A stretch of DNA of 64,000 bases from Candidatus Gastranaerophilales bacterium (GTDB lineage: Bacteria; Cyanobacteriota; Vampirovibrionia; Gastranaerophilales; Gastranaerophilaceae), in the NCBI GenBank assembly GCA_944322755.1, contig CALUPY010000002.1:1-64000 (forward strand). Reading direction: 5' to 3'. A program made the position numbers and the translations under genes. The notes beneath the pieces are model-generated. The model did no database searches and was not told the origin of the DNA. It saw only the letters and a list, made by a program, of their open reading frames with translations. The stretch's first letter is position 1; each line of letters starts with the position of its first letter. This document shows positions 1-64,000 of this stretch, piece by piece.

Positions 1-13
1 ACAAAACTTTCTG

Positions 14-50
14 TTTATCAAAAGCCTGGCATTGCCCGGCTTTTGATAAA
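14..50. terminator. Strong palindromic hairpin, probable terminator
   Basis: A perfect 13-bp stem (TTTATCAAAAGCC against GGCTTTTGATAAA) encloses an 11-nt loop and is flanked by A-rich and T-rich sequence, so it could stop transcription in either direction. The gene it serves lies to the left of the window, since no gene in the window reads into it. Confidence 0.7.
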
Positions 51-129
51 ACTTTGTTTCTATGATGGAAATAATTTACCGGCCTACACTAAAGATTTTA
101 TTTTAAGGAATAGTCGAATTTAGAATGTT

Positions 130-431
130 AATTAGTTTTATTTTGTCGATTTCAGGACAGGAAAAAGCTGGAGATGAGGCTCGAAGCGAGTACTTGTATA
201 ACCAAACGAGCAACAGAGCTGAGCGTGAAGGAAATCCAAGAGTGGATTTGGGCAAGTGCGCCGTGTGCCTGAAAGGCACCCAGCACGTCCTGCGAAGGAA
301 TTTGATACGAGCGAATTTTTTGCGAAGCAAATCAAAGCGGAGTGCAAAACCTTGCGAACGTCAATAATCCAAGAGGCGGATTCGTTTAACCCCCCTCCCT
401 CTGGTAGAGGGCAGGGGTGAGGGGGAGCGCC
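130..431. repeat. GC-rich intergenic repeat-like segment
   Basis: This stretch is clearly richer in G+C than its surroundings. It is full of short motifs of the CGAAGCGAG / TGCGAAGCAAA kind and ends in a CCCCCTCCCTCT...AGAGGG...GGGTGAGGGGG palindrome at about 392-425. When translated, that palindrome gives the PHPCPLPEGGG-type string familiar from intergenic palindromic repeats in many bacteria. The open frames here look like read-through of the repeat, not genes. Its right edge coincides with the point where homology to the gene at 28.7 kb begins, which suggests that its insertion or a recombination at it created the adjacent gene fragment. Confidence 0.5.
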
Positions 432-539
432 GGAGAATACAGACATATGTATAACAATGTGCCGGGCTATGATTTAAACAAAGATGTTCAAAACAGACTT
501 TGAAAGATTATTGAAATACATGAAGAAAAGAATGTCTAA
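432..539 (+). pseudogene. Truncated copy of the C-terminus of the 28.7-kb gene
   Basis: About 36 codons match the C-terminal end of the intact gene at 28715-29263 almost base for base (HMYNNVPGYDLNKDVQNRL..., ending in HEEKNV). A CTTCGG to CTTTGA change turns an Arg codon into a TGA stop after QNRL. The N-terminal four fifths are absent. The similarity continues past the stop through the terminator hairpin and about 80 bp of downstream DNA, up to about position 655, so this is a segmental duplication and not convergent protein sequence. Nothing suggests that it is still translated. Confidence 0.85.
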
Positions 540-541
540 AG

Positions 542-573
542 AAAAAACGCCGGTTTAATACCGGCATTTTTTA
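542..573 (+). terminator. Terminator duplicated with the gene fragment
   Basis: GCCGGT-TTAAT-ACCGGC followed by six T. It is the same hairpin as the one after the intact gene at 28680-28712, carried along in the duplication. Confidence 0.75.
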
Positions 574-679
574 GCCCCTTATGCTGTTATTAATGCTTAA
601 ATAATCTATACAGTTCAAATTTGTCGTATTCATAAAGGTCACTGGAATTATGCTACTATGCAAAATCTAATTAAAGACA

Positions 680-1885
680 TCAGATATTTTCAGTTTTAAC
701 CCATATATTATTGTTTGTATTATTAATATTTGTTTGAAGTAATTTAAAACCGTTATTTTCCATAGCCTTTTTTATAATAGAAGAATTTATACCTTGCATA
801 AATTCTTCTTCCCCGAATACAACAAGTCCTTCCGGTTTTAAGATTTTATTTATTTGTTTAGCAATTGAGTCCATTATTTCCGGGGCATCATCTTTCATGA
901 AACGAAACATATTATCACCTTTACATAAGGTATGATATAAAGCGTTTCTATATAAAAGTACATTTATGCTATTAGGTTTATACATTTGTCCCAGGTTCAT
1001 TACATCGCCTACACTGAATGTACAATTACCAAATGCAAGTTCTCCGGCTGCAAAATCTTCAACTAGTCTATAGGCATTTGCTTGTTGTTCCAGTGTATGT
1101 TTAAGATTGTCCATTACTTCTTCAAATGGCAAGCTAAAATCCGCTAATTCAGGCATTAAATTCTTTGTTATACGCATTTGCTCATTATATTGATTCTTTT
1201 GCTTTTCAAATTCTTCTTTGTTTGCTAATGTAGCTTCTAATTTTTCAAGTTCTTGTTTTGCATTTGGGAAAACAGGAACTTTATAAGGTATCCCTTGGGG
1301 GTGATAATATTGACCAAACTTGTTTCTGCATCTTTTTTCATATTCTGTTAAATCTTCAATATTATCAGTTAACAATATATCTTCAGAATTTAAATTGATA
1401 AAACTTAGAGATGAATTATCTTCATTTTTTATTAACTGGCAATTATTGTTTTGTGCTTTCTCAATACATTCCGAATTTATATCAAATCCCATAATATTTA
1501 GTTTATCACTTAACTTGTCCAACATCATTGCATAACTTTTAGCCTCTTCACCTGTTGAACAAGCACCCGAAACAATATTAATTTCTCTATCATCACCAAA
1601 TTTTTCTAAAATATAATTTTGGACAACCTCATCAGTTTCCGGTTCTCTAAAAAAGGCTGTTTGGTTGTTCAACGTTCCAATTTCACTCGAGTCTGATTTG
1701 TGATAATTCATTTGCCCTTTAAAACTAATCATATAATTAGCTTTGTAATTCTCTGCGCTTACTTTAGAAATATCATTGGCTAAAGATTCTGGTTTGTTGT
1801 AGCTAGTGTTATTTCTGATATTATTTTTAGAATTATAATTAACTATATATTTACCATTGCAAAGATTAGATTGATTTATATACAC
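680..1885 (-). CDS. CheR-like SAM-dependent methyltransferase with FKG tag
   Basis: A 401-residue protein with a divergent CheR-type methyltransferase core. Visible landmarks are TAFFREPE (compare the T-x-FFR of CheR), the SAM-binding loop SGACSTGEE, the acidic strand IMGFDIN, and the NVLLYRNALYHT segment matching the CheR RNV-Y region. A KPEGLVVFGEEEF strand follows near the C-terminus. Between the SAM loop and the RNAL segment there is a Lys/Glu-rich insertion of about 100 residues (roughly 165-280) not expected in CheR. The first 55 residues are Asn-rich, low-complexity and end in YMISFKGQ, the tag seen in several unrelated proteins of this window. There is no chemoreceptor or other che gene nearby, so a chemotaxis role is not supported. 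Its substrate is unknown. Confidence 0.65.
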   Translation of the reverse strand: MYINQSNLCNGKYIVNYNSKNNIRNNTSYNKPESLANDISKVSAENYKANYMISFKGQMNYHKSDSSEIGTLNNQTAFFREPETDEVVQNYILEKFGDDREINIVSGACSTGEEAKSYAMMLDKLSDKLNIMGFDINSECIEKAQNNNCQLIKNEDNSSLSFINLNSEDILLTDNIEDLTEYEKRCRNKFGQYYHPQGIPYKVPVFPNAKQELEKLEATLANKEEFEKQKNQYNEQMRITKNLMPELADFSLPFEEVMDNLKHTLEQQANAYRLVEDFAAGELAFGNCTFSVGDVMNLGQMYKPNSINVLLYRNALYHTLCKGDNMFRFMKDDAPEIMDSIAKQINKILKPEGLVVFGEEEFMQGINSSIIKKAMENNGFKLLQTNINNTNNNIWVKTENI

Positions 1886-2037
1886 AAATATCTCCTTTTT
1901 GACTTTCGAGTTTTATAAAACAACTAAAAAATTTTTTTTGCTAACAATCTTATTATTTAATTACAGACCTAAAGATATTAATATAGTTGTAACTATTGAG
2001 AAAAATCTTAAGAATATAGAAAATTGATGAATTTGTT
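1886..2037. other. AT-rich intergenic region
   Basis: This is the promoter side of the CheR-like gene, which reads leftward. It is very AT-rich, and I see no further gene in it. Confidence 0.4.
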
Positions 2038-2251
2038 AATATCGACCCCCGTTTTTGACGGTAAAACGATAGACTTCCCGCTAGTTTTAGCCTTTGAGTA
2101 TGCTATAAAGTTAAGAAATCTGGAGACGAGGACTCTGCCGAATAAAATATGACTAAATGTCTTGTTTTATGAGAGGGGAGAACCCCTATGCGAAAGCATT
2201 GTGTTCGATTCTCATTGCTATAATTTTGGAAATATGAATAAATGGTTGTAA
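2038..2251 (+). pseudogene. Decayed copy of the 4-kb hairpin repeat/ORF
   Basis: About 215 bp nearly identical to 3985-4197. In the frame that is open at 4 kb, this copy has ATA in place of the ATG and an in-frame TGA about 37 codons in (AAA ATA TGA), so it cannot encode the same protein. The 12-bp stem present in the other copy (ATAAAACAAGAC / GTCTTGTTTTAT) is weakened here by two changes, while the AGGGG-AGAA-CCCCT and ATGC-GAAA-GCAT hairpins are intact. It contains CTGGAGACGAGG at 2120-2131, identical to the 3' end of the tmRNA gene. Confidence 0.7.
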
Positions 2252-2689
2252 AAGAACATATGGTTTGATTATTTGTTCCGCAGGGTTCGCTTTTTTCGGC
2301 AACATTAACTTGCACTGATGTTCAATGCATCATTTTATGAGAATTTAAACTGTTCTTTTTTATATTGAGTTCCATAAAACGAAGTAATAGGGGATGTTTT
2401 CATATATATACCTGTTATAAGTTACACAAATTTAATTTAAAATATCCGAAAACAAAAATTTGCTATTATTTTCTGAAAAATTTATATTTTTCCATGAATT
2501 TTTTATAAATATTGCATTATTAAAGTTATGTATAGGGCAAAAATGCACCAACCTACATTCTATCAGGCGTTATAGCGGAATTAACTTTACTTTTCTTTGC
2601 AAAAATTGGTAATACTAGCAAAAAAATCTATCTAGAGATTTTAATATAAAAGAATATTAAAGGCTGTATATTAAGAAAAGGAGTAAAAT
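2252..2689. other. AT-rich intergenic region without a recognisable gene
   Basis: About 440 bp of A/T-rich DNA between the decayed repeat and the next gene. A promoter for the next gene must lie here, and a plausible Shine-Dalgarno sequence (AAAAGGAG) sits at about 2678-2685. I see no coding or RNA signal otherwise. Confidence 0.4.
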
Positions 2690-3229
2690 ATGCAAATTAA
2701 TAATTATCACCACACTCAAAATCTTTGTTTTGGAGCTAAATTTATTAATAAAGTTCCTGACTTTGATGTTGATTTACATAAAGCCGGTGAAATTTTTGAA
2801 AAATTAACAAAAGATTACCCTGATGAAAAATTAATTTTTGAAAAGCCGAAAGTATGGGGGCAAGTTGGTGACGTATTCTCTCTTTCGGATAAAAATGACA
2901 ACAAACTGATAAAAGCAGCCTGTGCTTTCTCGAACCACAGTGAATTTGATGAAGCAAATCCGCAAAAACAGGCCGCTTTGTTAGATAACATATTTAGATT
3001 TATCAAAGAAAGAGCAAATGCAAAATTTATAGATGAAGAATTTGAGAAAAAATATGACGAAATCAGTAGAAAACTCAGAAAAATCAGAGAACTGCAAAGT
3101 GCCCATAGAAACATTGAGGCAAAGGATCTGGTAAAAGATGCTCAAAAATATAATATAGAAATAGAGGATACCACTGCAGACAATCCGAATTTCAAACGCA
3201 TCTATCAGCTATCTCAAAAAAAATTATAA
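2690..3229 (+). CDS. Unknown 179-aa protein with N-terminal CFGAKF tag
   Basis: Not recognised. The start is supported by AAGGAG about 8 nt upstream. Residues 1-18 (MQINNYHHTQNLCFGAKF) fit the short N-terminus plus Phe-Gly/Lys tag found on other lineage-specific proteins here. The rest is soluble, highly charged and probably helical, with a likely coiled coil at about 105-145 (FEKKYDEISRKLRKIRELQSAHR). There is no signal peptide or membrane segment. A 15-bp hairpin follows 35 bp after the stop. Confidence 0.7.
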   Translation: MQINNYHHTQNLCFGAKFINKVPDFDVDLHKAGEIFEKLTKDYPDEKLIFEKPKVWGQVGDVFSLSDKNDNKLIKAACAFSNHSEFDEANPQKQAALLDNIFRFIKERANAKFIDEEFEKKYDEISRKLRKIRELQSAHRNIEAKDLVKDAQKYNIEIEDTTADNPNFKRIYQLSQKKL

Positions 3230-3264
3230 AAAAACAAGTAAAGCAGCATTACTATACTGATAAA

Positions 3265-3299
3265 AACGCAGGTCGGATTTACTTAATCCGACCTGCGTT
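3265..3299. terminator. Perfect 15-bp hairpin between convergent genes
   Basis: AACGCAGGTCGGATT pairs perfectly with AATCCGACCTGCGTT around a TACTT loop. On the minus strand it is followed by TTTTTA, so it fits best as the terminator of the broken minus-strand gene to its right. It would also serve the plus-strand gene ending at 3229. Confidence 0.75.
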
Positions 3300-3359
3300 A
3301 CTATGAAGACAAAAGAATAGAACACCATTTCCGAGCTTTGTGTCGGTTTCGTATCAATT

Positions 3360-3634
3360 CTAAACACCAAAAGTTTCTTTATACATTTGCTGAATTTTAC
3401 TGTCTACCCCATCAAAACCTTTTATGATATCTTCAAAAGAGATTTCAGGGAATACGGACAGAAATTTTGCAACGGCTTCAATTTTTAATTCTTCTATATC
3501 TTTTTCTGAAAGTCCGTCAATATTGTAAAAAACATTATGTAAAAGAGTGTTCCTCTCAAGAATCTAATCTCTAGAAGATGTTCATCATCTTCCATAAAAT
3601 TGTTATATTCAATTCTGATTGGAATTTGTACCAT
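3360..3634 (-). pseudogene. Frameshifted small gene of about 90 codons
   Basis: Starting at the ATG complementary to 3632-3634, the protein reads MVQIPIRIEYNNFMEDDEHLLE. It then needs a frame change at about 3550-3575 to continue as ERNTLLHNVFYNIDG and on through EELKIEAVAKFLSVFPEI to MYKETFGV and a stop at 3360-3362. Both halves have good amino-acid composition, while the alternative frames quickly hit stops. The distance from start to stop is 275 nt, not a multiple of three, which confirms a one-base indel. The product is unrecognised. It looks like an acidic helical protein that was recently inactivated, or is truncated by a sequencing error. Confidence 0.65.
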
Positions 3635-3778
3635 GAATATACCTCTATACCTTATATTATATTAAAAGAAATCGTTTTCCAACCTTAAGAAAAAACTTCT
3701 GACCTTGTTTAAAATTCTCAAACCTTATGATATTTTTCTGAAAATTTGCGGAACTGGACTATTCCGAAATAATCAAAT

Positions 3779-3957
3779 TATCCGTACAACTCAAAAACAG
3801 TGCGTATCTCACTGAAATTCTGCAAATCTCAATCTATCCGTACAGTCCAGAAAAAGTCCAGTTTTCCAGTTTGATTTTTTTTGGTAAACTTAATTTTTCC
3901 GACCCGGAAACTCCCACACAAAGCCAACTTTACCAAAATAATCTATCTATCCGTACA
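3779..3957 (+). repeat. Three direct copies of TATCCGTACA
   Basis: TATCCGTACA occurs at 3779, 3835 and 3948, always preceded by an AATC-containing stretch. The spacing is 56 and 113 bp, the second about twice the first. They sit just upstream of the repeat/ORF at 3985. They could be protein-binding sites of a lost integrase or the remains of a tandem repeat. Confidence 0.5.
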
Positions 3958-3984
3958 AATCAATCTGGACAAAAAACTACATTA

Positions 3985-4197
3985 ATGTCGAATCCCGTTT
4001 TTGACGGTGAAACGATAGACTTCCCGCTAGTTTTAGCCTTTGAGTATGCTATAAAGTTAAGAAATCTGGAGACGAGGACTCTGCCGAATAAAACAAGACT
4101 AAATGTCTTGTTTTATGAGAGGGGAGAACCCCTATGCGAAAGCATTGGGTTCGATTTCCATTGCTATAATTTTGGCAATATGAATAAATGGTGGTGA
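3985..4197 (+). repeat. Hairpin-rich repeat copy 2 with a 70-codon open frame
   Basis: The frame from ATG 3985 encodes MSNPVFDGETIDFPL...GNMNKWW, 70 residues with no family I recognise, and no good ribosome-binding site precedes it. The DNA is more telling. In order it contains CTGGAGACGAGG (tmRNA 3'-end 12-mer, 4066-4077), a perfect 12-bp stem ATAAAACAAGAC/GTCTTGTTTTAT, AGGGG-AGAA-CCCCT, ATGC-GAAA-GCAT, and a T-arm-like GGGTTCGATTTCC. This run of hairpins resembles a structured RNA or an attachment/transposition end more than a protein gene. The decayed second copy at 2038-2251 shows that the unit is repeated. I list it as a repeat. Translation is possible but unproven. Confidence 0.5.
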
Positions 4198-4350
4198 TAA
4201 CGGGAACACAATCGAACCTTTTTGTTATAAGAAATATCTTAATTGATATTTATAGAAATTTTTATAAAATAGACTTTAATAGTATAAAAATTTTTATTAA
4301 TCATTTATAATCTGTTTAAAATACTAATCTTTTATTTTAAGATAATAATA
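4198..4350. other. AT-rich upstream region of the small ORF/DUF2971 pair
   Basis: About 150 bp, extremely AT-rich. It holds the presumed promoter of the two-gene unit that follows. No other feature seen. Confidence 0.35.
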
Positions 4351-4503
4351 ATGAAAAAGAAGTTAAATGTCATTGTAAGTATTGATAAAACAGAGATGAC
4401 AGAAGAAAAAAAGAAGCAACAAGTTGCTCAATTTTTTGTATTGCTTGCTAAATGGAAAACTAATGAAATAACTAAAAACAATTCAAGTAATGAACAAAAA
4501 TAA
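4351..4503 (+). CDS. 50-aa small ORF overlapping the DUF2971 gene
   Basis: ATG at 4351 opens a 50-codon frame (MKKKLNVIVS...KNNSSNEQK). It is Lys-rich at the start, has a short amphipathic/hydrophobic helix VAQFFVLLAKW at about 25-35, and ends in an Asn/Ser-rich tail. Its stop lies 14 nt inside the next gene, an arrangement typical of translationally coupled pairs such as toxin-antitoxin or defence modules. No family recognised. Confidence 0.55.
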   Translation: MKKKLNVIVSIDKTEMTEEKKKQQVAQFFVLLAKWKTNEITKNNSSNEQK

Positions 4504-5377
4504 AAATTTAAAGCCTAAAGTTTTATATAAATATACAACATTTGAAACAGGATTAAAGATTCTAGAAACGCAAACAATAAGATTTAGTAATCCAACAACT
4601 TTTAATGACCCTTATGATTGTAATATCCCCATAAAATTAAAAGATTCAGTTGATTTAGATAGCGATTTTTTTATAACTCTGAATAACCAAATTAGAGAAT
4701 ATACAAATTCTGATACACTAATAAAAGACAAACTTGATAAAGAGTTAGAAATATTAAAAAATAGTAAAGAAAAACTAAAAATAAATGCTGATATCTTTTT
4801 AAATAAAATATTAACTCATTTTAAAGAAGACATGAGAGTGTTATCACTATCAAGTACTAATAGTAATTTATTAATGTGGGGGCATTATGCCAAAAATCAT
4901 ACAGGTATAGCAATTGGTTTTGATACAAGCTATAAGTTTTTTAGAAATGTCATTAAAATAAAGTATAAAAAGGAACAGCCACGATTAGGTAAATCTTTAA
5001 TCAATGATTTAACCTTAGAAAGTCCTAAAGCACTTGAAGAGTTACGATTATTTTTTCATACAAAAAGTTTTGATTGGAGATATGAGCAAGAATATAGATG
5101 CGAAATGGGTATTAACCATTTATACAATGAATTTTTATCTAAACCATCTTTTATAACAATGTTTCCTGCATTTTTTAAGGAAATAGAAAATAAAAATAAT
5201 TTTGTACACCCATATATTACCCCTGAATGTGTAAAGGCAATTTATTTAGGTTCAAGAATTGATATTTCTAATGAACCAAAAATTATCAATATTGTACAAA
5301 ATAAATACACACATGCAAAAATATATAAGGCATTTTTGTCTGATACAGAATTTAAAATAAAATTTAAGCAAATTTAA
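4490..5377 (+). CDS. DUF2971-family protein, probable accessory/defence gene
   Basis: A 295-residue protein with the hallmarks of the DUF2971 family: an N-terminal LYKYTTFE, then IRFSNPTTFNDPYDCN at about 31-46, a central LMWGHYAKNHTGIAIGFD (about 127-144), and a KSFDWRYEQEYR segment (about 191-202). Family members are scattered among bacteria and common in accessory and phage-defence islands, but their biochemical activity is not settled as far as I know. It overlaps the 50-codon ORF by 14 nt and lies about 150 bp from the tmRNA 3' end, with a tmRNA-like T-arm fragment just after its stop. That suggests arrival by integration at ssrA. The AT content is higher than in the core genes of the window. 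Confidence 0.8.
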   Translation: MNKNKNLKPKVLYKYTTFETGLKILETQTIRFSNPTTFNDPYDCNIPIKLKDSVDLDSDFFITLNNQIREYTNSDTLIKDKLDKELEILKNSKEKLKINADIFLNKILTHFKEDMRVLSLSSTNSNLLMWGHYAKNHTGIAIGFDTSYKFFRNVIKIKYKKEQPRLGKSLINDLTLESPKALEELRLFFHTKSFDWRYEQEYRCEMGINHLYNEFLSKPSFITMFPAFFKEIENKNNFVHPYITPECVKAIYLGSRIDISNEPKIINIVQNKYTHAKIYKAFLSDTEFKIKFKQI

Positions 5378-5391
5378 TAAAAATAGATAAT

Positions 5392-5408
5392 GGGAATTGA
5401 ACCCCTAT
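5392..5408 (-). other. tmRNA T-arm-like fragment (possible att scar)
   Basis: GGGAATTGAACCCCTAT matches the T-arm of the adjacent tmRNA gene (GGGAATCGAACCCCTGT, from 5543) at 15 of 17 positions and in the same orientation. A further TAGGGTTCGAATTTT in opposite orientation lies at about 5511-5525. Such partial 3'-end copies are what remains when elements integrate into and leave a tmRNA gene. Confidence 0.45.
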
Positions 5409-5532
5409 AAAAATCGAATATATTATCATTTTTCCATATTTCATATGTTTTATATTTTTACTTTCAAAACTTATTCTATAAAAATGTTGATATAACTATG
5501 TTTTGCCATAGGGTTCGAATTTTTCATATAAC

Positions 5533-5939
5533 TGGAGACGAGGGGAATCGAACCCCTGTCCGAAATGGAATGCAGCAAACATCTACGAGCGTAGGTGCAT
5601 TTTATCTCATTTTAGCAAGGAAAGCATCCACAACCTAAGCTAAAACAAAGCAGTTTTAGAAGATACGCTTCTTGAGAAAAAACTTGATACGGCTAATTCT
5701 CATCACCGTACTGCGTCTTGCATAATTTACCCTTGCTGCCGGCAAGCTGGGCGGCAAGAGTGGGCATAGTTCAGTTTGTCGAACTATCGGTTACTAGGCA
5801 GCGAGAGCTGCTCTTCTGCCGAAATTGCCTTCGATAACGTTGTTAGCGTTTATTTTAAGTTGCTCGTTGATAACCGAGAACAGCGCTCGGACCCGCAGTT
5901 TGATACAGACTATCACCCCGTCAAATCCAAAACGTCCCC
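5533..5939 (-). ncRNA. ssrA: tmRNA (transfer-messenger RNA)
   Basis: It begins GGGGACGUUUUGGAUUUGACGG and ends CGUCUCCA, and the 5' and 3' ends pair as an acceptor stem. The T-arm GGUUCGAUUCCCC is intact, and the 3' CCA is not encoded. The tag frame resumes at GCU (complement of 5845-5847) and encodes ANNVIEGNFGRRAALAA before a UAG at 5794-5796, with a hydrophobic degradation end (ALAA) as expected. The RNA rescues stalled ribosomes with SmpB. Its 3' end is the likely insertion site for the accessory genes to its left. Confidence 0.95.
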
Positions 5940-6136
5940 ATATTAGTAAACATTATTTTGAAAATATATTCTTTTAATACACCGGCAAAATATAGCTTTA
6001 ACCAAAGCAGTGCTCATTGTTCCACTACCCCAAGCACCATGTTTACAACAATTTAATCCGGTCTTATACTTTCAAATTGTTCGGATATTCATATTTCAAA
6101 GTACTGCGTATTATTTATTATAACACAAAATATGAA
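5940..6136. other. Intergenic region upstream of tmRNA
   Basis: About 200 bp between two leftward genes. It should contain the tmRNA promoter. A TATAAT-like stretch is seen in the minus-strand sense near 5960-5990, but I cannot assign it with confidence. No gene seen. Confidence 0.35.
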
Positions 6137-6724
6137 CTATTCCAGTGCGTCATATGCTTTTTTAATTTCTTTAATATCCTGCCACATAAGCCATTTTGGA
6201 CTGCCTTTTTCGCGGGAATCATTGCGCAGCAGATAAGACGGGTGAAAAATCGGCATCATTTTAGAGCCATACGGCCCGTCAAACCATTTTCCCCTTAGTT
6301 TTGTAATTCCGGTTGTACTATTGAGCATTGAGTTTACAGCAACACCGCCGCAGAGTAGTATGATACGCGGTTTTAAAATTTCAATCTGTGCATCCAGATA
6401 TTCACGGCAGGCAGCTTTTTCATCCGGCAACGGATTACGATTATCCGGCGGGCGGCATTTCAGTGTATTACAAATATAGACATCTGTTTTTCTTGACAAA
6501 CCGACACAATCAAAAATTTTATCCAGAAGCTGACCTGCTTTTCCGACAAACGGCTCTCCTTTCTGGTCTTCCCAGTATCCAGGGGCTTCTCCTATAAGCA
6601 TAAGCTTGTGATTAGGTACACCGCCCGAGAATACAGAATTTGTCCTTGTCTCCCCAAGCGGGCATTTATTACAATTACGGCATTTTTCTCTAATTTTATC
6701 CAGTGCATCAGAGTCAACAGTCAT
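6137..6724 (-). CDS. Family-4 uracil-DNA glycosylase (Fe-S)
   Basis: Removes uracil from DNA as the first step of base-excision repair. The start MTVDSD (ATG at 6724) is chosen over an upstream ATG at 6739 because GGAGG lies 8 nt before it. The upstream ATG would give a 5-residue extension overlapping the preceding gene. Motif A is GEAPGYWEDQKGEPFVGKAG and motif B is HPSYLLRN. C15, C18 and C21 plus the cysteines of CNTLKCRPPDNRNP include the residues expected to ligate the [4Fe-4S] cluster of the family. The length of 195 aa is usual. It lies directly behind the small Cys-rich exported protein gene, probably on the same transcript. Confidence 0.92.
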   Translation of the reverse strand: MTVDSDALDKIREKCRNCNKCPLGETRTNSVFSGGVPNHKLMLIGEAPGYWEDQKGEPFVGKAGQLLDKIFDCVGLSRKTDVYICNTLKCRPPDNRNPLPDEKAACREYLDAQIEILKPRIILLCGGVAVNSMLNSTTGITKLRGKWFDGPYGSKMMPIFHPSYLLRNDSREKGSPKWLMWQDIKEIKKAYDALE

Positions 6725-6726
6725 AA

Positions 6727-6933
6727 TCAGCCTCCGCATTTTTTACAAGGCACTCCGCCTCTGGCTTTTGCTTCTTTTTTATCAATTTTTATACAATTTA
6801 CTGTACAGCTTTTTGCGCTTGGGCAGGTAAGTTTATGAATTTTTCCGGTTTTCGTATTAAACATTACGGTTTCCGCTAATACAGAGCTTGCACTCATCAC
6901 TAATAACAATAATATAGAGAAAAGCTTTTTCAT
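6727..6933 (-). CDS. Small exported Cys-rich protein, Ada-like metal-binding motif
   Basis: 68 residues. An N-terminal signal peptide (MKKLFSILLLLVMSASSVLA) is followed by a 48-residue mature domain with four cysteines in the pattern KLTCPSAKSC...VPCKKC. This resembles the short domain related to the Ada metal-binding fold that is often attached to exported nucleases and surface proteins, where a His and Cys residues bind zinc. Here the domain stands alone. It ends just before the uracil-DNA glycosylase gene, whose Shine-Dalgarno lies in its last codons. Confidence 0.7.
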   Translation of the reverse strand: MKKLFSILLLLVMSASSVLAETVMFNTKTGKIHKLTCPSAKSCTVNCIKIDKKEAKARGGVPCKKCGG

Positions 6934-7007
6934 AAAATTACTCCACTTTTTTCTATTCTACTCTTGTTATAAAAACTAAAAAATATAAAAAAGAAAAATT
7001 GTTACAC

Positions 7008-7043
7008 AAAAAAATACTGCTCCGTTTTTTGGAACAGTATTTA
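7008..7043 (-). terminator. Terminator after the 7064 gene
   Basis: Minus-strand AAATACTGTTCC / GGAGCAGTATTT hairpin followed by a T-run (TTTTTTTG), about 20 bp after the stop of the gene starting at 7345. Confidence 0.7.
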
Positions 7044-7063
7044 TACTAAAATATTCTTTCTGT

Positions 7064-7345
7064 TTATATTTTCAAATCAATAGGAGACTGAAGCTGTTCT
7101 TTTGTAACAGTAGACGGGTCTTGTATCTCATCTTTGTTTTCATTGTCTTCAGATTCTTCATCTGTTTTGGATAATTCATTAATATCATCAAGTTTATTCA
7201 TATCTACACTCTGTACAGTACTTTCAAGCATTTCCTGCTGCATTTGTGCAAGACTTTTTTTACCTTCCTGCAATTTTGCAATCCACGCATTCATATCAGT
7301 ACCTGATGTTTCTGTAGAACTTGCTGCATAAGTCAAAATAGTCAT
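7064..7345 (-). CDS. Unknown 93-aa protein with C-terminal QLQSPID tail
   Basis: A short soluble, acidic protein with no recognised domain. Residues 20-60 are helical and Gln/Met-rich (LAQMQQEMLESTVQSVDMNKLDD), followed by an Asp/Glu-rich linker and the tail DPSTVTKEQLQSPIDLKI. The same tail ends the neighbouring gene at 7501-7692 (DPSTITSAQLQSPIDIRV), so the two proteins share their last 18 residues although the rest differs. The shared tail suggests a common partner or localisation. Confidence 0.6.
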   Translation of the reverse strand: MTILTYAASSTETSGTDMNAWIAKLQEGKKSLAQMQQEMLESTVQSVDMNKLDDINELSKTDEESEDNENKDEIQDPSTVTKEQLQSPIDLKI

Positions 7346-7478
7346 AATTTCCTTCTTTCTCTATATTCCGACTCGCCCGAAATCCTTTTGCGGGTCTTTC
7401 TCACATAACAACTTAACATCTTCTAAAATTATATACTTTCTAAAGTTTCTTTTAATCATGTTTTTATATGATTAGCAA

Positions 7479-7502
7479 AAAAGCGGCAGATTTGCCGCTT
7501 TT
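7479..7502 (-). terminator. Terminator after the 7501 gene
   Basis: Minus-strand AAAAGCGGC-AAATCT-GCCGCTTTTTT. The stem begins at the stop codon itself. Confidence 0.75.
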
Positions 7503-7692
7503 AGACTCTTATGTCAATGGGGGATTGCAGCTGTGCTGACGTAATAGTGGAAGGATCCTGAGGGATATTAGTCGCACCTGCAAGTAATTGTAATGCTATA
7601 GCGCCTTGTTGTTTAGCCATTGTTAATGCAGAAATCTGCATTTGTAATGCCTGAGTCTGGGACGCCATGGCTGAGGAAATAGAATCTACCAT
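7501..7692 (-). CDS. YjfB-like small putative motility protein
   Basis: 63 residues. The first 40 (MVDSISSAMASQTQALQMQI...LQLLAGA) form a Gln/Ala-rich amphipathic helix of the type found in the YjfB putative motility family, small proteins of unknown function in flagellated bacteria. The C-terminal 18 residues (DPSTITSAQLQSPIDIRV) duplicate the tail of the 7064-7345 protein. Both genes read leftward with their own terminators. The family assignment is by pattern only. Confidence 0.55.
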   Translation of the reverse strand: MVDSISSAMASQTQALQMQISALTMAKQQGAIALQLLAGATNIPQDPSTITSAQLQSPIDIRV

Positions 7693-7777
7693 GTTTTTCC
7701 CTTTTCTATAATATACAAATGTATTATACCATCACGCAGATTTTCTTAAACAGTACAAATGTATGAGATTTATATAA

Positions 7778-8167
7778 TCACAAAAAATCTTTGAATCTCT
7801 TTCCCTCAACACGATAACCGCAGCCTTCATGCATTTTTGCCGGATATAAAATATGATTTGACGGATATTTTTTACACATAGAAAGCCGCTTGTCATACAC
7901 AGAGCACAAACCTTCTTCTGTCACATACTTACAGGCAAAAATCAAATTACCCTCATCATCTCTGCCTCTTATGTAAAAACGCTTGTAAGCAGGGAATAGA
8001 AACTGCATTATCTTAAACTCCTTTTCCGTATAAGTGTCATAGCTGTACATATAATTGCAGCATTTTCCGCATTTTTTGCATTCTCCGACTATCCTGTAGT
8101 TTTGTTTTTCCGGCACAAAATACGAAAGAAATTCATAATAAAACGATTTAAAAAAATCAATAATCAT
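7778..8167 (-). CDS. YkgJ-type Cys-rich zinc/iron-chelating protein
   Basis: 129 residues with the CKKCGKCCNY signature at about 30-39, followed by FACKYVTEEGLCSVYDKRLSMCKKYP (about 77-102). This is the Cys pattern of the YkgJ / CxxCxxCC domain family thought to bind iron or zinc. The N-terminus is hydrophobic-aromatic (FFKSFYYEFLSYFV) and may associate with the membrane, but it is not a signal peptide. Function unknown. Confidence 0.85.
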   Translation of the reverse strand: MIIDFFKSFYYEFLSYFVPEKQNYRIVGECKKCGKCCNYMYSYDTYTEKEFKIMQFLFPAYKRFYIRGRDDEGNLIFACKYVTEEGLCSVYDKRLSMCKKYPSNHILYPAKMHEGCGYRVEGKRFKDFL

Positions 8168-8182
8168 ATCTAAACAATATCA

Positions 8183-8211
8183 TACAAAAAGAAAAGAGGC
8201 TAAAAGCCTCA
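8183..8211 (-). terminator. Terminator after the AMIN-domain gene
   Basis: Minus-strand GAGGCT-TTT-AGCCTC followed by TTTTCTTTTT, about 55 bp beyond the stop at 8264. Confidence 0.8.
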
Positions 8212-8263
8212 TGTTAATTGTTGAGTATCGTCTATAAATTTCTCTCTCTTCTATTTAGATGGT

Positions 8264-9397
8264 TTATTTAACCATTTGTGCCTTTTTTAAATTGTCTTTT
8301 AAACCTTTAGCCAAATCATTTCTTCCGTTCTTTTCATATATTTTCGTAATTGTTTCAAGAAACTTCATGCTGTCTATATCAGATGGTTCCATTGTTTTGG
8401 AAGAAACCGGTGTAACAGTTTTTTGATTCCTAATCGTGTTATTTGTCACATTTTTAGCATTCTGAACAGGAACAGACTGTTTAACAACAGGCTTTTTCAT
8501 AACAGGTTTTGGATGCGCAAGAGGACGTCTCGGAATACCGGAAATGCCATTTGTCATAGTGTTTGCTGTCATATAAGGATTTTTCTGGCTTTGCTGATAA
8601 GCTTTAACGCCATATGCAGAAGCAGGCATCATTGGATTGAGTTTTTGCGGAACTTTAGATGCCATATCTTCATTTATTCCTACTTCTCTGTTAATATTCG
8701 TCTGGCTTAATCCGATTTTCTGAGAACTTTCTTTTTTATTTTTTGGTCTTAAGAATAAAGCTGCGGCAATGAAAATTATACCGACAAGCGTCGTAATATT
8801 AAAATCAAACCCGCCTGCCAAATTCTTTGTTTTATTGACAACTTTTTTAATCAAACCCTTTGCTGACACAACAGCAGCTCTGTCAATATTTAGTTTTGTC
8901 AAAACCTCATTCACCTGAGGATTTGAAGTCTGATCAACTTCTTCAACGAAATCGGAAGGATTATAAACGGGAGTATAAGAATTCATAGGTTTGCCGAGCT
9001 CTATAGTTTCTTCCTGGGGATTTGAAACAGGTGAGTTTGTTTTTACGTTTTCAAAATAAATTTTGCTTTTTGCAATACCCTCGCCTTTAAAAGTTATTTT
9101 TAAATCCTCTTTAGATACTGGTTGTATTGTAACATTTTCTATATTTGCAACATTGTTATATACAGTATTTAGAGAATCTGACGCCTGAACATTTTTGAGT
9201 TCAATATACATCTTGTCATCAGAACTGATAACTTTTTTCATCTCTGCTGCATTGTCTGTTTTTAGAACAATATCATATCCTGTTTCATCAGCATTAATCT
9301 GAACTTCTGATAAAGTGTTAGCCAGAACCGCAGACGAGCTCAACGCTAAAAACAAAGCAAAACCTAAAAATTTTTTCCCTAAATCGATACTTCTCAT
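8264..9397 (-). CDS. AMIN-domain membrane protein
   Basis: The reading frame is open from a TTG at 9418, but ATG 9397 (MRSIDLGKKFLGFALFLAL) fits better because it places the signal peptide at the N-terminus. Residues about 28-120 form an AMIN-type beta domain (LSEVQINADETGYDIVLKT...), which in cyanobacterial and other envelope proteins binds peptidoglycan or pilus/secretin partners. A second hydrophobic segment (TTLVGIIFIAAALFL) at about 200-215 is followed by a long basic, Pro/Asn-rich cytoplasmic or linker region and a short C-terminal helix (FLETITKIYEKNG...). It is a single gene with a terminator behind it. An envelope assembly role is inference. Confidence 0.7.
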   Translation of the reverse strand: MRSIDLGKKFLGFALFLALSSSAVLANTLSEVQINADETGYDIVLKTDNAAEMKKVISSDDKMYIELKNVQASDSLNTVYNNVANIENVTIQPVSKEDLKITFKGEGIAKSKIYFENVKTNSPVSNPQEETIELGKPMNSYTPVYNPSDFVEEVDQTSNPQVNEVLTKLNIDRAAVVSAKGLIKKVVNKTKNLAGGFDFNITTLVGIIFIAAALFLRPKNKKESSQKIGLSQTNINREVGINEDMASKVPQKLNPMMPASAYGVKAYQQSQKNPYMTANTMTNGISGIPRRPLAHPKPVMKKPVVKQSVPVQNAKNVTNNTIRNQKTVTPVSSKTMEPSDIDSMKFLETITKIYEKNGRNDLAKGLKDNLKKAQMVK

Positions 9398-9498
9398 ACT
9401 CTTCTCTATACTCCCCAAGAGATTTTCATCTACTCAACTATAGCTAAATCATACATGTTTGAAAAAACTTATACATCAATCAAAGGGTTATAACTTTT

Positions 9499-9520
9499 AT
9501 ATTGACCAGATGGTCAATAT
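9499..9520. promoter_or_regulatory. Perfect dyad, TetR-like operator upstream of hydrogenase
   Basis: Two 10-bp arms, ATATTGACCA and TGGTCAATAT, are separated by GA. The core TTGACCAGATGGTCAA has the size and symmetry of TetR-family operators. It lies about 140 bp before the first hydrogenase gene, between two divergent transcripts, so it could control either side. Confidence 0.6.
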
Positions 9521-9582
9521 AATTTTATCCTCCCAATAATTTATTTATGTATCATAGTTCTTGATTTCAATGCATGTTTAGT

Positions 9583-9640
9583 GTACCCTATTTATGTACC
9601 TAATAGTGATAAATATCACGATTATGTGTAGTGTGTACCA
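9583..9640 (+). promoter_or_regulatory. CRP/FNR-like dyad and GTACC repeats before hydC
   Basis: GTGAT-AAAT-ATCAC at 9606-9619 is a perfect dyad with the half-site and 4-bp spacing of CRP/FNR-family sites (FNR consensus TTGAT-N4-ATCAA). It is surrounded by three GTACC motifs at 9583, 9596 and 9635, two of them within a GTGTACCNTATT context. It sits 40-80 bp upstream of the start codon, where an oxygen- or redox-responsive regulator could act. No regulator gene of this family is visible in the window. Confidence 0.5.
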
Positions 9641-9660
9641 TATTATTAAAGGAGAGTTAA

Positions 9661-10161
9661 ATGTCGTTACCGACCCAGACAGGATTCGATTTTCATAAGG
9701 TGGATAGTATTCTTGAATCCAATTCATATGAAAAGTCAAAATTAATAGCAATTTTGCAGCAAGTACAGGAAGAATTCAGATATCTTCCTCTGGATGTTCT
9801 GACTTATATCGGCACAAAAATAGAAGGGCTGTCACCGGCTACGGTATACGGTGTAGCTACATTTTATGCCCAGTTCAGTCTTGAACCGAAAGGTAAATTT
9901 GAAATAAAAGTTTGTGATGGAACGGCCTGCCACGTAAGAGGCTCAATGCCTGTTCTAAATGCAATCAAAGCCAGATTAAATTTAAAAGACGGCTTTTTCA
10001 CCACAGATGACGGTCTGTTTTCTGTTGAAACAGTCAGCTGCCTGGGCGCTTGCGGACTTGCACCTGTTGTTGTTATAAACGGTAAAGTTTACCCGCAAAT
10101 GACCTCGGATGCGATAAAAATCGTTATAGACACAATAATAAACGAAGAAAAAGAGGCATAA
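9661..10161 (+). CDS. hydC: [FeFe] hydrogenase NuoE-like subunit (HydC/HndA type)
   Basis: 166 residues. The thioredoxin-like [2Fe-2S] subunit of NAD-linked, probably electron-bifurcating [FeFe] hydrogenases, homologous to complex I NuoE. Cluster cysteines are in VCDGTACHVRGS (about 86-91) and SCLGACGLAP (about 127-131). The ATPATVYGVATFYAQF-type segment (LSPATVYGVATFY) is characteristic. GGAGAG sits 8 nt before the ATG. It is first in the hydCBA operon, with 3 bp to the next gene. It passes electrons between NADH at HydB and the hydrogenase subunit. Confidence 0.95.
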   Translation: MSLPTQTGFDFHKVDSILESNSYEKSKLIAILQQVQEEFRYLPLDVLTYIGTKIEGLSPATVYGVATFYAQFSLEPKGKFEIKVCDGTACHVRGSMPVLNAIKARLNLKDGFFTTDDGLFSVETVSCLGACGLAPVVVINGKVYPQMTSDAIKIVIDTIINEEKEA

Positions 10162-10164
10162 ATT

Positions 10165-12021
10165 ATGACAACAACATTAATAGATATAAAAAAAGAGCAG
10201 GAAAAAGCAAAAGAAAAAATAAAAGCCCAAGGGCTCAGAGTTCTTGTTTGTGCCGGTACAGGCTGTATTGCAAACGGCTCTCTTGAGGTTATAAAACAGT
10301 TTGAAAAATTCGGAGCAGATGTAAGAACGCTCCAGCATCACGACAAAATGACAGTAGTCCCCACAGGCTGCCACGGTTTTTGCGAAAAAGGCGTACTGGT
10401 TATTATTCCGGATTTGGATATTACTTATGTAAAAGTAAAACCGGATGATGTAGAAGAAATAGTAGAAAGCCATATATTAAACAACAAACCTGTAGAAAGA
10501 CTTCTCTACACAGACCCGAAAACAGGCGAACACATTCACAGAAATGAAGATATCGGATTTTATAACCAGCAGACCAGAACATCTCTTGCAAACTGCGGGC
10601 ATATCAATGCTGAATCTCTTGATGAATCTATTGCTGTAGGCGGATATGCTGCATTGCACAAAGTTCTTGAAGAGAACAACCCTGAAGCCGTAATCGAAGA
10701 AATTACAAAATCCGGATTAAGAGGAAGAGGAGGCGGAGGCTTCCCGACCGGTCTAAAGTGGAAATTCACAGCAGCAAACAGAGGCGGGAAGAGCTATGTT
10801 GTCTGCAACGGCGACGAAGGCGACCCAGGCGCATTTATGGACAGAAGTATTATGGAAGGCGATCCGCACAAACTTCTTGAAGGCATGGCAATTGCCGGTT
10901 TTGCTATAGGCGCAGATGAAGCTTATATATATGTAAGAGCTGAATACCCGATGGCTATTAAACGTTTAAGAATTGCTATAGCAGATGCAGAAAAAGCCGG
11001 ATATCTGGGCAAAAATATAATGGGTTCTGATTTCAATTTTGAAATCCATATTAAAGAAGGTGCCGGTGCTTTTGTTTGCGGCGAAGAGACAGCACTTCTT
11101 GCATCTATAGAAGGTGAAAGAGGAATGCCCAGACCTAAACCGCCGTTTCCGGCAAACAAAGGTTTATTCGGAAGACCGACACTTATTAACAACGTTGAAA
11201 CACTAGCTAACGTACCTGTTATCATCTCAAAAGGCGCTGAATGGTTCAGTTCCCTCGGTACAGAAAAATCAAAAGGAACAAAAACTTTTGCACTCACGGG
11301 CGAAGTAAACAATACAGGTCTGATTGAAGTTCCCATGGGTACTACCTTAAGAGAAATTGTATTTGATATCGGCGGCGGTATCAGAAACGGCAAAAAGTTC
11401 AAAGCCGTTCAAATAGGCGGCCCGTCTGGCGGCTGTCTCACAGAGGAACACCTTGATATTCCAATGGATTATGACAACCTTATAGCCGCAGGCGCAATGG
11501 TCGGTTCAGGCGGTCTTGTCGTAATGAACGAAGATACTTGTATTGTAGAAGTAGCAAGATTTTTCATGAACTTTACCCAGAATGAATCTTGCGGTAAATG
11601 TGTCCCCTGCCGTGAAGGTACAAAAAATATGCTCAAAATCTTAGAAAAAATCGTCAAGGGCAGAGGCGAAATGAAAGATTTGGAAACGCTTGAAGAACTT
11701 GCACACGCAGTAAAAGACGGTTCTCTCTGCGGTCTCGGTAAAACTGCGCCAAATCCGGTTCTTTCCACTCTGAAGTATTTTAGAGATGAGTATATAGCTC
11801 ACATCAGAGACAAAAAATGTCCTGCAGGAGTTTGTACAGCTCTTAAAGTTATTGAAATTGACCCCGAACTTTGCAAAGGTTGTACAAAATGCGCAAGAAA
11901 TTGTCCTGTCGGGGCAATCGAAGGAACAGTTAAAAATCCTCACAAAATTGACCAGACAAAATGTATTAAGTGCGGTGCTTGTTTGAATTCATGCCCGTTC
12001 AAGGCTATCAAGCAAAAGTAA
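10165..12021 (+). CDS. hydB: [FeFe] hydrogenase NuoF-like NADH-binding subunit (HydB/HndC type)
   Basis: 618 residues with the full HydB architecture. It has an N-terminal thioredoxin-like [2Fe-2S] domain (VCAGTGC, TGCHGFCEKG), then the FMN/NADH domain with GLRGRGGGGFPTG at about 183-195 and an SLBB segment. The SCGKCVPCREG [4Fe-4S] motif follows at about 475-485. The C-terminus carries a two-cluster ferredoxin domain (CKGCTKCARNCPVGA and CIKCGACLNSCPFKA). The C-terminal ferredoxin and N-terminal extension distinguish it from plain NuoF and fit the bifurcating trimeric enzymes. It lies 3 bp after hydC and 11 bp before hydA. Confidence 0.96.
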   Translation: MTTTLIDIKKEQEKAKEKIKAQGLRVLVCAGTGCIANGSLEVIKQFEKFGADVRTLQHHDKMTVVPTGCHGFCEKGVLVIIPDLDITYVKVKPDDVEEIVESHILNNKPVERLLYTDPKTGEHIHRNEDIGFYNQQTRTSLANCGHINAESLDESIAVGGYAALHKVLEENNPEAVIEEITKSGLRGRGGGGFPTGLKWKFTAANRGGKSYVVCNGDEGDPGAFMDRSIMEGDPHKLLEGMAIAGFAIGADEAYIYVRAEYPMAIKRLRIAIADAEKAGYLGKNIMGSDFNFEIHIKEGAGAFVCGEETALLASIEGERGMPRPKPPFPANKGLFGRPTLINNVETLANVPVIISKGAEWFSSLGTEKSKGTKTFALTGEVNNTGLIEVPMGTTLREIVFDIGGGIRNGKKFKAVQIGGPSGGCLTEEHLDIPMDYDNLIAAGAMVGSGGLVVMNEDTCIVEVARFFMNFTQNESCGKCVPCREGTKNMLKILEKIVKGRGEMKDLETLEELAHAVKDGSLCGLGKTAPNPVLSTLKYFRDEYIAHIRDKKCPAGVCTALKVIEIDPELCKGCTKCARNCPVGAIEGTVKNPHKIDQTKCIKCGACLNSCPFKAIKQK

Positions 12022-12032
12022 GGATGTGACAA

Positions 12033-13814
12033 ATGACAGATAAAAAGACATTGATTATAAACGGAAAAGAAGTTGAATTTACAAACGAGCCTAATTTGCT
12101 CGAAGTTATAAGAAAAGCAGGATTCAAAGTTCCGACATTCTGCTACAGACCTGACCTGACACAGTTTGGTGCCTGCAGAATGTGCGTTGTTGAGGTTGAA
12201 TACCCAAATGGCAGAGTTATGATTAACTCCTCCTGCACAATGCCGCCTGAAGCAGGTATTAAAGTTAAAACAAACACAGAGCGAATAAGAAGAATCAGAA
12301 AAACCGTTCTTGAACTGCTTCTTGCAAACCACGACAGAGAATGCACAACCTGTGAAAAATCAGGAAACTGCGAGCTTCAGGAATATGCTCACGAATACGG
12401 CATAAAAGACATAAAATATGTTGAAAAAAGAAAAGATGCATATCTGCCGATTGACGCTTCAAACCCGTCTATTGTCAGAGATCCGAACAAATGTATTCTC
12501 TGCGGCGCATGTGTCAGAGCTTGCAGTGAATTTCAGGGACACAGCGTACTCGGTTTTGCAAACAGAGGTTCAAAAACAGTAGTACAGCCAATAGCAGGAA
12601 AAAGTCTGGCAAGTGTAGACTGTGTATTTTGCGGACAGTGTCAGGCAGTCTGCCCGACAGGAGCACTGACCATAAAATCAGATGTTGAAACAGCCTGGTC
12701 TCTGGTTAATAATCCGGAAATCAAAACAGCAGTACAAATTGCCCCGTCAGTCAGAGTTGCACTCGGTGAAATGTTCGGCTTAAAACCCGGTGAAAACACA
12801 ATAGGACTTATTTATGCAGCATTGAAAGAAATCGGGTTTGATCTTGTGTTTGATACAAACTTTTCAGCTGACCTCACCATTATGGAAGAAGCTCACGAGT
12901 TTGTACAAAGACTAAGCGAAAATAAAGACCTGCCGCTGTTTACATCTTGCTGTCCGGCATGGGTAAGATATCTTGAAACGCAGCATCCTGATATGCTGAA
13001 TCACCTTTCAAGCTGCAAATCACCGCAGGGTATGCTTTCTCCTGTGCTGAAAGAACTGGTACCACAAAACTTTGAAGGATTTACAAAAGAAAATCTCAGA
13101 GTAGTTTCCATAATGCCATGCACAGCTAAAAAAGTCGAAGCAAGACGCGCGCAGCTTATAAAAGACGGAAAACCCGAAACGGATGTTGTACTGACAACAC
13201 AGGAACTCGGAAAAATGATAAAAGCTGCAGGTATTGACTTTGATACACTGGAACCCGCTAAAGCAGACTCACCTTTTGGAGGATATACTGGTGCCGGTAC
13301 TATTTTCGGTGCATCAGGCGGTGTTGCAGAGGCTGCGGTGCGTACAGCTTATACTTTTGCAACAGGTGAAGAACTATCAGATATTGATATTACACCGCTC
13401 AGAGGTGTCGATAAAGACTCGAGAACAAAAGATGCAGAAGTCGACATAAAAGGAACAAAAGTAAAAATCAGAGTCGTTTCAACCCTGAAAGAAGCAGAAA
13501 AATCTATCAAAGAAATCAAAAACGGAACAGCCGATTTTCAGCTTCTGGAAGTTATGGCTTGCCCCGGCGGATGTATAAACGGAGGCGGACAGCCTAGAAG
13601 CTGTGATGATATACATATTAAAGAAGAAAGGGCACAAGGGTTATACAAAGAGGATAGAGAGCTTCCTGTCAGAAAATCGCACCAGAATCCTGACATTAAA
13701 AAGCTCTATGCTGAATATCTCGAAGCCCCCGGTTCACATAAAGCACATGAACTGCTGCACACGACATACAGTGATAAATTCACAGGCTCGTATAAAGATT
13801 TAGTGAAGCACTAG
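12033..13814 (+). CDS. hydA: [FeFe] hydrogenase catalytic subunit HydA
   Basis: 593 residues. Domains in order: an N-terminal plant-type [2Fe-2S] domain (GACRMCVVEV), a His/Cys cluster (HDRECTTCEKSGNC), two [4Fe-4S] motifs (CILCGACVRAC and CVFCGQCQAVCP), then the H-cluster domain. The three signatures are present: TSCCPAW (L1), MPCTAKK (L2) and EVMACPGGCINGGGQP (L3), so all H-cluster cysteines are intact. It reduces protons or oxidises H2 in the cytoplasm. With HydB and HydC it should couple to NAD(H) and perhaps ferredoxin. The HydG maturase is encoded 18 kb away in this window. HydE and HydF are not seen here. Confidence 0.97.
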   Translation: MTDKKTLIINGKEVEFTNEPNLLEVIRKAGFKVPTFCYRPDLTQFGACRMCVVEVEYPNGRVMINSSCTMPPEAGIKVKTNTERIRRIRKTVLELLLANHDRECTTCEKSGNCELQEYAHEYGIKDIKYVEKRKDAYLPIDASNPSIVRDPNKCILCGACVRACSEFQGHSVLGFANRGSKTVVQPIAGKSLASVDCVFCGQCQAVCPTGALTIKSDVETAWSLVNNPEIKTAVQIAPSVRVALGEMFGLKPGENTIGLIYAALKEIGFDLVFDTNFSADLTIMEEAHEFVQRLSENKDLPLFTSCCPAWVRYLETQHPDMLNHLSSCKSPQGMLSPVLKELVPQNFEGFTKENLRVVSIMPCTAKKVEARRAQLIKDGKPETDVVLTTQELGKMIKAAGIDFDTLEPAKADSPFGGYTGAGTIFGASGGVAEAAVRTAYTFATGEELSDIDITPLRGVDKDSRTKDAEVDIKGTKVKIRVVSTLKEAEKSIKEIKNGTADFQLLEVMACPGGCINGGGQPRSCDDIHIKEERAQGLYKEDRELPVRKSHQNPDIKKLYAEYLEAPGSHKAHELLHTTYSDKFTGSYKDLVKH

Positions 13815-13838
13815 CCACAGTCTGCATCATTTAATAAA

Positions 13839-13871
13839 AAAGAAGCAAGATAATTTTTATCTTGCTTCTTT
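13839..13871. terminator. Bidirectional terminator between hydA and LysM gene
   Basis: AAAGAAGCAAGATAA / TTATCTTGCTTCTTT, a perfect 15-bp stem with a TTT loop. It lies between convergent genes and is T-rich on both sides. Confidence 0.85.
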
Positions 13872-13885
13872 GGTTTTATATTTTT

Positions 13886-14533
13886 TTAATTTAACGCCCA
13901 GTTCCAAAATTCATTCCATGCGCCCTGATTATCAATCTCTGAGGGTCTGACTTTTATGGTTTGCCCTTTTTGGATTGTATTATTTGAATAATCTTTATAC
14001 TGGCGTCCTTCAAGTTCCATTGGAAGGTTATCACCCTCATAATAGTTGTACTGATAATCGAGTTCATTATGAGCTTTTACAGCACCGTCTTCAATGTCAA
14101 AAAGTTTCTTCAACTCTTCAACATTAATATCTTTATTGGGCGTAATCAGAATATAATCCTGATTTTCATCAAGTTCCATTTTCGCAGTTTCTTTTTGTTT
14201 AGCCTGTTTTGCTTTAAGTTCATTGATTTCATTTTGAATTTTTGCTTTTTCATCAGCTGTTTTGGCTTCTGAAAGTTCAGCATATTTGTCACTTATTTTC
14301 AAATCCATATAATGAAGCTTTTGGCGTTCATAGTTCATTTCTTCGTTTTCGCTGGTTTTGTCTGATGCCGGATGTGTTTGCTGTCCGATAGGAATAGTAA
14401 TTTTCTGACCGGCCTTAATATTATCTGCATTCGTAATATTGTTTGCCTCTTTAAGCTCGCTTACAGATACACCATACTGTGATGCAATCTGAGATAAAGT
14501 TTGTCCGCTTTTGACAGTAATTGAATCTCCCAT
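13886..14533 (-). CDS. LysM-domain protein without signal peptide
   Basis: 215 residues. Residues 3-48 are a canonical LysM repeat (SITVKSGQTLSQIASQYGVSVSELKEANNI...KITIPIG), which binds peptidoglycan or chitin-like glycans. There is no signal peptide, so it is either exported by another route or acts in the cytoplasm. The middle (about 60-120) is a Lys/Glu coiled coil. The C-terminus (GQTIKVRPSEIDNQGAWNEFW) contains a short segment that resembles a second, LysM-less carbohydrate-binding edge. Single gene, with a terminator on both sides. Confidence 0.8.
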   Translation of the reverse strand: MGDSITVKSGQTLSQIASQYGVSVSELKEANNITNADNIKAGQKITIPIGQQTHPASDKTSENEEMNYERQKLHYMDLKISDKYAELSEAKTADEKAKIQNEINELKAKQAKQKETAKMELDENQDYILITPNKDINVEELKKLFDIEDGAVKAHNELDYQYNYYEGDNLPMELEGRQYKDYSNNTIQKGQTIKVRPSEIDNQGAWNEFWNWALN

Positions 14534-14628
14534 TTTTATCTCCTCATACTAATTCTATTTTCTATATAATTAAAAAAACATTCTCTTCGAAAAAATTGCC
14601 ATATAAAATAAATATTTGTATATAAATA

Positions 14629-14812
14629 AAAAAAGGGGCTTGGTAATCAAGCCCTGTTGTCTGGAATTAAGAATAGTTGGAAGTATGAAAAAGATTTGAT
14701 TATATTAAACCTGAGTTTCATACTTTTAACAATTAAACAGTCGGGCTATTTGAGTACTTGATATCATATACAATAAGGTAGTATGCATAAAAAGAACTCT
14801 TATGAGTTCTTT
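14629..14812 (-). other. Intergenic stretch with two terminators, possible small RNA
   Basis: Two hairpin/T-run terminators point leftward. One (14789-14815) overlaps the stop of the gene to the right. The other (14629-14655, GGGCTTG-ATTAC-CAAGCCC then T7) has no gene between it and the first. The roughly 140 bp between them hold only a 24-codon frame (MKLRFNIIKSFSYFQ...), so a short non-coding RNA or tiny peptide gene is possible. Confidence 0.4.
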
Positions 14813-15439
14813 TTAGTTTATTATGAAAGAATTTGGATATTTCTTATTTTCAAAGATTTCGTAATCCCTTGTATTAACAATATTCGGATTCGAAAAATAC
14901 AGTTTCAACTTTCTTTTCAGATTTAGAGAAAGAGCTGTTTCTCTTGCGAGCTCTGTCTGTTTTTTTCGTTTTTCATAATTATTTTTATTTTCCTGGTAGT
15001 ATTTCAGATTTACATCTGGCATGCGGGTTATGTCATTAAGAAGTTGAGAAGCTTTTCTGTTTTTTCTGTTTTCCCAGATTGTTTTGTCAAAATACGGGTG
15101 TTCAAATATTTTCTGCAGTATTTTTTGAGCAGTTTTTTCGTCACTAAAGAAAAAACCTTCCTGCTGGGACATTGCCTTTCTTGCAAACTTTTCATTTTCC
15201 TGAAATATATAATACAATGCACTGTCTATACTTTTTATTGAGTCTGTTGTTTTATTGACTTTTAAGTCTTCGTAAAAAGCATACATTCCTGTTTTTTTCA
15301 ACTGGTGCTGAACATAGTTTACCTGTTGTGCATTCAACTCATTCCAAGGTGTTAGTACAATTTCTTCTGTCAGACGCGGTGAGTTAGCACAGATATTGTC
15401 TATAGAATTATAATAATTATTCATATTATAATTATGCAT
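14813..15439 (-). CDS. Unknown 208-aa protein
   Basis: Not recognised. A soluble, strongly charged and probably all-helical protein. The N-terminal 20 residues are Asn/Tyr-rich (MHNYNMNNYYNSIDNI), then LTPWNELNAQQVNYVQHQLKKTGMYAFYEDL, and a Lys-rich C-terminal third that may form a coiled coil (about 135-180). No signal peptide or membrane segment. It has its own terminator and is preceded by a divergent promoter region shared with the riboswitch leader to its right. Confidence 0.65.
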   Translation of the reverse strand: MHNYNMNNYYNSIDNICANSPRLTEEIVLTPWNELNAQQVNYVQHQLKKTGMYAFYEDLKVNKTTDSIKSIDSALYYIFQENEKFARKAMSQQEGFFFSDEKTAQKILQKIFEHPYFDKTIWENRKNRKASQLLNDITRMPDVNLKYYQENKNNYEKRKKQTELARETALSLNLKRKLKLYFSNPNIVNTRDYEIFENKKYPNSFIIN

Positions 15440-15547
15440 TGATATATCCTTATATTCTCTCTTATGTATATAAAAACATTTTTTAGAAAAAAATTGACAT
15501 TAATTCATATTTAATTGACATGAGAAAATCAACATTTTAAAATTATT

Positions 15548-15780
15548 TAAACAGAGGGAACAGGGGTGGAAATCCCCGACTGAGCCGCAACCGTGACAGC
15601 CGGAATACTCTGCGGAGGTCTGACACTTATAGTTGGATGTAAAAATCTTAAAGAGGTTTGTTAGAGGGAGAAAGTAGTTGGAAATACTTATCCGTCCTCC
15701 GAATTTGCCGATACTTCGAGCTTAGGTCAAGGCACATAATGAGCTTAGAGTATCCCGCGTTTACAAATAAACAGGGATTT
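15548..15780 (+). promoter_or_regulatory. Cobalamin-riboswitch-like leader with hairpin expression platform
   Basis: The conserved B12-riboswitch core is visible: AGGGAAC at 15555, the GGGGTGGAAATCCCC stem-loop at 15563-15577, ACTGAGCCGCAACCGTGA at 15579-15596 (the B12-box region), then GCCGGAATACTCTG. CAGAG (15552-15556) pairs with CTCTG (15608-15612) to close the junction. The peripheral P7-P12 arms are missing, as in the short (class II-like) variants. About 140 nt of further structured leader follows. It ends in TCCC-GC-GTTTA / TAAAC-A-GGGA (15753-15777) and TTTTTT directly before the start codon, so one hairpin both hides the AGGGA ribosome-binding site and looks like a terminator. The genes it controls are not known B12 genes. 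Confidence 0.8.
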
Positions 15781-15784
15781 TTTA

Positions 15785-16495
15785 ATGTCAACACAGATTA
15801 CCGGGAATGTTAGAACAGGAACTTGTCCGCACGGTTTGCCGCCGGGTGCTTGTCCAATATGCAATGGAATGGGTGGTGGAGGCGGCAGCTCCAGGGTTAA
15901 TGAACATAAACCGGGAGAGCTTACCTGGAGCCAGTGTTACGCAATCGGTCAGATGATGAAAGCCCAGAAACTGGCAAAAGAAGAAGCGCAGGCAGAAGCT
16001 CTCGCGCAGGCGCAAAAAAGTATGGTCATTGCTACAGCACAGTTTGCACAGCAAATGCGTGAACTTATGATGAAATTTCTCCCGGCACCTGTATCAAATG
16101 CTGTTGTTTCTGCAGCTAATAATGTGATAATGCCTGCAATCAGATTTGTGCAAAATCTTTTTAACAGTCTGCAAACAACACTCAATAACGTGTTAAATAC
16201 AGTTAAAGAAAAGTTTGTTGAAATTACAGACAAACTTACGGCTATGTTGGGAGAGATGAAAGCAGCTGTTGAAAAGAAAATTTCAGACAAATTAAGAGAG
16301 CTGAAAAAGAAAATATTTAATCTGTTTGGTTTGAGCGAGGCGGATAATGAAGATGAGGAAAAACGGGTTGAGGAAGAGAAAAGGCTGTTTGATTTGAAAA
16401 ATTTGAAAGAAACTATATTTAATTCAAAAAATATTGAAGAAGAAAGTAATGAAGAAAAAGAAGATGATGAAAAAGATAATGGCGGTGAACAATGA
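15785..16495 (+). CDS. Unknown protein with CPHGLPPGACPIC motif, riboswitch-controlled
   Basis: 236 residues, first gene of a three-gene operon behind the cobalamin-type leader. The N-terminus has a short Cys motif (GTCPHGLPPGACPICNGMGGGGG, four-residue-class Cys-His-Cys-Cys at about 13-27) that could bind zinc, then a Gly-rich hinge. Residues about 55-190 are long Ala/Gln/Lys helices with a weakly hydrophobic patch (APVSNAVVSAANNVIMPAIRF). The last 45 residues are almost entirely Glu/Lys/Asp. AGGGA lies 8 nt before the ATG. It overlaps the next start by 4 nt (ATGA). Function unknown. Confidence 0.75.
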   Translation: MSTQITGNVRTGTCPHGLPPGACPICNGMGGGGGSSRVNEHKPGELTWSQCYAIGQMMKAQKLAKEEAQAEALAQAQKSMVIATAQFAQQMRELMMKFLPAPVSNAVVSAANNVIMPAIRFVQNLFNSLQTTLNNVLNTVKEKFVEITDKLTAMLGEMKAAVEKKISDKLRELKKKIFNLFGLSEADNEDEEKRVEEEKRLFDLKNLKETIFNSKNIEEESNEEKEDDEKDNGGEQ

Positions 16496-18045
16496 GTTAT
16501 ATTAGGCCTTATCAGGATTTGGAAACAAGAAAACAATACAGAAATCTCACAGAAACCCAGAAAAAAAATATATCAGAGGTTAAGGAAGGGCTGATTGTAA
16601 ACAATCTGATAAAAGATAAGGATGTAACAGAAAATCCTGATTTGAACGAAATGTATGACAATCTCATCATTCCTGACAAAACAACACTACCTGATAGTTT
16701 TGAGAAAATTTCTGCCGCCCCAAAAAATGGAACATCAGAAAAACCGTTGCATAAGTCATTGTTGCCATTGCTGGGCGGAACTGTCGGGTTATTCGGACTT
16801 ATTGCCGGTGCTGTCGGGGTTCTTTCTCTTGCCTCGGGATACAAAAAGAATTTGCCATCTTGGAAAACGCTTCAGGAAATTCCTAAAAATATTTCAATTA
16901 ACGATGAACCCCATTTTGCAACCTTATTAATGATTCGGGATCCGAATACAAGAAATATTTTTGGTGCACTCGGGGTTTTTGTACTGAGTGCAATTGGACT
17001 GGTCAGCAAAAATTTTGTAGATGGTGTAAAAGAAATCTGGATAAGGAAAAAACAGGCTGACATTCAGCGTGATTTGCAGGAAAAACTAATTGCTGTAGAG
17101 ACAAGAAGTTTCTCTGGAAAAATGCAGATTATGAGAAATATGCTGTCTGACAAGGCTAAAGAACTTGATTATATTTTGCATTTGAACAACAAAGGCCAGG
17201 AGAATGCTACATTCAGACAGTTTTTATCTTTTGGCCGGAAACACGATGAAAACTCCGAGAAAAAAAACTTTGCAATTGCTGCTTCATTGGTATTCGCTAC
17301 AGTGCTCGCAATAACCGGTCTTGGGGCAATGTCCCTTAAATTTCTTAGGCAGACCGCAAAAAACATAAACGGCTACAGGAGACGCATGCTTGAATACTGG
17401 CAGAATCTTGTTAAAAATTCAGAAGGTAAACTGTCTCAAGACCAGTTAAATACATTGAATAACATGTTTGTATCTCTAAATGCCACTGAACAAGAAATTA
17501 AGCGGGTATTAGGGTTGGGCGAAAATTTGACAGGTGATGCCCTGAAAAAAGAAGCAGAGAGAATTGGAAAATATCCGCAGAATTTTTATGAATATGTAAA
17601 AAAGGAAGTTGAGCGTGTTACCGTGCATGGTGCGGAGGCAATTGCCGGAAAGCCGAGTTCTAAACCTATGCTCTATTCTTATACAGAAGGAGACAGAGCA
17701 CATTTGTATAATATGATTGTGAATTGGGAAAATCCTATACTTAAGCTTGTTTTTGCAGGAATGTCTGCAGTGACTGCGGTTGGTTATGTGGGGACATCTG
17801 TTGTTGATGCCCAGAAAACAGTTCAGGTAATGAAAGAAAATGCAAAAACAGAACTCGATTTGCAGGATAGGCTTGTTAATGTAGAGTTGAATAATTTTAG
17901 TGCAAAGAAAAACAGTGTTATTGAACCTCTGGTAGAGGAATTTAGAAAACAGGCACGCTCGGGTAAGGATAAACAGGAACTAAAAACCCGTGCAGAAAAT
18001 ATTTTGTATGAAATCAAAAACGGTCCACCGTTTGTATACTCTTAG
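16492..18045 (+). CDS. Unknown membrane protein with internal duplication
   Basis: 517 residues, translationally coupled to the gene before it. Hydrophobic segments lie near 88-115 (LLPLLGGTVGLFGLIAGAVGVL), 155-175 (IFGALGVFVLSAIGLV), 258-280 (FAIAASLVFATVLAITGLG) and 415-435 (KLVFAGMSAVTAVGYV). The blocks after the second and fourth hydrophobic segments resemble each other: SKNFVDGVKEI...LQEKLIAVETRSFSGK against GTSVVDAQKTV...LQDRLVNVELNNFSAK. The protein therefore seems to be built from two related halves of TM segment plus amphipathic helix. No family recognised. It is likely in the inner membrane as part of a complex with its operon partners. Confidence 0.75.
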   Translation: MSYIRPYQDLETRKQYRNLTETQKKNISEVKEGLIVNNLIKDKDVTENPDLNEMYDNLIIPDKTTLPDSFEKISAAPKNGTSEKPLHKSLLPLLGGTVGLFGLIAGAVGVLSLASGYKKNLPSWKTLQEIPKNISINDEPHFATLLMIRDPNTRNIFGALGVFVLSAIGLVSKNFVDGVKEIWIRKKQADIQRDLQEKLIAVETRSFSGKMQIMRNMLSDKAKELDYILHLNNKGQENATFRQFLSFGRKHDENSEKKNFAIAASLVFATVLAITGLGAMSLKFLRQTAKNINGYRRRMLEYWQNLVKNSEGKLSQDQLNTLNNMFVSLNATEQEIKRVLGLGENLTGDALKKEAERIGKYPQNFYEYVKKEVERVTVHGAEAIAGKPSSKPMLYSYTEGDRAHLYNMIVNWENPILKLVFAGMSAVTAVGYVGTSVVDAQKTVQVMKENAKTELDLQDRLVNVELNNFSAKKNSVIEPLVEEFRKQARSGKDKQELKTRAENILYEIKNGPPFVYS

Positions 18046-18053
18046 GGAAAATC

Positions 18054-18575
18054 ATGAAAATAAATAAAGTATCTTTTAAAAATAGTTTGCCATATCCAAA
18101 CAAAGCACCATTAAATACTCTGATGCCACAAATCGGTATGCAGGTTAGCTTACCGAACCAAAACAGAAATTACACGCTGTTTAATCAAAATCTTGTGAAA
18201 CAGATAGTTAATTATAAAGAAACTGCACTACCTGAGATGTGGAAATATCTTTCTGTTGTGCAGGACGAAAAACAGATTGCAGAAGGGCTCTATATTCTGG
18301 ACAGAATGATTGATAACGGGGTTCAGGGGGTTGATAAGCTTTATCCGGTTATATGCCGATTTGACAGAACATCCTCGCCGACAATTCAGGTTCTGCTATC
18401 GGGAATTTACAGAAAAATAAATGTGCCTGATGCATTTGGACCGTTGATGAGTATGCTCATTAAAAATACATTTCAGCCCCCTAATGTTTCTTTTGACCCG
18501 AATCAGGAAATAGGCGGAGCTTTGTTAGAGCTTCTGAGAAATAAGTCAGCACAAAGCTTATATAAGAATAATTAA
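18054..18575 (+). CDS. Unknown 173-aa protein with VSFKN tag
   Basis: The third gene of the riboswitch operon, 8 bp after the previous stop. It begins MKINKVSFKNSLPYPNK, with the Phe-Lys tag at residues 8-9. Residues about 60-170 look like HEAT/ARM-type helical pairs (LPEMWKYLSVVQDEKQIAEGLYILDRMIDNGVQGVDKLYPVICRF...IQVLLSGIYRKI...). No signal peptide or membrane segment. A strong terminator follows, ending the operon. Confidence 0.7.
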   Translation: MKINKVSFKNSLPYPNKAPLNTLMPQIGMQVSLPNQNRNYTLFNQNLVKQIVNYKETALPEMWKYLSVVQDEKQIAEGLYILDRMIDNGVQGVDKLYPVICRFDRTSSPTIQVLLSGIYRKINVPDAFGPLMSMLIKNTFQPPNVSFDPNQEIGGALLELLRNKSAQSLYKNN

Positions 18576-18579
18576 TACA

Positions 18580-18611
18580 AAGAAGCCCTGATTTAGTATT
18601 CAGGGCTTCTT
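18580..18611. terminator. Bidirectional terminator
   Basis: AAGAAGCCCTGA / TCAGGGCTTCTT, a 12-bp stem with an 8-nt loop between convergent genes. Confidence 0.85.
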
Positions 18612-18633
18612 ATTATCTGTTTTTTAATGCTTA

Positions 18634-19101
18634 TTACTTAATTAATTTAGTAATTTCTGCTGTAATATCTGTTCCGCCTGAAAGAACTACGCCTTTTGCG
18701 AGGACGAGATTGTAGTTATCTTGTTTTGCTTTATTAGCAATAACTGATGATATGTTTTTGTCGATAGAAGAAAGTTTTGCTGCATAATCTTTTTGGATAG
18801 CTGCTCTTTTTGAGTTGTATTCTTTGCTGTATTTTTCCTGAAGAGCTTTTTTCTTTGTTGCATCTTTTTCTTTGTTTACTGCGGCATTAGCATTTTTTAC
18901 AAATGTATTAAGATCCTGGAATTTTTTCTGCTGTTCTGATTTTAGTGCTTTTACCTGAGAAGATGCTGCAACAACCTTTTGTACATCAACAACTGCTACT
19001 TTGTAGTTAGCGGGAACATCAGAAATTGCAAAATTGTTAACTGACATTCCTATAACAAATGCAGAAAGACCTAAAACGCAGTACTTTACATAATTTTTCA
19101 T
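18634..19101 (-). CDS. OmpH/Skp-family periplasmic chaperone
   Basis: 155 residues. A signal peptide (MKNYVKYCVLGLSAFVIGMSVNNFA) is followed by the OmpH signature YKVAVVDVQKVVAASSQVKALKSEQQKKFQDL and a long Lys/Ala-rich coiled coil (about 60-125), ending in ITAEITKLIK. Skp-type trimers hold unfolded outer-membrane proteins in the periplasm. The gene is not beside bamA or lpxD, its usual neighbours, in this window. It implies a diderm envelope. Confidence 0.88.
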   Translation of the reverse strand: MKNYVKYCVLGLSAFVIGMSVNNFAISDVPANYKVAVVDVQKVVAASSQVKALKSEQQKKFQDLNTFVKNANAAVNKEKDATKKKALQEKYSKEYNSKRAAIQKDYAAKLSSIDKNISSVIANKAKQDNYNLVLAKGVVLSGGTDITAEITKLIK

Positions 19102-19327
19102 ATTATACCCTTTCTATAAACTAAAAGTACAACCTAACTATGAAAAAAATTATAGCATTAAATTAAAAAATTAATATCGTAAATTTTATATTTTTACAAA
19201 ATAATTAACAAAATTCTATACATCCGGCATGCTTAATCAGATAATTTCAAAATCTGTTTTCTCTGCTAAAAATATAAAAAAGTAAAAAGTCAGGTATATA
19301 TTATCTTAACAACAGGGAGAAAATACA

Positions 19328-19867
19328 ATGGACGAAAATCAAAACAATGCTAATCACAAAGAGTGCAGATGTAACGAAGAGCACTGGATAAAATTTGCAT
19401 TTATTGCACTTGCAGTATTTCTTGGTGTCTTTTTTGCAACTTACTATATTATGGATCAGATAAGGCACTCTTACGGTATTCCATATCACATGGACAATTT
19501 AGACAGAATCCTCAGAGAGCAGGACAGGGTATTCAATGATTTTAACAAAACTCCCATAGGGTTTCATGCTGCAATGAACGAAAAAGATCCTGTTTCTGTT
19601 GAGTCATTTAAGGATGAAAAAGCATACAAAATCATAATAGATTTAAAACCATTTGATAACAATATAAATAATGTAGATGTAAAAGTTGATGGCAGAAAAG
19701 TCACTGTTAGCGGCATCAAATTTAAAGACAGACATAACAGAGAAGACTTGTATACTTTTTCGCAGACATTTCTCTTGCCCAGAGAAGTTGACTCTCTTGC
19801 AGTTACAAAGGAAAAGGTTAAAGACAAGTACGTTGTAACACTGCCAATTCTTGAAGAAGAGGATTAA
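19328..19867 (+). CDS. Membrane-anchored small heat-shock (alpha-crystallin) protein
   Basis: 179 residues. A Cys/His-containing N-terminus (MDENQNNANHKECRCNEEHW) precedes one TM helix (FAFIALAVFLGVFFATYYI, about 24-42). A linker of about 45 residues leads to an alpha-crystallin/Hsp20 beta-sandwich (about 95-179: YKIIIDLKPFDNNINNVDVKVDGRKVTVSG...FSQTFLLPREVD). The usual A-x-x-x-N-G-V-L-position reads DKYVVTLPI. Hsp20 proteins are normally soluble. A membrane-tethered one may protect membrane proteins. GGGAG is 10 nt before the start. A terminator follows. Confidence 0.8.
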   Translation: MDENQNNANHKECRCNEEHWIKFAFIALAVFLGVFFATYYIMDQIRHSYGIPYHMDNLDRILREQDRVFNDFNKTPIGFHAAMNEKDPVSVESFKDEKAYKIIIDLKPFDNNINNVDVKVDGRKVTVSGIKFKDRHNREDLYTFSQTFLLPREVDSLAVTKEKVKDKYVVTLPILEEED

Positions 19868-19875
19868 CGTTTTTT

Positions 19876-19905
19876 GAGGGAAGATGTTAAAATCTTCCCT
19901 CTTTT
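19876..19905 (+). terminator. Terminator after the Hsp20-like gene
   Basis: GAGGGAAGAT-GTTAAA-ATCTTCCCTC followed by TTTTG. Confidence 0.85.
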
Positions 19906-19927
19906 GTAATATTTGGGGAGAAAATTT

Positions 19928-19956
19928 TTGACAATTGTTATTGTCTAAAATATGAT
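19928..19956 (+). promoter_or_regulatory. Consensus-like promoter of the yceD-fab operon
   Basis: TTGACA (19928-19933), 17-bp spacer, TATGAT (19951-19956). The expected start point (about 19962-19964) falls within a few bases of the ATG at 19966. No Shine-Dalgarno is present, so the yceD transcript may be leaderless. Confidence 0.7.
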
Positions 19957-19965
19957 ATAGAAACT

Positions 19966-20463
19966 ATGAAAGTTTCCGTTGATGAAATAGAAAATTCTCC
20001 GAATCAGACACTGGAAACAAGTTTTAACGGGAATATCAAAGGTCTGGAAACAGAAGGTCCTGTCGTTGCAGAACTTGTTTTTAAATGTCTGGGGCAATGC
20101 ATAAATGTAAACGGACGAATTGTTGCAAATGTTAAGTTGATTTGTGACCGATGTCTTAATGAATTTTGTCAAAAATTAGAGTTGCCGGTTGATGAAACAT
20201 ATATGCAGGGAGCCTTTAATGACGGGGAAAATAAGGAAATTGAATTAAAAGACGGTGATTTTGTTATCGATTTATATGACCAAACAGACATAGATGTTGA
20301 TGATTTACTTTACCAAACCTTAATATTAAATCTTCCAAATCCATCTGTTTGTGATATAAATTGTAATGGAGATGCTGAAATGGAAAAATATATAAAAAAA
20401 GAAATTTCAGATCCCAGATTAGAAGTTTTTAAGAATATGAAGATAAGAAAAGAAGGAAGATAA
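19966..20463 (+). CDS. yceD: YceD/DUF177 protein, linked to ribosomal protein L32
   Basis: 165 residues with the DUF177 layout: a beta-rich N-terminus, then LICDRCLNEF at about 62-71 and the C-terminal NPSVCDINCNG segment, where cysteines may bind a metal. YceD proteins are encoded just upstream of rpmF in most bacteria, and in plants a relative is needed for 23S rRNA maturation, so a role in large-subunit assembly is likely. The next gene is rpmF, 3 bp downstream, as expected. The promoter places the transcript start almost at the ATG. Confidence 0.88.
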   Translation: MKVSVDEIENSPNQTLETSFNGNIKGLETEGPVVAELVFKCLGQCINVNGRIVANVKLICDRCLNEFCQKLELPVDETYMQGAFNDGENKEIELKDGDFVIDLYDQTDIDVDDLLYQTLILNLPNPSVCDINCNGDAEMEKYIKKEISDPRLEVFKNMKIRKEGR

Positions 20464-20466
20464 AAA

Positions 20467-20811
20467 ATGGCAGTACCAAAGAAACGTACAGGTGCATCAG
20501 CACAAGGTCACAGAAGAGCTAACTGGAAAGCTACAGTTCCTGAAACTACAATTTGCAAAAATTGCGGCGAAATTATTTTGACGCATACAGTATGCGAAGC
20601 ATGCGGGCAATATAAAGGCAAAGTAGTTAGCAGAAAAGCAGAAGGTTTTGTTGAAGAAGCAGAAGCTAAAAAACCGGCTAAAAAAGCAAAAACAACAAAG
20701 AAAGCAAAAGTTGAAGAACCGGTTGCGCAAACAGTAGAAAATACTGAAGTTAAAGAAGAAACAACAGCTGAAGCAACTGAAGAAAATAAAGAAGAAAAAA
20801 CAGAAGAATAA
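20467..20811 (+). CDS. rpmF: Ribosomal protein L32 with long charged C-terminal tail
   Basis: 114 residues. The first 57 are a standard L32 (MAVPKKRTGASAQGHRRANW, then the zinc ribbon CKNCGEIILTHTVCEACGQY). The second half (EEAEAKKPAKKAKTTKKAK... to EENKEEKTEE) is a low-complexity Lys/Ala then Glu/Thr tail that is absent from typical 55-60-residue L32 proteins. The frame is uninterrupted, so the tail appears to be genuine. A perfect terminator-like hairpin separates it from plsX. Confidence 0.95.
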   Translation: MAVPKKRTGASAQGHRRANWKATVPETTICKNCGEIILTHTVCEACGQYKGKVVSRKAEGFVEEAEAKKPAKKAKTTKKAKVEEPVAQTVENTEVKEETTAEATEENKEEKTEE

Positions 20812-20822
20812 AAACAATTGTG

Positions 20823-20862
20823 TCGAAAATTTCGCTTTTTATTAAGCGAAATTTTCGATTAA
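20823..20862 (+). terminator. Hairpin between rpmF and plsX
   Basis: TCGAAAATTTCGCTT / AAGCGAAATTTTCGA, a perfect 15-bp stem with a 6-nt loop. A clear T-run is lacking on the plus strand (ATTAAC follows), so termination may be partial, lowering plsX-fab expression relative to L32. Confidence 0.6.
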
Positions 20863-20943
20863 CATTGTAGTTGAACTAAGATTTTATTCAATAAAATCAG
20901 ATATTGAAAAAAATAGTATAGTTTTAAGGGGAAAGAGAATAGT

Positions 20944-21996
20944 ATGACGAGGATCGCAATCGACGCAATGGGCGGAGATCATGCACCGCACGAGATAGTA
21001 GCAGGGGCAGTTTGGGCAGCATCAGAATACAATGTTCCGATTGAGCTTGTAGGAAAACAGGATCAAATAGAGAGGGAACTGGAAAAGATTAAACGGTTTG
21101 GGATAAAGTGTACAAGCCCTAATGTTCCGTATTCAAGAATTAGAGTCGATGTTGATAAGCTCGATATAAAAATTACCCATGCTTCAGAAGTTATAGAAAT
21201 GGGTGAAGCTCCGGGCCAGGCAATAAGAAAGAAGAAAAAATCGTCTATTGTTCTTGCTGTTGATGCTGTTGCTACAGGCAGTTCTCAGGCTGTTGTTGCT
21301 GCAGGTTCTACCGGTGCTGCTATGGCAGCAAGTTTGTTTGGCTTAGGCAGATTGCCTGGTATTGAAAGACCTGCTATTGCAACCACTTTACCTACTATGA
21401 AAAAACCCGTTATTCTCATTGATGCAGGTGCAAATAGCAACTGTACTCCCCAAATGCTTTTGCAGTTTGCAATTATGGGTGCGTCTTTTGTCAGAGGAAT
21501 TTGGGAAAATGAAAACCCGAGAATAGGTATTCTAAACATCGGAGAAGAAGCCGGAAAAGGTAATGAGCTTGCACAATCGTCTTATAAACTTTTTGAAGAA
21601 AACCAGGATAAAATCAATTTTATAGGAAACATTGAAGGTAAAGAGCTTTTTCTTGGCAACTGCGATGTCGTTGTCTGCGACGGTTTTGTCGGAAATGTTG
21701 CTTTGAAGAGTATTGAAGGTTCTTCCTCTATGCTGTTTCAGATGATTAAACAGGAATTTAAAAAAGATTTCTTTTCTATGGTTATCGGTTTGCTCGCAAA
21801 ACCTGCAATGAAGAGAATTTTTAAAAGAATTAACTATGAAGAATTCGGAGGGGCACTGCTTTTGGGAGTTAAGGGTATTACCGTAATTTCTCACGGGGCA
21901 AGTAAGGCATATGCAATAAAAAATGCAGTCCGAGTAGCAAAAGAAGCTGTTGAAACAGAAGTTAATAAAAAGATATCAGAATTTTACGAAGGATAA
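20944..21996 (+). CDS. plsX: Phosphate acyltransferase PlsX
   Basis: 350 residues. Makes acyl-phosphate from acyl-ACP for phospholipid synthesis at the membrane surface. Signatures: MTRIAIDAMGGDHAPHEIVAGA at the N-terminus, VAAGSTGAAMAASLFGLGRLPGIERPAI, and NIGEEAGKGNEL with CDGFVGNVALKSIEG near 235-255. GGGGAAAGAG precedes the ATG. It is first in the fatty-acid block, with fabH 4 bp downstream. Confidence 0.96.
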   Translation: MTRIAIDAMGGDHAPHEIVAGAVWAASEYNVPIELVGKQDQIERELEKIKRFGIKCTSPNVPYSRIRVDVDKLDIKITHASEVIEMGEAPGQAIRKKKKSSIVLAVDAVATGSSQAVVAAGSTGAAMAASLFGLGRLPGIERPAIATTLPTMKKPVILIDAGANSNCTPQMLLQFAIMGASFVRGIWENENPRIGILNIGEEAGKGNELAQSSYKLFEENQDKINFIGNIEGKELFLGNCDVVVCDGFVGNVALKSIEGSSSMLFQMIKQEFKKDFFSMVIGLLAKPAMKRIFKRINYEEFGGALLLGVKGITVISHGASKAYAIKNAVRVAKEAVETEVNKKISEFYEG

Positions 21997-22000
21997 TTAT

Positions 22001-23008
22001 ATGTCATTAAATTTAATTCCGGTTATGATTGCGGGTGTTGGATACGGAGTACCCGAAACTGTTATCACAAACGACGATTTAACAAAACTTGTTGATACAA
22101 GTGATGAATGGATTACGACAAGAACCGGCATAAAAGAACGCCGTGTTGTTTCCGGTGAAGAAAATGCGGTTACACTCGGTATTAAGGCTGCTAAAAATGC
22201 ACTTGCAAAAGCAAAAATGGATGCAAAAGACATAGATTTAATTATTGCTGCCGCTTCTGTTCCGGCTCACCCTTATCCTTCTACTGCTTGTGAAATTCAG
22301 GCAGCTATTGAAGCAGATAACGCAGCTGCTTTTGACATAACAGCTGCATGTACAGGCATGATTTATGCTATGAATATTGCAAAATCATTTATATCTTCAG
22401 GCATTTACAAGAATGTATTGCTTGTTGCAACGGATGCCAATTCGAAATTCATTGACTGGTATGACAGAACAAGCTGCGTATTATTTGGCGACGGAGCAGG
22501 TGCGTTAGTTATGAAAGAGTCTGTGGATGGTGTTGATGATATCATTGCGATGGATATGCACTCAAACGGCAAGGACGGCGATTTTATTAAAATGCCTATG
22601 AATGGTGAAAACTGTCCGCTTGTTGAACCATGCGCACCGCAGAAGCAGAAAATAGTTATGCAGGGTCGAGAAGTTTACAAATTTGTCGTAACGACCATGC
22701 CAGAATCTATCAGTAATTGCCTTGAAAAAGCTGGTTTAACACCAGATGATGTGGATTATTTGATACCGCATCAGGCAAATTACAGAATTATTGAAGCAAT
22801 GGCATCAAGACTAAATTACAGCGATGACAAAATCATTGTTAACCTTCAAAAATATGGCAATACCTCTGCAGCTTCCATTCCTATTGCAATGGCAGAAGGT
22901 ATTGAAGAAGGAAAAATTAAGCTTCCTTGTAAAGCTATACTTAGCGGTTTCGGTGCAGGTTTAACCTGGGGAACTGTGATTGTAAGGCTTAGAGAAGGTA
23001 TTGCATAG
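22001..23008 (+). CDS. fabH: 3-oxoacyl-ACP synthase III FabH
   Basis: 335 residues from the ATG at 22001. That start is preferred because GAAGGA lies 9 nt upstream and a longer in-frame extension would overlap plsX. It starts fatty-acid synthesis by condensing acetyl-CoA with malonyl-ACP. Catalytic residues: Cys in DITAACTGMIYAM, His in YLIPHQANYRI, and Asn in KYGNTSAASIP. TRTGIKERR near residue 40 is characteristic. Operon order plsX-fabH-fabD is standard. Confidence 0.97.
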   Translation: MSLNLIPVMIAGVGYGVPETVITNDDLTKLVDTSDEWITTRTGIKERRVVSGEENAVTLGIKAAKNALAKAKMDAKDIDLIIAAASVPAHPYPSTACEIQAAIEADNAAAFDITAACTGMIYAMNIAKSFISSGIYKNVLLVATDANSKFIDWYDRTSCVLFGDGAGALVMKESVDGVDDIIAMDMHSNGKDGDFIKMPMNGENCPLVEPCAPQKQKIVMQGREVYKFVVTTMPESISNCLEKAGLTPDDVDYLIPHQANYRIIEAMASRLNYSDDKIIVNLQKYGNTSAASIPIAMAEGIEEGKIKLPCKAILSGFGAGLTWGTVIVRLREGIA

Positions 23009-23035
23009 AAAATTATTAAACAGGAGTAAATTTTA

Positions 23036-23983
23036 ATGGGCAAAATTGCGTTTGTATTTCCGGGTCAAGGTTCACAGTCAGTGGGTATGGGGCTCGATTT
23101 ATATAATAATTCACAAAAGGCTAAAGAAATTTTTAATCTGGCAGATACATTGCTGGGCAAAAAAATTTCAAAGATTTGTTTTGAAGGTCCGGAAGAAGAT
23201 TTGAAGCAGACCATCAATACACAGCCGGCAATTCTTGTCACCTCGCTTGCTGCCCTTGCCGCATTCAGGGAAAAGAGTGATATAAAACCTGATTTTGTTG
23301 CCGGTCATTCTCTAGGAGAATACGGCGCATTGTATGCTGCAGGTGCTATAGATTTTGATACGGCAATGCTTTTGATACAAAAAAGGGCAGAGCTTATGAA
23401 TGAAGCTGCTTTGACGACCAAAGGTGCTATGACTGCTGTTATCGGCCTGGATAAAGAAAAAATAGAAGATGTGCTTGCAAAGATTGACGGAATTGTTTCT
23501 GTTGCGAATTACAATTCGCCTGCCCAGATTGTCATAACAGGTGAAGAAAGCGCTGTTAATACAGCAAACGAGCTATTAAAAGAAGCAGGAGCCAAAAGAG
23601 TTATCTCTCTTCCAGTTTCAGGCGGATTTCATTCAATGCTTATGAAAGAAGCCGGTCTTGCTTTCGGGGAATATACAAAGAACTTTGCCGTTTCCGGGGC
23701 GAAAGTTCCTGTTGTATCAAATACAGATGCTGTAATAACTACTGACGCTGAGGAATTAAGGGCAAAAATGCCGGTTCAAATTTATTCCTCCGTATACTGG
23801 ACACAGTCGGTGCAGGAAATGATTAAAAACGGCGTAGATACTATTATAGAAATGGGACCTGGAAAAGTTCTTGCCGGTCTGTGCAAAAAAATAGATGCGT
23901 CGTTGAAGGTTTATAATATTTATGATACAGAGTCTCTAAATGCAACACTTTCTGTATTACAATCGGAGACTGTATGTCAGTAA
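23036..23983 (+). CDS. fabD: Malonyl-CoA:ACP transacylase FabD
   Basis: 315 residues. Loads malonyl groups onto ACP. FPGQGSQSVGMG at 7-18, the nucleophile motif GHSLGEYGALYAAG at about 90-103, QKRAELMNEAA with the conserved Arg, and the His of SGGFHSMLM at about 197. GGAG lies before the start. Its last 10 bp overlap the next small gene. Confidence 0.97.
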   Translation: MGKIAFVFPGQGSQSVGMGLDLYNNSQKAKEIFNLADTLLGKKISKICFEGPEEDLKQTINTQPAILVTSLAALAAFREKSDIKPDFVAGHSLGEYGALYAAGAIDFDTAMLLIQKRAELMNEAALTTKGAMTAVIGLDKEKIEDVLAKIDGIVSVANYNSPAQIVITGEESAVNTANELLKEAGAKRVISLPVSGGFHSMLMKEAGLAFGEYTKNFAVSGAKVPVVSNTDAVITTDAEELRAKMPVQIYSSVYWTQSVQEMIKNGVDTIIEMGPGKVLAGLCKKIDASLKVYNIYDTESLNATLSVLQSETVCQ

Positions 23984-24240
23984 CTCTTTGGGAAAAATTA
24001 GCAAAGAGCAAAACGTTTAAACCGACAAAAAGGAATTACAATACTCCGGAATTTTACAGACAGCATCCTGATCTTGCGCCGCGCAATATTTATCTTCGTG
24101 AAGGACGCTTAATAACGGAAAAAGATATAAAAAAAACACTAAAACGATTGGAGAGAATTGAAGCAATAGAAAATTTTTGGAATACGTTTTCAGCAAAACT
24201 AAAACAAATTAGTCAATTATTTAGGATAAAAAAAGATTAG
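23974..24240 (+). CDS. Unknown 88-aa basic protein between fabD and fabG
   Basis: Overlaps the end of fabD by 10 nt, so it is translationally coupled. It is basic and soluble: MSVTLWEKLAKSKTFKPTKRNYNTPEFYRQHPDLAPRN in the first 40 residues, then a Lys/Arg helix (KKTLKRLERIEAIENFWNTFSAKLKQI). Its place would normally be occupied by fabG or acpP. It is not an acyl carrier protein, as there is no DSL motif. A lineage-specific partner of fatty-acid synthesis is possible. Confidence 0.7.
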   Translation: MSVTLWEKLAKSKTFKPTKRNYNTPEFYRQHPDLAPRNIYLREGRLITEKDIKKTLKRLERIEAIENFWNTFSAKLKQISQLFRIKKD

Positions 24241-24258
24241 AAATTAAGGAGAAAAATT

Positions 24259-24987
24259 ATGGCAGAAAAAAAAGTTGCATTGATTACAGGTGCATCACAG
24301 GGAATAGGCAAGGTTACAGCGTTGAAACTTGCGAGCTGCGGTTATGATATCGCAATTAACTATATCGGACGTGAAGATGATGCAAAGGAAGTAAAAAAAG
24401 AATGCGAAGCATTTGGCGTAGAAGCTGAGATATTTGAATTTGATGTAACAAATGTTGAAGCTGTTAATGCCGGTGTTGAAGCAATACATAAAAGATTCGG
24501 AAGAATTGATGTTCTTGTAAACAACGCAGGTATTACAAAAGACGGACTTTTCTTGCGAATGACTCCGGATCAGTGGAATGCTGTTATAAATATTAACTTA
24601 ACCGGTGCTTATAATGTTACTCATCCGGTTGTAAAAATTATGATGAAACAGAGAATCGGTTCAATCATTAACATGTCAAGTATAGTCGGCGTAATGGGCA
24701 ATGCCGGTCAGGCAAACTATTCTGCCTCAAAAGCAGGTTTAATCGGTTTTACAAAATCGCTTGCAAAAGAACTCGGTTCAAGAAACATCAGAGTAAACGC
24801 AGTAGCACCCGGGTTTATTAAAACAGCTATGACTGCAGGTCTTGATAACAATGAAATCTATCAGCACATTCCGTTAAGAAGAATGGGTGAAGCTGAAGAT
24901 ATCGCAACCGTTATCAAATTCCTTGCCGAAGATGCGACTTATGTTACCGGTCAGGTAATAGGTGTTGACGGCGGTTTGGTTGTGTAG
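24259..24987 (+). CDS. fabG: 3-oxoacyl-ACP reductase FabG
   Basis: 242 residues. NADPH-dependent short-chain dehydrogenase of the fatty-acid cycle. ALITGASQGIGKVTA (cofactor loop), VNNAGIT, catalytic Ser in INMSSIVGVMGN, YSASKAGL (Tyr and Lys) and VAPGFIKTAM. TAAGGAGAAAAATT precedes the start. A terminator follows 16 bp after the stop. acpP and fabF are not in the window. Confidence 0.97.
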   Translation: MAEKKVALITGASQGIGKVTALKLASCGYDIAINYIGREDDAKEVKKECEAFGVEAEIFEFDVTNVEAVNAGVEAIHKRFGRIDVLVNNAGITKDGLFLRMTPDQWNAVININLTGAYNVTHPVVKIMMKQRIGSIINMSSIVGVMGNAGQANYSASKAGLIGFTKSLAKELGSRNIRVNAVAPGFIKTAMTAGLDNNEIYQHIPLRRMGEAEDIATVIKFLAEDATYVTGQVIGVDGGLVV

Positions 24988-25002
24988 TTTAAATATTTGG
25001 AC

Positions 25003-25037
25003 AAAAAACACCTCCTGGTTCAGGGGGTGTTTTTTTA
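25003..25037 (+). terminator. Terminator of the fab operon
   Basis: AAACACCTCC-TGGTTCA-GGGGGTGTTT with A-run before and T7 after. It works for both converging genes. Confidence 0.9.
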
Positions 25038-25063
25038 TAAGATATGAGGTTAAGTACTTAAAA

Positions 25064-26191
25064 CTATAAATTTAGACCATTTATAATTTCGTCTACGACC
25101 GGTGAATCATAGTCATTTGTATTCATAATCTTATCAAGGTTGTAATGAATTAATCCAAATGATGCAGAAAAATCCGGTGTGGTATTAGAAGTTGCGTCTT
25201 CCATTGCGTCAATAAGCCTTGTACATGCTGCATCAACCATTGTATGTGATGCATTAAGCATTTTTAAGCCTGCATCGTAAATTTTATCTTTTCCGTTAGA
25301 ATCAGCAATATTATTCAATTCATTATACGTATTTATTAATTCATTGATTTTTTCATCTGCTTCTTTTGTGTTCAGCGACTCCATATCTGAAAGTTCGGAG
25401 ATTTGCTGCATATATTTGTCATATGTATTATTATATTCATCGCTGTTTATCACAGGTTCTTTTTCATGAAAATCTTCTGCATCTACCCCTAATTTCATTA
25501 TTGCTTTATGTCTGACAGAATTTGCAACTTTACAATTTGTTTTTAAATCATCTTGTTTGTTAGATATATCAGCTAAATAAGCGTTGGTATCGAAGAATCC
25601 GGGATTTTGTGTTTGGATATCATGTATCTTTTCATAAAGTCCGTTAATCTTGTTAACATAATCCTGATTAAGCAAACCGTCATTTTCTTCTGCAATGTCT
25701 TTAAATTCTTCATTTAGCGCAGAATTCTCTGAATTTTTAGAGCCGAATGCACTTAGCACTGTATTTACAAAGTTATTTGTCGTTTCGTAATTTTCGTCGG
25801 ATTTTTTAGCAAAATCATTTATCTTATCTTTATTTGCATATACAGTAGAATCAAGCTTTTCTATAATTTCAGGTACTGTCAATGTATACGAGTCATCTTT
25901 TAATTTATCTAACGCATCACCGAAATCAAGGACTTGACCTGACTGGGTGTTCTCAATATCTTTTACTGTATCGTCATCACTGCAGCTTTGTGTAGCAAGC
26001 CCTATTGCTAATGCAGCAAAAACAGATTTTAACTTATTCAAAAATGAATTATTATGCAGCGATGCTTGAGGTTTTTGAAGAACAAATTCGTCATTTTTAA
26101 CGGGATGTTTAACAGATGTCTGCGCTTCAATAGCACTGCTTTCGTTAATTCTATACACATTATTATTTACGCCGTCCACGGATTTAATCAC
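25064..26191 (-). CDS. Unknown protein with internal lipobox-like segment
   Basis: 375 residues. About 50 polar residues precede a hydrophobic stretch ending in a lipobox-like LATQSC (FAALAIGLATQSCSDDD, about 58-74). If this is a signal sequence it has an unusually long N-terminal region, or translation starts further in, although no internal ATG with a good ribosome-binding site precedes it. The rest is acidic and all-helical (DALDKLKDDS...LNNIADSNGKDK), with several coiled-coil-like repeats. Possibly a surface lipoprotein. No family recognised. Confidence 0.65.
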   Translation of the reverse strand: MIKSVDGVNNNVYRINESSAIEAQTSVKHPVKNDEFVLQKPQASLHNNSFLNKLKSVFAALAIGLATQSCSDDDTVKDIENTQSGQVLDFGDALDKLKDDSYTLTVPEIIEKLDSTVYANKDKINDFAKKSDENYETTNNFVNTVLSAFGSKNSENSALNEEFKDIAEENDGLLNQDYVNKINGLYEKIHDIQTQNPGFFDTNAYLADISNKQDDLKTNCKVANSVRHKAIMKLGVDAEDFHEKEPVINSDEYNNTYDKYMQQISELSDMESLNTKEADEKINELINTYNELNNIADSNGKDKIYDAGLKMLNASHTMVDAACTRLIDAMEDATSNTTPDFSASFGLIHYNLDKIMNTNDYDSPVVDEIINGLNL

Positions 26192-26436
26192 AATTTCCCA
26201 ACCTTTCTCGTTAATACAATTTATTTACATAAAACCTTAGAATAAAATTTTTTGCTAGTATTTTGTAAAGAAAGATGAAGAAATTCGTATCTAAATAAAC
26301 AAAATGTTTTATGCATAATATAAAGCTTTTTGGGCTTTTTGTAAAATTATATTACTTTTTTATCTAAAACTATAAAGTTTTGATTAATTGTTGCCGATAA
26401 CAACAGAGTAAGAAAGTCTAAATAAAGGAGATGAGT
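26192..26436. other. AT-rich divergent promoter region
   Basis: About 245 bp between a leftward gene and the rightward 43-codon gene. Strongly AT-rich with A- and T-tracts. No further gene seen. Confidence 0.35.
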
Positions 26437-26568
26437 ATGAATCAGCAACAATTGTGGCCTGGTGCCTACAGTTTTAATAACGAATTGAAAATGTTTTTAG
26501 AATATATGCAGGAACAAATAGCCATTGTACTAAGTAATATGGAAAAAACAGAACATCAGACAGTCTAG
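26437..26568 (+). CDS. Small 43-aa ORF with good ribosome-binding site
   Basis: AAAGGAG ends 6 nt before the ATG at 26437, and the frame MNQQQLWPGAYSFNNELKMF...EKTEHQTV runs 43 codons. It has a central amphipathic helix (ELKMFLEYMQEQIAIVLSNME). The stop overlaps by 4 bp the end of the convergent dciA-like gene. Function unknown. Too short for family recognition. Confidence 0.6.
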   Translation: MNQQQLWPGAYSFNNELKMFLEYMQEQIAIVLSNMEKTEHQTV

Positions 26569-27116
26569 TTTTTATCAGACATAGAAAGAAACTTCTGATA
26601 CTTTAAGTCGTTAATGATTGCTTTGAGCATTTTTTCCCGTTGTTGTTTTGATGCAAATGTGTTTTTTTCAACACTTGAACGAATCATTGCCAATTCATTT
26701 TCATCAAGCTCTATTAGGTCAGGATTAAATTTTTTGGCATGAGCATTGGTAGACTCTGGCGCTGTATCGGTATAATCAGGAGTATTTTTTTCTTGTCTCC
26801 ATATTTTATGGGAAAACACTATGTCTGAGATGTTTATGTTTAATGATTTGGTATATGGCTGCATTTTTTTTTGAATATCTGTCTTGAAAATCAAAAGTTC
26901 ACTTGTGACCATTGAGTTTGCACATGCAACGATAAGCTCTCCTTTGTTGTTTATTGAGACAGGACGTGTTATTTTTTCAAACTTTTTGCCGACAATTTTT
27001 CCCCAGAATTTAAACAGCATGCTTTTTTGGATACCATTTTGCAGGTCAGTATCCTTTACTATAGAATTAACTACATCTCCGATATTTTCCAGCCCTGAGT
27101 ATAATATTCTTTTCAT
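26565..27116 (-). CDS. DciA/DUF721-family protein
   Basis: 183 residues. The DUF721 module sits at about 10-100: LENIGDVVNSIVKD...FKFWGKIVGKKFEKITRPVSINNKGELIVACANSMVTSELLIFKTDI, with the conserved W, the basic patch and the LxV-A-SxxxAxEL-type helix. DciA proteins act as the ancestral loader or partner of replicative helicase DnaB. The C-terminal 80 residues are lineage-specific. It lies 8 bp behind the CMP-sugar synthetase gene, so it is part of that operon. Confidence 0.75.
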   Translation of the reverse strand: MKRILYSGLENIGDVVNSIVKDTDLQNGIQKSMLFKFWGKIVGKKFEKITRPVSINNKGELIVACANSMVTSELLIFKTDIQKKMQPYTKSLNINISDIVFSHKIWRQEKNTPDYTDTAPESTNAHAKKFNPDLIELDENELAMIRSSVEKNTFASKQQREKMLKAIINDLKYQKFLSMSDKN

Positions 27117-27124
27117 AGATGTTT

Positions 27125-27823
27125 TTATACAGATTGTGCGTTTTTTTCAAGTATATATTTTTCTGCTTTTTCAAAATCCGATAAGGTATCAATATCTATA
27201 GGATTTTTTTGTAAGTATATTTCGGGTTTGTATCCGATAAAATCTTTTACTTCCTTCATTACATCGGTTTTTATAATATATATAGCCCCGCTTTCAACGT
27301 ATAACGGGTAATGAAGGTGTTTGTCCTGGCGTCTTGGTCTGTTTCTGTAATCGTAAAGGCATTCATATTCACCGCTAAACGGAGATTTTCTCCATCTTGC
27401 GTGAGTAGTACCTGCCTGAAATGCGGCAAACACAGAATCACAATCAGATTTTAAAAATAATTCAAACGCTTCGTCAATCTGGTTTTCGTCTCTTAGCGGA
27501 CAAGTTGCCTGTAAAAGAATTGTCACATCAGGATGATAATTCTTCTTTTCAAGCTCTTCCAATACCTGCAGCATAACCGGAGCTGTTTTTGTTTCATCCT
27601 GTGCCAGTTCAACCGGTCTGTCAATAACTTCTGCACCATAGGACTCAGCAACAGCTTTTATTTTTGCATCTTCTGTTGAGACTACAGTCCTTGTTATGTA
27701 TTTGGACTTTAGAGAGGCATCTATTGTATATGCGACAAGCGGTTTCCCTGCAAGCAGTTTTATATTTTTGCCGGGAATTCCCTTTGAACCGCCTCTTACC
27801 GGTATTATTGATAAAACTTCCAT
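27125..27823 (-). CDS. CMP-sugar (acylneuraminate) cytidylyltransferase family protein
   Basis: 232 residues. IIPVRGGSKGIPGKNIKLLAGKPLVAYTI is the nucleotide-binding signature of CMP-sialic/pseudaminic/legionaminic acid synthetases. LLQATCPLRD (about 97-106) and the sugar-binding region ESGAIYIIKTDVM plus NPIDIDTLSDFEKAE at the C-terminus also match. It activates a nonulosonic acid with CTP, perhaps for flagellin glycosylation or surface polysaccharide, given the flagellar genes in the window. The sugar cannot be told from sequence. Its start overlaps the stop of the ribbon-helix-helix gene (TAATG). Confidence 0.88.
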   Translation of the reverse strand: MEVLSIIPVRGGSKGIPGKNIKLLAGKPLVAYTIDASLKSKYITRTVVSTEDAKIKAVAESYGAEVIDRPVELAQDETKTAPVMLQVLEELEKKNYHPDVTILLQATCPLRDENQIDEAFELFLKSDCDSVFAAFQAGTTHARWRKSPFSGEYECLYDYRNRPRRQDKHLHYPLYVESGAIYIIKTDVMKEVKDFIGYKPEIYLQKNPIDIDTLSDFEKAEKYILEKNAQSV

Positions 27824-28011
27824 TAGTTCAGAATTTCTTCTAATAATTTTGCGTTATTTGATGCTTTTTGAGGATTTGGCAATTTTGTACGTTTAATATA
27901 GCTTCTGAGAGCTTCTCTTACAAGTTCGCTTCTTGTTCTCTGTTCATTATCGGCTACCTGATCAATTTTGCTTAAAAACTCATCGGGCATTGAAACCAAT
28001 ATTCTAGCCAT
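27823..28011 (-). CDS. Ribbon-helix-helix (CopG/Arc-type) regulator
   Basis: 62 residues from MARILVSMPDEFLSKIDQVA. An upstream ATG at 28065 is less likely because AAAGGAGAAAG lies just before the ATG at 28011. The N-terminal strand ARILVSMP and helices EFLSKIDQVADN and TRSELVREALRSYIK are the RHH fold, which binds DNA as a dimer through the strand. It heads an operon with the CMP-sugar synthetase and dciA. An inverted repeat upstream may be its operator. Confidence 0.85.
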   Translation of the reverse strand: MARILVSMPDEFLSKIDQVADNEQRTRSELVREALRSYIKRTKLPNPQKASNNAKLLEEILN

Positions 28012-28084
28012 ACTTTCTCCTTTTTTAATAATACGGTGACAAATATTACAAATATTATACATCAAAAAGTTATATTTTCTATAT

Positions 28085-28180
28085 CATTTTGTCTAATCTT
28101 TATCAAAATGTAACATTTCAAGACAAAATGTTAATAAATTAAGGTTGCTAATACAATTTTCTGACTATAATTTTGTCTCA
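28085..28180. promoter_or_regulatory. TTTTGTCT inverted/direct repeats, candidate RHH operator
   Basis: CATTTTGTCT (28085-28094) and its inverse AGACAAAATG (28121-28130) form a perfect 10-bp inverted repeat, with a third TTTTGTCT at 28171-28178. All lie in the 200 bp upstream of the ribbon-helix-helix gene, so autoregulation through these sites is plausible. Confidence 0.45.
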
Positions 28181-28218
28181 GACACCAAAATTAGCCTATA
28201 TTAATGTTAGGTATCTTT

Positions 28219-28545
28219 TTATTCTCTAAACGGTATTCCGCAAAAAGTTTTTTGTCTGTTGGGGTTGGCAACAACTTTCTTTGCACATTCAAAACACGCA
28301 TTTTGCCCATCAGGAGAGAAAAAATCATACAGCTCTGTTATTTTTTTTCCACAATATGCACAATACTGCTCGTTTTCTTCTAACTGTTTTTTGTGCTGGT
28401 CTCTATCCATCTCGAATAATATCTTGCAAAGTTTTGTCATTGCTTGTATTGACTCTTCTTTTGTACAAGGTTCATCTGAATATTTAATTTCATATGTAAG
28501 CTCTTTTCTCTTTTTCGAAGATTTTTTTGCATAGGTTTTTGACAT
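28219..28545 (-). CDS. Small zinc-ribbon-like protein
   Basis: 108 residues. A basic N-terminus (MSKTYAKKSSKKRKEL) precedes a helical middle, and a four-cysteine ribbon follows at about 62-88: CAYCGKKITELYDFFSPDGQNACFEC. It ends KTFCGIPFRE. Possibly a nucleic-acid-associated accessory protein. Family not recognised. Confidence 0.65.
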   Translation of the reverse strand: MSKTYAKKSSKKRKELTYEIKYSDEPCTKEESIQAMTKLCKILFEMDRDQHKKQLEENEQYCAYCGKKITELYDFFSPDGQNACFECAKKVVANPNRQKTFCGIPFRE

Positions 28546-28679
28546 AATTTTTCTCCTTTATTTAGCATAATTCCAGTGACCATTATGAATACGATAAATT
28601 TTAACTGTATACAGTGATGCCTTATGATAAAAAGACATCACTGTATAGATTATTTGAGATTTTTTAACGGCTTAAGGGG
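28546..28679. other. Intergenic copy of the duplicated downstream region
   Basis: Homologous to 577-655. This copy has an extra 35 bp between two TATACAG direct repeats, containing ACAGTGATG...CATCACTGT as an inverted repeat. Loss by recombination between the TATACAG repeats explains the shorter copy at the left end of the window. Confidence 0.6.
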
Positions 28680-28712
28680 CTAAAAAATGCCGGTATTAAA
28701 CCGGCGTTTTTT
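28680..28712 (-). terminator. Terminator after the 28715 gene
   Basis: Minus-strand GCCGGT-TTAAT-ACCGGC followed by ATTTTTTA. Duplicated at 542-573. Confidence 0.85.
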
Positions 28713-28714
28713 CT

Positions 28715-29263
28715 TTAGACATTCTTTTCTTCATGTATTTCAATAATCTTCCGAAGTCTGTTTTGAACATCTTTGTTTAAATCATAGCCCGGCACATTGT
28801 TATACATATGCCTGTATTCTCTCGGCCACATTCCGATTTCATCACCTGCCGCAATCACCGGAAATGTTTTTGTATCCCTGCCTGCAGATATTGAATATCC
28901 TCTTGCTGTTTTACCGTTTTCCATCAGAGCTTCATATGTCGGATTAAAACTGTATCCGCCAAGTGAATCCGGTATTGTTTTAAGAGAATGATTTCTGGGA
29001 ATCAGTCTGTCATAGCTTATTGCGATACTTTTATCGTGTTCTAAATTTTTATAAAATTCTTTTACTGTTGTTTCAAGCTTCTTCTGGCTTAGTTCATAAA
29101 CTTCTTTAGCTTTTTCAAGAAGTTTTTTTGTTTCTGGTGTCATTTTTTCTGTTTTGTAATTCACTTCACAGTGCCTGAAATCGCCAAAAGACACTTTGTT
29201 CTTCATTGCAGGTTTGTTCATTCTAACCGGTTTTGAATAAGCAGTGTTAATACTCAAATTCAT
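28715..29263 (-). CDS. Unknown 182-aa protein with VSFGD tag; parent of the 432-539 fragment
   Basis: Starts MNLSINTAYSKPVRMNKPAMKNKVSFGDFRH: a roughly 25-residue basic leader followed by the Phe-Gly tag at 26-27. A helical coiled-coil region (about 44-75, KLLEKAKEVYELSQKKLETTVKEFYKNLE) precedes a compact C-terminal part with aromatic and Gly residues (GGYSFNPTYEALMENGKTARGYSISAGRD). No signal peptide or TM segment. Its last 36 codons, terminator and downstream DNA are duplicated at the left end of the window. Confidence 0.7.
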   Translation of the reverse strand: MNLSINTAYSKPVRMNKPAMKNKVSFGDFRHCEVNYKTEKMTPETKKLLEKAKEVYELSQKKLETTVKEFYKNLEHDKSIAISYDRLIPRNHSLKTIPDSLGGYSFNPTYEALMENGKTARGYSISAGRDTKTFPVIAAGDEIGMWPREYRHMYNNVPGYDLNKDVQNRLRKIIEIHEEKNV

Positions 29264-29428
29264 AAAGAGACCCCTTTCTTAATAAACACAAGATAATTAT
29301 AGACCAATTCTTCATTTTATAGTGAAAATTTAAAGATTTGTAAAAATAGATTCAAAAATATTCAAGTTCCTGATTACAACTGCCGATATATACAAAGTGG
29401 ACAGAGAAATTATAAACAGGGAGATACA

Positions 29429-29752
29429 ATGAATAGCGTATATAATGAAAATATTTATAACGAGTTAAATAACTGGAATTTTGGAGCAATGCTCTGTCCT
29501 TTTTTGTGGGGGCTGGGCAATAAAATAGACTGGACTATAACTGCTGTAGCTCTAATTTCATTATGTAATCCGTTGACAGCACTGCTTGTCTGCATTTGGT
29601 TTGGTATGAACGGAAATAAATGGGCGCTGGAATCCGGCTGCTATAAAGATTTTGATTCTTTTTCAAAACAACAGAAAAGATGGACTGCAGGGATTCTTGT
29701 TCTATATTGCATTCTTTATCTTGTGTTTGCTGTAGTTTATGTCGTTATGTAA
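29429..29752 (+). CDS. Small two-TM membrane protein
   Basis: 107 residues. NWNFGAMLCPFLWGLGNKIDWTITAVALISLCNPLTALLVCIWFGMNGNKWALE is the pattern of a small membrane family in which a W-x-x-(G/A)-A-x-x-x-P-x-x-W-G motif leads into a TM pair. A last TM helix lies at about 85-107. CAGGGAG is 8 nt before the start. Its 3' end overlaps that of the convergent metal-ATPase gene by 16 bp. Function unknown. Confidence 0.65.
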   Translation: MNSVYNENIYNELNNWNFGAMLCPFLWGLGNKIDWTITAVALISLCNPLTALLVCIWFGMNGNKWALESGCYKDFDSFSKQQKRWTAGILVLYCILYLVFAVVYVVM

Positions 29753-31629
29753 CTCTTTAAAAATTTTTTTACATTAAGGGTACGCATTGCGTTTAAAATA
29801 GCAATAAAAGCAACCCCCACATCAGCAAATACAGCGCCCCACATTGTCACCATTCCAAAGGCGCCGAGTACTAGAAACATGGCTTTTACTCCAAGTGCAA
29901 ATATTATATTCTGTTTAACTATTTGCATGGTCTTTCTCGCAATTTTTATTCCTGTTGTAATCTTCGATGGTTTATCATCCATAATAACTATATCTGCTGA
30001 TTCTATTGCTGCATCAGAGCCCAGCGCTCCCATTGCAATGCCCGCATCTGCCCTCGTCAGCACAGGTGCATCGTTTATTCCGTCTCCGGCAAAGATTACA
30101 CTTTTTCCTTTTTCTTTATTCTCTATTATGTCTTCAAGTTTTTCAACTTTTTGATTTGGTAATAAATCAGAATAAACTGTATCCAGACATAACTGTTTTT
30201 TTACGTTTTCTGCTGCCTTTTCAGTATCTCCTGTAAGCATTACTATATTTACATCTAATTTCTTTAATGTGCAAATTGCTTGTTTTGCATCGTCTTTAAT
30301 TTCATCAGAAATTACAATATAACCTTTGTAATTACCGTCAATCGCTGTGTAAACAACGGTTCCAGCTTCGATATTTTGGGAATAATTAATATTATACATA
30401 TCAAGAAGTTTTGAATTTCCAACCAAAATCTCTTTTCCTGAGACAACGGCTTTTATCCCGCTGCCCGTAATATCTGTTATATCTTTGACTCTGCTTCTGT
30501 CTATATCTTTTCCGTATGCTTCTTTTAAAGACAGCGCAATAGGATGAGATGACGAACATTCTGCCAGGGCAGTATATTCAAGCAATTCTTCCTTTGAAAT
30601 ATTTTGAGGATGAATTTGTGTTACTTTAAAACTACCTTTTGTAAGAGTACCTGTTTTGTCAAACACAATAGTATCAGGGTTTGCAAGGGTTTCTAGATAG
30701 CTGCTGCCCTTTATAAGAATACCGCATTTTGAAGCGCCGCCTATGCCGCCGAAAAAGCTGAGTGGAATGGATATAACAAGAGCGCACGGACAAGAGATGG
30801 CAAGAAACGTAAGTGCTCTTTCTAACCATACGGAAAATACTGCGTTTTCTATAAGTAACGGAGGCAGCACAGCCAGTAAAACAGCTCCTGCAACAACAAG
30901 CGGGGTATAATATGCAGCGAATCTGGTTATAAAGTTTTCTGCTTTTGCTTTTTTGGTGACTGCATGTTGTACCATTTCGAGTATTTTTGATACGGTGGAT
31001 TCTCCGAATGGTTTTGTTACTCGTATTTTTAAACAGCCATTGAGGTTTATAAATCCGCTTATTGCTTCATCACCTGCTTTTATTTCTCTGGGAACAGATT
31101 CTCCTGTCAATGCAGAGGTATCAATAGAAGCCTTGCCTTCTGTCACTATTCCGTCCAGCGGAATTTTTTCACCCGTATTAACTACAATAATATTACCAGT
31201 TTTTACCTCATTTGGAGAACATTTTATGAGTTTGTTGTCTTTTTCAATGTTTGCATAATCCGGTCTTATGTCCATTAATGCAGTGATAGAGTTTCGTGAT
31301 TTTGCAACTGCCATGTGCTGAAAGTATTCGCCTATTTGATATAAAACCATGACCATTACGGCTTCAGGATATTCTTTTATTGCAAATGCACCAAGAGTCG
31401 CTATACTCATCAGAAAATTTTCGTCAAATATTTTGCCTTTTATAATATTTCTGAATGCTTTTAAAAGAATATCACCTCCTGCTAGAAGGTATGCCAAAAA
31501 GAACAAACTAAATTTTACAGGCTCGGACAAGTGCGATAATATTACTGTTATAAACACAATAAACGCTATGCCTGTTCGTTTTAGAGATGATTTATTATGT
31601 TTGTGGTTGTGTTCGTTATGTTTACACAT
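29737..31629 (-). CDS. Zinc/cadmium-exporting P1B-type ATPase
   Basis: 630 residues from ATG 31629. An in-frame upstream codon at 31659 is less likely, since AAAGGG lies 9 nt before 31629. The N-terminus has a His-rich MCKHNEHNHKHNK instead of a heavy-metal-associated Cys domain. Then follow TM segments, the actuator loop (TGESVP), the metal-site CPC in ISCPCALVISIP (about 278), the phosphorylation site DKTGTLTKG (about 323), and GDGINDAPVL. ZntA/CadA-type exporters pump Zn2+, Cd2+ or Pb2+ out of the cell using ATP. It is divergent from an ArsR/SmtB regulator with operators in between. Confidence 0.92.
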   Translation of the reverse strand: MCKHNEHNHKHNKSSLKRTGIAFIVFITVILSHLSEPVKFSLFFLAYLLAGGDILLKAFRNIIKGKIFDENFLMSIATLGAFAIKEYPEAVMVMVLYQIGEYFQHMAVAKSRNSITALMDIRPDYANIEKDNKLIKCSPNEVKTGNIIVVNTGEKIPLDGIVTEGKASIDTSALTGESVPREIKAGDEAISGFINLNGCLKIRVTKPFGESTVSKILEMVQHAVTKKAKAENFITRFAAYYTPLVVAGAVLLAVLPPLLIENAVFSVWLERALTFLAISCPCALVISIPLSFFGGIGGASKCGILIKGSSYLETLANPDTIVFDKTGTLTKGSFKVTQIHPQNISKEELLEYTALAECSSSHPIALSLKEAYGKDIDRSRVKDITDITGSGIKAVVSGKEILVGNSKLLDMYNINYSQNIEAGTVVYTAIDGNYKGYIVISDEIKDDAKQAICTLKKLDVNIVMLTGDTEKAAENVKKQLCLDTVYSDLLPNQKVEKLEDIIENKEKGKSVIFAGDGINDAPVLTRADAGIAMGALGSDAAIESADIVIMDDKPSKITTGIKIARKTMQIVKQNIIFALGVKAMFLVLGAFGMVTMWGAVFADVGVAFIAILNAMRTLNVKKFLKSYITT

Positions 31630-31643
31630 TGTCAGACCCTTTG

Positions 31644-31752
31644 TTGAATAGTTGCTCAATCATATTACCATTATAGTTGAATAATTGTTCAATTGTCAAT
31701 GTTGTGCCGTGAAAATTTAACAAATCTTATTATTGTTGAACAACTGTTCAAT
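31644..31752. promoter_or_regulatory. Three SmtB/ArsR-type operators between zntA-like and arsR
   Basis: TTGAATAGTTGCTCAA (31644-31659), TTGAATAATTGTTCAA (31677-31692) and the perfect TTGAACAACTGTTCAA (31737-31752) share the half-site TTGAA-A and 2-bp spacing of SmtB/CzrA operators. One lies close to each gene and one lies in the middle, which fits joint repression of both divergent promoters. Confidence 0.85.
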
Positions 31753-31793
31753 TGTGGTAAAATTGAAATAGACTAAAAAACAGAAAGGTTAAT

Positions 31794-32144
31794 ATGGAAG
31801 TAAAAAAGTCAGACTGTGAAGCAATAAACATAGATATTGTGAATAAAGTAAAACCAAACATGCCAGATATGAATACGTTGTATGAGCTGTCTGATTTTTT
31901 TAAAGTTATGGGAGACAGTACCAGAATACAGCTTTTGTGGGCTTTGGAAGAGAGCGAGATGTGTGTCGGGGATTTGGCTGTCTTATTGAATATGACAAAA
32001 TCAGCTGTATCCCACCAGTTAAAGGTTTTAAGAACAGCAAAGCTTGTCAGAGCACAGAAAAAAGGGAAAAATGTATATTATGCATTGAGTGACAGGCATG
32101 TATATACAATTCTTCAAATGGCACTGGAACATGTTTGTGAATAA
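31794..32144 (+). CDS. ArsR/SmtB-family zinc-responsive repressor
   Basis: 116 residues. Winged helix with the recognition segment CVGDLAVLLNMTKSAVSHQLKVLRTAKLV and wing RAQKKGKNVYYALS. The last helix has Asp, His, His and Glu with the +2, +13 and +16 spacing of the SmtB/CzrA alpha-5 zinc site (DRHVYTILQMALEHVCE). The alpha-3N Cys ligands typical of CadC are absent apart from a single Cys in MCVGDL. It should release the three upstream operators on binding zinc and derepress the exporter. Confidence 0.92.
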   Translation: MEVKKSDCEAINIDIVNKVKPNMPDMNTLYELSDFFKVMGDSTRIQLLWALEESEMCVGDLAVLLNMTKSAVSHQLKVLRTAKLVRAQKKGKNVYYALSDRHVYTILQMALEHVCE

Positions 32145-32207
32145 AGCAGAAATTTGTGTTTAAAAAATTATCGCGTGCTATAATTGGTTAGGAGAGGTAT
32201 CTGAATT

Positions 32208-33629
32208 ATGTATAATCCAAAATCACACAAAGCCGAAGAGTTTATTCACCATGGCGAAATTCTTGAGACTTTAGAATATGCAAAAAGTAATAAAAATAAC
32301 AAGGAAGTAATAGACAGAATACTTGAAAAAGCCAGGCTGAAAAAAGGGCTTTCTCACAGAGAAGCTGCAGTTCTGTTAGACTGCGAGATAGAAGAAAAGA
32401 ATAAGGAAATTTTTGACCTTGCTATGGAAATTAAGCAGGACTATTACGGAAACAGAATAGTACTGTTTGCTCCTCTTTATCTTTCTAATTATTGTGTAAA
32501 TGGTTGTGTATACTGCCCGTATCACCATCAGAATCAGCACATACCCCGTAAAAAGCTGACTCAGGAAGAAATAAGAAATGAAGTAATTGCGCTTCAGGAT
32601 ATGGGGCATAAACGTCTGGCAATAGAGTCCGGTGAAGATCCTGTGAACAATCCGATAGAATACATTCTGGAATCAATAAAAACTATCTATTCTGTGAAAC
32701 ATAAAAACGGTGCAATCCGCCGTGTCAATGTAAACATAGCTGCAACATCAGTAGAAAACTACAGAAAACTCCATGAGGCAGGAATCGGTACATATGTTCT
32801 GTTTCAGGAAACTTACAACAAAGAATCATACGAAAAACTTCATCCGACAGGACCAAAACATAATTATGCCTATCATACGGAAGCTATGGACAGAGCAATG
32901 GAGGCTGGGATTGATGATGTAAGCCTCGGTGTATTATTTGGATTGGAATCCTACCGATATGAATTTACTGCGCTTATGATGCATGCTGAGCATTTAGAAG
33001 CGGCATTTGGTGTTGGCCCTCATGCAATAAGTGTTCCAAGAATAAAAAAAGCTGATGATATTGATCCTGAGGCTTTTGATAACGGTATTGATGATGATAC
33101 ATTTGCAAAAATTGTTGCTTGTATTCGTATTGCAACACCATATACGGGCATGATAGTTTCAACAAGGGAGTCCGAAGAATGCAGAAAAAGGCTGTTGAGT
33201 CTCGGAATATCGCAGATGTCAGGAGGTTCAAAAACCAGCGTAGGCGGATATTTTAAACCGATGCCTGATTCTGAGGATTCTTCTCAATTTGATATTTCAG
33301 ACAGAAGACCGCTCGATGATGTAATAAAATGGCTTATGGAATTAGGTTATCTTCCCAGTTTCTGTACAGCATGTTACAGAGCAGGCCGCACAGGTGAAAG
33401 ATTTATGGAAGTATGCAAACATCAACAGATACATAACTTCTGTCATCCGAATGCTATTATTACCCTAAAGGAGTATCTTGAGGACTATGCATCTCCTGAA
33501 ACCAAAGCTCTTGGTGAAAAATTTATTAAGCATGAAATGGAAATTCTGGAAAGCGGTGAAAAGATTAAGTCAGCAGTAGCAGAGGACTTGGTAAAAATAG
33601 AAGCCGGAGAAAGAGATTTCAGATTCTAA
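32208..33629 (+). CDS. hydG: [FeFe] hydrogenase maturase HydG (radical SAM tyrosine lyase)
   Basis: 473 residues. Radical-SAM cysteines C96, C100 and C103 in NYCVNGCVYCPYH. The C-terminal extension carries CTACYRAGRTGERFMEVC, whose CxxC-type cysteines hold the auxiliary cluster on which the Fe(CO)2(CN) synthon is built from tyrosine. It supplies CO and CN ligands for the H-cluster of HydA encoded at 12-13.8 kb. GGAGAGG lies 11 nt before the start, with TATAAT further upstream. The DUF4186 gene follows closely. HydE and HydF must be elsewhere. Confidence 0.95.
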   Translation: MYNPKSHKAEEFIHHGEILETLEYAKSNKNNKEVIDRILEKARLKKGLSHREAAVLLDCEIEEKNKEIFDLAMEIKQDYYGNRIVLFAPLYLSNYCVNGCVYCPYHHQNQHIPRKKLTQEEIRNEVIALQDMGHKRLAIESGEDPVNNPIEYILESIKTIYSVKHKNGAIRRVNVNIAATSVENYRKLHEAGIGTYVLFQETYNKESYEKLHPTGPKHNYAYHTEAMDRAMEAGIDDVSLGVLFGLESYRYEFTALMMHAEHLEAAFGVGPHAISVPRIKKADDIDPEAFDNGIDDDTFAKIVACIRIATPYTGMIVSTRESEECRKRLLSLGISQMSGGSKTSVGGYFKPMPDSEDSSQFDISDRRPLDDVIKWLMELGYLPSFCTACYRAGRTGERFMEVCKHQQIHNFCHPNAIITLKEYLEDYASPETKALGEKFIKHEMEILESGEKIKSAVAEDLVKIEAGERDFRF

Positions 33630-33651
33630 AAGTTTTTTTATGAGGCAGAGT

Positions 33652-33999
33652 ATGTACGAAGAAGTTTTTGAAAAATTGAGCAAATCAAAATTCAGAAGCC
33701 GTTTTAAGCTGTCTCAGAAAGACAAAGATTATGTAGAGAAAAAAGGTCTGGAGACAATAAAGCAGCATGCAATGGACTTTGTACGCTTAAGAATTGCACC
33801 TGCTGAAATAGAAAATGACGGCAAGCAGACGCCTATGCGTAATCATCCTGTGTTTGTTGCACAGCATGCAACAGCGTGCTGCTGCCGGGGTTGCATAAAA
33901 AAGTGGCACGGATTTGAAGCCGGTGTCGAACTATCAGAAAAGCAGCAGGAATATTTAGTCGGGCTGATTATGGAATGGATAAGAAGACAGCTTTCATAA
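33652..33999 (+). CDS. DUF4186 protein
   Basis: 115 residues from MYEEVFEKL. An ATG 4 codons earlier is possible, but AGGCAGAG sits just before 33652. The family signature is clear: SKFRSRFKLSQKDKDYVEKKG..., APAEIENDGKQTPMRNHPVFVAQHATACCCRGCIKKWHG, with conserved His/Cys residues that may bind a metal. DUF4186 is common in anaerobes and of unknown function. It lies directly behind hydG, as a likely operon member. Confidence 0.88.
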   Translation: MYEEVFEKLSKSKFRSRFKLSQKDKDYVEKKGLETIKQHAMDFVRLRIAPAEIENDGKQTPMRNHPVFVAQHATACCCRGCIKKWHGFEAGVELSEKQQEYLVGLIMEWIRRQLS

Positions 34000-34002
34000 A
34001 GC

Positions 34003-34296
34003 TTACATACTAAAATTTATGTAAGTAACACCTGGGGATATGTAATAAGGTTCAAAACAATTGTATTGTTTGATTGTATATCCGTTTTTGTTGCTTATGT
34101 ATATAGAGGAACAGCCCGTGTTGAAATTTCTGTAATAAGGTCTGTGGTAGGGTCTGTAGATGGGACGGAAATGAGATTTTGGCGGTTTTTGGTGTTTTAC
34201 TGCAAGCGGATATTTACCGGAATTATTGGTCGCAAAAGAGGGAAGTCCGGATATTAAAAAGCAAGATAATATTAGTAAAGCAAATATTTTTTTCAT
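34003..34296 (-). CDS. Small secreted Pro/Tyr-rich protein
   Basis: 97 residues. A signal peptide (MKKIFALLILSCFLISGLPSFA) is followed by a basic region rich in Pro, His, Tyr and Arg (HFRPIYRPYHRPYYRNFNTG) and two cysteines that may pair (CSSIYISNKNG...YNCFEP). It ends 3 bp from the convergent DUF4186 gene. Likely periplasmic or surface-exposed. Function unknown. Confidence 0.7.
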   Translation of the reverse strand: MKKIFALLILSCFLISGLPSFATNNSGKYPLAVKHQKPPKSHFRPIYRPYHRPYYRNFNTGCSSIYISNKNGYTIKQYNCFEPYYISPGVTYINFSM

Positions 34297-34484
34297 TATT
34301 TACCCCATATATTCTTACATAAATAGTAACGATAGGAAATAAAAATTGTTCAATATTTATTTTTTGATATAATTATAAACCCGTTGAATGTGTCTGAATT
34401 TTTGTAAATTTTTTATATCAGAACTGAAAATTGCGGGCAAAAAAATATATTTACGACTTTTTAAATATTGTCTTGGAGAATAAA

Positions 34485-36818
34485 ATGCGAATATATAATA
34501 TAATCCCATCAACATCACTAACATCAAAGATTAATACATCTAATAATAAACGTGCAGCAGATGGAAATAGTATTAAAGACATAACAAAGCCTGAAAGAGC
34601 AGAAATATCAAAAATCCCTGTTGTTTCTTTTAAAGCACAGCATAATATAAAGCAAAAAACGATTGATACAGAACAGGAAACGAAAAAGCTCCTGAAACAG
34701 TTTGATGAGATTCTTGCCTCTGATATGAGTTTAGAGGAATTGATCCATTTGTATGAAAGAAAGATTACATCACAGCTTATACAGAAAAAACAACGCGCAG
34801 AGGTTTTGTATGAAGAAGCAGAAAAACTTATGCAGGATCCGTCCGTCAGTCAAATGAAAGCTGAACGATTATTGGCTATCCAGAAAGAGTTCAAGCAGCT
34901 TGAGAAAAATGTTTTTAAAATTAATCCTATGCAATTTCCCAAAAAGCCTGATGTAAATATCGATACTGCGCTTATAAATAAATTCAAAACAGCAATTATT
35001 GAAGACAATTTTAATCTTGATAAGGTTTATCTTGACTACTATAGCGGCTTAAATAATATTCAAACTCTTGAAGAGTTGAACAAAACTTATCCTCAGATAA
35101 AATTTCCGGACAGACCGGAATATGTCATTGCAGACAGGATTGTTGCTAATCTGACACGTGATTTTTTTGAAAAACTTGACAGATTAATACACAAAAAAGA
35201 TGAACAAAAAGTCTATGACTTTCTGACACAAAATGTACAGGAAATTTTACAACAAAGTACAAAAAATTCAGATGATGTCTTTTTTAAAGTCTTTGAATCA
35301 ACGGTAATGAATATTCTGATGAAATATGACAAACTCCGTACAACGAACACATTTTCATCTGTCCCCCAGTTTCGAAAGAACTCCTCAATACAAATAACAG
35401 ACAATGACTTAAAACTATTGTCCGTGAATTTTGATGATTTTGTATTGACTGTATTGCGAAAACAGTATCTGGAAAATCAGAAACCGAATACAATTAAATA
35501 TACAGATGGTGAAATAACTATTCCTGTTTCTTCTTTGAAAGAAAATTTTTATAAATTTGAGAAAAGTTCTGAAAAAATTAAACAGATGATTAATGACGCA
35601 AAGAAAATTCAGGCAGCAAAAAGAGATTATGAGCATTTTGACGATAAAAAACTAAGAGATAGACTTGCTCTTTTTGCCGGTCATGCGCTCGGAAATAATG
35701 AAAAAATATTTGATACAATAGTTGCATTTGATGCCTGCAACTTTGGAGACAAGGATAAGGCTGCGTTGATAAAATTTTTGAGAGTCCTGGATTCTGCAAA
35801 GGACGGAGAGAAAAGCATTGATGAAGTACTGAAAACTATCAAAGATGAAGATTTGAGACCTATAGAAACAGAAAAACTTAATGAGCTTGAAAAACAGAAA
35901 GTCATTGAATCTTTAAAATACCAACAGCAGCTTGCTTTTTCTCTTAATTCATTAAAGTCCCGGTTTGATGATGCAATGAATTCTTTGTATATGAACGACC
36001 TGAGCGGAACTGCTGCGTTATGTTCAAAATACAGACCGGAAAATCTTGAGGCAGAAACTGTAGAAAATGCAGAATTTATTATTGATACTATAGAAAAGAA
36101 TATTCAAAATAACAGGAATGATGTAAAAAATAGACTAAAAAACTGGGACACTTATAACTATTACACTGAAAATGGAGCTCAAAGCGATATTTATCAACAG
36201 GCACAAAAATATGCCCAAAAGCCTGACGGAAGCATAGACGTAAATAGGGCAGGAATTTATTTAAAAAATGCAGAAACTGTTATGAATCTCCCTAAAAGCC
36301 TAGAATATTTAACAGAAAGGGATTTTGTTGCTGCAATAATCAAACGTTCTTCATCAGACGAAACAGCTATTGAAAATCTGTGTAAATATGATGAATACAA
36401 TGAACTTTATGACAAAACACATATTCTTAAATATGCACATAATTTTAATCTCAAAGACAATGTCGAGAAATTTATACTGAAGTATATTGTTGAGAATGAC
36501 TATGTAAATACAGACACGATATCTCCGGTAAAATTGAATGAAAACGATACTGTTGATGCAACAATTACCGCAAATGCAAAAAAACAAATACTCGAAAAGT
36601 ATAAATTCCCCGGATGCATTGAATTTATGGAGGGATTTGAAGATGCGCTTTCTTCTTTGGCTGCTGAATACGGTGCATCCGGTATAAAAAAGACAGGTTC
36701 AAATAATAAATCACTTGAATATAAACTGGAACTTAAACTTAAAGGACATGATGACCGTCTGTTTTCTACGGATAACAATTATTACTTTGATATTTTTTCT
36801 GACAGAGGGCTACACTGA
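34485..36818 (+). CDS. Large unknown helical protein with VSFKA tag
   Basis: 777 residues from ATG 34485, preferred because TTGGAG lies 8 nt upstream. An upstream in-frame codon has no ribosome-binding site. The N-terminus is a 45-residue polar leader ending in IPVVSFKAQ. The rest is entirely helical and charged, with no TM segment, signal peptide or recognised enzymatic motif. Coiled-coil-like stretches recur (about 90-160, 240-300, 430-500). The C-terminal 60 residues (GASGIKKTGSNNKSLEYKLELKLKGHDDRLFSTDNNYYFDIFSDRG) look like a small beta domain. No close neighbours in operon. Confidence 0.7.
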   Translation: MRIYNIIPSTSLTSKINTSNNKRAADGNSIKDITKPERAEISKIPVVSFKAQHNIKQKTIDTEQETKKLLKQFDEILASDMSLEELIHLYERKITSQLIQKKQRAEVLYEEAEKLMQDPSVSQMKAERLLAIQKEFKQLEKNVFKINPMQFPKKPDVNIDTALINKFKTAIIEDNFNLDKVYLDYYSGLNNIQTLEELNKTYPQIKFPDRPEYVIADRIVANLTRDFFEKLDRLIHKKDEQKVYDFLTQNVQEILQQSTKNSDDVFFKVFESTVMNILMKYDKLRTTNTFSSVPQFRKNSSIQITDNDLKLLSVNFDDFVLTVLRKQYLENQKPNTIKYTDGEITIPVSSLKENFYKFEKSSEKIKQMINDAKKIQAAKRDYEHFDDKKLRDRLALFAGHALGNNEKIFDTIVAFDACNFGDKDKAALIKFLRVLDSAKDGEKSIDEVLKTIKDEDLRPIETEKLNELEKQKVIESLKYQQQLAFSLNSLKSRFDDAMNSLYMNDLSGTAALCSKYRPENLEAETVENAEFIIDTIEKNIQNNRNDVKNRLKNWDTYNYYTENGAQSDIYQQAQKYAQKPDGSIDVNRAGIYLKNAETVMNLPKSLEYLTERDFVAAIIKRSSSDETAIENLCKYDEYNELYDKTHILKYAHNFNLKDNVEKFILKYIVENDYVNTDTISPVKLNENDTVDATITANAKKQILEKYKFPGCIEFMEGFEDALSSLAAEYGASGIKKTGSNNKSLEYKLELKLKGHDDRLFSTDNNYYFDIFSDRGLH

Positions 36819-36907
36819 TTGTGTAGGATTGTAAAGTTTTTTTTGATTTATGCATCTTGCAGGTCTGTAAAAAACTTTATATAATTATAGTACAGGAGAA
36901 AAGATTT

Positions 36908-37156
36908 ATGTTTCCTATTGCGTCTACACTTGGAATGTCCAATTCTGCATATAGCTTAATGCAGGGTACTCAGCGTGCCGGCAATCTTGCTTTCTCCGGA
37001 AGCAAAAATCTTGCAGCAGTGCACGGAGCAGAAAAACAAAATACACTTGGAATGATTCAGGACAGAAATTTGTATAAGATGCAGGATGTTGCTTATGAAT
37101 CAGATAAAGCATTACAGGATAAAAATATAAAACGTACTTTTTCTACTTTTGCTTAA
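36908..37156 (+). CDS. Unknown 82-aa protein with LAFSG motif
   Basis: The start MFPIASTLGMSNSAY is supported by AGGAGAAAAGA just upstream. A longer frame from 36857 has no ribosome-binding site. Ala/Ser/Gly-rich with NLAFSGSKNLAAVHGAEKQNTLGM in the middle and a Lys/Asp-rich C-terminal helix. The AFSG motif at about 27-30 recalls the Phe-tag of its neighbours but sits further in. No family recognised. Confidence 0.55.
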   Translation: MFPIASTLGMSNSAYSLMQGTQRAGNLAFSGSKNLAAVHGAEKQNTLGMIQDRNLYKMQDVAYESDKALQDKNIKRTFSTFA

Positions 37157-37201
37157 TCTGTAAACTTGACTTTCCGGTTTAAATCATAATATATTCTTCT
37201 T

Positions 37202-37756
37202 ATGAAGAAGATATTTTTTGTTATATGTTGTTTGGGATTAATGGCAGGATGTTTTTTTGTTCCTGCGTGTGCTTCTGATATGGGAGCAATTGTTGAAGTT
37301 AGTAACGACAGCGGAGTTGTTATGAAAAAAGAAGGTTATCAATATAAACAGCTTGGAAGCAAGTATTTTGTACGGTTGGATAAAGATTCTGAAATAGTTT
37401 CAGCTTTAAAAGAAATTTGCAGGGAAAATAATATTACAGCCGGGGCAATTACGGGGCTCGGTGCAATAAAGTCCGTAACTTTTGGCTTTTTTAATCCCGA
37501 GACAAAAGAATATAAAGAAAAAACATTCAATGATTATATGGAAATTACAAGCCTTATCGGTAATGTGTCACAAAAAGATGATGAAGTATATTTGCACTTG
37601 CATATGAATGCTTCAGGCAAAGATTACAAAACTATTGGCGGGCATCTTGTGAAGGCTGTTGTCAGTGCAACTTCTGAAATAATCATTGATACAGCGGACG
37701 GAAACATAGGCAGAAAATTCAGCGAAGAAATTGGTCTGAATCTGTTTGATTTTTAA
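37202..37756 (+). CDS. Exported PPC (DUF296) domain protein
   Basis: 184 residues. A signal peptide or lipobox-like N-terminus (MKKIFFVICCLGLMAGCFFVPACA) precedes a PPC/DUF296 domain at about 50-180. Visible motifs are YFVRLDKDSEIVSALKEIC, GAITGLGAIKSVTFGFF and the conserved HLHMNASG...TIGGHLVKAVVS, with the His residues that form the trimer metal site. PPC domains usually occur in AT-hook DNA-binding proteins or stand alone in the cytoplasm. An exported version is unusual. Function unknown. Confidence 0.8.
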   Translation: MKKIFFVICCLGLMAGCFFVPACASDMGAIVEVSNDSGVVMKKEGYQYKQLGSKYFVRLDKDSEIVSALKEICRENNITAGAITGLGAIKSVTFGFFNPETKEYKEKTFNDYMEITSLIGNVSQKDDEVYLHLHMNASGKDYKTIGGHLVKAVVSATSEIIIDTADGNIGRKFSEEIGLNLFDF

Positions 37757-37783
37757 TTATTGCTTTACTGATATAATTGGGAT

Positions 37784-38677
37784 ATGCATGATATTTGGAA
37801 TCCTTGGCATGGCTGTAAAAAAATCAGCGAGGGATGCGAAAATTGTTATATGTATTTTTTAGATGCGCAAAGAGATAAGTCTGGCGCTGATATTTATCGT
37901 GTAAAAAATAATTTTGATTACCCGCTTCACAAAGATAGAAGCGGAAACTATAAAATTAGAAGCGGAGAGTATATTAGAGTGTGTATGACATCTGACTTTT
38001 TTCTTGAAGAAGCGGATGAGTGGAGAAAAGAAGCCTGGCAGATAATAAAAAAGCGGTCTGATGTTATCTTTATACTGGTAACAAAAAGACCGGAGCGTGT
38101 AGAAAAAACATTGCCATCTGACTGGGGCGACGGATGGGAAAATGTTTGGTTTCATGCAACAACTGAAAATCAAAAACGGGCGGATGAAAGACTACCTATT
38201 CTTTTAGAGTTACCGTTTAAACATAAAGGAGTGATGGTTGCTCCATATATTGGGAAAATATCACTTTTAAAATATCTTCAATCCGGTCAAATAGAAAATG
38301 TCTGGTGCGGGGGCGAAAACTATAACGGGGCAAGACCTTTGTTTTTCGAATGGGTGGAACAACTTTCAAATGAGTGCAGAACGTGTGATGTGACATTTGA
38401 ATTCTTTGAAACCGGAAATGTTTTTGTAAAAAACAACAGGAAAATTTCTAACGGTGACAAAATGGAGCAGACAAAACTTGCTTATCTTTCCGGGTTGAAT
38501 TATGAAAGTACGAAAAAACAGGTATTTAAACTGCCTCAGGCTATGGAACATAAACAGATAAATCTATTTGAGAAACCGGTTCAAGCAGAAAAATATTTCA
38601 AAATACACTGTAAATATTGCGCAATGAAAAAACGCTGCGCCGGCTGTTCAAAATGCGGGAAATGCAAAGGTGTATAA
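37784..38677 (+). CDS. DUF5131 (phage Gp37/Gp68-like) protein
   Basis: 297 residues. NPWHGCKKISEGCENCYMYFLDAQ is the family's Cys-rich opening, then RVCMTSDFFLEEADEWRKEAWQIIKKRSDVIFILVTKRPERV and WVCGGENYNGARPL-type (VWCGGENYNGARPL) segments. A Cys-rich C-terminal zinc ribbon (HCKYCAMKKRCAGCSKCGKCKG) closes the protein. Family members occur in phages and bacteria and may be radical-SAM-like. The activity is unknown. TATAAT lies only 6 nt before the ATG, so the transcript may be leaderless. Confidence 0.85.
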   Translation: MHDIWNPWHGCKKISEGCENCYMYFLDAQRDKSGADIYRVKNNFDYPLHKDRSGNYKIRSGEYIRVCMTSDFFLEEADEWRKEAWQIIKKRSDVIFILVTKRPERVEKTLPSDWGDGWENVWFHATTENQKRADERLPILLELPFKHKGVMVAPYIGKISLLKYLQSGQIENVWCGGENYNGARPLFFEWVEQLSNECRTCDVTFEFFETGNVFVKNNRKISNGDKMEQTKLAYLSGLNYESTKKQVFKLPQAMEHKQINLFEKPVQAEKYFKIHCKYCAMKKRCAGCSKCGKCKGV

Positions 38678-38795
38678 GAAATTTACTATTAAATTAAAAT
38701 ATTATGCTGTTTTAAAAGTTCTTTAAAATTAATAATTTTAGAGGTCAAATATTAAAAATGTGGTACTGTTTCTGTTCTGATTAAATAAATATTTC

Positions 38796-38824
38796 TTGAC
38801 AAAAAGTTAGTTATGCCTTACATT
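38796..38824 (+). promoter_or_regulatory. Consensus-like promoter
   Basis: TTGACA (38796-38801), 17-bp spacer, TACATT (38819-38824), about 20 bp before the start of the gene at 38845. Confidence 0.7.
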
Positions 38825-38844
38825 TCTATATATGCAGGGATAAT

Positions 38845-39300
38845 ATGAAAATTTTTGCTGTAAAAAATATTGATTTGACTCCAAAAACGGTTTTTTCCAA
38901 TAAAATGCCTGTTTCTTTTTGTGCAAAAGAAATACCAACGCAATCACAGTACAATGATTTAAGAGTTTTTTACCATCATATTTATGAATACAAAAAGGGC
39001 TTGAGGAGTCTTGTCTTAACGACAGAAAAGGCTGATAATCGTTGGATTATCGAAAACAAACTCCAGAAAGAACAAATTCCGTACGTAATAAATAATATAA
39101 ATGCTAAAAACATAAATGTATTTTTTGGCAATAGAGATTGCATAAGGGTTGTTTCTACATTTGACAGCAGACTGGATAAATTGACTCCTGAACAGGACTT
39201 TATGCTTGGGATAATGCTCGGGTATGACAAAATACTGCAGTGCAGGAGATATTTTGTCATGAGAGATAAATATTTTTTAAAAAACTCGAAATACAGCTAA
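38845..39300 (+). CDS. Unknown 151-aa protein with VSFCAK tag
   Basis: MKIFAVKNIDLTPKTVFSNKMPVSFCAKEI at the N-terminus carries the Phe-tag (SFCAK) at about 24-28. The rest is a compact alpha/beta protein (RSLVLTTEKADNRWIIENKL..., NVFFGNRDCIRVVSTFDSRL) without TM segment or recognised motif. AGGGA precedes the start. It lies 75 bp upstream of cas9 and could share a transcript with it, but the array-side genes have their own -10 box. Confidence 0.6.
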   Translation: MKIFAVKNIDLTPKTVFSNKMPVSFCAKEIPTQSQYNDLRVFYHHIYEYKKGLRSLVLTTEKADNRWIIENKLQKEQIPYVINNINAKNINVFFGNRDCIRVVSTFDSRLDKLTPEQDFMLGIMLGYDKILQCRRYFVMRDKYFLKNSKYS

Positions 39301-39340
39301 TTTTTTTCTTTAATAAAAAACTTTCCGTCGTAAAACATCT

Positions 39341-39350
39341 ATGATACAAT
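39341..39350 (+). promoter_or_regulatory. Extended -10 box upstream of cas9
   Basis: ATGATACAAT contains TG-A-TACAAT, an extended -10, 27 nt before the chosen start of cas9. AGGG lies between them. Confidence 0.5.
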
Positions 39351-39376
39351 TGTTTAAAATAAGTTTAGGGCAAAGT

Positions 39377-42300
39377 ATGACAAAAAGAATTTTTGCATTT
39401 GATTTAGGAAAAACAAGCATTGGATACTGTGCAAGAGAAGGACATGAAATAAAAGAAGCTGAATCTGTCATCATAGATATAGATCATGCTGAAGCAGTTT
39501 CATTAAGAGATCGCCGAAGAATATTCCGAACGCTTAATGCACACAAAGCACGTGAAAAATATTTTAACAAAATCTGGATAGACTGCGGTCATCCTATCCT
39601 TGAACAAAATGATGAAAGATTCACGAAAGAATTTGCAGCTAAAGGCGATACGGAAATTTATAATTCATGCCTATTAAGGATTGCACTGCTACAAAACAGA
39701 AAACTTGCTGACTGGCAAATATACAAAGCACTGCATAGCGCGATACAGCGCAGGGGCTATGACCCGAATCTTGCCTGGAAGTCAGCACAAACAGATGATG
39801 ACAAAGAGAATCTAGAGCTTGCAAAAAAATATACCCAAGAAAATGGGGAAGAAATTATTCAAAACGAAAATTACAAATACCCGTGTTATTATGACGCACT
39901 AAGGCTCGGTATGTGGTCAGAAAGCAGTCCGGAGGATCTGAAACCGTTCAATCCGCAGCAAAACTTTAACAAAGTTCGTTCCACAAACTATGTAGCGCCC
40001 AGAAATCTTGTTGAAAAAGAATTGAAACAGCTATGGTTGAATGCACAAAAGCAGCTTCCGAAACTGAACAAATATTCGCCTGAGGAATTTTTATACGGAG
40101 AATACAGGGAGGCTTACGGTTCGTATATTAACCTTGACTATCGCCAGTATCTAGGCAGTGAGAATGATTGGCAGGGAGTGCTCGGACAAAAAATTCCGCG
40201 TTTTGACAACAGAATTATTGCAAAATGCAAACTCCTTCCCAAAAGAAATGTTTGCAAGGCGAACACTCTTGAAAATGTTACTTTAGTCTTGCTTTTAAAA
40301 TTAAAAAACTTAAGGATAACGAATAATGAAGGGGATAAAGTCAGACTTAGTCCGATTGATATAAAAGCAATTTATGACAATTGGCTTAAAAAAGTCCAAG
40401 GGCGAGATGGTAAACTCGATACAACAATTACAAAGAAAGAAATAGAAGATATAATCGGGCAAAAAATTATAGACAAAATAGAACCGATGAAAGCAGATAT
40501 TGGTGGTCGTTCGTCTTTTTGTCGCAGAGCATGCAAGATTATGGCGGATATTATACTATTAGGTGAACTTTATCCGCAAAAAATAGATGTTTCTGGATAT
40601 ATAGACCCGCCTGAGACGAAAAATGGAATCACTGAAGAAGAAATCAGAACAATGCTTGCTAAAATAGGCGACTGGAACAATTTGTACATTCCTGACAATA
40701 GAAACGAAAATGCAGCAATTGCCGAAAACACCAGAGAAAAAACAGATATTATGATTGGCGGTATAACCAATCCTGTTGTAAGAAACAGGCTGCAGATTTT
40801 CAGGGATTTACTGTTTGAATTAGCAGATAAATACGGAAAACCGGATGAAGTGATTTTTGAATTTGTAAGAGAAGGTGCTGACAATTCGCTGTTCGGACGA
40901 CTTAAAGCACAAAGCGCCGAATCGTACATGAAAAATCAGGAAAAAGAAAACAATCAAATAAAACAGGAACTTTCTGACGCCGGTGCATTAAGTCCGACAA
41001 ATTTTGAAAAAGCAAAACTCTTAAAAATACAAGGCGGTAAATGTATCTACAGCGGGCAGCCCATAGCCGTTTCTGACTTTGACAAATGTGAAATTGACCA
41101 TATATACCCCCGCACAATGGGCGGCAACGATGCACTTTACAACAAAGTTCTTTGCTTTAGGTCTGAAAATCAGAAAAAGCAAGGGCGTACCCCTTATGAA
41201 TGGATGTCTAAAGACAAAGAATTGTGGACAAATTACGTTAACAGACTCAATGACATAAAAAAACAGCTTGGCAAAAAGAAATATGAACTTTTAACAAGCA
41301 AACCGGAAGATTGTGAAAAACTCATAGATAGTTATAACGGGCTGGCAGAAACAAGCCACATAGCAAAAATTGCGCAGCAGATTACAGCTTTCACTTTCGG
41401 ATGGGGGCTTCAGGTTGAAGGAGAAAACAGGCATATCTATGTTAACAACGGTTCTTCAACCTTTGCAATTCGCAAAAGATACGGACTAAATGCGCTGCTA
41501 GGTGATGCGGAAAAGAAAAACCGCCAAAATGACAAACACCACGCGCTTGATGCTATTTGTATAAGTTATGCAAGAGAATTTAAGTATGATAAAACTTTAA
41601 ACAAAGATGTTATTGAAGGTTTTAATCCGGAAGTCGTGAAAAACGTGATAGACCACATAATTCCATATCCTTATGCAAATAAAAAGGCGCTAAAAAGCAA
41701 TACAAGACCGCTTGAAACAATATACGGAAAGCGAATGGTCAACGGCAAAGCCTGTATAACAAACAGAATTTCACTTGAATCGCTTGAACCAAAGGAAAAG
41801 AAAGTAAGAAATATAGTCGATGAAGTTATAAAAACCGACCTGTTAAGCAAACTCGAACAAAAACCATCTCAGGAGGACTGGTATAATTACTTGAAAGACT
41901 ACATACATCCTAAGAAAAAAACAAAAGTCAAAAAAGTTATGATTGTTGTTTCAGAGGGTACGCTTGAACAGGATTCAAACGGACGCGACAGAATCGGCGA
42001 ATACTGCGATTACGGAACAAAAGGCACTAAGGGGCAGTTTAAATGCTCCAAAGGGCATAAGGGACAAATCCTTTATTACAACGAAAAAGGTGCAGTAAAA
42101 GTCATGCCTGTATACTCAAATAAAAAAACACAGGAAGTGAGAGACAAGCTTGTTGAAATGGGCTGCAAACTGTATGCAGGCGGACAGATGTTCTACTCGG
42201 GGTGTCTTGTGAATATCCCTAGCGACTTCAAAGCCGGTGCAGATACTCATCCGGCAGGCGTGTATAAGTTGAGAACTATTCAATCAAATGGCGTTTTAAA

Positions 42301-42382
42301 AATAGAAAGCAATAACGGTTTGGAAATCGTATCTAGCGTAAAAAACCTTACTGATGCCAATTTCAAAAAATATAGTTCTTAA
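39377..42382 (+). CDS. cas9: Cas9, compact type II-C
   Basis: 1001 residues from ATG 39377. AGGG lies 9 nt upstream and RuvC-I then begins at the usual place, so a 12-residue longer frame is rejected. Nuclease residues: D9 in FAFDLGKTSIG (RuvC-I), an Arg-rich bridge helix (LRDRRRIFRTLNAHKARE), E495 in VIFEFVRE (RuvC-II), the HNH motif with D574-H575 in EIDHIYPRTMGGNDALYNKVLCF, and H722/D725 in KHHALDAI (RuvC-III). All are intact. Length, the short REC region and operon order cas9-cas1-cas2 without csn2 or cas4 place it in II-C. The C-terminal 200 residues (wedge/PAM-interacting) are Lys-rich. It cuts DNA guided by crRNA plus tracrRNA. Confidence 0.96.
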   Translation: MTKRIFAFDLGKTSIGYCAREGHEIKEAESVIIDIDHAEAVSLRDRRRIFRTLNAHKAREKYFNKIWIDCGHPILEQNDERFTKEFAAKGDTEIYNSCLLRIALLQNRKLADWQIYKALHSAIQRRGYDPNLAWKSAQTDDDKENLELAKKYTQENGEEIIQNENYKYPCYYDALRLGMWSESSPEDLKPFNPQQNFNKVRSTNYVAPRNLVEKELKQLWLNAQKQLPKLNKYSPEEFLYGEYREAYGSYINLDYRQYLGSENDWQGVLGQKIPRFDNRIIAKCKLLPKRNVCKANTLENVTLVLLLKLKNLRITNNEGDKVRLSPIDIKAIYDNWLKKVQGRDGKLDTTITKKEIEDIIGQKIIDKIEPMKADIGGRSSFCRRACKIMADIILLGELYPQKIDVSGYIDPPETKNGITEEEIRTMLAKIGDWNNLYIPDNRNENAAIAENTREKTDIMIGGITNPVVRNRLQIFRDLLFELADKYGKPDEVIFEFVREGADNSLFGRLKAQSAESYMKNQEKENNQIKQELSDAGALSPTNFEKAKLLKIQGGKCIYSGQPIAVSDFDKCEIDHIYPRTMGGNDALYNKVLCFRSENQKKQGRTPYEWMSKDKELWTNYVNRLNDIKKQLGKKKYELLTSKPEDCEKLIDSYNGLAETSHIAKIAQQITAFTFGWGLQVEGENRHIYVNNGSSTFAIRKRYGLNALLGDAEKKNRQNDKHHALDAICISYAREFKYDKTLNKDVIEGFNPEVVKNVIDHIIPYPYANKKALKSNTRPLETIYGKRMVNGKACITNRISLESLEPKEKKVRNIVDEVIKTDLLSKLEQKPSQEDWYNYLKDYIHPKKKTKVKKVMIVVSEGTLEQDSNGRDRIGEYCDYGTKGTKGQFKCSKGHKGQILYYNEKGAVKVMPVYSNKKTQEVRDKLVEMGCKLYAGGQMFYSGCLVNIPSDFKAGADTHPAGVYKLRTIQSNGVLKIESNNGLEIVSSVKNLTDANFKKYSS

Positions 42383-42420
42383 AAATTGATTTTTGAAATT
42401 ATATTATTAAAAAGCAGAAT

Positions 42421-43368
42421 ATGAGCTATCATATTTTGCACATTACTACACCTGAATGTTACCTCTCGGTAGAAAGAGGGCTATTGTTTTGCAAGAACAA
42501 AGAAGGCGAAACAAAATCTATCGCATTAGATGATATAAGGGCTGTTATAGTTGCAGCACAAGGGATTGCGTTTTCTAATAACTGTCTGTCAAGACTTTTA
42601 GAGAACAATGTTGTTATACTGCACTGCAATAATTCGTACCGTCCTGTCGGTTGGAGTGTACCTTTGGAAAGGATTGTGCGTCCGAAAGTTTTTTACTGCC
42701 AGATAGAGCAAAATGCGGATTTTGAAACTAAACTGTGGAAGAAAATCCTGCTTTCTAAAGTAACAAATCAAGCAAAAAACCTTGACCTTATAGGTAATAC
42801 CGAACACAATCTTTACAACCTTATAAACCGCCCGCTTATGAATGAAGCAAACATTGCCAAACAATACTGGCAGAATTATTTTATTGAAATAGGAAATCCG
42901 ATAAAAAGAGAACACCTGAATGCGGAAACTTTTGAAAACGGCTGTCTAAATTATGGCTATGCTGTAATTAATTCTCTTGTGTATCGTTCTGTTATTGTGC
43001 ATGGTCTTATTGCCAGCCTGGGGATTCATCACAAAGGCAAATACAAAAGTACACCGCTTGTTTATGACTTGATGGAACCATACAGGGCATTTATTGATTA
43101 TTATTTTTATCAATTTGTAAAGGAGTGTGAAATAGATTATGATCAGGAGAACTATCAGGCTTGGTTTAAATATCTTGCTGATTGCATAAAAAATTATCGT
43201 TTAAAAATTGATAGCGTAAGTTACAAACTTATTGATACCATAGATATTTATGTAGAAAAAATTGTTGATGCTTATATAAAATTTGACTGTTCAAATATTT
43301 TTCTTCCGGATATAAAGGAGCAGTATTTGCATATTGATAAACACAGGAACAGGGAATATGAGGAGTAA
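42421..43368 (+). CDS. cas1: Cas1 integrase
   Basis: 315 residues, a usual type II Cas1 length. LDDIRAVIVAAQGIAFSNNCLSRLLENNVVILHCN forms the N-terminal beta domain. The catalytic helical domain contains ENGCLNYGYAVINSLVYRSVIVHGL with the metal-binding Glu, and a later His/Asp in LGIHHKGKYKSTPLVYDLMEPYRAFID. With Cas2 it inserts new spacers at the leader-side repeat. It starts 38 bp after cas9, without a clear Shine-Dalgarno, and overlaps cas2. Confidence 0.95.
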   Translation: MSYHILHITTPECYLSVERGLLFCKNKEGETKSIALDDIRAVIVAAQGIAFSNNCLSRLLENNVVILHCNNSYRPVGWSVPLERIVRPKVFYCQIEQNADFETKLWKKILLSKVTNQAKNLDLIGNTEHNLYNLINRPLMNEANIAKQYWQNYFIEIGNPIKREHLNAETFENGCLNYGYAVINSLVYRSVIVHGLIASLGIHHKGKYKSTPLVYDLMEPYRAFIDYYFYQFVKECEIDYDQENYQAWFKYLADCIKNYRLKIDSVSYKLIDTIDIYVEKIVDAYIKFDCSNIFLPDIKEQYLHIDKHRNREYEE

Positions 43369-43705
43369 ATATCGTATGGGCTGGCTTATTGTGTGTTTTG
43401 ATTTGCCTGTCGTGGAAAAAGAAAATCAGAGGCAGGCAAATGCTTTTCGTAAAGCGCTGCTTAATATGGGATATTTCATGCTACAAAATTCGATATATGT
43501 AAGATCATGCGTCACCTATGACAGAACAGAACAACATATAAAAAACCTAAAACTGATAGCCCCCTCAACAGGTTCAATTGTGGCTTTTTATATTACAGAC
43601 AAACAGTGGAGTCTGTCAGTCTGTATTGACAAATACGAATACAACCCCTCAAAATACAAGAAAAAAGCAGGCGAAAACACAGAAAAACAGATGACATTCT
43701 GGTAA
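43358..43705 (+). CDS. cas2: Cas2
   Basis: 115 residues from MRSKYRMGWLIVCFDLPV, the start that matches the N-termini of type II Cas2 proteins I recall (S-x-YRIMW-x-x-x-FFDLP). A start at 43376 with GAGGAG upstream is an alternative. The CFDLPV strand, FRKALLNMGYFMLQNSIYVRSC and TGSIVAFYITDKQW are family features. It overlaps the end of cas1 by 11 bp. Structural partner of Cas1 in spacer acquisition. Confidence 0.94.
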   Translation: MRSKYRMGWLIVCFDLPVVEKENQRQANAFRKALLNMGYFMLQNSIYVRSCVTYDRTEQHIKNLKLIAPSTGSIVAFYITDKQWSLSVCIDKYEYNPSKYKKKAGENTEKQMTFW

Positions 43706-43749
43706 TTTTGCTGTAGAATATCATTATCAATGTATTTAAATTTTTTTGT

Positions 43750-43846
43750 TGAGGTTTAGAGAATGAGTCTATTCGTACAATTAAGCAGAGGAGCAAACTA
43801 TTCTCTTGTCAATTATGATTGGTCTCTTAATTTTAAATATATTACT
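43750..43846 (-). ncRNA. Predicted tracrRNA, antisense to the cas operon
   Basis: Reading leftward, 43844-43812 is complementary to the crRNA-sense repeat. The upper stem pairs over about 22 positions with one mismatch. A bulge follows with two repeat bases (UU) against three tracr bases (ACC). The lower stem has nine positions and one mismatch, down to the GUUUU end. The layout of two stems and an asymmetric bulge is what Cas9 recognises. A TATACA-17-TATAAT promoter (minus strand 43880-43875 and 43857-43852) would start the RNA at about 43845. Downstream, GAGAAUAGUUU pairs with AGACUCAUUCUC. The AAGAG...CUCUGC...CUAAACC order recalls the Campylobacter jejuni tracrRNA (from memory). No strong T-run terminator, so the 3' end is uncertain. 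Confidence 0.75.
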
Positions 43847-43884
43847 TTTTTATTATATATCATTTATTCAATTTTGTATATCCT

Positions 43885-44906
43885 ATTATAACATATTTTA
43901 AATTAAGAGAAAATCAAAACATGAAAAACTTGCAGATTGAGGGTTTAAAAATTATAACATATTTTAAATTAAGAGAAAATCAAAACCCGTTCGTTATTGC
44001 TTGATCTGACAAGCCATTATAACATATTTTAAATTAAGAGAAAATCAAAACTCTTTTTCGTTTTGTTTGAATTTTTTTAAATTATAACATATTTTAAATT
44101 AAGAGAAAATCAAAACTCTTTTTTGTCAATACCTTTTTCGATTAAAATTATAACATATTTTAAATTAAGAGAAAATCAAAACCTCACTTGTTTACCATAC
44201 GCGTCGTTGGAAATTATAACATATTTTAAATTAAGAGAAAATCAAAACTAGCTTTTTGGAATCTTATACATTTTTTTTATTATAACATATTTTAAATTAA
44301 GAGAAAATCAAAACAGTATTTCTTGGTGTTCCTACATTTTGACCATTATAACATATTTTAAATTAAGAGAAAATCAAAACTACTGTACAGGCTTACCGGT
44401 GTTTAAGTAATTATAACATATTTTAAATTAAGAGAAAATCAAAACAATGAGTCCGGACTTTTACCGGATAGTGTTATTATAACATATTTTAAATTAAGAG
44501 AAAATCAAAACTTAGTATATAAAGCTTCTTGTTTTCCGACCATTATAACATATTTTAAATTAAGAGAAAATCAAAACATAGTGCTCCACCTACCCATCCT
44601 GTTGTCAATTATAACATATTTTAAATTAAGAGAAAATCAAAACCTTCGGCGATCAGTTTAATTGCCCATTCTATTATAACATATTTTAAATTAAGAGAAA
44701 ATCAAAACATCTTTTTTGTCAATACCTTTTTCAATTAAATTATAACATATTTTAAATTAAGAGAAAATCAAAACATGAGAATTCTGTCCCTGAACGATAT
44801 AAGGATTATAACATATTTTAAATTAAGAGAAAATCAAAACTTGAGATTGTCGGAAATCAAACCTTTAGGTAATATAACATATTTTAAATTTAGAAAAAAT
44901 CAACAA
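43885..44906 (-). CRISPR. Type II-C CRISPR array, 16 repeats and 15 spacers
   Basis: 36-bp repeats (on the plus strand ATTATAACAT, ATTTTAAATT, AAGAGAAAAT, CAAAAC) with 29- or 30-bp spacers, giving a 65-66-bp period. Repeats 1-15 (43885-44840) are identical. Repeat 16 (44871-44906) is degenerate with five changes, four of them in the right-hand 16 bases. The crRNA sense is minus: the repeat then starts GUUUUGAUUUUC and ends in TGTTATAAT, an extended -10 box. The degenerate end lies away from cas2, so the acquisition end is the cas2 side. Spacers 4 and 13 target nearly the same sequence. No self-match to the window was noticed. Confidence 0.97.
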
Positions 44907-44910
44907 CTAC

Positions 44911-45192
44911 TTAAACCCTATTTCTGTCAATTAAAAAACTCATACCGCTCACAACTCCGGCGCATGTACCAATCAATCCGTTGAGAGCAAAAGAATTTTT
45001 TGTCGGAGATTTGGAAAATCTTATATGCCGTGAGAGCATATCCAATACTATTCCGAATCCAAACCATCCGCCAGCTGTGCTTATTCCTTTTTTAACGGCT
45101 TGGGTTTTGCTGAAAGCAGGGCTGCTTTTTTGATTTTTCGGGTTATGAAAATTTACAGGAATGTATGTTGTATTTATTGGATTTACTTTCAT
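44911..45192 (-). CDS. Small membrane protein, Phe-tag type
   Basis: 93 residues. N-terminus MKVNPINTTYIPVNFHNPKNQKSSPAFSKTQ with VNFHN in the tag position. Two hydrophobic segments follow (AGGWFGFGIVLDMLS at about 40-54 and LNGLIGTCAGVVSGMSFLI at about 69-87). Its 3' end lies 4 bp beyond the last degenerate CRISPR repeat, so the array ends exactly at this gene. Function unknown. Confidence 0.6.
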   Translation of the reverse strand: MKVNPINTTYIPVNFHNPKNQKSSPAFSKTQAVKKGISTAGGWFGFGIVLDMLSRHIRFSKSPTKNSFALNGLIGTCAGVVSGMSFLIDRNRV

Positions 45193-45218
45193 AATGTTAT
45201 CGGCTTAAATTCGGAGTG

Positions 45219-45242
45219 CAAAAAAGACCCTTTCGGGTCTTG
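45219..45242 (-). terminator. Terminator after tRNA-Gln
   Basis: Minus-strand AAGACCC-GAAA-GGGTCTT followed by TTTT, a few bases beyond the tRNA 3' end. Confidence 0.85.
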
Positions 45243-45244
45243 AT

Positions 45245-45319
45245 TGGCTGGGGCGAAAGGATTCGAACCTCTGAATGCCTGGACCAAAACCAGGTGCCTT
45301 ACCACTTGGCGACGCCCCA
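45245..45319 (-). tRNA. tRNA-Gln (anticodon UUG)
   Basis: Acceptor stem UGGGGCG/CGCCCCA, D-arm GCCAAGUGGUAAGGC, anticodon loop UUUUGGU with UUG, T-arm AGAGGUUCGAAUCCUUU. Discriminator G and encoded CCA are present. The U1-A72 pair is typical of tRNA-Gln. Confidence 0.97.
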
Positions 45320-45372
45320 TTAGCGACAATATATATCTTATTGTGACCATAGTCTAATGTCAAGAGTTTTAA

Positions 45373-45567
45373 TCATTCAGAAAAGAAACCAAGCTGTTTA
45401 CTTTTAGAATGCTGGGTAAGATATATTTCAAAATCGAAACACCCTATTTCATTTATTGCATGCAGGTTTCCGTGAGACAAATCTTTTATGCGTCCCTGAC
45501 CAACTTCACAGACTTTTATGTATTTGCAAAAACTGCATATTTTCCAGCTTTTTTCTCTTTTCTTCAT
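45373..45567 (-). CDS. Small Cys-rich protein
   Basis: 64 residues. MKKREKSWKICSFCKYIKVCEVGQGRIKDLSHGNLHAINEIGCFDFEIYLTQHS has a C-x2-C-x5-C pattern and a fourth Cys in IGCFDFE, as expected of a metal-binding module. It may be an iron-sulfur or zinc site. No clear ribosome-binding site, and the region lies between tRNA-Gln and the DUF4013 genes. Moderately certain that it is a gene. Confidence 0.5.
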   Translation of the reverse strand: MKKREKSWKICSFCKYIKVCEVGQGRIKDLSHGNLHAINEIGCFDFEIYLTQHSKSKQLGFFSE

Positions 45568-45667
45568 AAATTTGATTGTACCGCCAAAATATCTATATTA
45601 TCAACCGTTTAATCTATTTGTTAGTATTAAAAATATGGTAAAATCGTGTGAAGCATAGGAGTTTTGT

Positions 45668-46453
45668 ATGAAAATTAATATTGAGAATGCTTTTACTTAT
45701 GTAAAGAATGACCCGCAGGTTGTCAAAAAATTCATTATAGGGTCTTGTCTCGGGATTTTTACAGTACTGATTGATATAATAAGGCTTTTTATGCCGGAAA
45801 ATACCGAGAGCATAAAACAGTCTCCGGAAGCGATGCAAGGACTGCTTTTGCTTGTTTCTGTTGTACTTATATTAATGCTGATTTCTTTGGTTTGTTCATT
45901 TTTTCTGACAGGGTATTTTATGAAAAATGCACACATCAGAATAAAAAATCCCGACAGTTTTTTACCTGAATGGAATTTTGGGCTTCTGTTAAAGGGTGTA
46001 GAGGCAGCTATGGGTGCTCTTATTTATATTATTGTTCTTGTTTTGGCTGCAGCTGCTGTTATATCCCTGTTCTACGCATTGACATCAAATACTCTGGTTA
46101 CAACAATTCTCTCATTAATAGTTTTGATTCCGGTAGTTCTGGCATTTATTGTAGTTGTAAATCTTGGAAGTATTTCATATGCAGTTGATTTGCGTTTTGC
46201 ATCTTTTTTCAATTTTTCGAGAATGAAGCAGATATGGAATGAAAATATCGGGTCTGTTGTTTTGTATTTGGTGCTTATGGCCGGTCTATCATTTCTTGTT
46301 TCAATGATATCAGGGTTGTTGACCCTCACAATAATAGGTATTGCTGCTATTCCTGTTCTTAACTTTTATCAATTGATGATAGTCAGTGACTTACTTTCGC
46401 AGGTTGTCAGAACAGCTCCTCATTTTAAGGAAATTACAGGTCAGGAGGCGTAA
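45668..46453 (+). CDS. DUF4013 membrane protein, first copy
   Basis: 261 residues. Pattern of the family: a cytoplasmic start (IENAFTYVKNDPQVVKKFIIGSC), then about six TM helices, with the conserved loop FLPEWNFGLLLKGVEAAMG at about 98-116. GGAG lies 8 nt before the ATG. Its stop is 2 bp before the second copy, so both are co-transcribed. Function of the family is unknown. It may be an intramembrane transport or envelope component. Confidence 0.8.
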   Translation: MKINIENAFTYVKNDPQVVKKFIIGSCLGIFTVLIDIIRLFMPENTESIKQSPEAMQGLLLLVSVVLILMLISLVCSFFLTGYFMKNAHIRIKNPDSFLPEWNFGLLLKGVEAAMGALIYIIVLVLAAAAVISLFYALTSNTLVTTILSLIVLIPVVLAFIVVVNLGSISYAVDLRFASFFNFSRMKQIWNENIGSVVLYLVLMAGLSFLVSMISGLLTLTIIGIAAIPVLNFYQLMIVSDLLSQVVRTAPHFKEITGQEA

Positions 46454-46455
46454 AA

Positions 46456-47232
46456 ATGGAAATGGATTTTGAAAAAGCATTTAAATTTATCACAGAAGAT
46501 AAAGATTGGAAGAAAAAACTCGCAATTGGCGGAGGGCTGGAATTACTGTCAATAATTGCAGTTTTAGTGCCGTTATTACTTCCTGTTGTTTGCCTTGAGT
46601 GGCAAAGTTTGGGTTTTACCTCTTTTCTTGCCTTGTTTGCAACCGGTCTGATTATATTTTCAGTGCTTAATCTTGCAATATTAGGCTATTTATCTCTGAC
46701 TACGCATAACAGAATTCACAATCACGAAAAATTTTTACCTGAATGGTCTGGGTTTGGACATTTAATAATTACTGGCTTAAAAACAGTTATCGGACATGTA
46801 TTGTTCTTTCTTCCTTTTATCTTTATTTCGGGTATTTTTCTTCTCGTAATAATGACTCCGTCTGTGTTTCAGAATAGTCTGCTAAGCTCTTTGTTAACTG
46901 CTTTATTTACGATTGCGGGGTTGTTTGGGTATTTTATTTTGTATGTGTTTATAGTGGTATTTTATTTTTTGCTATTCGGCTCATTTTTGAAAGATTTAAA
47001 AATGCTGTCGTTCTTGAATTTCAAAGCTGCAATAGCGCTTGTTAAAAATAATATTATCAATTATCTGATTTTCTGGCTGCTGATTATTGTAATCTCTATA
47101 ATGGTTCAATTCATTTCGATTCTTCTTGTGTTTACGATAGTCGGTATAGTGCTTGTGCCATGGCTAATTTTTTATTCATCTCTGATAACTGCGGATGTCA
47201 TAGCGCAGTTTGTTAAGACAAGCAAGGAATAA
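46456..47232 (+). CDS. DUF4013 membrane protein, second copy
   Basis: 258 residues, paralogous to the preceding gene: MDFEKAFKFITEDKDWKKKLAIGGG at the start and KFLPEWSGFGHLIITGLKTVIGH at about 92-114, with about six TM helices. The LLVFTIVGIVLVPWLIFYSSL segment near the end parallels LLTLTIIGIAAIPVLNFYQLM in the first copy. They probably arose by tandem duplication and may form a heteromer. A bidirectional terminator follows. Confidence 0.8.
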   Translation: MEMDFEKAFKFITEDKDWKKKLAIGGGLELLSIIAVLVPLLLPVVCLEWQSLGFTSFLALFATGLIIFSVLNLAILGYLSLTTHNRIHNHEKFLPEWSGFGHLIITGLKTVIGHVLFFLPFIFISGIFLLVIMTPSVFQNSLLSSLLTALFTIAGLFGYFILYVFIVVFYFLLFGSFLKDLKMLSFLNFKAAIALVKNNIINYLIFWLLIIVISIMVQFISILLVFTIVGIVLVPWLIFYSSLITADVIAQFVKTSKE

Positions 47233-47238
47233 GTCATA

Positions 47239-47273
47239 AAAAAACGGATGGTTTATTATTAACCATCCGTTTT
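47239..47273. terminator. Bidirectional terminator
   Basis: AAAACGGATGGTT / AACCATCCGTTTT with a 7-nt loop, between the convergent DUF4013 pair and pfp. Confidence 0.9.
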
Positions 47274-47290
47274 CATGTCTTATCTAAGTG

Positions 47291-48973
47291 CTATACTGAA
47301 GCGAGAGCCGCTTCTCTTTCTAATTTTAGAGTTTGTGTTGTGATATCGCAAACTTCTGATGGGCCCCAGTACTGGATAGAACCAGGGAACAGGTATTCGT
47401 CGTTCATTGCCCAGTTTTCTCTGTTTGCTTCTAGTTTTTTGAATACAGGTCCGTCAAGTTTGACAAGGGCTTTTTGAATAACAGGTTTAAAATGACCATG
47501 TCGTTTTTCCATATTCATCATCATTGTGAGCGGTACGCCTCCTGCTATCCATTCTGTAGAAGGAGCTGTAAGATTTCTTACTGATGAAAGGTATCCTGTT
47601 AAACCTGACTGGATAAGTGCGTATGCATTGAAGCCCAGTGCATAGCAGTAGTTTGCATCAAAGTTTGAAGGGAATGCACATCTGCCTTCATATCCGAAGA
47701 AATGGCACTGGTCGGAGAATTTACCCATAAACTCGCCTTGTGTTTTCATTTCATCGAGTTTTACTTTAATCATTTCTATGAGGAGTTTTTCTGTTTCGAT
47801 TTTTGAAACCTGGACATTGCCATGCGGGTCTCTGTCCATGAGCAATTGAGCTTTAATCAAAACAGGGAGTGATTCAAACACTTTTGCATTTTCTTCATCA
47901 AGTCTGCTTTCAATAAAATTGAATCTGTCAGCAGGAACTGTGAGTTTGTTATAAGATGCATCCTGTTCCAAGGTTGACATAACGTCATTGAGGTTAGCAA
48001 TCATTGCTTTCATTTCAGGAATGAATTCAATCAGTCCTTCAGGAATTAATGCTACACCGAAATTTTTACCTGCATTTGCTCTTCTGGCAATAATATCTGC
48101 CATATAGTCAACAATCTGTTTTAATGACATATTTTTTTGTTCAACTTCTTCAGAAATTAAAGTGATGTTCGGCTGGGTCTGCAGTGCAACCTCAAGGGCT
48201 ACATGCGTTGCACTTCTGCCCATAACTTTAACAAAATGCCAGTATTTTTTAGCGGAGTTAACGTCTCTTTGAATATTTCCGACAAGTTCTGCATAGGTTT
48301 TTGTTGCTGTATCAAATCCAAATGAGATTTCGATTTGTTCATTCTTCAAGTCGCCGTCAATTGTTTTCGGGCAGCCGATAACCTGAATGCCTGCACCTTT
48401 TTGAACAAACCATTCTGCGAGCATGGCAGCGTTTGTATTTGAATCATCTCCGCCAATGATTACAATACCTGAAATATTAAGTTTTTTGCAGTTTGCGAGT
48501 GATTTTTCGAACTGTTCTTCTGTTTCGAGTTTTGTTCTGCCGGAACCGATTATATCGAAACCACCTGTGTTTCTGTAGGCATCAATAATTTCATCATTAA
48601 ATTCTATATACTGTCCGTCGATAATACCTGAAGGACCGCCTAAAAATCCATACAATTTACTCTCAGGGTTTGCCTGTTTAAGTGCATCATAAAGACCTGC
48701 AACAACATTGTGGCCTCCGGGGGCCTGACCGCCTGAGAGAATTACGCCGACATTTCTTGCCGCAAAACTCTGTTCAGAACCAGATTTAAATGTCACTGTG
48801 CATTTTCCGTATGTGTTAGGGAACAGTTTTTTTATATCTGCCTGATCTTTTACACATTCTGTTTTTTCGCCTTCAATGACTTCAACATTCTTTATTCCGG
48901 CTGCAAGAGTAGCTGGAAGAACGGGTTTGAAGCCCAATCTGGCTTTCTGTAAAGGTGAAAGTTGTTTCATCAT
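47291..48973 (-). CDS. pfp: PPi-dependent phosphofructokinase (long PfpB type)
   Basis: 560 residues. Phosphorylates fructose 6-phosphate with pyrophosphate, reversibly, in glycolysis. [14 protein letters not shown], then [16 protein letters not shown] with the GGDD that marks PPi use, [36 protein letters not shown] with the catalytic Asp, and [19 protein letters not shown]. The length fits the long bacterial/plant beta-type enzymes. Saving ATP by using PPi fits a fermentative lifestyle. Single gene with its own promoter region. Confidence 0.95.
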
Positions 48974-49058
48974 TAATACCTCATGTTAGATTAAACTTTA
49001 TACAAGTAAATTTTAGCATGAAAAAAATGAAAAATATTTTCTGTTAACGGGTTTGTCA

Positions 49059-49094
49059 TAAAAAAACGGATAGCTTTTGCCTATCCGTTTTTTA
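49059..49094 (-). terminator. Terminator after infC
   Basis: AAAAACGGATAG-CTTTTGC-CTATCCGTTTTTT on both strands, just beyond the stop at 49111. Confidence 0.88.
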
Positions 49095-49110
49095 TTTTTA
49101 AATATTATTT

Positions 49111-49647
49111 TTATGCAGCTGGAGCCAGGATTACAATAACATTTCTGCCTTCCAGTGCAGGTTTCTTTTCAATATTTAGAGATACATCTTTTAAATCTTC
49201 AAGAAATCTGTTAGCAAGATTAAATGCAAGTTCTGTATGCTGCATTTCTCTGCCTCTGAGCATAATAACAATTTTTACTTTATCACCAGAAGCTATGAAT
49301 TTTTTGATATTTTTGACTCTTACATTGTAGTCATGGACATCAATTTTATATCTGATTTTTATTTCTTTAACTTCAATTGTATGCTGTTTTTTCTTTGCTT
49401 CTTTAGCCTTTTTTTCGAGCTCATACTTATATTTACCGTAGTTCATAATTTTAGCTACGGGCGGAGCCTGATTAGGAGAAACAATAACTAAATCCAAATT
49501 TTTTTCATCAGCCAATGCTTGTGCTTTTTCTGTTGATATTATGCCGTAATTTTCACCCTGACTGCCTATAAGTCTTACTTCCCGGCATCTGATATTATGA
49601 TTTACCAACGACTGTTCTTTTCCGTGACCTGAATAATCTCTGCTAAT
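49111..49647 (-). CDS. infC: Translation initiation factor IF-3 with AUU start
   Basis: 178 residues when started at ATT (complement of 49645-49647), 7 nt after AAAGGAG. The N-terminus then reads ISRDYSGHGKEQSLVNHNIRCREVRLIGSQGENYG, aligning with other IF-3. A start at the TTG of 49608 would truncate it and lacks a Shine-Dalgarno. IF-3 helps select the initiator tRNA and start codon. In E. coli and many bacteria its own AUU start makes it autoregulated, and this is preserved here. The usual followers rpmI and rplT are absent: a terminator comes straight after. Confidence 0.95.
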   Translation of the reverse strand: MSRDYSGHGKEQSLVNHNIRCREVRLIGSQGENYGIISTEKAQALADEKNLDLVIVSPNQAPPVAKIMNYGKYKYELEKKAKEAKKKQHTIEVKEIKIRYKIDVHDYNVRVKNIKKFIASGDKVKIVIMLRGREMQHTELAFNLANRFLEDLKDVSLNIEKKPALEGRNVIVILAPAA

Positions 49648-49724
49648 GGCTGTTCTCCTTTTTTTGCTATTTTATTACTAAATTTATTTTAGTGTGCGCG
49701 CAATGTATTGTCAACACTGCATTT

Positions 49725-50222
49725 CTAAATTCTTATATTGTTCAATTCAGTATATGCATTGATGATTCTGTTTCTTGTTTGAACAGCCATCTGCATAGTG
49801 AGGTTTGCTTTTTGGGTTGCAATCATAACGTCATGTACGCTTATATCTCCACCCGAGGCAAAAGTTTCTGCTGCATTGTGTGCATCAATCTGGGACTGGT
49901 TTAAAGAGTTCATTGTATCACTGAATGCATTTGAAAAATCATGCGCTGTTTTTTCAACAGGTGACATTTTTGATACATCTTTTTGCGCTTGTTCATGTTG
50001 AACTTCTATTCCCATATTCTCAAGCCCGACGTTCATTTGTATGCCGCTGTTCATAACCGGCGTGTTATTTGCAGCTTCCTGTGTTTTTTGAGCAAGTATG
50101 TTCTCAAACGGCTGTGCATTTAAACTTTCCAATCCTTGATTTGTCTGCTGAAGCTGCAGATTGAAGATTTTGTTATAGTTTCCTATTGTATTAAGCTGTC
50201 CCATCGGACCCATTGCGCTCAT
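49725..50222 (-). CDS. fliE: Flagellar basal-body protein FliE
   Basis: 165 residues. The C-terminal half SPVEKTAHDFSNAFSDTMNSLNQSQIDAHNAAETFASGGDISVHDVMIATQKANLTMQMAVQTRNRIINAYTELNNIRI is a full FliE domain, with the conserved D-V-M and A-Y-x-E-I/L end. The first 90 residues are a Gln/Asn-rich extension not found in the roughly 105-residue usual FliE. It joins the MS ring to the rod. It is last of flgB-flgC-fliE. Confidence 0.92.
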   Translation of the reverse strand: MSAMGPMGQLNTIGNYNKIFNLQLQQTNQGLESLNAQPFENILAQKTQEAANNTPVMNSGIQMNVGLENMGIEVQHEQAQKDVSKMSPVEKTAHDFSNAFSDTMNSLNQSQIDAHNAAETFASGGDISVHDVMIATQKANLTMQMAVQTRNRIINAYTELNNIRI

Positions 50223-50232
50223 TTTTATCTCC

Positions 50233-50739
50233 CTATATTCTCATTGCGGCAGAAATCATGCCTTTTGTGGTTTCGGCAGTTGCAGAATTTGCTTCGTATG
50301 CGCGTGATGCCGTAACCATATTTACCATTTCTTCGACGATATTTATATTTGGTAATGTAACAAATCCATCCTCATCTGCTTCGGGATTAGAGGGGTCATA
50401 AATAGTTTTGTAGGGGTCGGGAGAGTTCGTTATTTCTGCAACTTCCACACCCTGTGACAATTCTCTTTCATCATAAGAAATACCGCCTCTTAACGCAACT
50501 ATTCCGTTGGCCTGGCTGTAATAAGCCTCGTGCTGTCCGTCTGGAAACGCCGGAGCCGTGCTTCCGAGTCTGTCCTGATATATTGCTTTAAATGTAACAT
50601 CTTTTCTTACATAAACACCAGGAGAGCCGTCAGGGTTTCTTGTTGTGTTTATATTTGCAATATTACTTGCAATAGTGTTCATTTTAACTTTTTGGGCGTG
50701 CATTCCTGATGCACTAATATCAAAAGAACTGAAACTCAT
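50233..50739 (-). CDS. flgC: Flagellar basal-body rod protein FlgC
   Basis: 168 residues. SFDISASGMHAQKVKMNTIASNIANINTTR at the N-terminus is the rod-protein signature, YVRKDVTFKAI follows, and the C-terminal NINIVEEMVNMVTASRAYEANSATAETTKGMISAAMRI is typical. Proximal rod component of the flagellum. 3 bp separate it from flgB and 10 bp from fliE. Confidence 0.95.
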   Translation of the reverse strand: MSFSSFDISASGMHAQKVKMNTIASNIANINTTRNPDGSPGVYVRKDVTFKAIYQDRLGSTAPAFPDGQHEAYYSQANGIVALRGGISYDERELSQGVEVAEITNSPDPYKTIYDPSNPEADEDGFVTLPNINIVEEMVNMVTASRAYEANSATAETTKGMISAAMRI

Positions 50740-50742
50740 CTA

Positions 50743-51234
50743 TTATGCCCCTCCTGTTCCTATTGCTGTTTGTAATTCACCGAGCAGCCTGCTTTCTACG
50801 GTAGCCAGAACAGAATATTGAGAACCTGCTTTTGCCATATCCATCATTTCTTCTTCGATATTTACATTATTTCCGTTACCGTAATCAATCATGCTGTAAT
50901 CCCTTAGTACTTCAGGTTTGTATGTCGCATCAAAATCAGTTTGTCCCAGATATATCATCTGTTCCTGCGGCAGTTTTTTTGCGGCATCTGCTGTAATAGG
51001 ATTTCTGTAAGTGTCTGTATTTTGGTAAGCAAGGCTGTTTTTCATCCTCAAATCTCTGCGTACATTGTCTTTCGCGATAATATCCCTGAGCTGGTCTTCG
51101 AAAACTACATCTTTTCTTTGATATTCGGGAGTTACTGCGTTGGCTGTATTCGAAGAAATAGCTTTCTGCCGTTCAAGGAGACCATCCATTGCAAGTTTTG
51201 AAACTTCTATAGCTCTTACATTGAATAAATCCAT
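50743..51234 (-). CDS. flgB: Flagellar basal-body rod protein FlgB
   Basis: 163 residues. LAMDGLLERQKAISSNTANAVTPEYQRKDVVFEDQL, with the usual rod-protein helix plus ANANTP-like motif, and the C-terminal NNVNIEEEMMDMAKAGSQYSVLATVESRLLGELQTAIG. It forms the proximal rod with FlgC. First flagellar gene behind the histidine kinase gene, 9 bp away. Confidence 0.94.
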   Translation of the reverse strand: MDLFNVRAIEVSKLAMDGLLERQKAISSNTANAVTPEYQRKDVVFEDQLRDIIAKDNVRRDLRMKNSLAYQNTDTYRNPITADAAKKLPQEQMIYLGQTDFDATYKPEVLRDYSMIDYGNGNNVNIEEEMMDMAKAGSQYSVLATVESRLLGELQTAIGTGGA

Positions 51235-51243
51235 TTTGTCCTC

Positions 51244-52509
51244 CTAAACCATTGGAATGAGAACAGCGAATGTTGTTCCGTTTTTATCAGAAGCTGCCAG
51301 CTGCAAATCTCCGTACAGTTCTTTCATATTTTCTTTAGAAATATAGAGTCCCAGACCGTTGCCAAGGGGTTTCGTTGTATAGCCTTCTTTGAAAATATTC
51401 TGAAATTCTTTATATTCAATACCGCAGCCGTTATCTTTTATGCTTATTTTAAGCATGTTATCATTAGTTATCTCTGTATAAATATCAATGTGTCCGTCTT
51501 TATCTATTGCATCAATTGAATTGTAGATAACATTGATTAAAACGTTTATGAGTTTATTTTCATCTGCGAGTATTTTACATTCATCGCAATTTTGAAGAGA
51601 TACTGAGATATTCTTTTCTGCTGCAGCCGGTATTACCATAGCTGATACGGATTCCAACAATGGTTTTGCTTCCAGTTCTACAAGAGCCGGCGGTTGTATT
51701 GTTCTGAGTTCGGATAATAGCTGTGCAATTGCTCCGTTTGACTTTTTAATACAATTCAATGCATGTTTGGTTGATTCATCATTTTCCGAGACTTCTGATG
51801 TTTCAAGCTTTTTTTGAATAATTTTTGAATATAAATCAATGATTGAGATATGATTTTTTACTTCATGTGCAATACCTTTTGCTTTAGTTGAAATATATCT
51901 GTATTTCTCATCAGCGTCAGAGTTTGCTTCCAGAAGTGTATTTTCCGCGTTAGATACCATGTTTTCTTCAAAAATTGTGTTTGCAAAATTGACGAATTTG
52001 TTTACTGCATTGTTTAATGTTTCGTTGCTTCTTCTTTCAGGTGTAAACTCTTTTGTATAGCGCATTAAATCAATTTTTGAATTTCCTGAAATAATGTTTA
52101 CTACACTGTTTACTGATCTGGAGTTTAGCATAAAGCATGCAACTGAAGAATCACCTGTCTCTTCTGTTGAATAATCCCAAATCAAAACAACTGAGTATCT
52201 TGGAGATAAGATTACCAGAAATTCTGTATCATCCCAAATATCTTCTCTTTCAAGATTTTCATATTCCAGTTTGTCTGAAAATGAATATATATCCGTATGG
52301 ATAAAACCTAGGCGTTTTATTATTCCATCAAGATTATTTGTATCTTTCAATCTTATTAAGACAAGTGATTTGTGATATTGTGCTTCAATTAAGGCTTCCA
52401 GACAAAAACGAAACAACCCCTGTATAACCTCTTTTTTTACAGGCTGTGTCTGTGAAAGATATATCAAATCTTTTAGTAAGTTTTTTTTCGGGTATAATTC
52501 ATTATTCAT
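51244..52509 (-). CDS. Sensor histidine kinase next to flagellar genes
   Basis: 421 residues from the ATG at 52509. The frame is open from an upstream TTG at 52521. The sensory half (about 1-220) has no TM segments, so it is cytoplasmic. H-box GIAHEVKNHISIIDLYSKII has the phospho-accepting His at about 238. The ATPase core follows with N-box NVLINVIYNSIDAIDKDGHIDI, DNGCGIEYKEF, GLGLYISKENMKELYGD and GTTFAVLIP. It follows the response-regulator gene by 19 bp and precedes flgB by 9 bp, so it probably controls flagellar assembly in response to an internal signal. Confidence 0.9.
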   Translation of the reverse strand: MNNELYPKKNLLKDLIYLSQTQPVKKEVIQGLFRFCLEALIEAQYHKSLVLIRLKDTNNLDGIIKRLGFIHTDIYSFSDKLEYENLEREDIWDDTEFLVILSPRYSVVLIWDYSTEETGDSSVACFMLNSRSVNSVVNIISGNSKIDLMRYTKEFTPERRSNETLNNAVNKFVNFANTIFEENMVSNAENTLLEANSDADEKYRYISTKAKGIAHEVKNHISIIDLYSKIIQKKLETSEVSENDESTKHALNCIKKSNGAIAQLLSELRTIQPPALVELEAKPLLESVSAMVIPAAAEKNISVSLQNCDECKILADENKLINVLINVIYNSIDAIDKDGHIDIYTEITNDNMLKISIKDNGCGIEYKEFQNIFKEGYTTKPLGNGLGLYISKENMKELYGDLQLAASDKNGTTFAVLIPMV

Positions 52510-52540
52510 TGTTAATTCCAAATCTGTTTAAAAATCCGTT

Positions 52541-53251
52541 TTAGATAGCTATTTTTACTTTTCTCTTATTCAAAAAGCCGTTGTTTAGAGCGTATAAAAC
52601 AGCCTGTGTTCTGTCGTTAACCTGAAGTTTTTGGAAAATATTGTTTACATGGGTTTTAACGGTTGTTTCGCTTATGAATAATTTTTGAGCAACACCTTTA
52701 TATGTAATACCCTGAGTCAACAAATCTAAAACTTCTTCTTCTCTCTGTGTAAGATAATTCAAGAGATTTTCTTCATCTGAGATGCTTTGAATTTCTTCTT
52801 TAAATGATTTTTGAAAATATTCAAAGAATCTTGATGATAAAGTATTCGGCAGATAGATTTTTCCTGCAGCTACTTCGTCTATTGCATAAATAAGTTGAGC
52901 AGATGCCATAGTCTTTAAGATATAGCCTTTTGCGCCTATTTTCATTGCTCTAAAAATAAGATCGGGGTCATCATAACCTGTAAGAGCGATAGTACGCACT
53001 CCCAAATCCAATTTCTCAATTTCTGCTATCGCTGTCAATCCGTCTTTTTCAGGCATGTTGATATCCATCAAAACGATTTCTGGACGATATTTCTTAATTA
53101 AGCTGATAGCAACACTGGCACTCGTTGCTGTAGCCACAACGTCAAAATCGCTTTCGATTTCAATCAACTCTCTGACCCCGTTAAGATGTTCATAGTTGTC
53201 ATCGACGATAATGATTCTTGCCTTTTTCTTAAATTCTAGACCTCTTCTCAT
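52541..53251 (-). CDS. NarL/FixJ-type response regulator
   Basis: 236 residues. The receiver domain is at about 10-130 with IIIVDDNYEH (acidic pocket), the phospho-Asp in PEIVLMDINMPEKDG, and the switch and Lys positions IALTGYDDPD and GYILK. The C-terminal LuxR-type HTH is LTQREEEVLDLLTQGITYKGVAQKLFISETTVKTHVNNIFQKLQVNDRTQAV. Partner of the kinase encoded next. First gene of the five-gene cluster ending in fliE, so likely a flagellar regulator. Confidence 0.93.
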   Translation of the reverse strand: MRRGLEFKKKARIIIVDDNYEHLNGVRELIEIESDFDVVATATSASVAISLIKKYRPEIVLMDINMPEKDGLTAIAEIEKLDLGVRTIALTGYDDPDLIFRAMKIGAKGYILKTMASAQLIYAIDEVAAGKIYLPNTLSSRFFEYFQKSFKEEIQSISDEENLLNYLTQREEEVLDLLTQGITYKGVAQKLFISETTVKTHVNNIFQKLQVNDRTQAVLYALNNGFLNKRKVKIAI

Positions 53252-53551
53252 GTACTCCCCCCAAGATATTTTTTTGTAAAATTAGATTCATGCAAATACA
53301 TTATTCACATGCTCTATATTACCCCCAAATAATGTAGTAACTCATCGACTATTGGGTTGAAATAATTTTGTAGATTTCTTGATATCCTGATGTAGACCAC
53401 GTGGTTAATGTTAATGTTGTTTTGGACTTTTGGGGAAAATGTAAAATACAATATAAGGATGAAGAGCCTTTGTTCCATTACATTTTTTGTATTAAATGCT
53501 TTGTATGAGTTTTTGTATTTGATAATATTTATGGTTTGCGATAAGGTTTAC
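53252..53551. other. Intergenic promoter region of the two-component/flagellar cluster and rnpB
   Basis: A roughly 300-bp divergent region with CCCCCC and CCCCCAAATAATG tracts and a CCACGTGG palindrome at about 53397-53404. It must contain the promoters of the leftward regulator operon and the rightward RNase P RNA. No gene seen. Confidence 0.4.
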
Positions 53552-53893
53552 AAAGGAGCAGCCGTACAATCGCGCAATTTATTTTGTGAGGAAAGTCCGG
53601 GCACCCCAGGGCAGATTGCCGGATAACGTCCGGTGCGGGCGACCGTGAGGAAAGTGCCACAGAAATGCAGACTGCCGATGGCTAAATAGCACAGGTGATG
53701 GTGCAACGGTGGGGTAAGAGCCCACCGGCAATATCGAGAGGTATTGGCCAGGTAAACCCCAATCGGGTGCAAGATTGACAGGAAGGTTAAGGCGGCCCGT
53801 CGTCTTCCGACAAATCGCTTGAGTTCACAGGCAACTGTGAATCGAGACAGATGATTGTATAGAAACAGAACCCGGCTTATGAACTGCTCCTTT
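53552..53893 (+). ncRNA. rnpB: RNase P RNA (type A)
   Basis: Ends AAAGGAGCAG and CTGCTCCTTT pair as P1. Conserved elements: GAGGAAAGTCCGGGC (CR-I region), ACAGAAA, GGTAAGAGCCCACCG, ATTGACAGGAAGG, and the 3' CR-V-type AGATGATTG...ACAGAACCCGGCTTA. It is the catalytic RNA that cuts the 5' leader off tRNA precursors. Length about 340 nt. A terminator hairpin follows. Confidence 0.96.
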
Positions 53894-53902
53894 TATACTA
53901 AA

Positions 53903-53930
53903 AAATCGGCATCAATTCTGATTCCGATTT
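53903..53930 (+). terminator. Terminator after rnpB
   Basis: AAATCGG-C-ATCA / TGAT-T-CCGATTT with one mismatch, then GCTTTCTTTATT. Confidence 0.6.
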
Positions 53931-53956
53931 GCTTTCTTTATTAATTATTTTTTATA

Positions 53957-54514
53957 TTAATCTTTTATTGCACCAATAACATTGTAAACAAATGCGCCTG
54001 CAATACCTAAAACCACACCCGGGATAACGTAGAGAGAAGTAGATCGATTTGCTTTAACAGCTGCATCCAAGACTGTAGAGGATACAGTTTTTGCTGCTTT
54101 TATTCTCTCTGCTATTTGTCCTGCATAATGAGATATGGATGTCTTTATTTCAGGAGCTGCATTTTTAATTTCGTTTTTTATGTTTCTTAAATTTTGTTTT
54201 GCAGCCGTTAATGCTTCCTGTGTAGGTGACATTTTTACTGCTTCTTCTGCATTGATTTTTCTGATGAACAAATCTGCCGCAGGATTTTTTTCATTTCTTG
54301 CTATAGCTGCAATATTTTCAAGACATTCCTGTTTTACAACTTTTATGTTTCTGTCCACAAGAGTTGCTGATTTATTTGGATAAAAGGCATCTACTTCGTC
54401 CATTTCTATGGGCAAATTGTGTTTTAATGTATAACCGACTAGCCCGCAGAATGCTCCCGTTAGCGGTAAGCTTGCTCTTTTGGGTTCGGTATTTTTAATT
54501 ACGCAAACTTGCAT
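53957..54514 (-). CDS. Unknown protein with two hydrophobic segments
   Basis: 185 residues. MQVCVIKNTEPKRASLPLTGAFCGLVGYTLKHN at the start has a short hydrophobic helix (LTGAFCGLVGYTL). The middle is a Lys/Ala-rich helix (LTAAKQNLRNIKNEIKNAAPEIKTSISHY...). The end is a TM segment (LYVIPGVVLGIAGAFVYNVIGAI). Two membrane contacts with a helical soluble domain between. No family recognised. It lies between rnpB and the paralogue operon. Confidence 0.6.
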   Translation of the reverse strand: MQVCVIKNTEPKRASLPLTGAFCGLVGYTLKHNLPIEMDEVDAFYPNKSATLVDRNIKVVKQECLENIAAIARNEKNPAADLFIRKINAEEAVKMSPTQEALTAAKQNLRNIKNEIKNAAPEIKTSISHYAGQIAERIKAAKTVSSTVLDAAVKANRSTSLYVIPGVVLGIAGAFVYNVIGAIKD

Positions 54515-54766
54515 AGCTAAAATCCTTTAACTAATACCCTTGTGTATATTTTGTTGTTAATTCTTTTTGTTTTAAGTATTTTTGGTCTTAAACCAAAATT
54601 TAAAAATGCAGACAAAAAACTTCTGAATTTCTAAATTTTTAACATTTTATCATTATAAACGCATGTTGTCAATGCTTTCATGCGATTTTTGTTAAAACAA
54701 TATTAAGTAATCTTTAAAAATAGAAATATTTTTAAAAGAACCGGAATATAAAATTCTTCTGCTAAG

Positions 54767-55051
54767 CTATTTGTCTAAGCCGTTTAATCTTTCAAATGCT
54801 TTTTGAACCGCATTTTCTTTTGCAACAAATCTGTTATATTCATCTACAACGTCTTCAATTTTTAAATTTAGCAATGCCAATTCTTTTATTGTATTGTTGT
54901 ATAAATCGACTTTATCCGGTGTAGTTTTTTTTAGTAATGCTGCATATGCTGTTTTTCCGGCTTTTTGGAGTTTTAATTGTGCAATTTGTTTTTCATAGAC
55001 TTCCCGTTTAGGAGCGACAGTTTTGAATAAACCTTTGATTTTGTCTATCAT
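54767..55051 (-). CDS. Small coiled-coil protein of the paralogue operon
   Basis: 94 residues, Lys/Glu/Ala-rich, almost all helical (REVYEKQIAQLKLQKAGKTAYAALLKKTTPDKVDLYNNTIKELALLNLKIEDVVDEYNRFVAKEN). No TM segment. It starts where the preceding gene ends (zero-gap coupling), so it is third in the operon and may bind the membrane proteins encoded before it. Confidence 0.7.
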   Translation of the reverse strand: MIDKIKGLFKTVAPKREVYEKQIAQLKLQKAGKTAYAALLKKTTPDKVDLYNNTIKELALLNLKIEDVVDEYNRFVAKENAVQKAFERLNGLDK

Positions 55052-56698
55052 TTATATTCCTTTCAAAAAGGCGCCGAATGTTTTGTTATTATTATTTATT
55101 GCGGGATTAAAACCTGAAACCGGCTTAGACTGTGCAGGTTGTTTTTTATTTTTGTTTACAGCTTTTGTGATGGCAATGTTAAGTTTAGGTATTCCTACTC
55201 CGAGAACAATACCAGAATATGCGTATCCGAGAATCTGTGCAATATTTTTCTGTCTTATTCGTTTTTGAAGGAGTTTGATGTCATTTTCCATGCTTTTCGG
55301 AGCATTTTTATACAGCTCATCGAGAAGTATTCTGTATGGTTTTATTTTCCCTTTTTCATCCACTACGGCAATACCAGCTTTTTTCAAAAGAGGCTGAATA
55401 AGTTCATCGTGGGTTTTTTCTGCAGCTTTGGTAATCCATTTCCATCCTCTTGATAGTTTGCTTCCTTTATCCATGTTGGCTGCTTTTCTGTCAAAATTTA
55501 TCAGGTTTTTATCAAAAAGATATGAAGCGATTTTAGATACAAAACCGCCTAAAATCAGCCAGTTAACAAATCCAAGAGAATCTTTTGTGGCAGACTCACG
55601 AAATTCGTTCTTGTCTCTTGCTGCAATTAAACGGCTCATAATTGTCATTCCGTAGATAAACTTAAACTGGTTAATTGTCGGAACGATTCCTTTGTATTGA
55701 AGCAAAGACAACAGCTCTTTAGGCTTTTTCGTTATTGTTGCAATCATAGCTGCACCAATTGCAACTGCAGAAACTGTTTTAAATATTTTAAATTTTAAAG
55801 ATTTGTCAGGCGGAGTGTCTACGCCGACAAATTTGTCTGAGCCTGTGCGTTTTTTTGTTAAGTACATATTAATCGGCTGCAAGCTCATTCCTATTGCGGA
55901 GGTAATGCCGAGTCCAAGCATTGCTGTCGCACCTTTTGTCTTTTTGAGTGCGGCTCTGAACTGTTCAACCGGTATGACTTTTACACCTTCTTTTGCGTCG
56001 TGTATAGCTTTATCAACATAAGCTTTTCTTATGGCAACTGCATTGTTTATGTGGTTTTCAAGAGAGTTCTGGACAAATTTTTCGCCTCTTGAAACTTTAA
56101 TATCGCAGTTTGCTTCGATATCCCCGGTTATAAGAGATTTCACTTTAGCCATTACATCTTTTTTTACTTTATACGAATCATCTCCCATATCTGCCAGTAG
56201 TTTAGATACTTCGTCTATTGTATTCTGGTTTAACTGGCGCCACTGATTGCCGTTAAGCCCCTTCATATTTGCAAAAAATGTTTTGTAATAATCCTGCGCA
56301 ACATTTTTCGTGTCGTCCACAAAATCGCTGAATAGGTCAATAGCTTCATCATTTATGAACATCAAATGAGCTTTAACACCGTTTCTGTTGTTAATCGCAT
56401 GAGATAGCATATAGCCTGCTCCCAATCCAACAAAACCGGCAGCAGCGTGATTTAATGTACTTGAAAATTCTCTTGTTCCTGTTTCTATACCGGCGTCAAC
56501 ACCTCTTGAAAAATCGACAGTGGTTCGCGGAAGTCCCATAAAACCGACGTCAACCAGTATTGCGCCTATCGCAGGGTTTGTTGCCAGATAATTAAGAGCT
56601 TGGGTGGCTGCTGTACCCACACTTTTGAAATTGTGTTTTATATTATTTTTATTATTTTTGTTATCGGTGATTGGCGTAGTGATTTTTGAAATTTTCAT
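55052..56698 (-). CDS. Large unknown membrane protein, paralogue B (PRT-VD type)
   Basis: 548 residues. N-terminal tag-like stretch MKISKITTPITDNKNNKNNIKHNFKSVGTA (HNFKS at about 22-26). Then LATNPAIGAILVDVGFMGLPRTTVDFSRGVDAGIETGTREFSST leads into a TM helix (AGFVGLGAGYMLS). Later hydrophobic helices include AMLGLGITSAIGMSL, AVAIGAAMIATI, LGFVNWLILGGFV and ILGYAYSGIVLGVGI. It shares this plan with the next gene upstream. Integral membrane protein of unknown role, probably a heteromeric complex with its paralogue. Confidence 0.7.
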   Translation of the reverse strand: MKISKITTPITDNKNNKNNIKHNFKSVGTAATQALNYLATNPAIGAILVDVGFMGLPRTTVDFSRGVDAGIETGTREFSSTLNHAAAGFVGLGAGYMLSHAINNRNGVKAHLMFINDEAIDLFSDFVDDTKNVAQDYYKTFFANMKGLNGNQWRQLNQNTIDEVSKLLADMGDDSYKVKKDVMAKVKSLITGDIEANCDIKVSRGEKFVQNSLENHINNAVAIRKAYVDKAIHDAKEGVKVIPVEQFRAALKKTKGATAMLGLGITSAIGMSLQPINMYLTKKRTGSDKFVGVDTPPDKSLKFKIFKTVSAVAIGAAMIATITKKPKELLSLLQYKGIVPTINQFKFIYGMTIMSRLIAARDKNEFRESATKDSLGFVNWLILGGFVSKIASYLFDKNLINFDRKAANMDKGSKLSRGWKWITKAAEKTHDELIQPLLKKAGIAVVDEKGKIKPYRILLDELYKNAPKSMENDIKLLQKRIRQKNIAQILGYAYSGIVLGVGIPKLNIAITKAVNKNKKQPAQSKPVSGFNPAINNNNKTFGAFLKGI

Positions 56699-56703
56699 AT
56701 TAA

Positions 56704-58392
56704 TTACCTTGATTTTTGGGGAACATCTATCATTCCAAATGCCTGAAATGTGCGTCTGGCAGACGGTCTGTCTATGTTAATCACAGGACGAAGGTGATAG
56801 CTGTTTAAATTATTTTCTATTTCTTTTTTGTGCTGGATTTCTGTTTGCTTTCGTACATACCAGGGAACAAACATTCCTAAAATAAGCATCGAGAAGCCTA
56901 AACTGCTAATCTCGCAAATTGCCCGGAGGTTTTTAGCCTGAGGGTATTTTTTCAAAAGCAATGCCGTTTCATCAAATGATTTCAGATGTGTATCATTGAC
57001 CCAGTGCCCGAAGCTTTGCCAAACCTGTTTAAATTTATTTTGAGCTTTTTGCGGAGCCTCTTTAGTATAATTCAAAAGATCTATTTTTGAAACCTTTTTA
57101 ATGAAAGTTGCAACACCTTTGGGTACATAATCGCACAACATATACAGGCTAGCAAATGTAGCGATGTCTCTCCACTTTACTTCTTTAAGTTCGTTTGAGT
57201 CTTCAGAAGCCAGCATTCTGCTTGCAAATGTTGCAGTTGCAATCCATCTGCACTGATCCATTGTCGGCATATTCTTTGTGAATTGAAGACCTTTAAATAT
57301 ATTTTTTAAACTTGATTTGTCTTTTAATGACGCATATGCAACAGCTACCATCAAAGCAGCTGCACCTATTTTGTTCAGCCAGAATTTTGATTTTTCTTTA
57401 TTTGTCATTTCTCTTTTATTCTTTTGGCTGACAAAATCTTTATAAATCGGTGCACCTTCCTGTCCGGAACGTATTCTGGTAATCCACCTGTTTATAGACT
57501 GCATGGAGGCAGCTAGCGGAATCACTATTGCAAGTCCGATGAGACTCTTTTTATTTACAAATTTTTCAATCTGTTTTTCGAATTTGCCTAAATCGCTGAT
57601 ATGTTTGGCGAAGAAAGGTCTTAAATCAGCCATATCTCGAAGCAGAAGGCTCAAGTTTTGTCCGAGAGGCTTTTTGCTTTTTATAAATCTGATATTTTCA
57701 GCTCCGCCTGCATGCTGAAGCAGTGCCAATTCTGTTTCTTTTAATGCTTTTTTAGCTTCTTTTCCCGTAATTTTACCGTCTACTACATTCTGGTATTTTT
57801 GTAAAATACCTTTGACTTCATTGTTATCAAGGTCAAGTTTATTCCAGTTTTTGCCGGAATTAAACTCCAAATCTTTAAATACACCATTTATGTATTCTGT
57901 TGTATTGCCGTTTGCATTTGCAAAGTAGCCGGAAAGAGTTTCTGTACTTCTCTGGTTTGCCCATAGCTTAGACAAACCGGAAGTATCTTTGTTAAATTTT
58001 TCAAGAATTTTGGCTACACCTAGAACAATAAAACCCGGAATCAGGCAGTTTACCACAAGGCCTGATGATTCACGGCGAAATGTTTCTGCAGCCGCAAAAC
58101 CGTTTGTTTTCGCATCAACCCACGTTCTCGGGAAAATTGCAGTAAGACAGTCTATCAGTGAAACACCAAACATAGGGTTTACGTTGCACTGCTGTAAAAC
58201 CCAGGTAACTCCGCCGATTAAGGAATTAGCTCCGCTGGCAAACACAGATTCAATTCCTTTAAATGCCGGACGGTTTTGTTTTGCTGCTGAAAGTGCATTT
58301 TGTGGCGCAGAATATCCGTTTTTTTCATTACTGATATCCTTGACTTTTGGTTGGTATTTAATTTGAGGCTGTATACTTACTTTTTGAATCAT
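56704..58392 (-). CDS. Large unknown membrane protein, paralogue A (PRT-VD type)
   Basis: 562 residues, first gene of the operon. The N-terminus ends in RPAFKGIESVFASG (Phe-Lys tag at about 47-48). Then CNVNPMFGVSLIDCLTAIFPRTWVDAKTNGFAAAETFRRESSG matches paralogue B. Further blocks match as well: QSINRWITRIRSG against QPINMYLTKKRTG, and NMPTMDQCRWIATATFASRMLASEDSNELKE against IVPTINQFKFIYGMTIMSRLIAARDKNEFRE. At least five TM segments. The gap to paralogue B is 5 bp. Function unknown. Confidence 0.72.
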   Translation of the reverse strand: MIQKVSIQPQIKYQPKVKDISNEKNGYSAPQNALSAAKQNRPAFKGIESVFASGANSLIGGVTWVLQQCNVNPMFGVSLIDCLTAIFPRTWVDAKTNGFAAAETFRRESSGLVVNCLIPGFIVLGVAKILEKFNKDTSGLSKLWANQRSTETLSGYFANANGNTTEYINGVFKDLEFNSGKNWNKLDLDNNEVKGILQKYQNVVDGKITGKEAKKALKETELALLQHAGGAENIRFIKSKKPLGQNLSLLLRDMADLRPFFAKHISDLGKFEKQIEKFVNKKSLIGLAIVIPLAASMQSINRWITRIRSGQEGAPIYKDFVSQKNKREMTNKEKSKFWLNKIGAAALMVAVAYASLKDKSSLKNIFKGLQFTKNMPTMDQCRWIATATFASRMLASEDSNELKEVKWRDIATFASLYMLCDYVPKGVATFIKKVSKIDLLNYTKEAPQKAQNKFKQVWQSFGHWVNDTHLKSFDETALLLKKYPQAKNLRAICEISSLGFSMLILGMFVPWYVRKQTEIQHKKEIENNLNSYHLRPVINIDRPSARRTFQAFGMIDVPQKSR

Positions 58393-58821
58393 AACTTTAA
58401 TGTTTTAAAACAGACTGTGTAAAATAGTAAAAGTGACGACTAATAAAACATACTATTGATTTCTGTTCAATCCGATCCGGATAAGTTTTAATCGTTCCTG
58501 CTTTTATCATACCAAGTCATTATATAAATACAAATCACGTGAAAATTTTTTTTGCTGTTAAAATTTGTTAAAAAAAATATTTTTGCGGGTTAATTGTTGA
58601 TTTTTTATTTAATAATATAAATATTTTCTGAAAAATAAATATTAAGCAAATTTTATTAAATCCCCACAGCGAAAATAGGCTTAAAAACTCATTTTTACAA
58701 AAGTTAACAAAATTTATGTAAAGATATGTTTACAAATCACCATGAATCATTAAAGTTTTTATTGAGAAAGTCCGATATATTGAATATAAAGACACAAAAC
58801 TAAGGAGCATCAGTAAAAACA
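58393..58821. other. 430-bp AT-rich divergent intergenic region
   Basis: Between the leftward paralogue operon and a rightward small gene. It contains long A- and T-tracts and a GATCCGGATAAG palindromic ATCCGGAT at about 58474-58481. It also carries a promoter for the rightward gene (TTGAGA 58762-58767, 17 bp, TATAAA 58785-58790). No RNA gene recognised. Confidence 0.5.
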
Positions 58822-59073
58822 ATGGCAGATGAGATGAAACCGTTCGGTTTAAATATAAAGGTTCCGAAAAGAACTATAAAACAGTCTCAAGACACCATAC
58901 AAAGCAGAGTAAACAGCGTATGGCAGCCTTTGTTTAATTTTATTGAAGAAAACCAGAATGTTTTTAACGGAAACATTGCAGAAGAAATCGAAAAATACAA
59001 TCTTATGTCATACAACACAGGTGCAATTTTAAGAAATGCATCACCCAAGATAAATTTTGATATAAAAGGTTAA
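58822..59073 (+). CDS. Unknown 83-aa acidic protein
   Basis: MADEMKPFGLNIKVPKRTIKQSQDTIQSRVNSVWQPLFNFIEENQNVFNGNIAEEIEKYNLMSYNTGAILRNASPKINFDIKG. AAGGAG is 13-16 nt before the start, a little far, so the start is not certain. No TM segment or signal peptide. Own promoter and terminator, so it is monocistronic. Function unknown. Confidence 0.7.
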   Translation: MADEMKPFGLNIKVPKRTIKQSQDTIQSRVNSVWQPLFNFIEENQNVFNGNIAEEIEKYNLMSYNTGAILRNASPKINFDIKG

Positions 59074-59122
59074 AAACGCTTACTATACTAACATCCCTTT
59101 AAATTCAACCTAACATACATTC

Positions 59123-59151
59123 ACTCTCTCTTCAATCCGGAGAGAGTTTTT
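59123..59151 (+). terminator. Terminator after the 58822 gene
   Basis: ACTCTCTC-TTCAATCCG-GAGAGAGT followed by TTTTATTA. Confidence 0.85.
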
Positions 59152-59152
59152 A

Positions 59153-60007
59153 TTATAAACCGTTTAGTGCTTCAAGAGCAGCTATTTTCATCGTTTCGAT
59201 TTTAGGTTTTTTGCCTGTCCATATTTCAAATGCTTTTGCGCCCTGATGTACAAACATATCCAGCCCTGTTATCAAGCGATATCCGTTTTTTTGCGCATAA
59301 CTAAGAAGTTCTGTTTTTAGCGGGTTGTAAATTATGTCATAAACTACAGCGCCTTCTGGCAGCGTTTTTAAAAATTTTTCATCAATAGGACTCAAGCCCA
59401 TTCCATGCCCTTTCATTCCGACGGGAGTAGTATTTACAAGTAAAATGTTATTTTCAAGCGAGGTCATGCTTTCGAGCTGCTTTAGATTAAATGTTACTTC
59501 ATAGAATTTTTCACGCAGAAAATTCACCATTTTGCTCGCATTTATGACATTTCTTGCATAGAAATTTATCTCTTTTACTCCGAGTCTGCAAAGTCCTATG
59601 GCAGCTGCTCTTGCGGCACCTCCTGTACCAAGGATAGCTGCAGAAGCTCCTTTTATACTATTCTTGACATCTTCGGGGATTGCTGTCATAAAACCGTATA
59701 CATCTGTATTGTAGCCAAATAGTGATTTGTTAGGAAGAATTTTGACCGTATTTACACAGCCTGCAATATCCGCTATCTCATCAACTTCATCAATGAACAG
59801 AGTAATTGGCACTTTCAGGGGGATTGTGACATTAAAACCTGCATACCCCTGAGATTTCATCTGTTTTATTCTGTCTACAAGCTCGGACTGTTCTGTATCG
59901 AGCGTTTCGTATTCTCCGTCTATGCCCATCTCTTTTAAAACGGCATTATGCATAACAGAAGACAATGACTGCGCTATAGGATGACCGATGACCGCGAGTT
60001 TAATCAT
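59153..60007 (-). CDS. aroE: Shikimate dehydrogenase AroE
   Basis: 284 residues. Reduces 3-dehydroshikimate with NADPH in aromatic amino-acid synthesis. IGHPIAQSLSSVMHNAVLKE (substrate site), NVTIPLKVPI with the catalytic Lys, and the cofactor loop AILGTGGAARAAAIGLCRLG are all present. GFNVTIPLK and the C-terminal GLDMFVHQGAKAFEIWTG are typical. Overlaps the topA stop by 8 nt, so the two are co-transcribed. Confidence 0.96.
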   Translation of the reverse strand: MIKLAVIGHPIAQSLSSVMHNAVLKEMGIDGEYETLDTEQSELVDRIKQMKSQGYAGFNVTIPLKVPITLFIDEVDEIADIAGCVNTVKILPNKSLFGYNTDVYGFMTAIPEDVKNSIKGASAAILGTGGAARAAAIGLCRLGVKEINFYARNVINASKMVNFLREKFYEVTFNLKQLESMTSLENNILLVNTTPVGMKGHGMGLSPIDEKFLKTLPEGAVVYDIIYNPLKTELLSYAQKNGYRLITGLDMFVHQGAKAFEIWTGKKPKIETMKIAALEALNGL

Positions 60008-62351
60008 TATTGTCTGCCTCCATTGGCTTTGAGAATGAGCAATTAGGATTTGAGCACTGCAATAGTGATTCTTTTTTTGTAATTTTTTTCACAAGATGTG
60101 AAGAGCACTCAGGACATTTTTCATTTACCGGCTCATTCCAGGAGACAAAATCACAGTCAGGGTATTTGCTGCAGCCATAGAAGACTTTGCCGTATTTTGA
60201 TTTTCTTTGAATAACGTCGCCTTCTCCGCATTTCGGGCATTTTACACCAGTAGTTTCTAGCAGTCTCTTTCTGTTTTTGCATTCATCGTTTGTACATTGC
60301 AAATACTTTCCGTATGGCCCGATTTTTACAATCATTTCAGAACCGCATTTTTCGCACTTTTCATCACTTTTTTCATCGACCTGTACCGGTTTTCCGTCTT
60401 TAGAAAGAGGCAGCATTGTTTTACATTCCGGATATCCGGAGCAGCCCAGGAACTGTGTACCGTATCTGCTTGTTCGGACGACCATTTTCTTACCGCAATT
60501 CGGGCATGTCACATCGGACTCAATAAGAACTCTGGGCATTTTGTCTTTTGCTGATGAGACAACCCCGATAAACGGCTCATAAAATTCTTTCAGTACATCG
60601 ACCCAAACAGCTTTTTCTTCCGCAATATCATCAAGTTTAGTTTCCATTTGTGCGGTAAACTGATAGTCCATGATATCTTTAAAATACTGAATTAGCTGTT
60701 TGCACAAAGTTCTTCCCAGTAATGTCGGAGCAAGAGCTTTTTCAATTTTTTCAACATATCCTTTCTGCTGGATTTTTGAAATAATCGGTGCATATGTACT
60801 CGGACGGCCGATACCATGCTCTTCAAGATTTTTAACTAAAGATGCCTCTGTAAACCTCGGCGGCGGCTGTGTAAAGTGCTGCTTCGGATTAATCTTTTCA
60901 AGTTTTACAACATCTCCCTGATTCAAATCCGGAATTTTGCTCTGATCAAGTTCGTCATCTGATTCATTGTAAACTTTTAAAAATCCGTCAAAAACTACTT
61001 TGCTCGTACCGGTTTTGAAAAGATAATCACCGGCATTTATATCAACAGAGGTGTTTTTTATTTTTGCGTTTGCCATCTGTGAAGAAATAAATCTTGCCCA
61101 GATAAGTTTGTATAGTCTATACTGCTCTGAAGTCAGATACTGCTTTATGCTGTCAGGTGTTCTTTCAACATATGAAGGGCGGATAGCTTCGTGCGCATCC
61201 TGAACGTTTTTGCCTTTTGCGCCTTTGACATAGTTGTTAGGCACTTCCGGATAATACTTTTCGCCAAAATCCGACACAATAAAATCTTTTGCAGCAGCAA
61301 CAGCGTCGTCGGATATTCTGACAGAATCTGTTCTCATATAAGTAATAAGACCGACAGGTTCACCGTTAATCTCTACTCCTTCATACAATTTCTGTGCAAT
61401 CTGCATGGTCTTAGACACTCCGTAACCGAGCTTGCTCGATGCTTCTCTCTGGAGGGTGGATGTGATAAACGGAGCTGAGGGTTTTCTTTGTGTGTCACGG
61501 TAAGCTACTTTTGTGACTTCGTATTTTAAATTTTTGTCGTTGAGTTCATCAACAATTTTTTGTGCTTCTGCTTCATTTTTTATTTCAATTTTTTTGTCTT
61601 TGTATTTTGACAGTTCCGCGCTGAATAAAGTTGTTCCCTTTTTCAGGTCAGCGCTAATTGACCAGTATTCTACCGGTACAAATGCCTCAATCTCGTCCTC
61701 TCGTTCACAAATCATACGAAGGGCTACGCTTTGCACACGACCGGCAGAAAGTCTGTAGTTTCTCATTTTTTCCCAGAGAACAGGGCTGATTTTATAACCA
61801 ACAAGACGGTCAAGAATTTGTCTGGTCTGCTGTGCTTTTACACGCTGCATGTCTATTTCGCGTGAATGTTCTACCGCATTTTTTATTGCTTTAGGCGTAA
61901 TCTCGTTAAACTCTATTCTGCAGATTTTGTCATCAGGCACATCCAGCACCTGTCTGACATGCCACGCAATAGCCTCTCCCTCGCGGTCAGGGTCGGATGC
62001 GAGATAGATTTTGTCAGACTTTTTCGCAAGTTCGTTTAATTTTTTTACAACAAGTTTTTTTTCAGGAATGACAATAAACGACGGTTCAAAATCGTGATTT
62101 ACATCAAAACCGAGTACTTTGGGCGGAAAATCTCTTATGTGCCCGTAGCTTGCTTCTATCTGGTAATCATCCCCGAGAATTTTTTTTATGGTCTTAGATT
62201 TTGCAGGAGACTCAACTATAACAAGCGCCTTTCCTTTTGAAGATTTGCTTGTTTTAGAAGTTTTTGCGTCAGTTTTTGATTTTGACGTTTTTTTCTTTTC
62301 TTTAATTTCCTCTTGTGCAGATGTTTCTGCAGCAGCACTTTTCCTAGCCAT
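60000..62351 (-). CDS. topA: DNA topoisomerase I with basic N-terminal extension
   Basis: 783 residues. A 45-residue Lys/Ser/Thr-rich N-terminal extension precedes the Toprim domain (ALVIVESPAKSKTIKKIL and ASDPDREGEAIAWH). The catalytic Tyr lies in GLITYMRTDSVRI, and the HEAIRPS motif follows. At the C-terminus are four Cys4 zinc-ribbon repeats (CPNCGKKMVVRTSRYG, CEKCGSEMIVKIGPYG, CPKCGEGDVIQRKSKYG, CPECSSHLVKKITK). It relaxes negative supercoils. aroE overlaps its end. Confidence 0.96.
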   Translation of the reverse strand: MARKSAAAETSAQEEIKEKKKTSKSKTDAKTSKTSKSSKGKALVIVESPAKSKTIKKILGDDYQIEASYGHIRDFPPKVLGFDVNHDFEPSFIVIPEKKLVVKKLNELAKKSDKIYLASDPDREGEAIAWHVRQVLDVPDDKICRIEFNEITPKAIKNAVEHSREIDMQRVKAQQTRQILDRLVGYKISPVLWEKMRNYRLSAGRVQSVALRMICEREDEIEAFVPVEYWSISADLKKGTTLFSAELSKYKDKKIEIKNEAEAQKIVDELNDKNLKYEVTKVAYRDTQRKPSAPFITSTLQREASSKLGYGVSKTMQIAQKLYEGVEINGEPVGLITYMRTDSVRISDDAVAAAKDFIVSDFGEKYYPEVPNNYVKGAKGKNVQDAHEAIRPSYVERTPDSIKQYLTSEQYRLYKLIWARFISSQMANAKIKNTSVDINAGDYLFKTGTSKVVFDGFLKVYNESDDELDQSKIPDLNQGDVVKLEKINPKQHFTQPPPRFTEASLVKNLEEHGIGRPSTYAPIISKIQQKGYVEKIEKALAPTLLGRTLCKQLIQYFKDIMDYQFTAQMETKLDDIAEEKAVWVDVLKEFYEPFIGVVSSAKDKMPRVLIESDVTCPNCGKKMVVRTSRYGTQFLGCSGYPECKTMLPLSKDGKPVQVDEKSDEKCEKCGSEMIVKIGPYGKYLQCTNDECKNRKRLLETTGVKCPKCGEGDVIQRKSKYGKVFYGCSKYPDCDFVSWNEPVNEKCPECSSHLVKKITKKESLLQCSNPNCSFSKPMEADNND

Positions 62352-62435
62352 TCTAAAATTTCTACGTTCTCTATGCGTTCAAGTTTAGATATTAACATCA
62401 ATGTATCTTGAGTGCAAATTTTTTTTGAAAACAGG

Positions 62436-63470
62436 CTACATACCTATATTCTGCTCTACTTTGAGTTCATCGATAATTCTGAACACGTCGATAAAATCGA
62501 CGAGAACTCTCTGCCAGTTGCCTATGTCTGAAAAAGATTTACTTGATGGAATATCGAACCAGTCTTTGCCGTCCAGTGCAAGATACATGTATCCGTCAAT
62601 AAAGCTGCAGGAGACAGAGCATTTTTTGTTTTTAGCAGCAATGCTAACGAGTCTGTTCATAAATCCGGTAGTCAAAATATACCTTGCCTCTACCTGGTCA
62701 TCTGCGTACACATCAAAATATTTCTCAAATACAGGGTCTTCGAGATGAACTCTGTTTTGGCTGTCTCCAAAAAGTTTCAGAGCGTCTCTTTTTACAATAA
62801 TATCGCCTGTGAATTTTTTGTTCATAGGATATTTTACCAGCAGACCCTTAAAAACTTGTTCTACTCTTCGATTTTTTCCGGAACCGGTTTCGTATTTCAG
62901 GTCTATATCGCGAAGCACTACAGGAATGGAGTTGTATTTACCGGTTATGTAGTCATCAATATTGCAGATATTAAATGTTGAAAAAAGCTTTGTATATCTG
63001 TATTCCTCTTCTTCTGTTTCTTTGAATGCAGATTTTTCGTCAGTCAAACGAAATGTGAATGCTTCTTTGAATTTGTCTAAATATGGATTTCCCGTAAATT
63101 TCTTTACATCGTAGTCTCTTACAACAAAGTTGCTTCCAACGAAATTCAAAAGCAGTGGCAGAACATCTCTTTTCATCTGCTGCTGGAGTTTTTTCATTGA
63201 GGGGGTAACGATTACCAAAACTAAAAACACTAACAAAAGTACGAGTAAAATCTGCGTAACCAGTAGATTTTTAATTTCAAAGATTCTTGCCAGGCACAAA
63301 ATTACACTAATCACCACCAACATTGTATTCAAAACATGAATAGCAGGACGCCATCTTTCATAACCCACGACTTTCGGATAAATATTAGTGTAGAAATAGT
63401 TGCTAAACTCTTTCGAGCTTATTTTTCTCATCACTTCGACGCTTTTGGGGATATTGTTTGTTTCTTCCAT
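62436..63470 (-). CDS. DUF3137 membrane protein
   Basis: 344 residues. N-terminal cytoplasmic segment, two TM helices (HVLNTMLVVISVILCLARI and LVTQILLVLLLVFLVLVIV, about 45-85), then a roughly 250-residue soluble domain. It carries the DUF3137 features VFKGLLVKYPMNKKFTGDIIVKRD and VHLEDPVFEKYFDVYADDQVEARYILTTGFMNRL. The stop of the upstream paralogue overlaps its start (TAATG). Function unknown. Related proteins occur near LemA in other bacteria. Confidence 0.85.
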   Translation of the reverse strand: MEETNNIPKSVEVMRKISSKEFSNYFYTNIYPKVVGYERWRPAIHVLNTMLVVISVILCLARIFEIKNLLVTQILLVLLLVFLVLVIVTPSMKKLQQQMKRDVLPLLLNFVGSNFVVRDYDVKKFTGNPYLDKFKEAFTFRLTDEKSAFKETEEEEYRYTKLFSTFNICNIDDYITGKYNSIPVVLRDIDLKYETGSGKNRRVEQVFKGLLVKYPMNKKFTGDIIVKRDALKLFGDSQNRVHLEDPVFEKYFDVYADDQVEARYILTTGFMNRLVSIAAKNKKCSVSCSFIDGYMYLALDGKDWFDIPSSKSFSDIGNWQRVLVDFIDVFRIIDELKVEQNIGM

Positions 63471-64000
63471 TATAGACCTTTTCTATGTTCTGCTTTTAAT
63501 GTATCAACAATAGTCAATACTTTTCCTAAATCCATAAGCATTTTTTGGTAGTGTTTTATAGTGTTCGCTGATTTAAACAAACTTACATCAAACCATTTAC
63601 CTTTTTTTTGCATTGCAATGTTGAACATTCCGCTTTCAAACGAGCATACAATGTCGAATTTCCCTTTTTGTTTTGCAATAAATACCAGTCTCTGCATAAC
63701 AGGAATGGTCAACAGTTGTTTTGCATCGGAAAGATTGTCTGCATATATCTCGAAAACTTCTTCGAATATAGGGTCTTCTATAGAAACTTCGGGCGGAAAA
63801 TTCAGACCTTCAAACTGATTCAGCCAGCTTTTCTTCTTTTTTATTACAACGCGTCCTGAAATTTGTTTGTCAATATTGCAGCTAATAAAAATGCCGTTAA
63901 ATATCCGGTTAATAGATCTTTTCCCTATTTTTACGGGGCCTATCGGGATGTAATTTTTTGCAAAAGATACATACTCGAGTTTTAATGAGCGAATGGTCAG
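63470..64000 (-). CDS. DUF3137 paralogue, cut by the window end
   Basis: The reading frame stays open from the stop at 63470 to the right edge of the window. The visible part contains VSIEDPIFEEVFEIYADNLSDAKQLLTIPVMQRLVFIAKQ, the counterpart of VHLEDPVFEKYFDVYADDQVEARYILTTGFMNRL in the neighbouring gene. It is therefore the C-terminal part of a tandem DUF3137 duplicate. The N-terminal TM helices lie outside the window. Confidence 0.8.
   Translation of the reverse strand: MTIRSLKLEYVSFAKNYIPIGPVKIGKRSINRIFNGIFISCNIDKQISGRVVIKKKKSWLNQFEGLNFPPEVSIEDPIFEEVFEIYADNLSDAKQLLTIPVMQRLVFIAKQKGKFDIVCSFESGMFNIAMQKKGKWFDVSLFKSANTIKHYQKMLMDLGKVLTIVDTLKAEHRKGL

Follow-up and report, generated by a model that had tools for sequence, protein, structure and literature searches.

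Extended -10 boxes at the ends of CRISPR repeats in a Gastranaerophilales Cas9 locus and their predicted role as crRNA promoters

The repeats of a CRISPR array in a Candidatus Gastranaerophilales bacterium end in what looks like a perfect extended -10 box, which raises the question whether each repeat starts its own crRNA or whether the box is kept for some other reason. We addressed this question for a window of 64,000 nucleotides (positions 1 to 64,000 of contig CALUPY010000002.1, assembly GCA_944322755.1) and for related arrays. In the type II-C system of Neisseria meningitidis, promoters reportedly lie in the repeats and crRNAs start inside the spacers, as described by Zhang and coworkers in 2013. 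In the type II-C system of Campylobacter jejuni, in which the repeats end in GGTAAAAT, the mapped crRNA starts fall on position 5 of the spacer, and the crRNA 3' end is still generated by RNase III together with the tracrRNA (PMC3656092). The accessible text of a II-C survey of 132 genomes describes a sigma-70 -10 element at the repeat 3' end, arrays antisense and convergent to the cas genes, a downstream tracrRNA that has its own TGnTAnaaT and covaries with the repeat, and a degenerate proximal repeat, the decaying half of which that text does not specify (PMC4607530). In Flavobacterium, repeat-encoded promoters of a different sequence have been inferred (PMC8092290, PMC10309648).

Organization of the locus

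The locus is a small type II CRISPR-Cas9 system of a Gastranaerophilales bacterium, in which cas9, cas1 and cas2 are followed by an array. On the plus strand, cas9 (39374..42382) encodes 1002 amino acids from the ATG at 39374, within an open reading frame (ORF) open from 39341; cas1 (42421..43368) is of type II (NMENI; TIGR03639, 162 bits; PADLOC Cas1_II); and cas2 (43358..43705; Pfam CRISPR_Cas2, TIGR01573) has an uncertain start codon in an ORF open from 43334. Among the ORFs and family matches, csn2 and cas4 are absent. The array (43885..44906) consists of 16 repeats of 36 nt and 15 spacers of 29-30 nt; with the cas genes on the plus strand and the crRNA sense on the minus strand, it is, by arrangement, antisense and convergent to them. 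Upstream of the array in the crRNA sense, the minus strand carries a 93-aa ORF (44911..45192), which is co-directional with the array and stops 4 nt short of it, and, farther upstream, a tRNA-Gln (45245..45319). The genome (2.19 Mb) contains a single array with this repeat and encodes RNase III. A gene for a DUF2023 protein (38845-39300) is located just 5' of cas9, on the same strand.

Two spacers (44117-44146 and 44709-44738) are nearly identical, differing by one substitution and a 1-nt shift, and probably represent two acquisitions from variants of one target. When stretches of the spacers were matched exactly to IMG/VR, no protospacer came up, and hence no PAM could be read.

The extended -10 box and its conservation

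Fifteen of the 16 repeats are identical and read, in the crRNA sense, GTTTTGATTTTCTCTTAATTTAAAATATGTTATAAT, terminating in TG-T-TATAAT. The statement of the first-pass annotation that all intact repeats end in an extended -10 box was confirmed: TGTTATAAT is present on the minus strand in 15/15, that is, in the leader-proximal repeat (43885..43893) and in the other 14 intact ones. Outside the array, TGNTATAAT occurs 263 times in the 2.19 Mb (278 minus 15), or about 6e-5 per position and strand, so that the chance of encountering it at the end of a given repeat is about 6e-5, and anywhere in a repeat, on either strand, about 0.003, the 15 copies of the box being counted as one event rather than 15. 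The reversed motif is found 155 times in this genome, compared to the 278 occurrences of TGNTATAAT. Across about 1 Mb of DNA from the order, with most CRISPR repeats masked, TGNTATAAT reaches 0.57/kb within 120 nt 5' of ORFs, where its reversed form stands at 0.07/kb; inside ORFs, the density of TGNTATAAT is 0.07/kb. With this enrichment upstream of genes, TGNTATAAT has the distribution of a promoter element in Gastranaerophilales. A sigma-70 scan for two hexamers detected no promoter at the repeats, which is expected for a -10-only promoter, yet provides no support for one either.

Arrays were gathered from loci that score above the cut-off of the Cas9d model (hereafter, Cas9d-family loci) and from other Cas9 loci of the same order. 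TATAAT ends 15/15 distinct repeats of the Cas9d-family loci, which, given their shared descent, are not 15 independent tests; 13 of these also have TG-N, and the TG is missing from two (L073 and L084). Positions 10-25 of these repeats are variable, and both ends are invariant. The order has a second Cas9 group with 9 distinct repeats, 8 of which likewise terminate in TATAAT; the ninth, in L114, terminates in TATGCT. L114 and L109, with repeats ending in TATGCT and TATAAT, respectively, are related arrays, and the terminal repeat of L114 retains TGATATGCT exactly.

Direction of the array and the predicted tracrRNA

The leader region (43706..43884, minus strand) flanks the array on its crRNA-3' side, as judged from 32 aligned Cas9d-family loci. 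It contains, also on the minus strand and between the array and cas2, an anti-repeat (about 43844-43812), which pairs with the repeat in a long duplex of -22 to -24 kcal/mol. Searching directly for the anti-repeat with 3 mismatches returned nothing beyond the array itself and a single unrelated site; the anti-repeat was located by reading the leader and aligning the 32 loci. Across these loci, the anti-repeat covaries with the repeat (repeat/anti-repeat pairs CTCTTAA/TTAAGAG, CTATTAG/CTAATAG and CTGATAA/TTATCAG), and therefore, the crRNA sense is the minus strand, as the first reading of the window had it. The window's anti-repeat pairs almost up to the box, and its complement does not retain TATAAT, so that repeat:anti-repeat pairing is no explanation for the box.

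The predicted tracrRNA (43753..43845, minus strand, with an undefined 3' end) is located just 3' of the array and has its own TATAAT (43852..43857, minus strand, with a -35-like TATACA at 43875-43880) at a fixed place across the Cas9d-family loci; in eight relatives, the -10 element at the matching position is the extended TGATATAAT. The leader starts with AGGATATACAAA (43873-43884), which is nearly invariant across the 32 loci; it is a candidate for the leader element that anchors spacer integration and may also belong to the tracrRNA promoter. For pairs of Cas9d-family loci, the mean shared 10-mer fraction is 0.186 in the crRNA-3' flank, which holds the conserved AGGATATACAAA, TATAAT box and tracrRNA, and 0.004 in the 120 nt on the crRNA-5' side of the array; with sharing so close to zero, the upstream side holds no conserved leader promoter.

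In the crRNA sense, the last repeat runs straight into a terminator-like hairpin and a T-run at most loci of the second Cas9 group, such that the promoter of this repeat would yield a very short, terminated RNA. The unconserved upstream flank, the conserved tracrRNA side and these hairpins all fit transcription from the repeats toward the leader. Among the second-group loci L097-L108 and L115, most show the hairpin and T-run as ACCAAAC...GTTTGGTATTTTT immediately 3' of the array. In L081, the array starts directly after an apparent tRNA 3' end, and the window likewise has the same-strand tRNA-Gln upstream.

Predicted transcription of individual crRNAs

Very probably, the repeats carry sigma-70 extended -10 promoters from which each crRNA is started individually, with its 5' end set by initiation; this reading, originally proposed from the window, is well supported, at the level of sequence, by the comparison of repeats, flanks and tracrRNA. 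We infer the promoter activity and the start sites as follows. The TG-T-TATAAT at the crRNA-3' end of the repeat would act as a sigma-70 extended -10 promoter for which a -35 element is unnecessary; from it, RNA polymerase would initiate within each spacer, about 5-7 nt in, and head toward the leader. By homology, the crRNA 5' end would be fixed by initiation rather than by cutting. The 3' end would be formed once the tracrRNA has paired with the next repeat and RNase III has cut there. The tracrRNA would be transcribed, just past the last repeat, from its own TATAAT promoter, and transcription from the box of the leader-proximal repeat (43885..43893) would enter the tracrRNA region. The description of these crRNAs as processing-independent was overstated: because RNase III makes the 3' end in C. 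jejuni and is encoded here as well, next to a long duplex of repeat and anti-repeat, independence could apply, at most, to a promoter-made 5' end and does not extend to the 3' end. Counting against the in-repeat promoters are the altered hexamer in the window's terminal repeat (see below), the missing TG of L073 and L084 and the TATGCT of L114.

Two different accounts of the box were considered. A single long pre-crRNA could be produced by read-through from the upstream ORF and tRNA-Gln, with the ends generated by RNase III or trimming and the box retained on other grounds. The window offers a possible source of such read-through, given that a same-strand ORF stops 4 nt before the array and the tRNA-Gln lies farther upstream, and both the RNase III gene and the extended repeat:anti-repeat duplex are compatible with this route. 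However, the crRNA-5' flanks share almost nothing between loci, and the nearest upstream ORF is directed away from the array at L072, L073, L083, L084 and L106, making a long precursor very unlikely as the source of these crRNAs. It is also unlikely, to a slightly lesser degree, that the repeat-terminal TATAAT owes its conservation to recognition by Cas1-Cas2 on the leader side instead of to a promoter role. In favour of this account, the box adjoins AGGATATACAAA, the near-invariant beginning of the leader, where integration is expected, and the opposite repeat end (GTTTTGAT) is equally invariant; yet the motif matches the promoter consensus in full and is enriched upstream of genes in the order, and the leader-distal repeat, which is no insertion site, retains the hexamer in 19/22 arrays, an observation that recombinational refreshing could explain too. 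The integrase and promoter roles of the box can coexist.

Decay of the leader-distal repeat

The leader-distal repeat, first in the crRNA sense (44871..44906, minus strand), is degenerate and reads TTGTTGATTTTTTCTAAATTTAAAATATGTTATATT, with changes at positions 1, 4, 12, 16 and 35. Having no crRNA handle, it would have a sole transcriptional use, as a promoter for the oldest spacer. The first-pass annotation took the clustering of four of the five changes in the handle half as the mark of such a role; the count is correct, but the fifth change, at position 35, falls in the -10 hexamer itself and converts TATAAT to TATATT (box TGTTATATT), with the TG, the first T, A and the last T retained. By itself, the 4/5 split in this one repeat is not significant (binomial about 0.19). 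The check proposed at the time, a comparison of terminal-repeat decay across related arrays, revealed an outer half that is worse in 21 of 22 arrays of the order, with one tie and no array in which it is better (sign test 9.5e-7). For this count, one array was retained from the evidently shared pair L068/L069 and contig-edge arrays were left out; L063, L079 and L101 were accepted by spacing and box, which creates a bias toward the inner half, and are weak cases. From the outside to the inside of the repeat, the changes per six-base block number 63, 62, 45, 25, 6 and 3 of 132, and the first six bases are intact in 3/22 terminal repeats, compared to 19/22 for the hexamer.

The controls for this asymmetry were few and mutually discordant. 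Of the 12 changes in the terminal repeat of the Cas12a array L120, from the same bacterial family, none is in the inner half, whereas the Cas12a arrays L118 and L119 have one change each, one per half. In the type I-E array of Escherichia coli K-12, which we take to be oriented by the leader next to cas2, the three changes in the terminal repeat, at positions 17, 18 and 28 of 29, spare the outer half. For a type I control via cas1 I-C, only five loci turned up, weak ones whose array type was unclear, and they were left out. The leader-distal Cas12a repeat of L120 (about 6327-6362) has lost its outer (handle) half and retained the inner one.

Thus, the decay pattern first noticed in the window is real and general, but it is not diagnostic of a promoter role, because L120 shares the asymmetry and recombinational contraction would produce the same; the altered hexamer in the window points in the same direction. 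As proof of promoter selection, the pattern was rejected in view of L120. The chances are somewhat below even that the pattern, taken separately from the box, needs no promoter selection and stems from refreshing of the inner half by recombination with an internal repeat or from erosion that proceeds from the outside in. Such an origin agrees with L120, where the inner half is unchanged despite having no crRNA role, and with the smooth drop in the block counts. It is harder to reconcile with the ten arrays in which the outer half is still recognisable (6 or fewer outer changes), where scattered substitutions, not simple truncation, still amount to 46 outer vs 12 inner changes; with the 8 arrays that have an intact first repeat, none of which has, one spacer farther upstream, a clear remnant of half a box; and with L118, L119 and the E. 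coli I-E array, which have no outer bias. With proper controls, half-by-half decay could serve as a sequence-only marker of in-repeat promoters and of array direction.

Cas9 lineage and relation to known systems

The Cas9 of the window matches the NCBIfam Cas9d model NF049971 over its full length with 1014.9 bits (cut-off 375) and also matches TIGR01865 (260.8 bits) and Pfam HNH_4; the RuvC/HNH residues D10, E496, H576, H722, H723 and D726 are invariant in 14 relatives. Against PDB, in a comparison that mainly covers RuvC-HNH, a 14-sequence profile scored 101-109 bits with the II-C structures 8hnt and 6jdq and 42-47 bits with HNH chains of Cas9d size (736-762 aa). There is no cas4 between cas9 and the array, and Cas1 best matches the type II NMENI models; in the 2025 classification, the II-D adaptation module consists of cas1, cas2 and cas4, with a II-D Cas1 (PMC12669027). 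The system resembles type II-D/Cas9d (PMC9755519, PMC12669027) in its full-length NF049971 match (1015 bits) and differs from it in an operon without cas4, an NMENI-type Cas1, a Cas9 of 1002 aa and lower scores for solved chains of Cas9d size (736-762 aa) than for II-C Cas9s. The initial comparison with type II-C agrees with the gene content and the neighbours among solved structures and disagrees with NCBIfam: the system is Cas9d by NCBIfam and otherwise II-C-like in architecture.

We consider it improbable that this Cas9 is a true II-D effector and that in-repeat promoters are a general II-D route to crRNA 5' ends. If this were the case, the finding would bear on pre-crRNA processing in archaeal II-D systems without RNase III. 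Selection would then be what keeps the half-decayed first repeat as a solo promoter, and such systems could be recognised from it by sequence alone. In the accessible portions of the open PMC papers on Cas9d, we found no statement on in-repeat promoters.

In-repeat promoters, an antisense array, a downstream tracrRNA and a degenerate proximal repeat have been known for II-C since the publications of 2013-2015. The window resembles the systems of the II-C survey in the repeat-end -10, the antisense array, the downstream tracrRNA with its own box, the covariation and the degenerate proximal repeat, and differs from them in a Cas9 lineage that scores as Cas9d in NCBIfam. Compared with C. jejuni, the box is TGTTATAAT instead of GGTAAAAT, the starts are predicted from sequence here and were mapped there, and the window's Cas9 is divergent. 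Accordingly, the novelty implied by the title of the first-pass annotation is low, the mechanism being already contained in PMC3656092 and PMC4607530. This is an ordinary mechanism in a new lineage, and the additions are the lineage and the half-by-half decay count. Judging by sequence, repeat-encoded crRNA promoters would extend to gut Cyanobacteriota (Gastranaerophilales), where a divergent Cas9 lineage, filed as Cas9d by one public library, carries the box at full consensus.

L094 (G174) is a decayed Cas9d-family locus, in which cas9 is interrupted by stops and isolated single repeats remain at about 3609, 5580, 5646 and 6498. L107 has, at its leader-distal end (crRNA sense, about 6282-6545), a series of four older repeat variants that diverge more and more toward the edge and document how the repeat changed over time.
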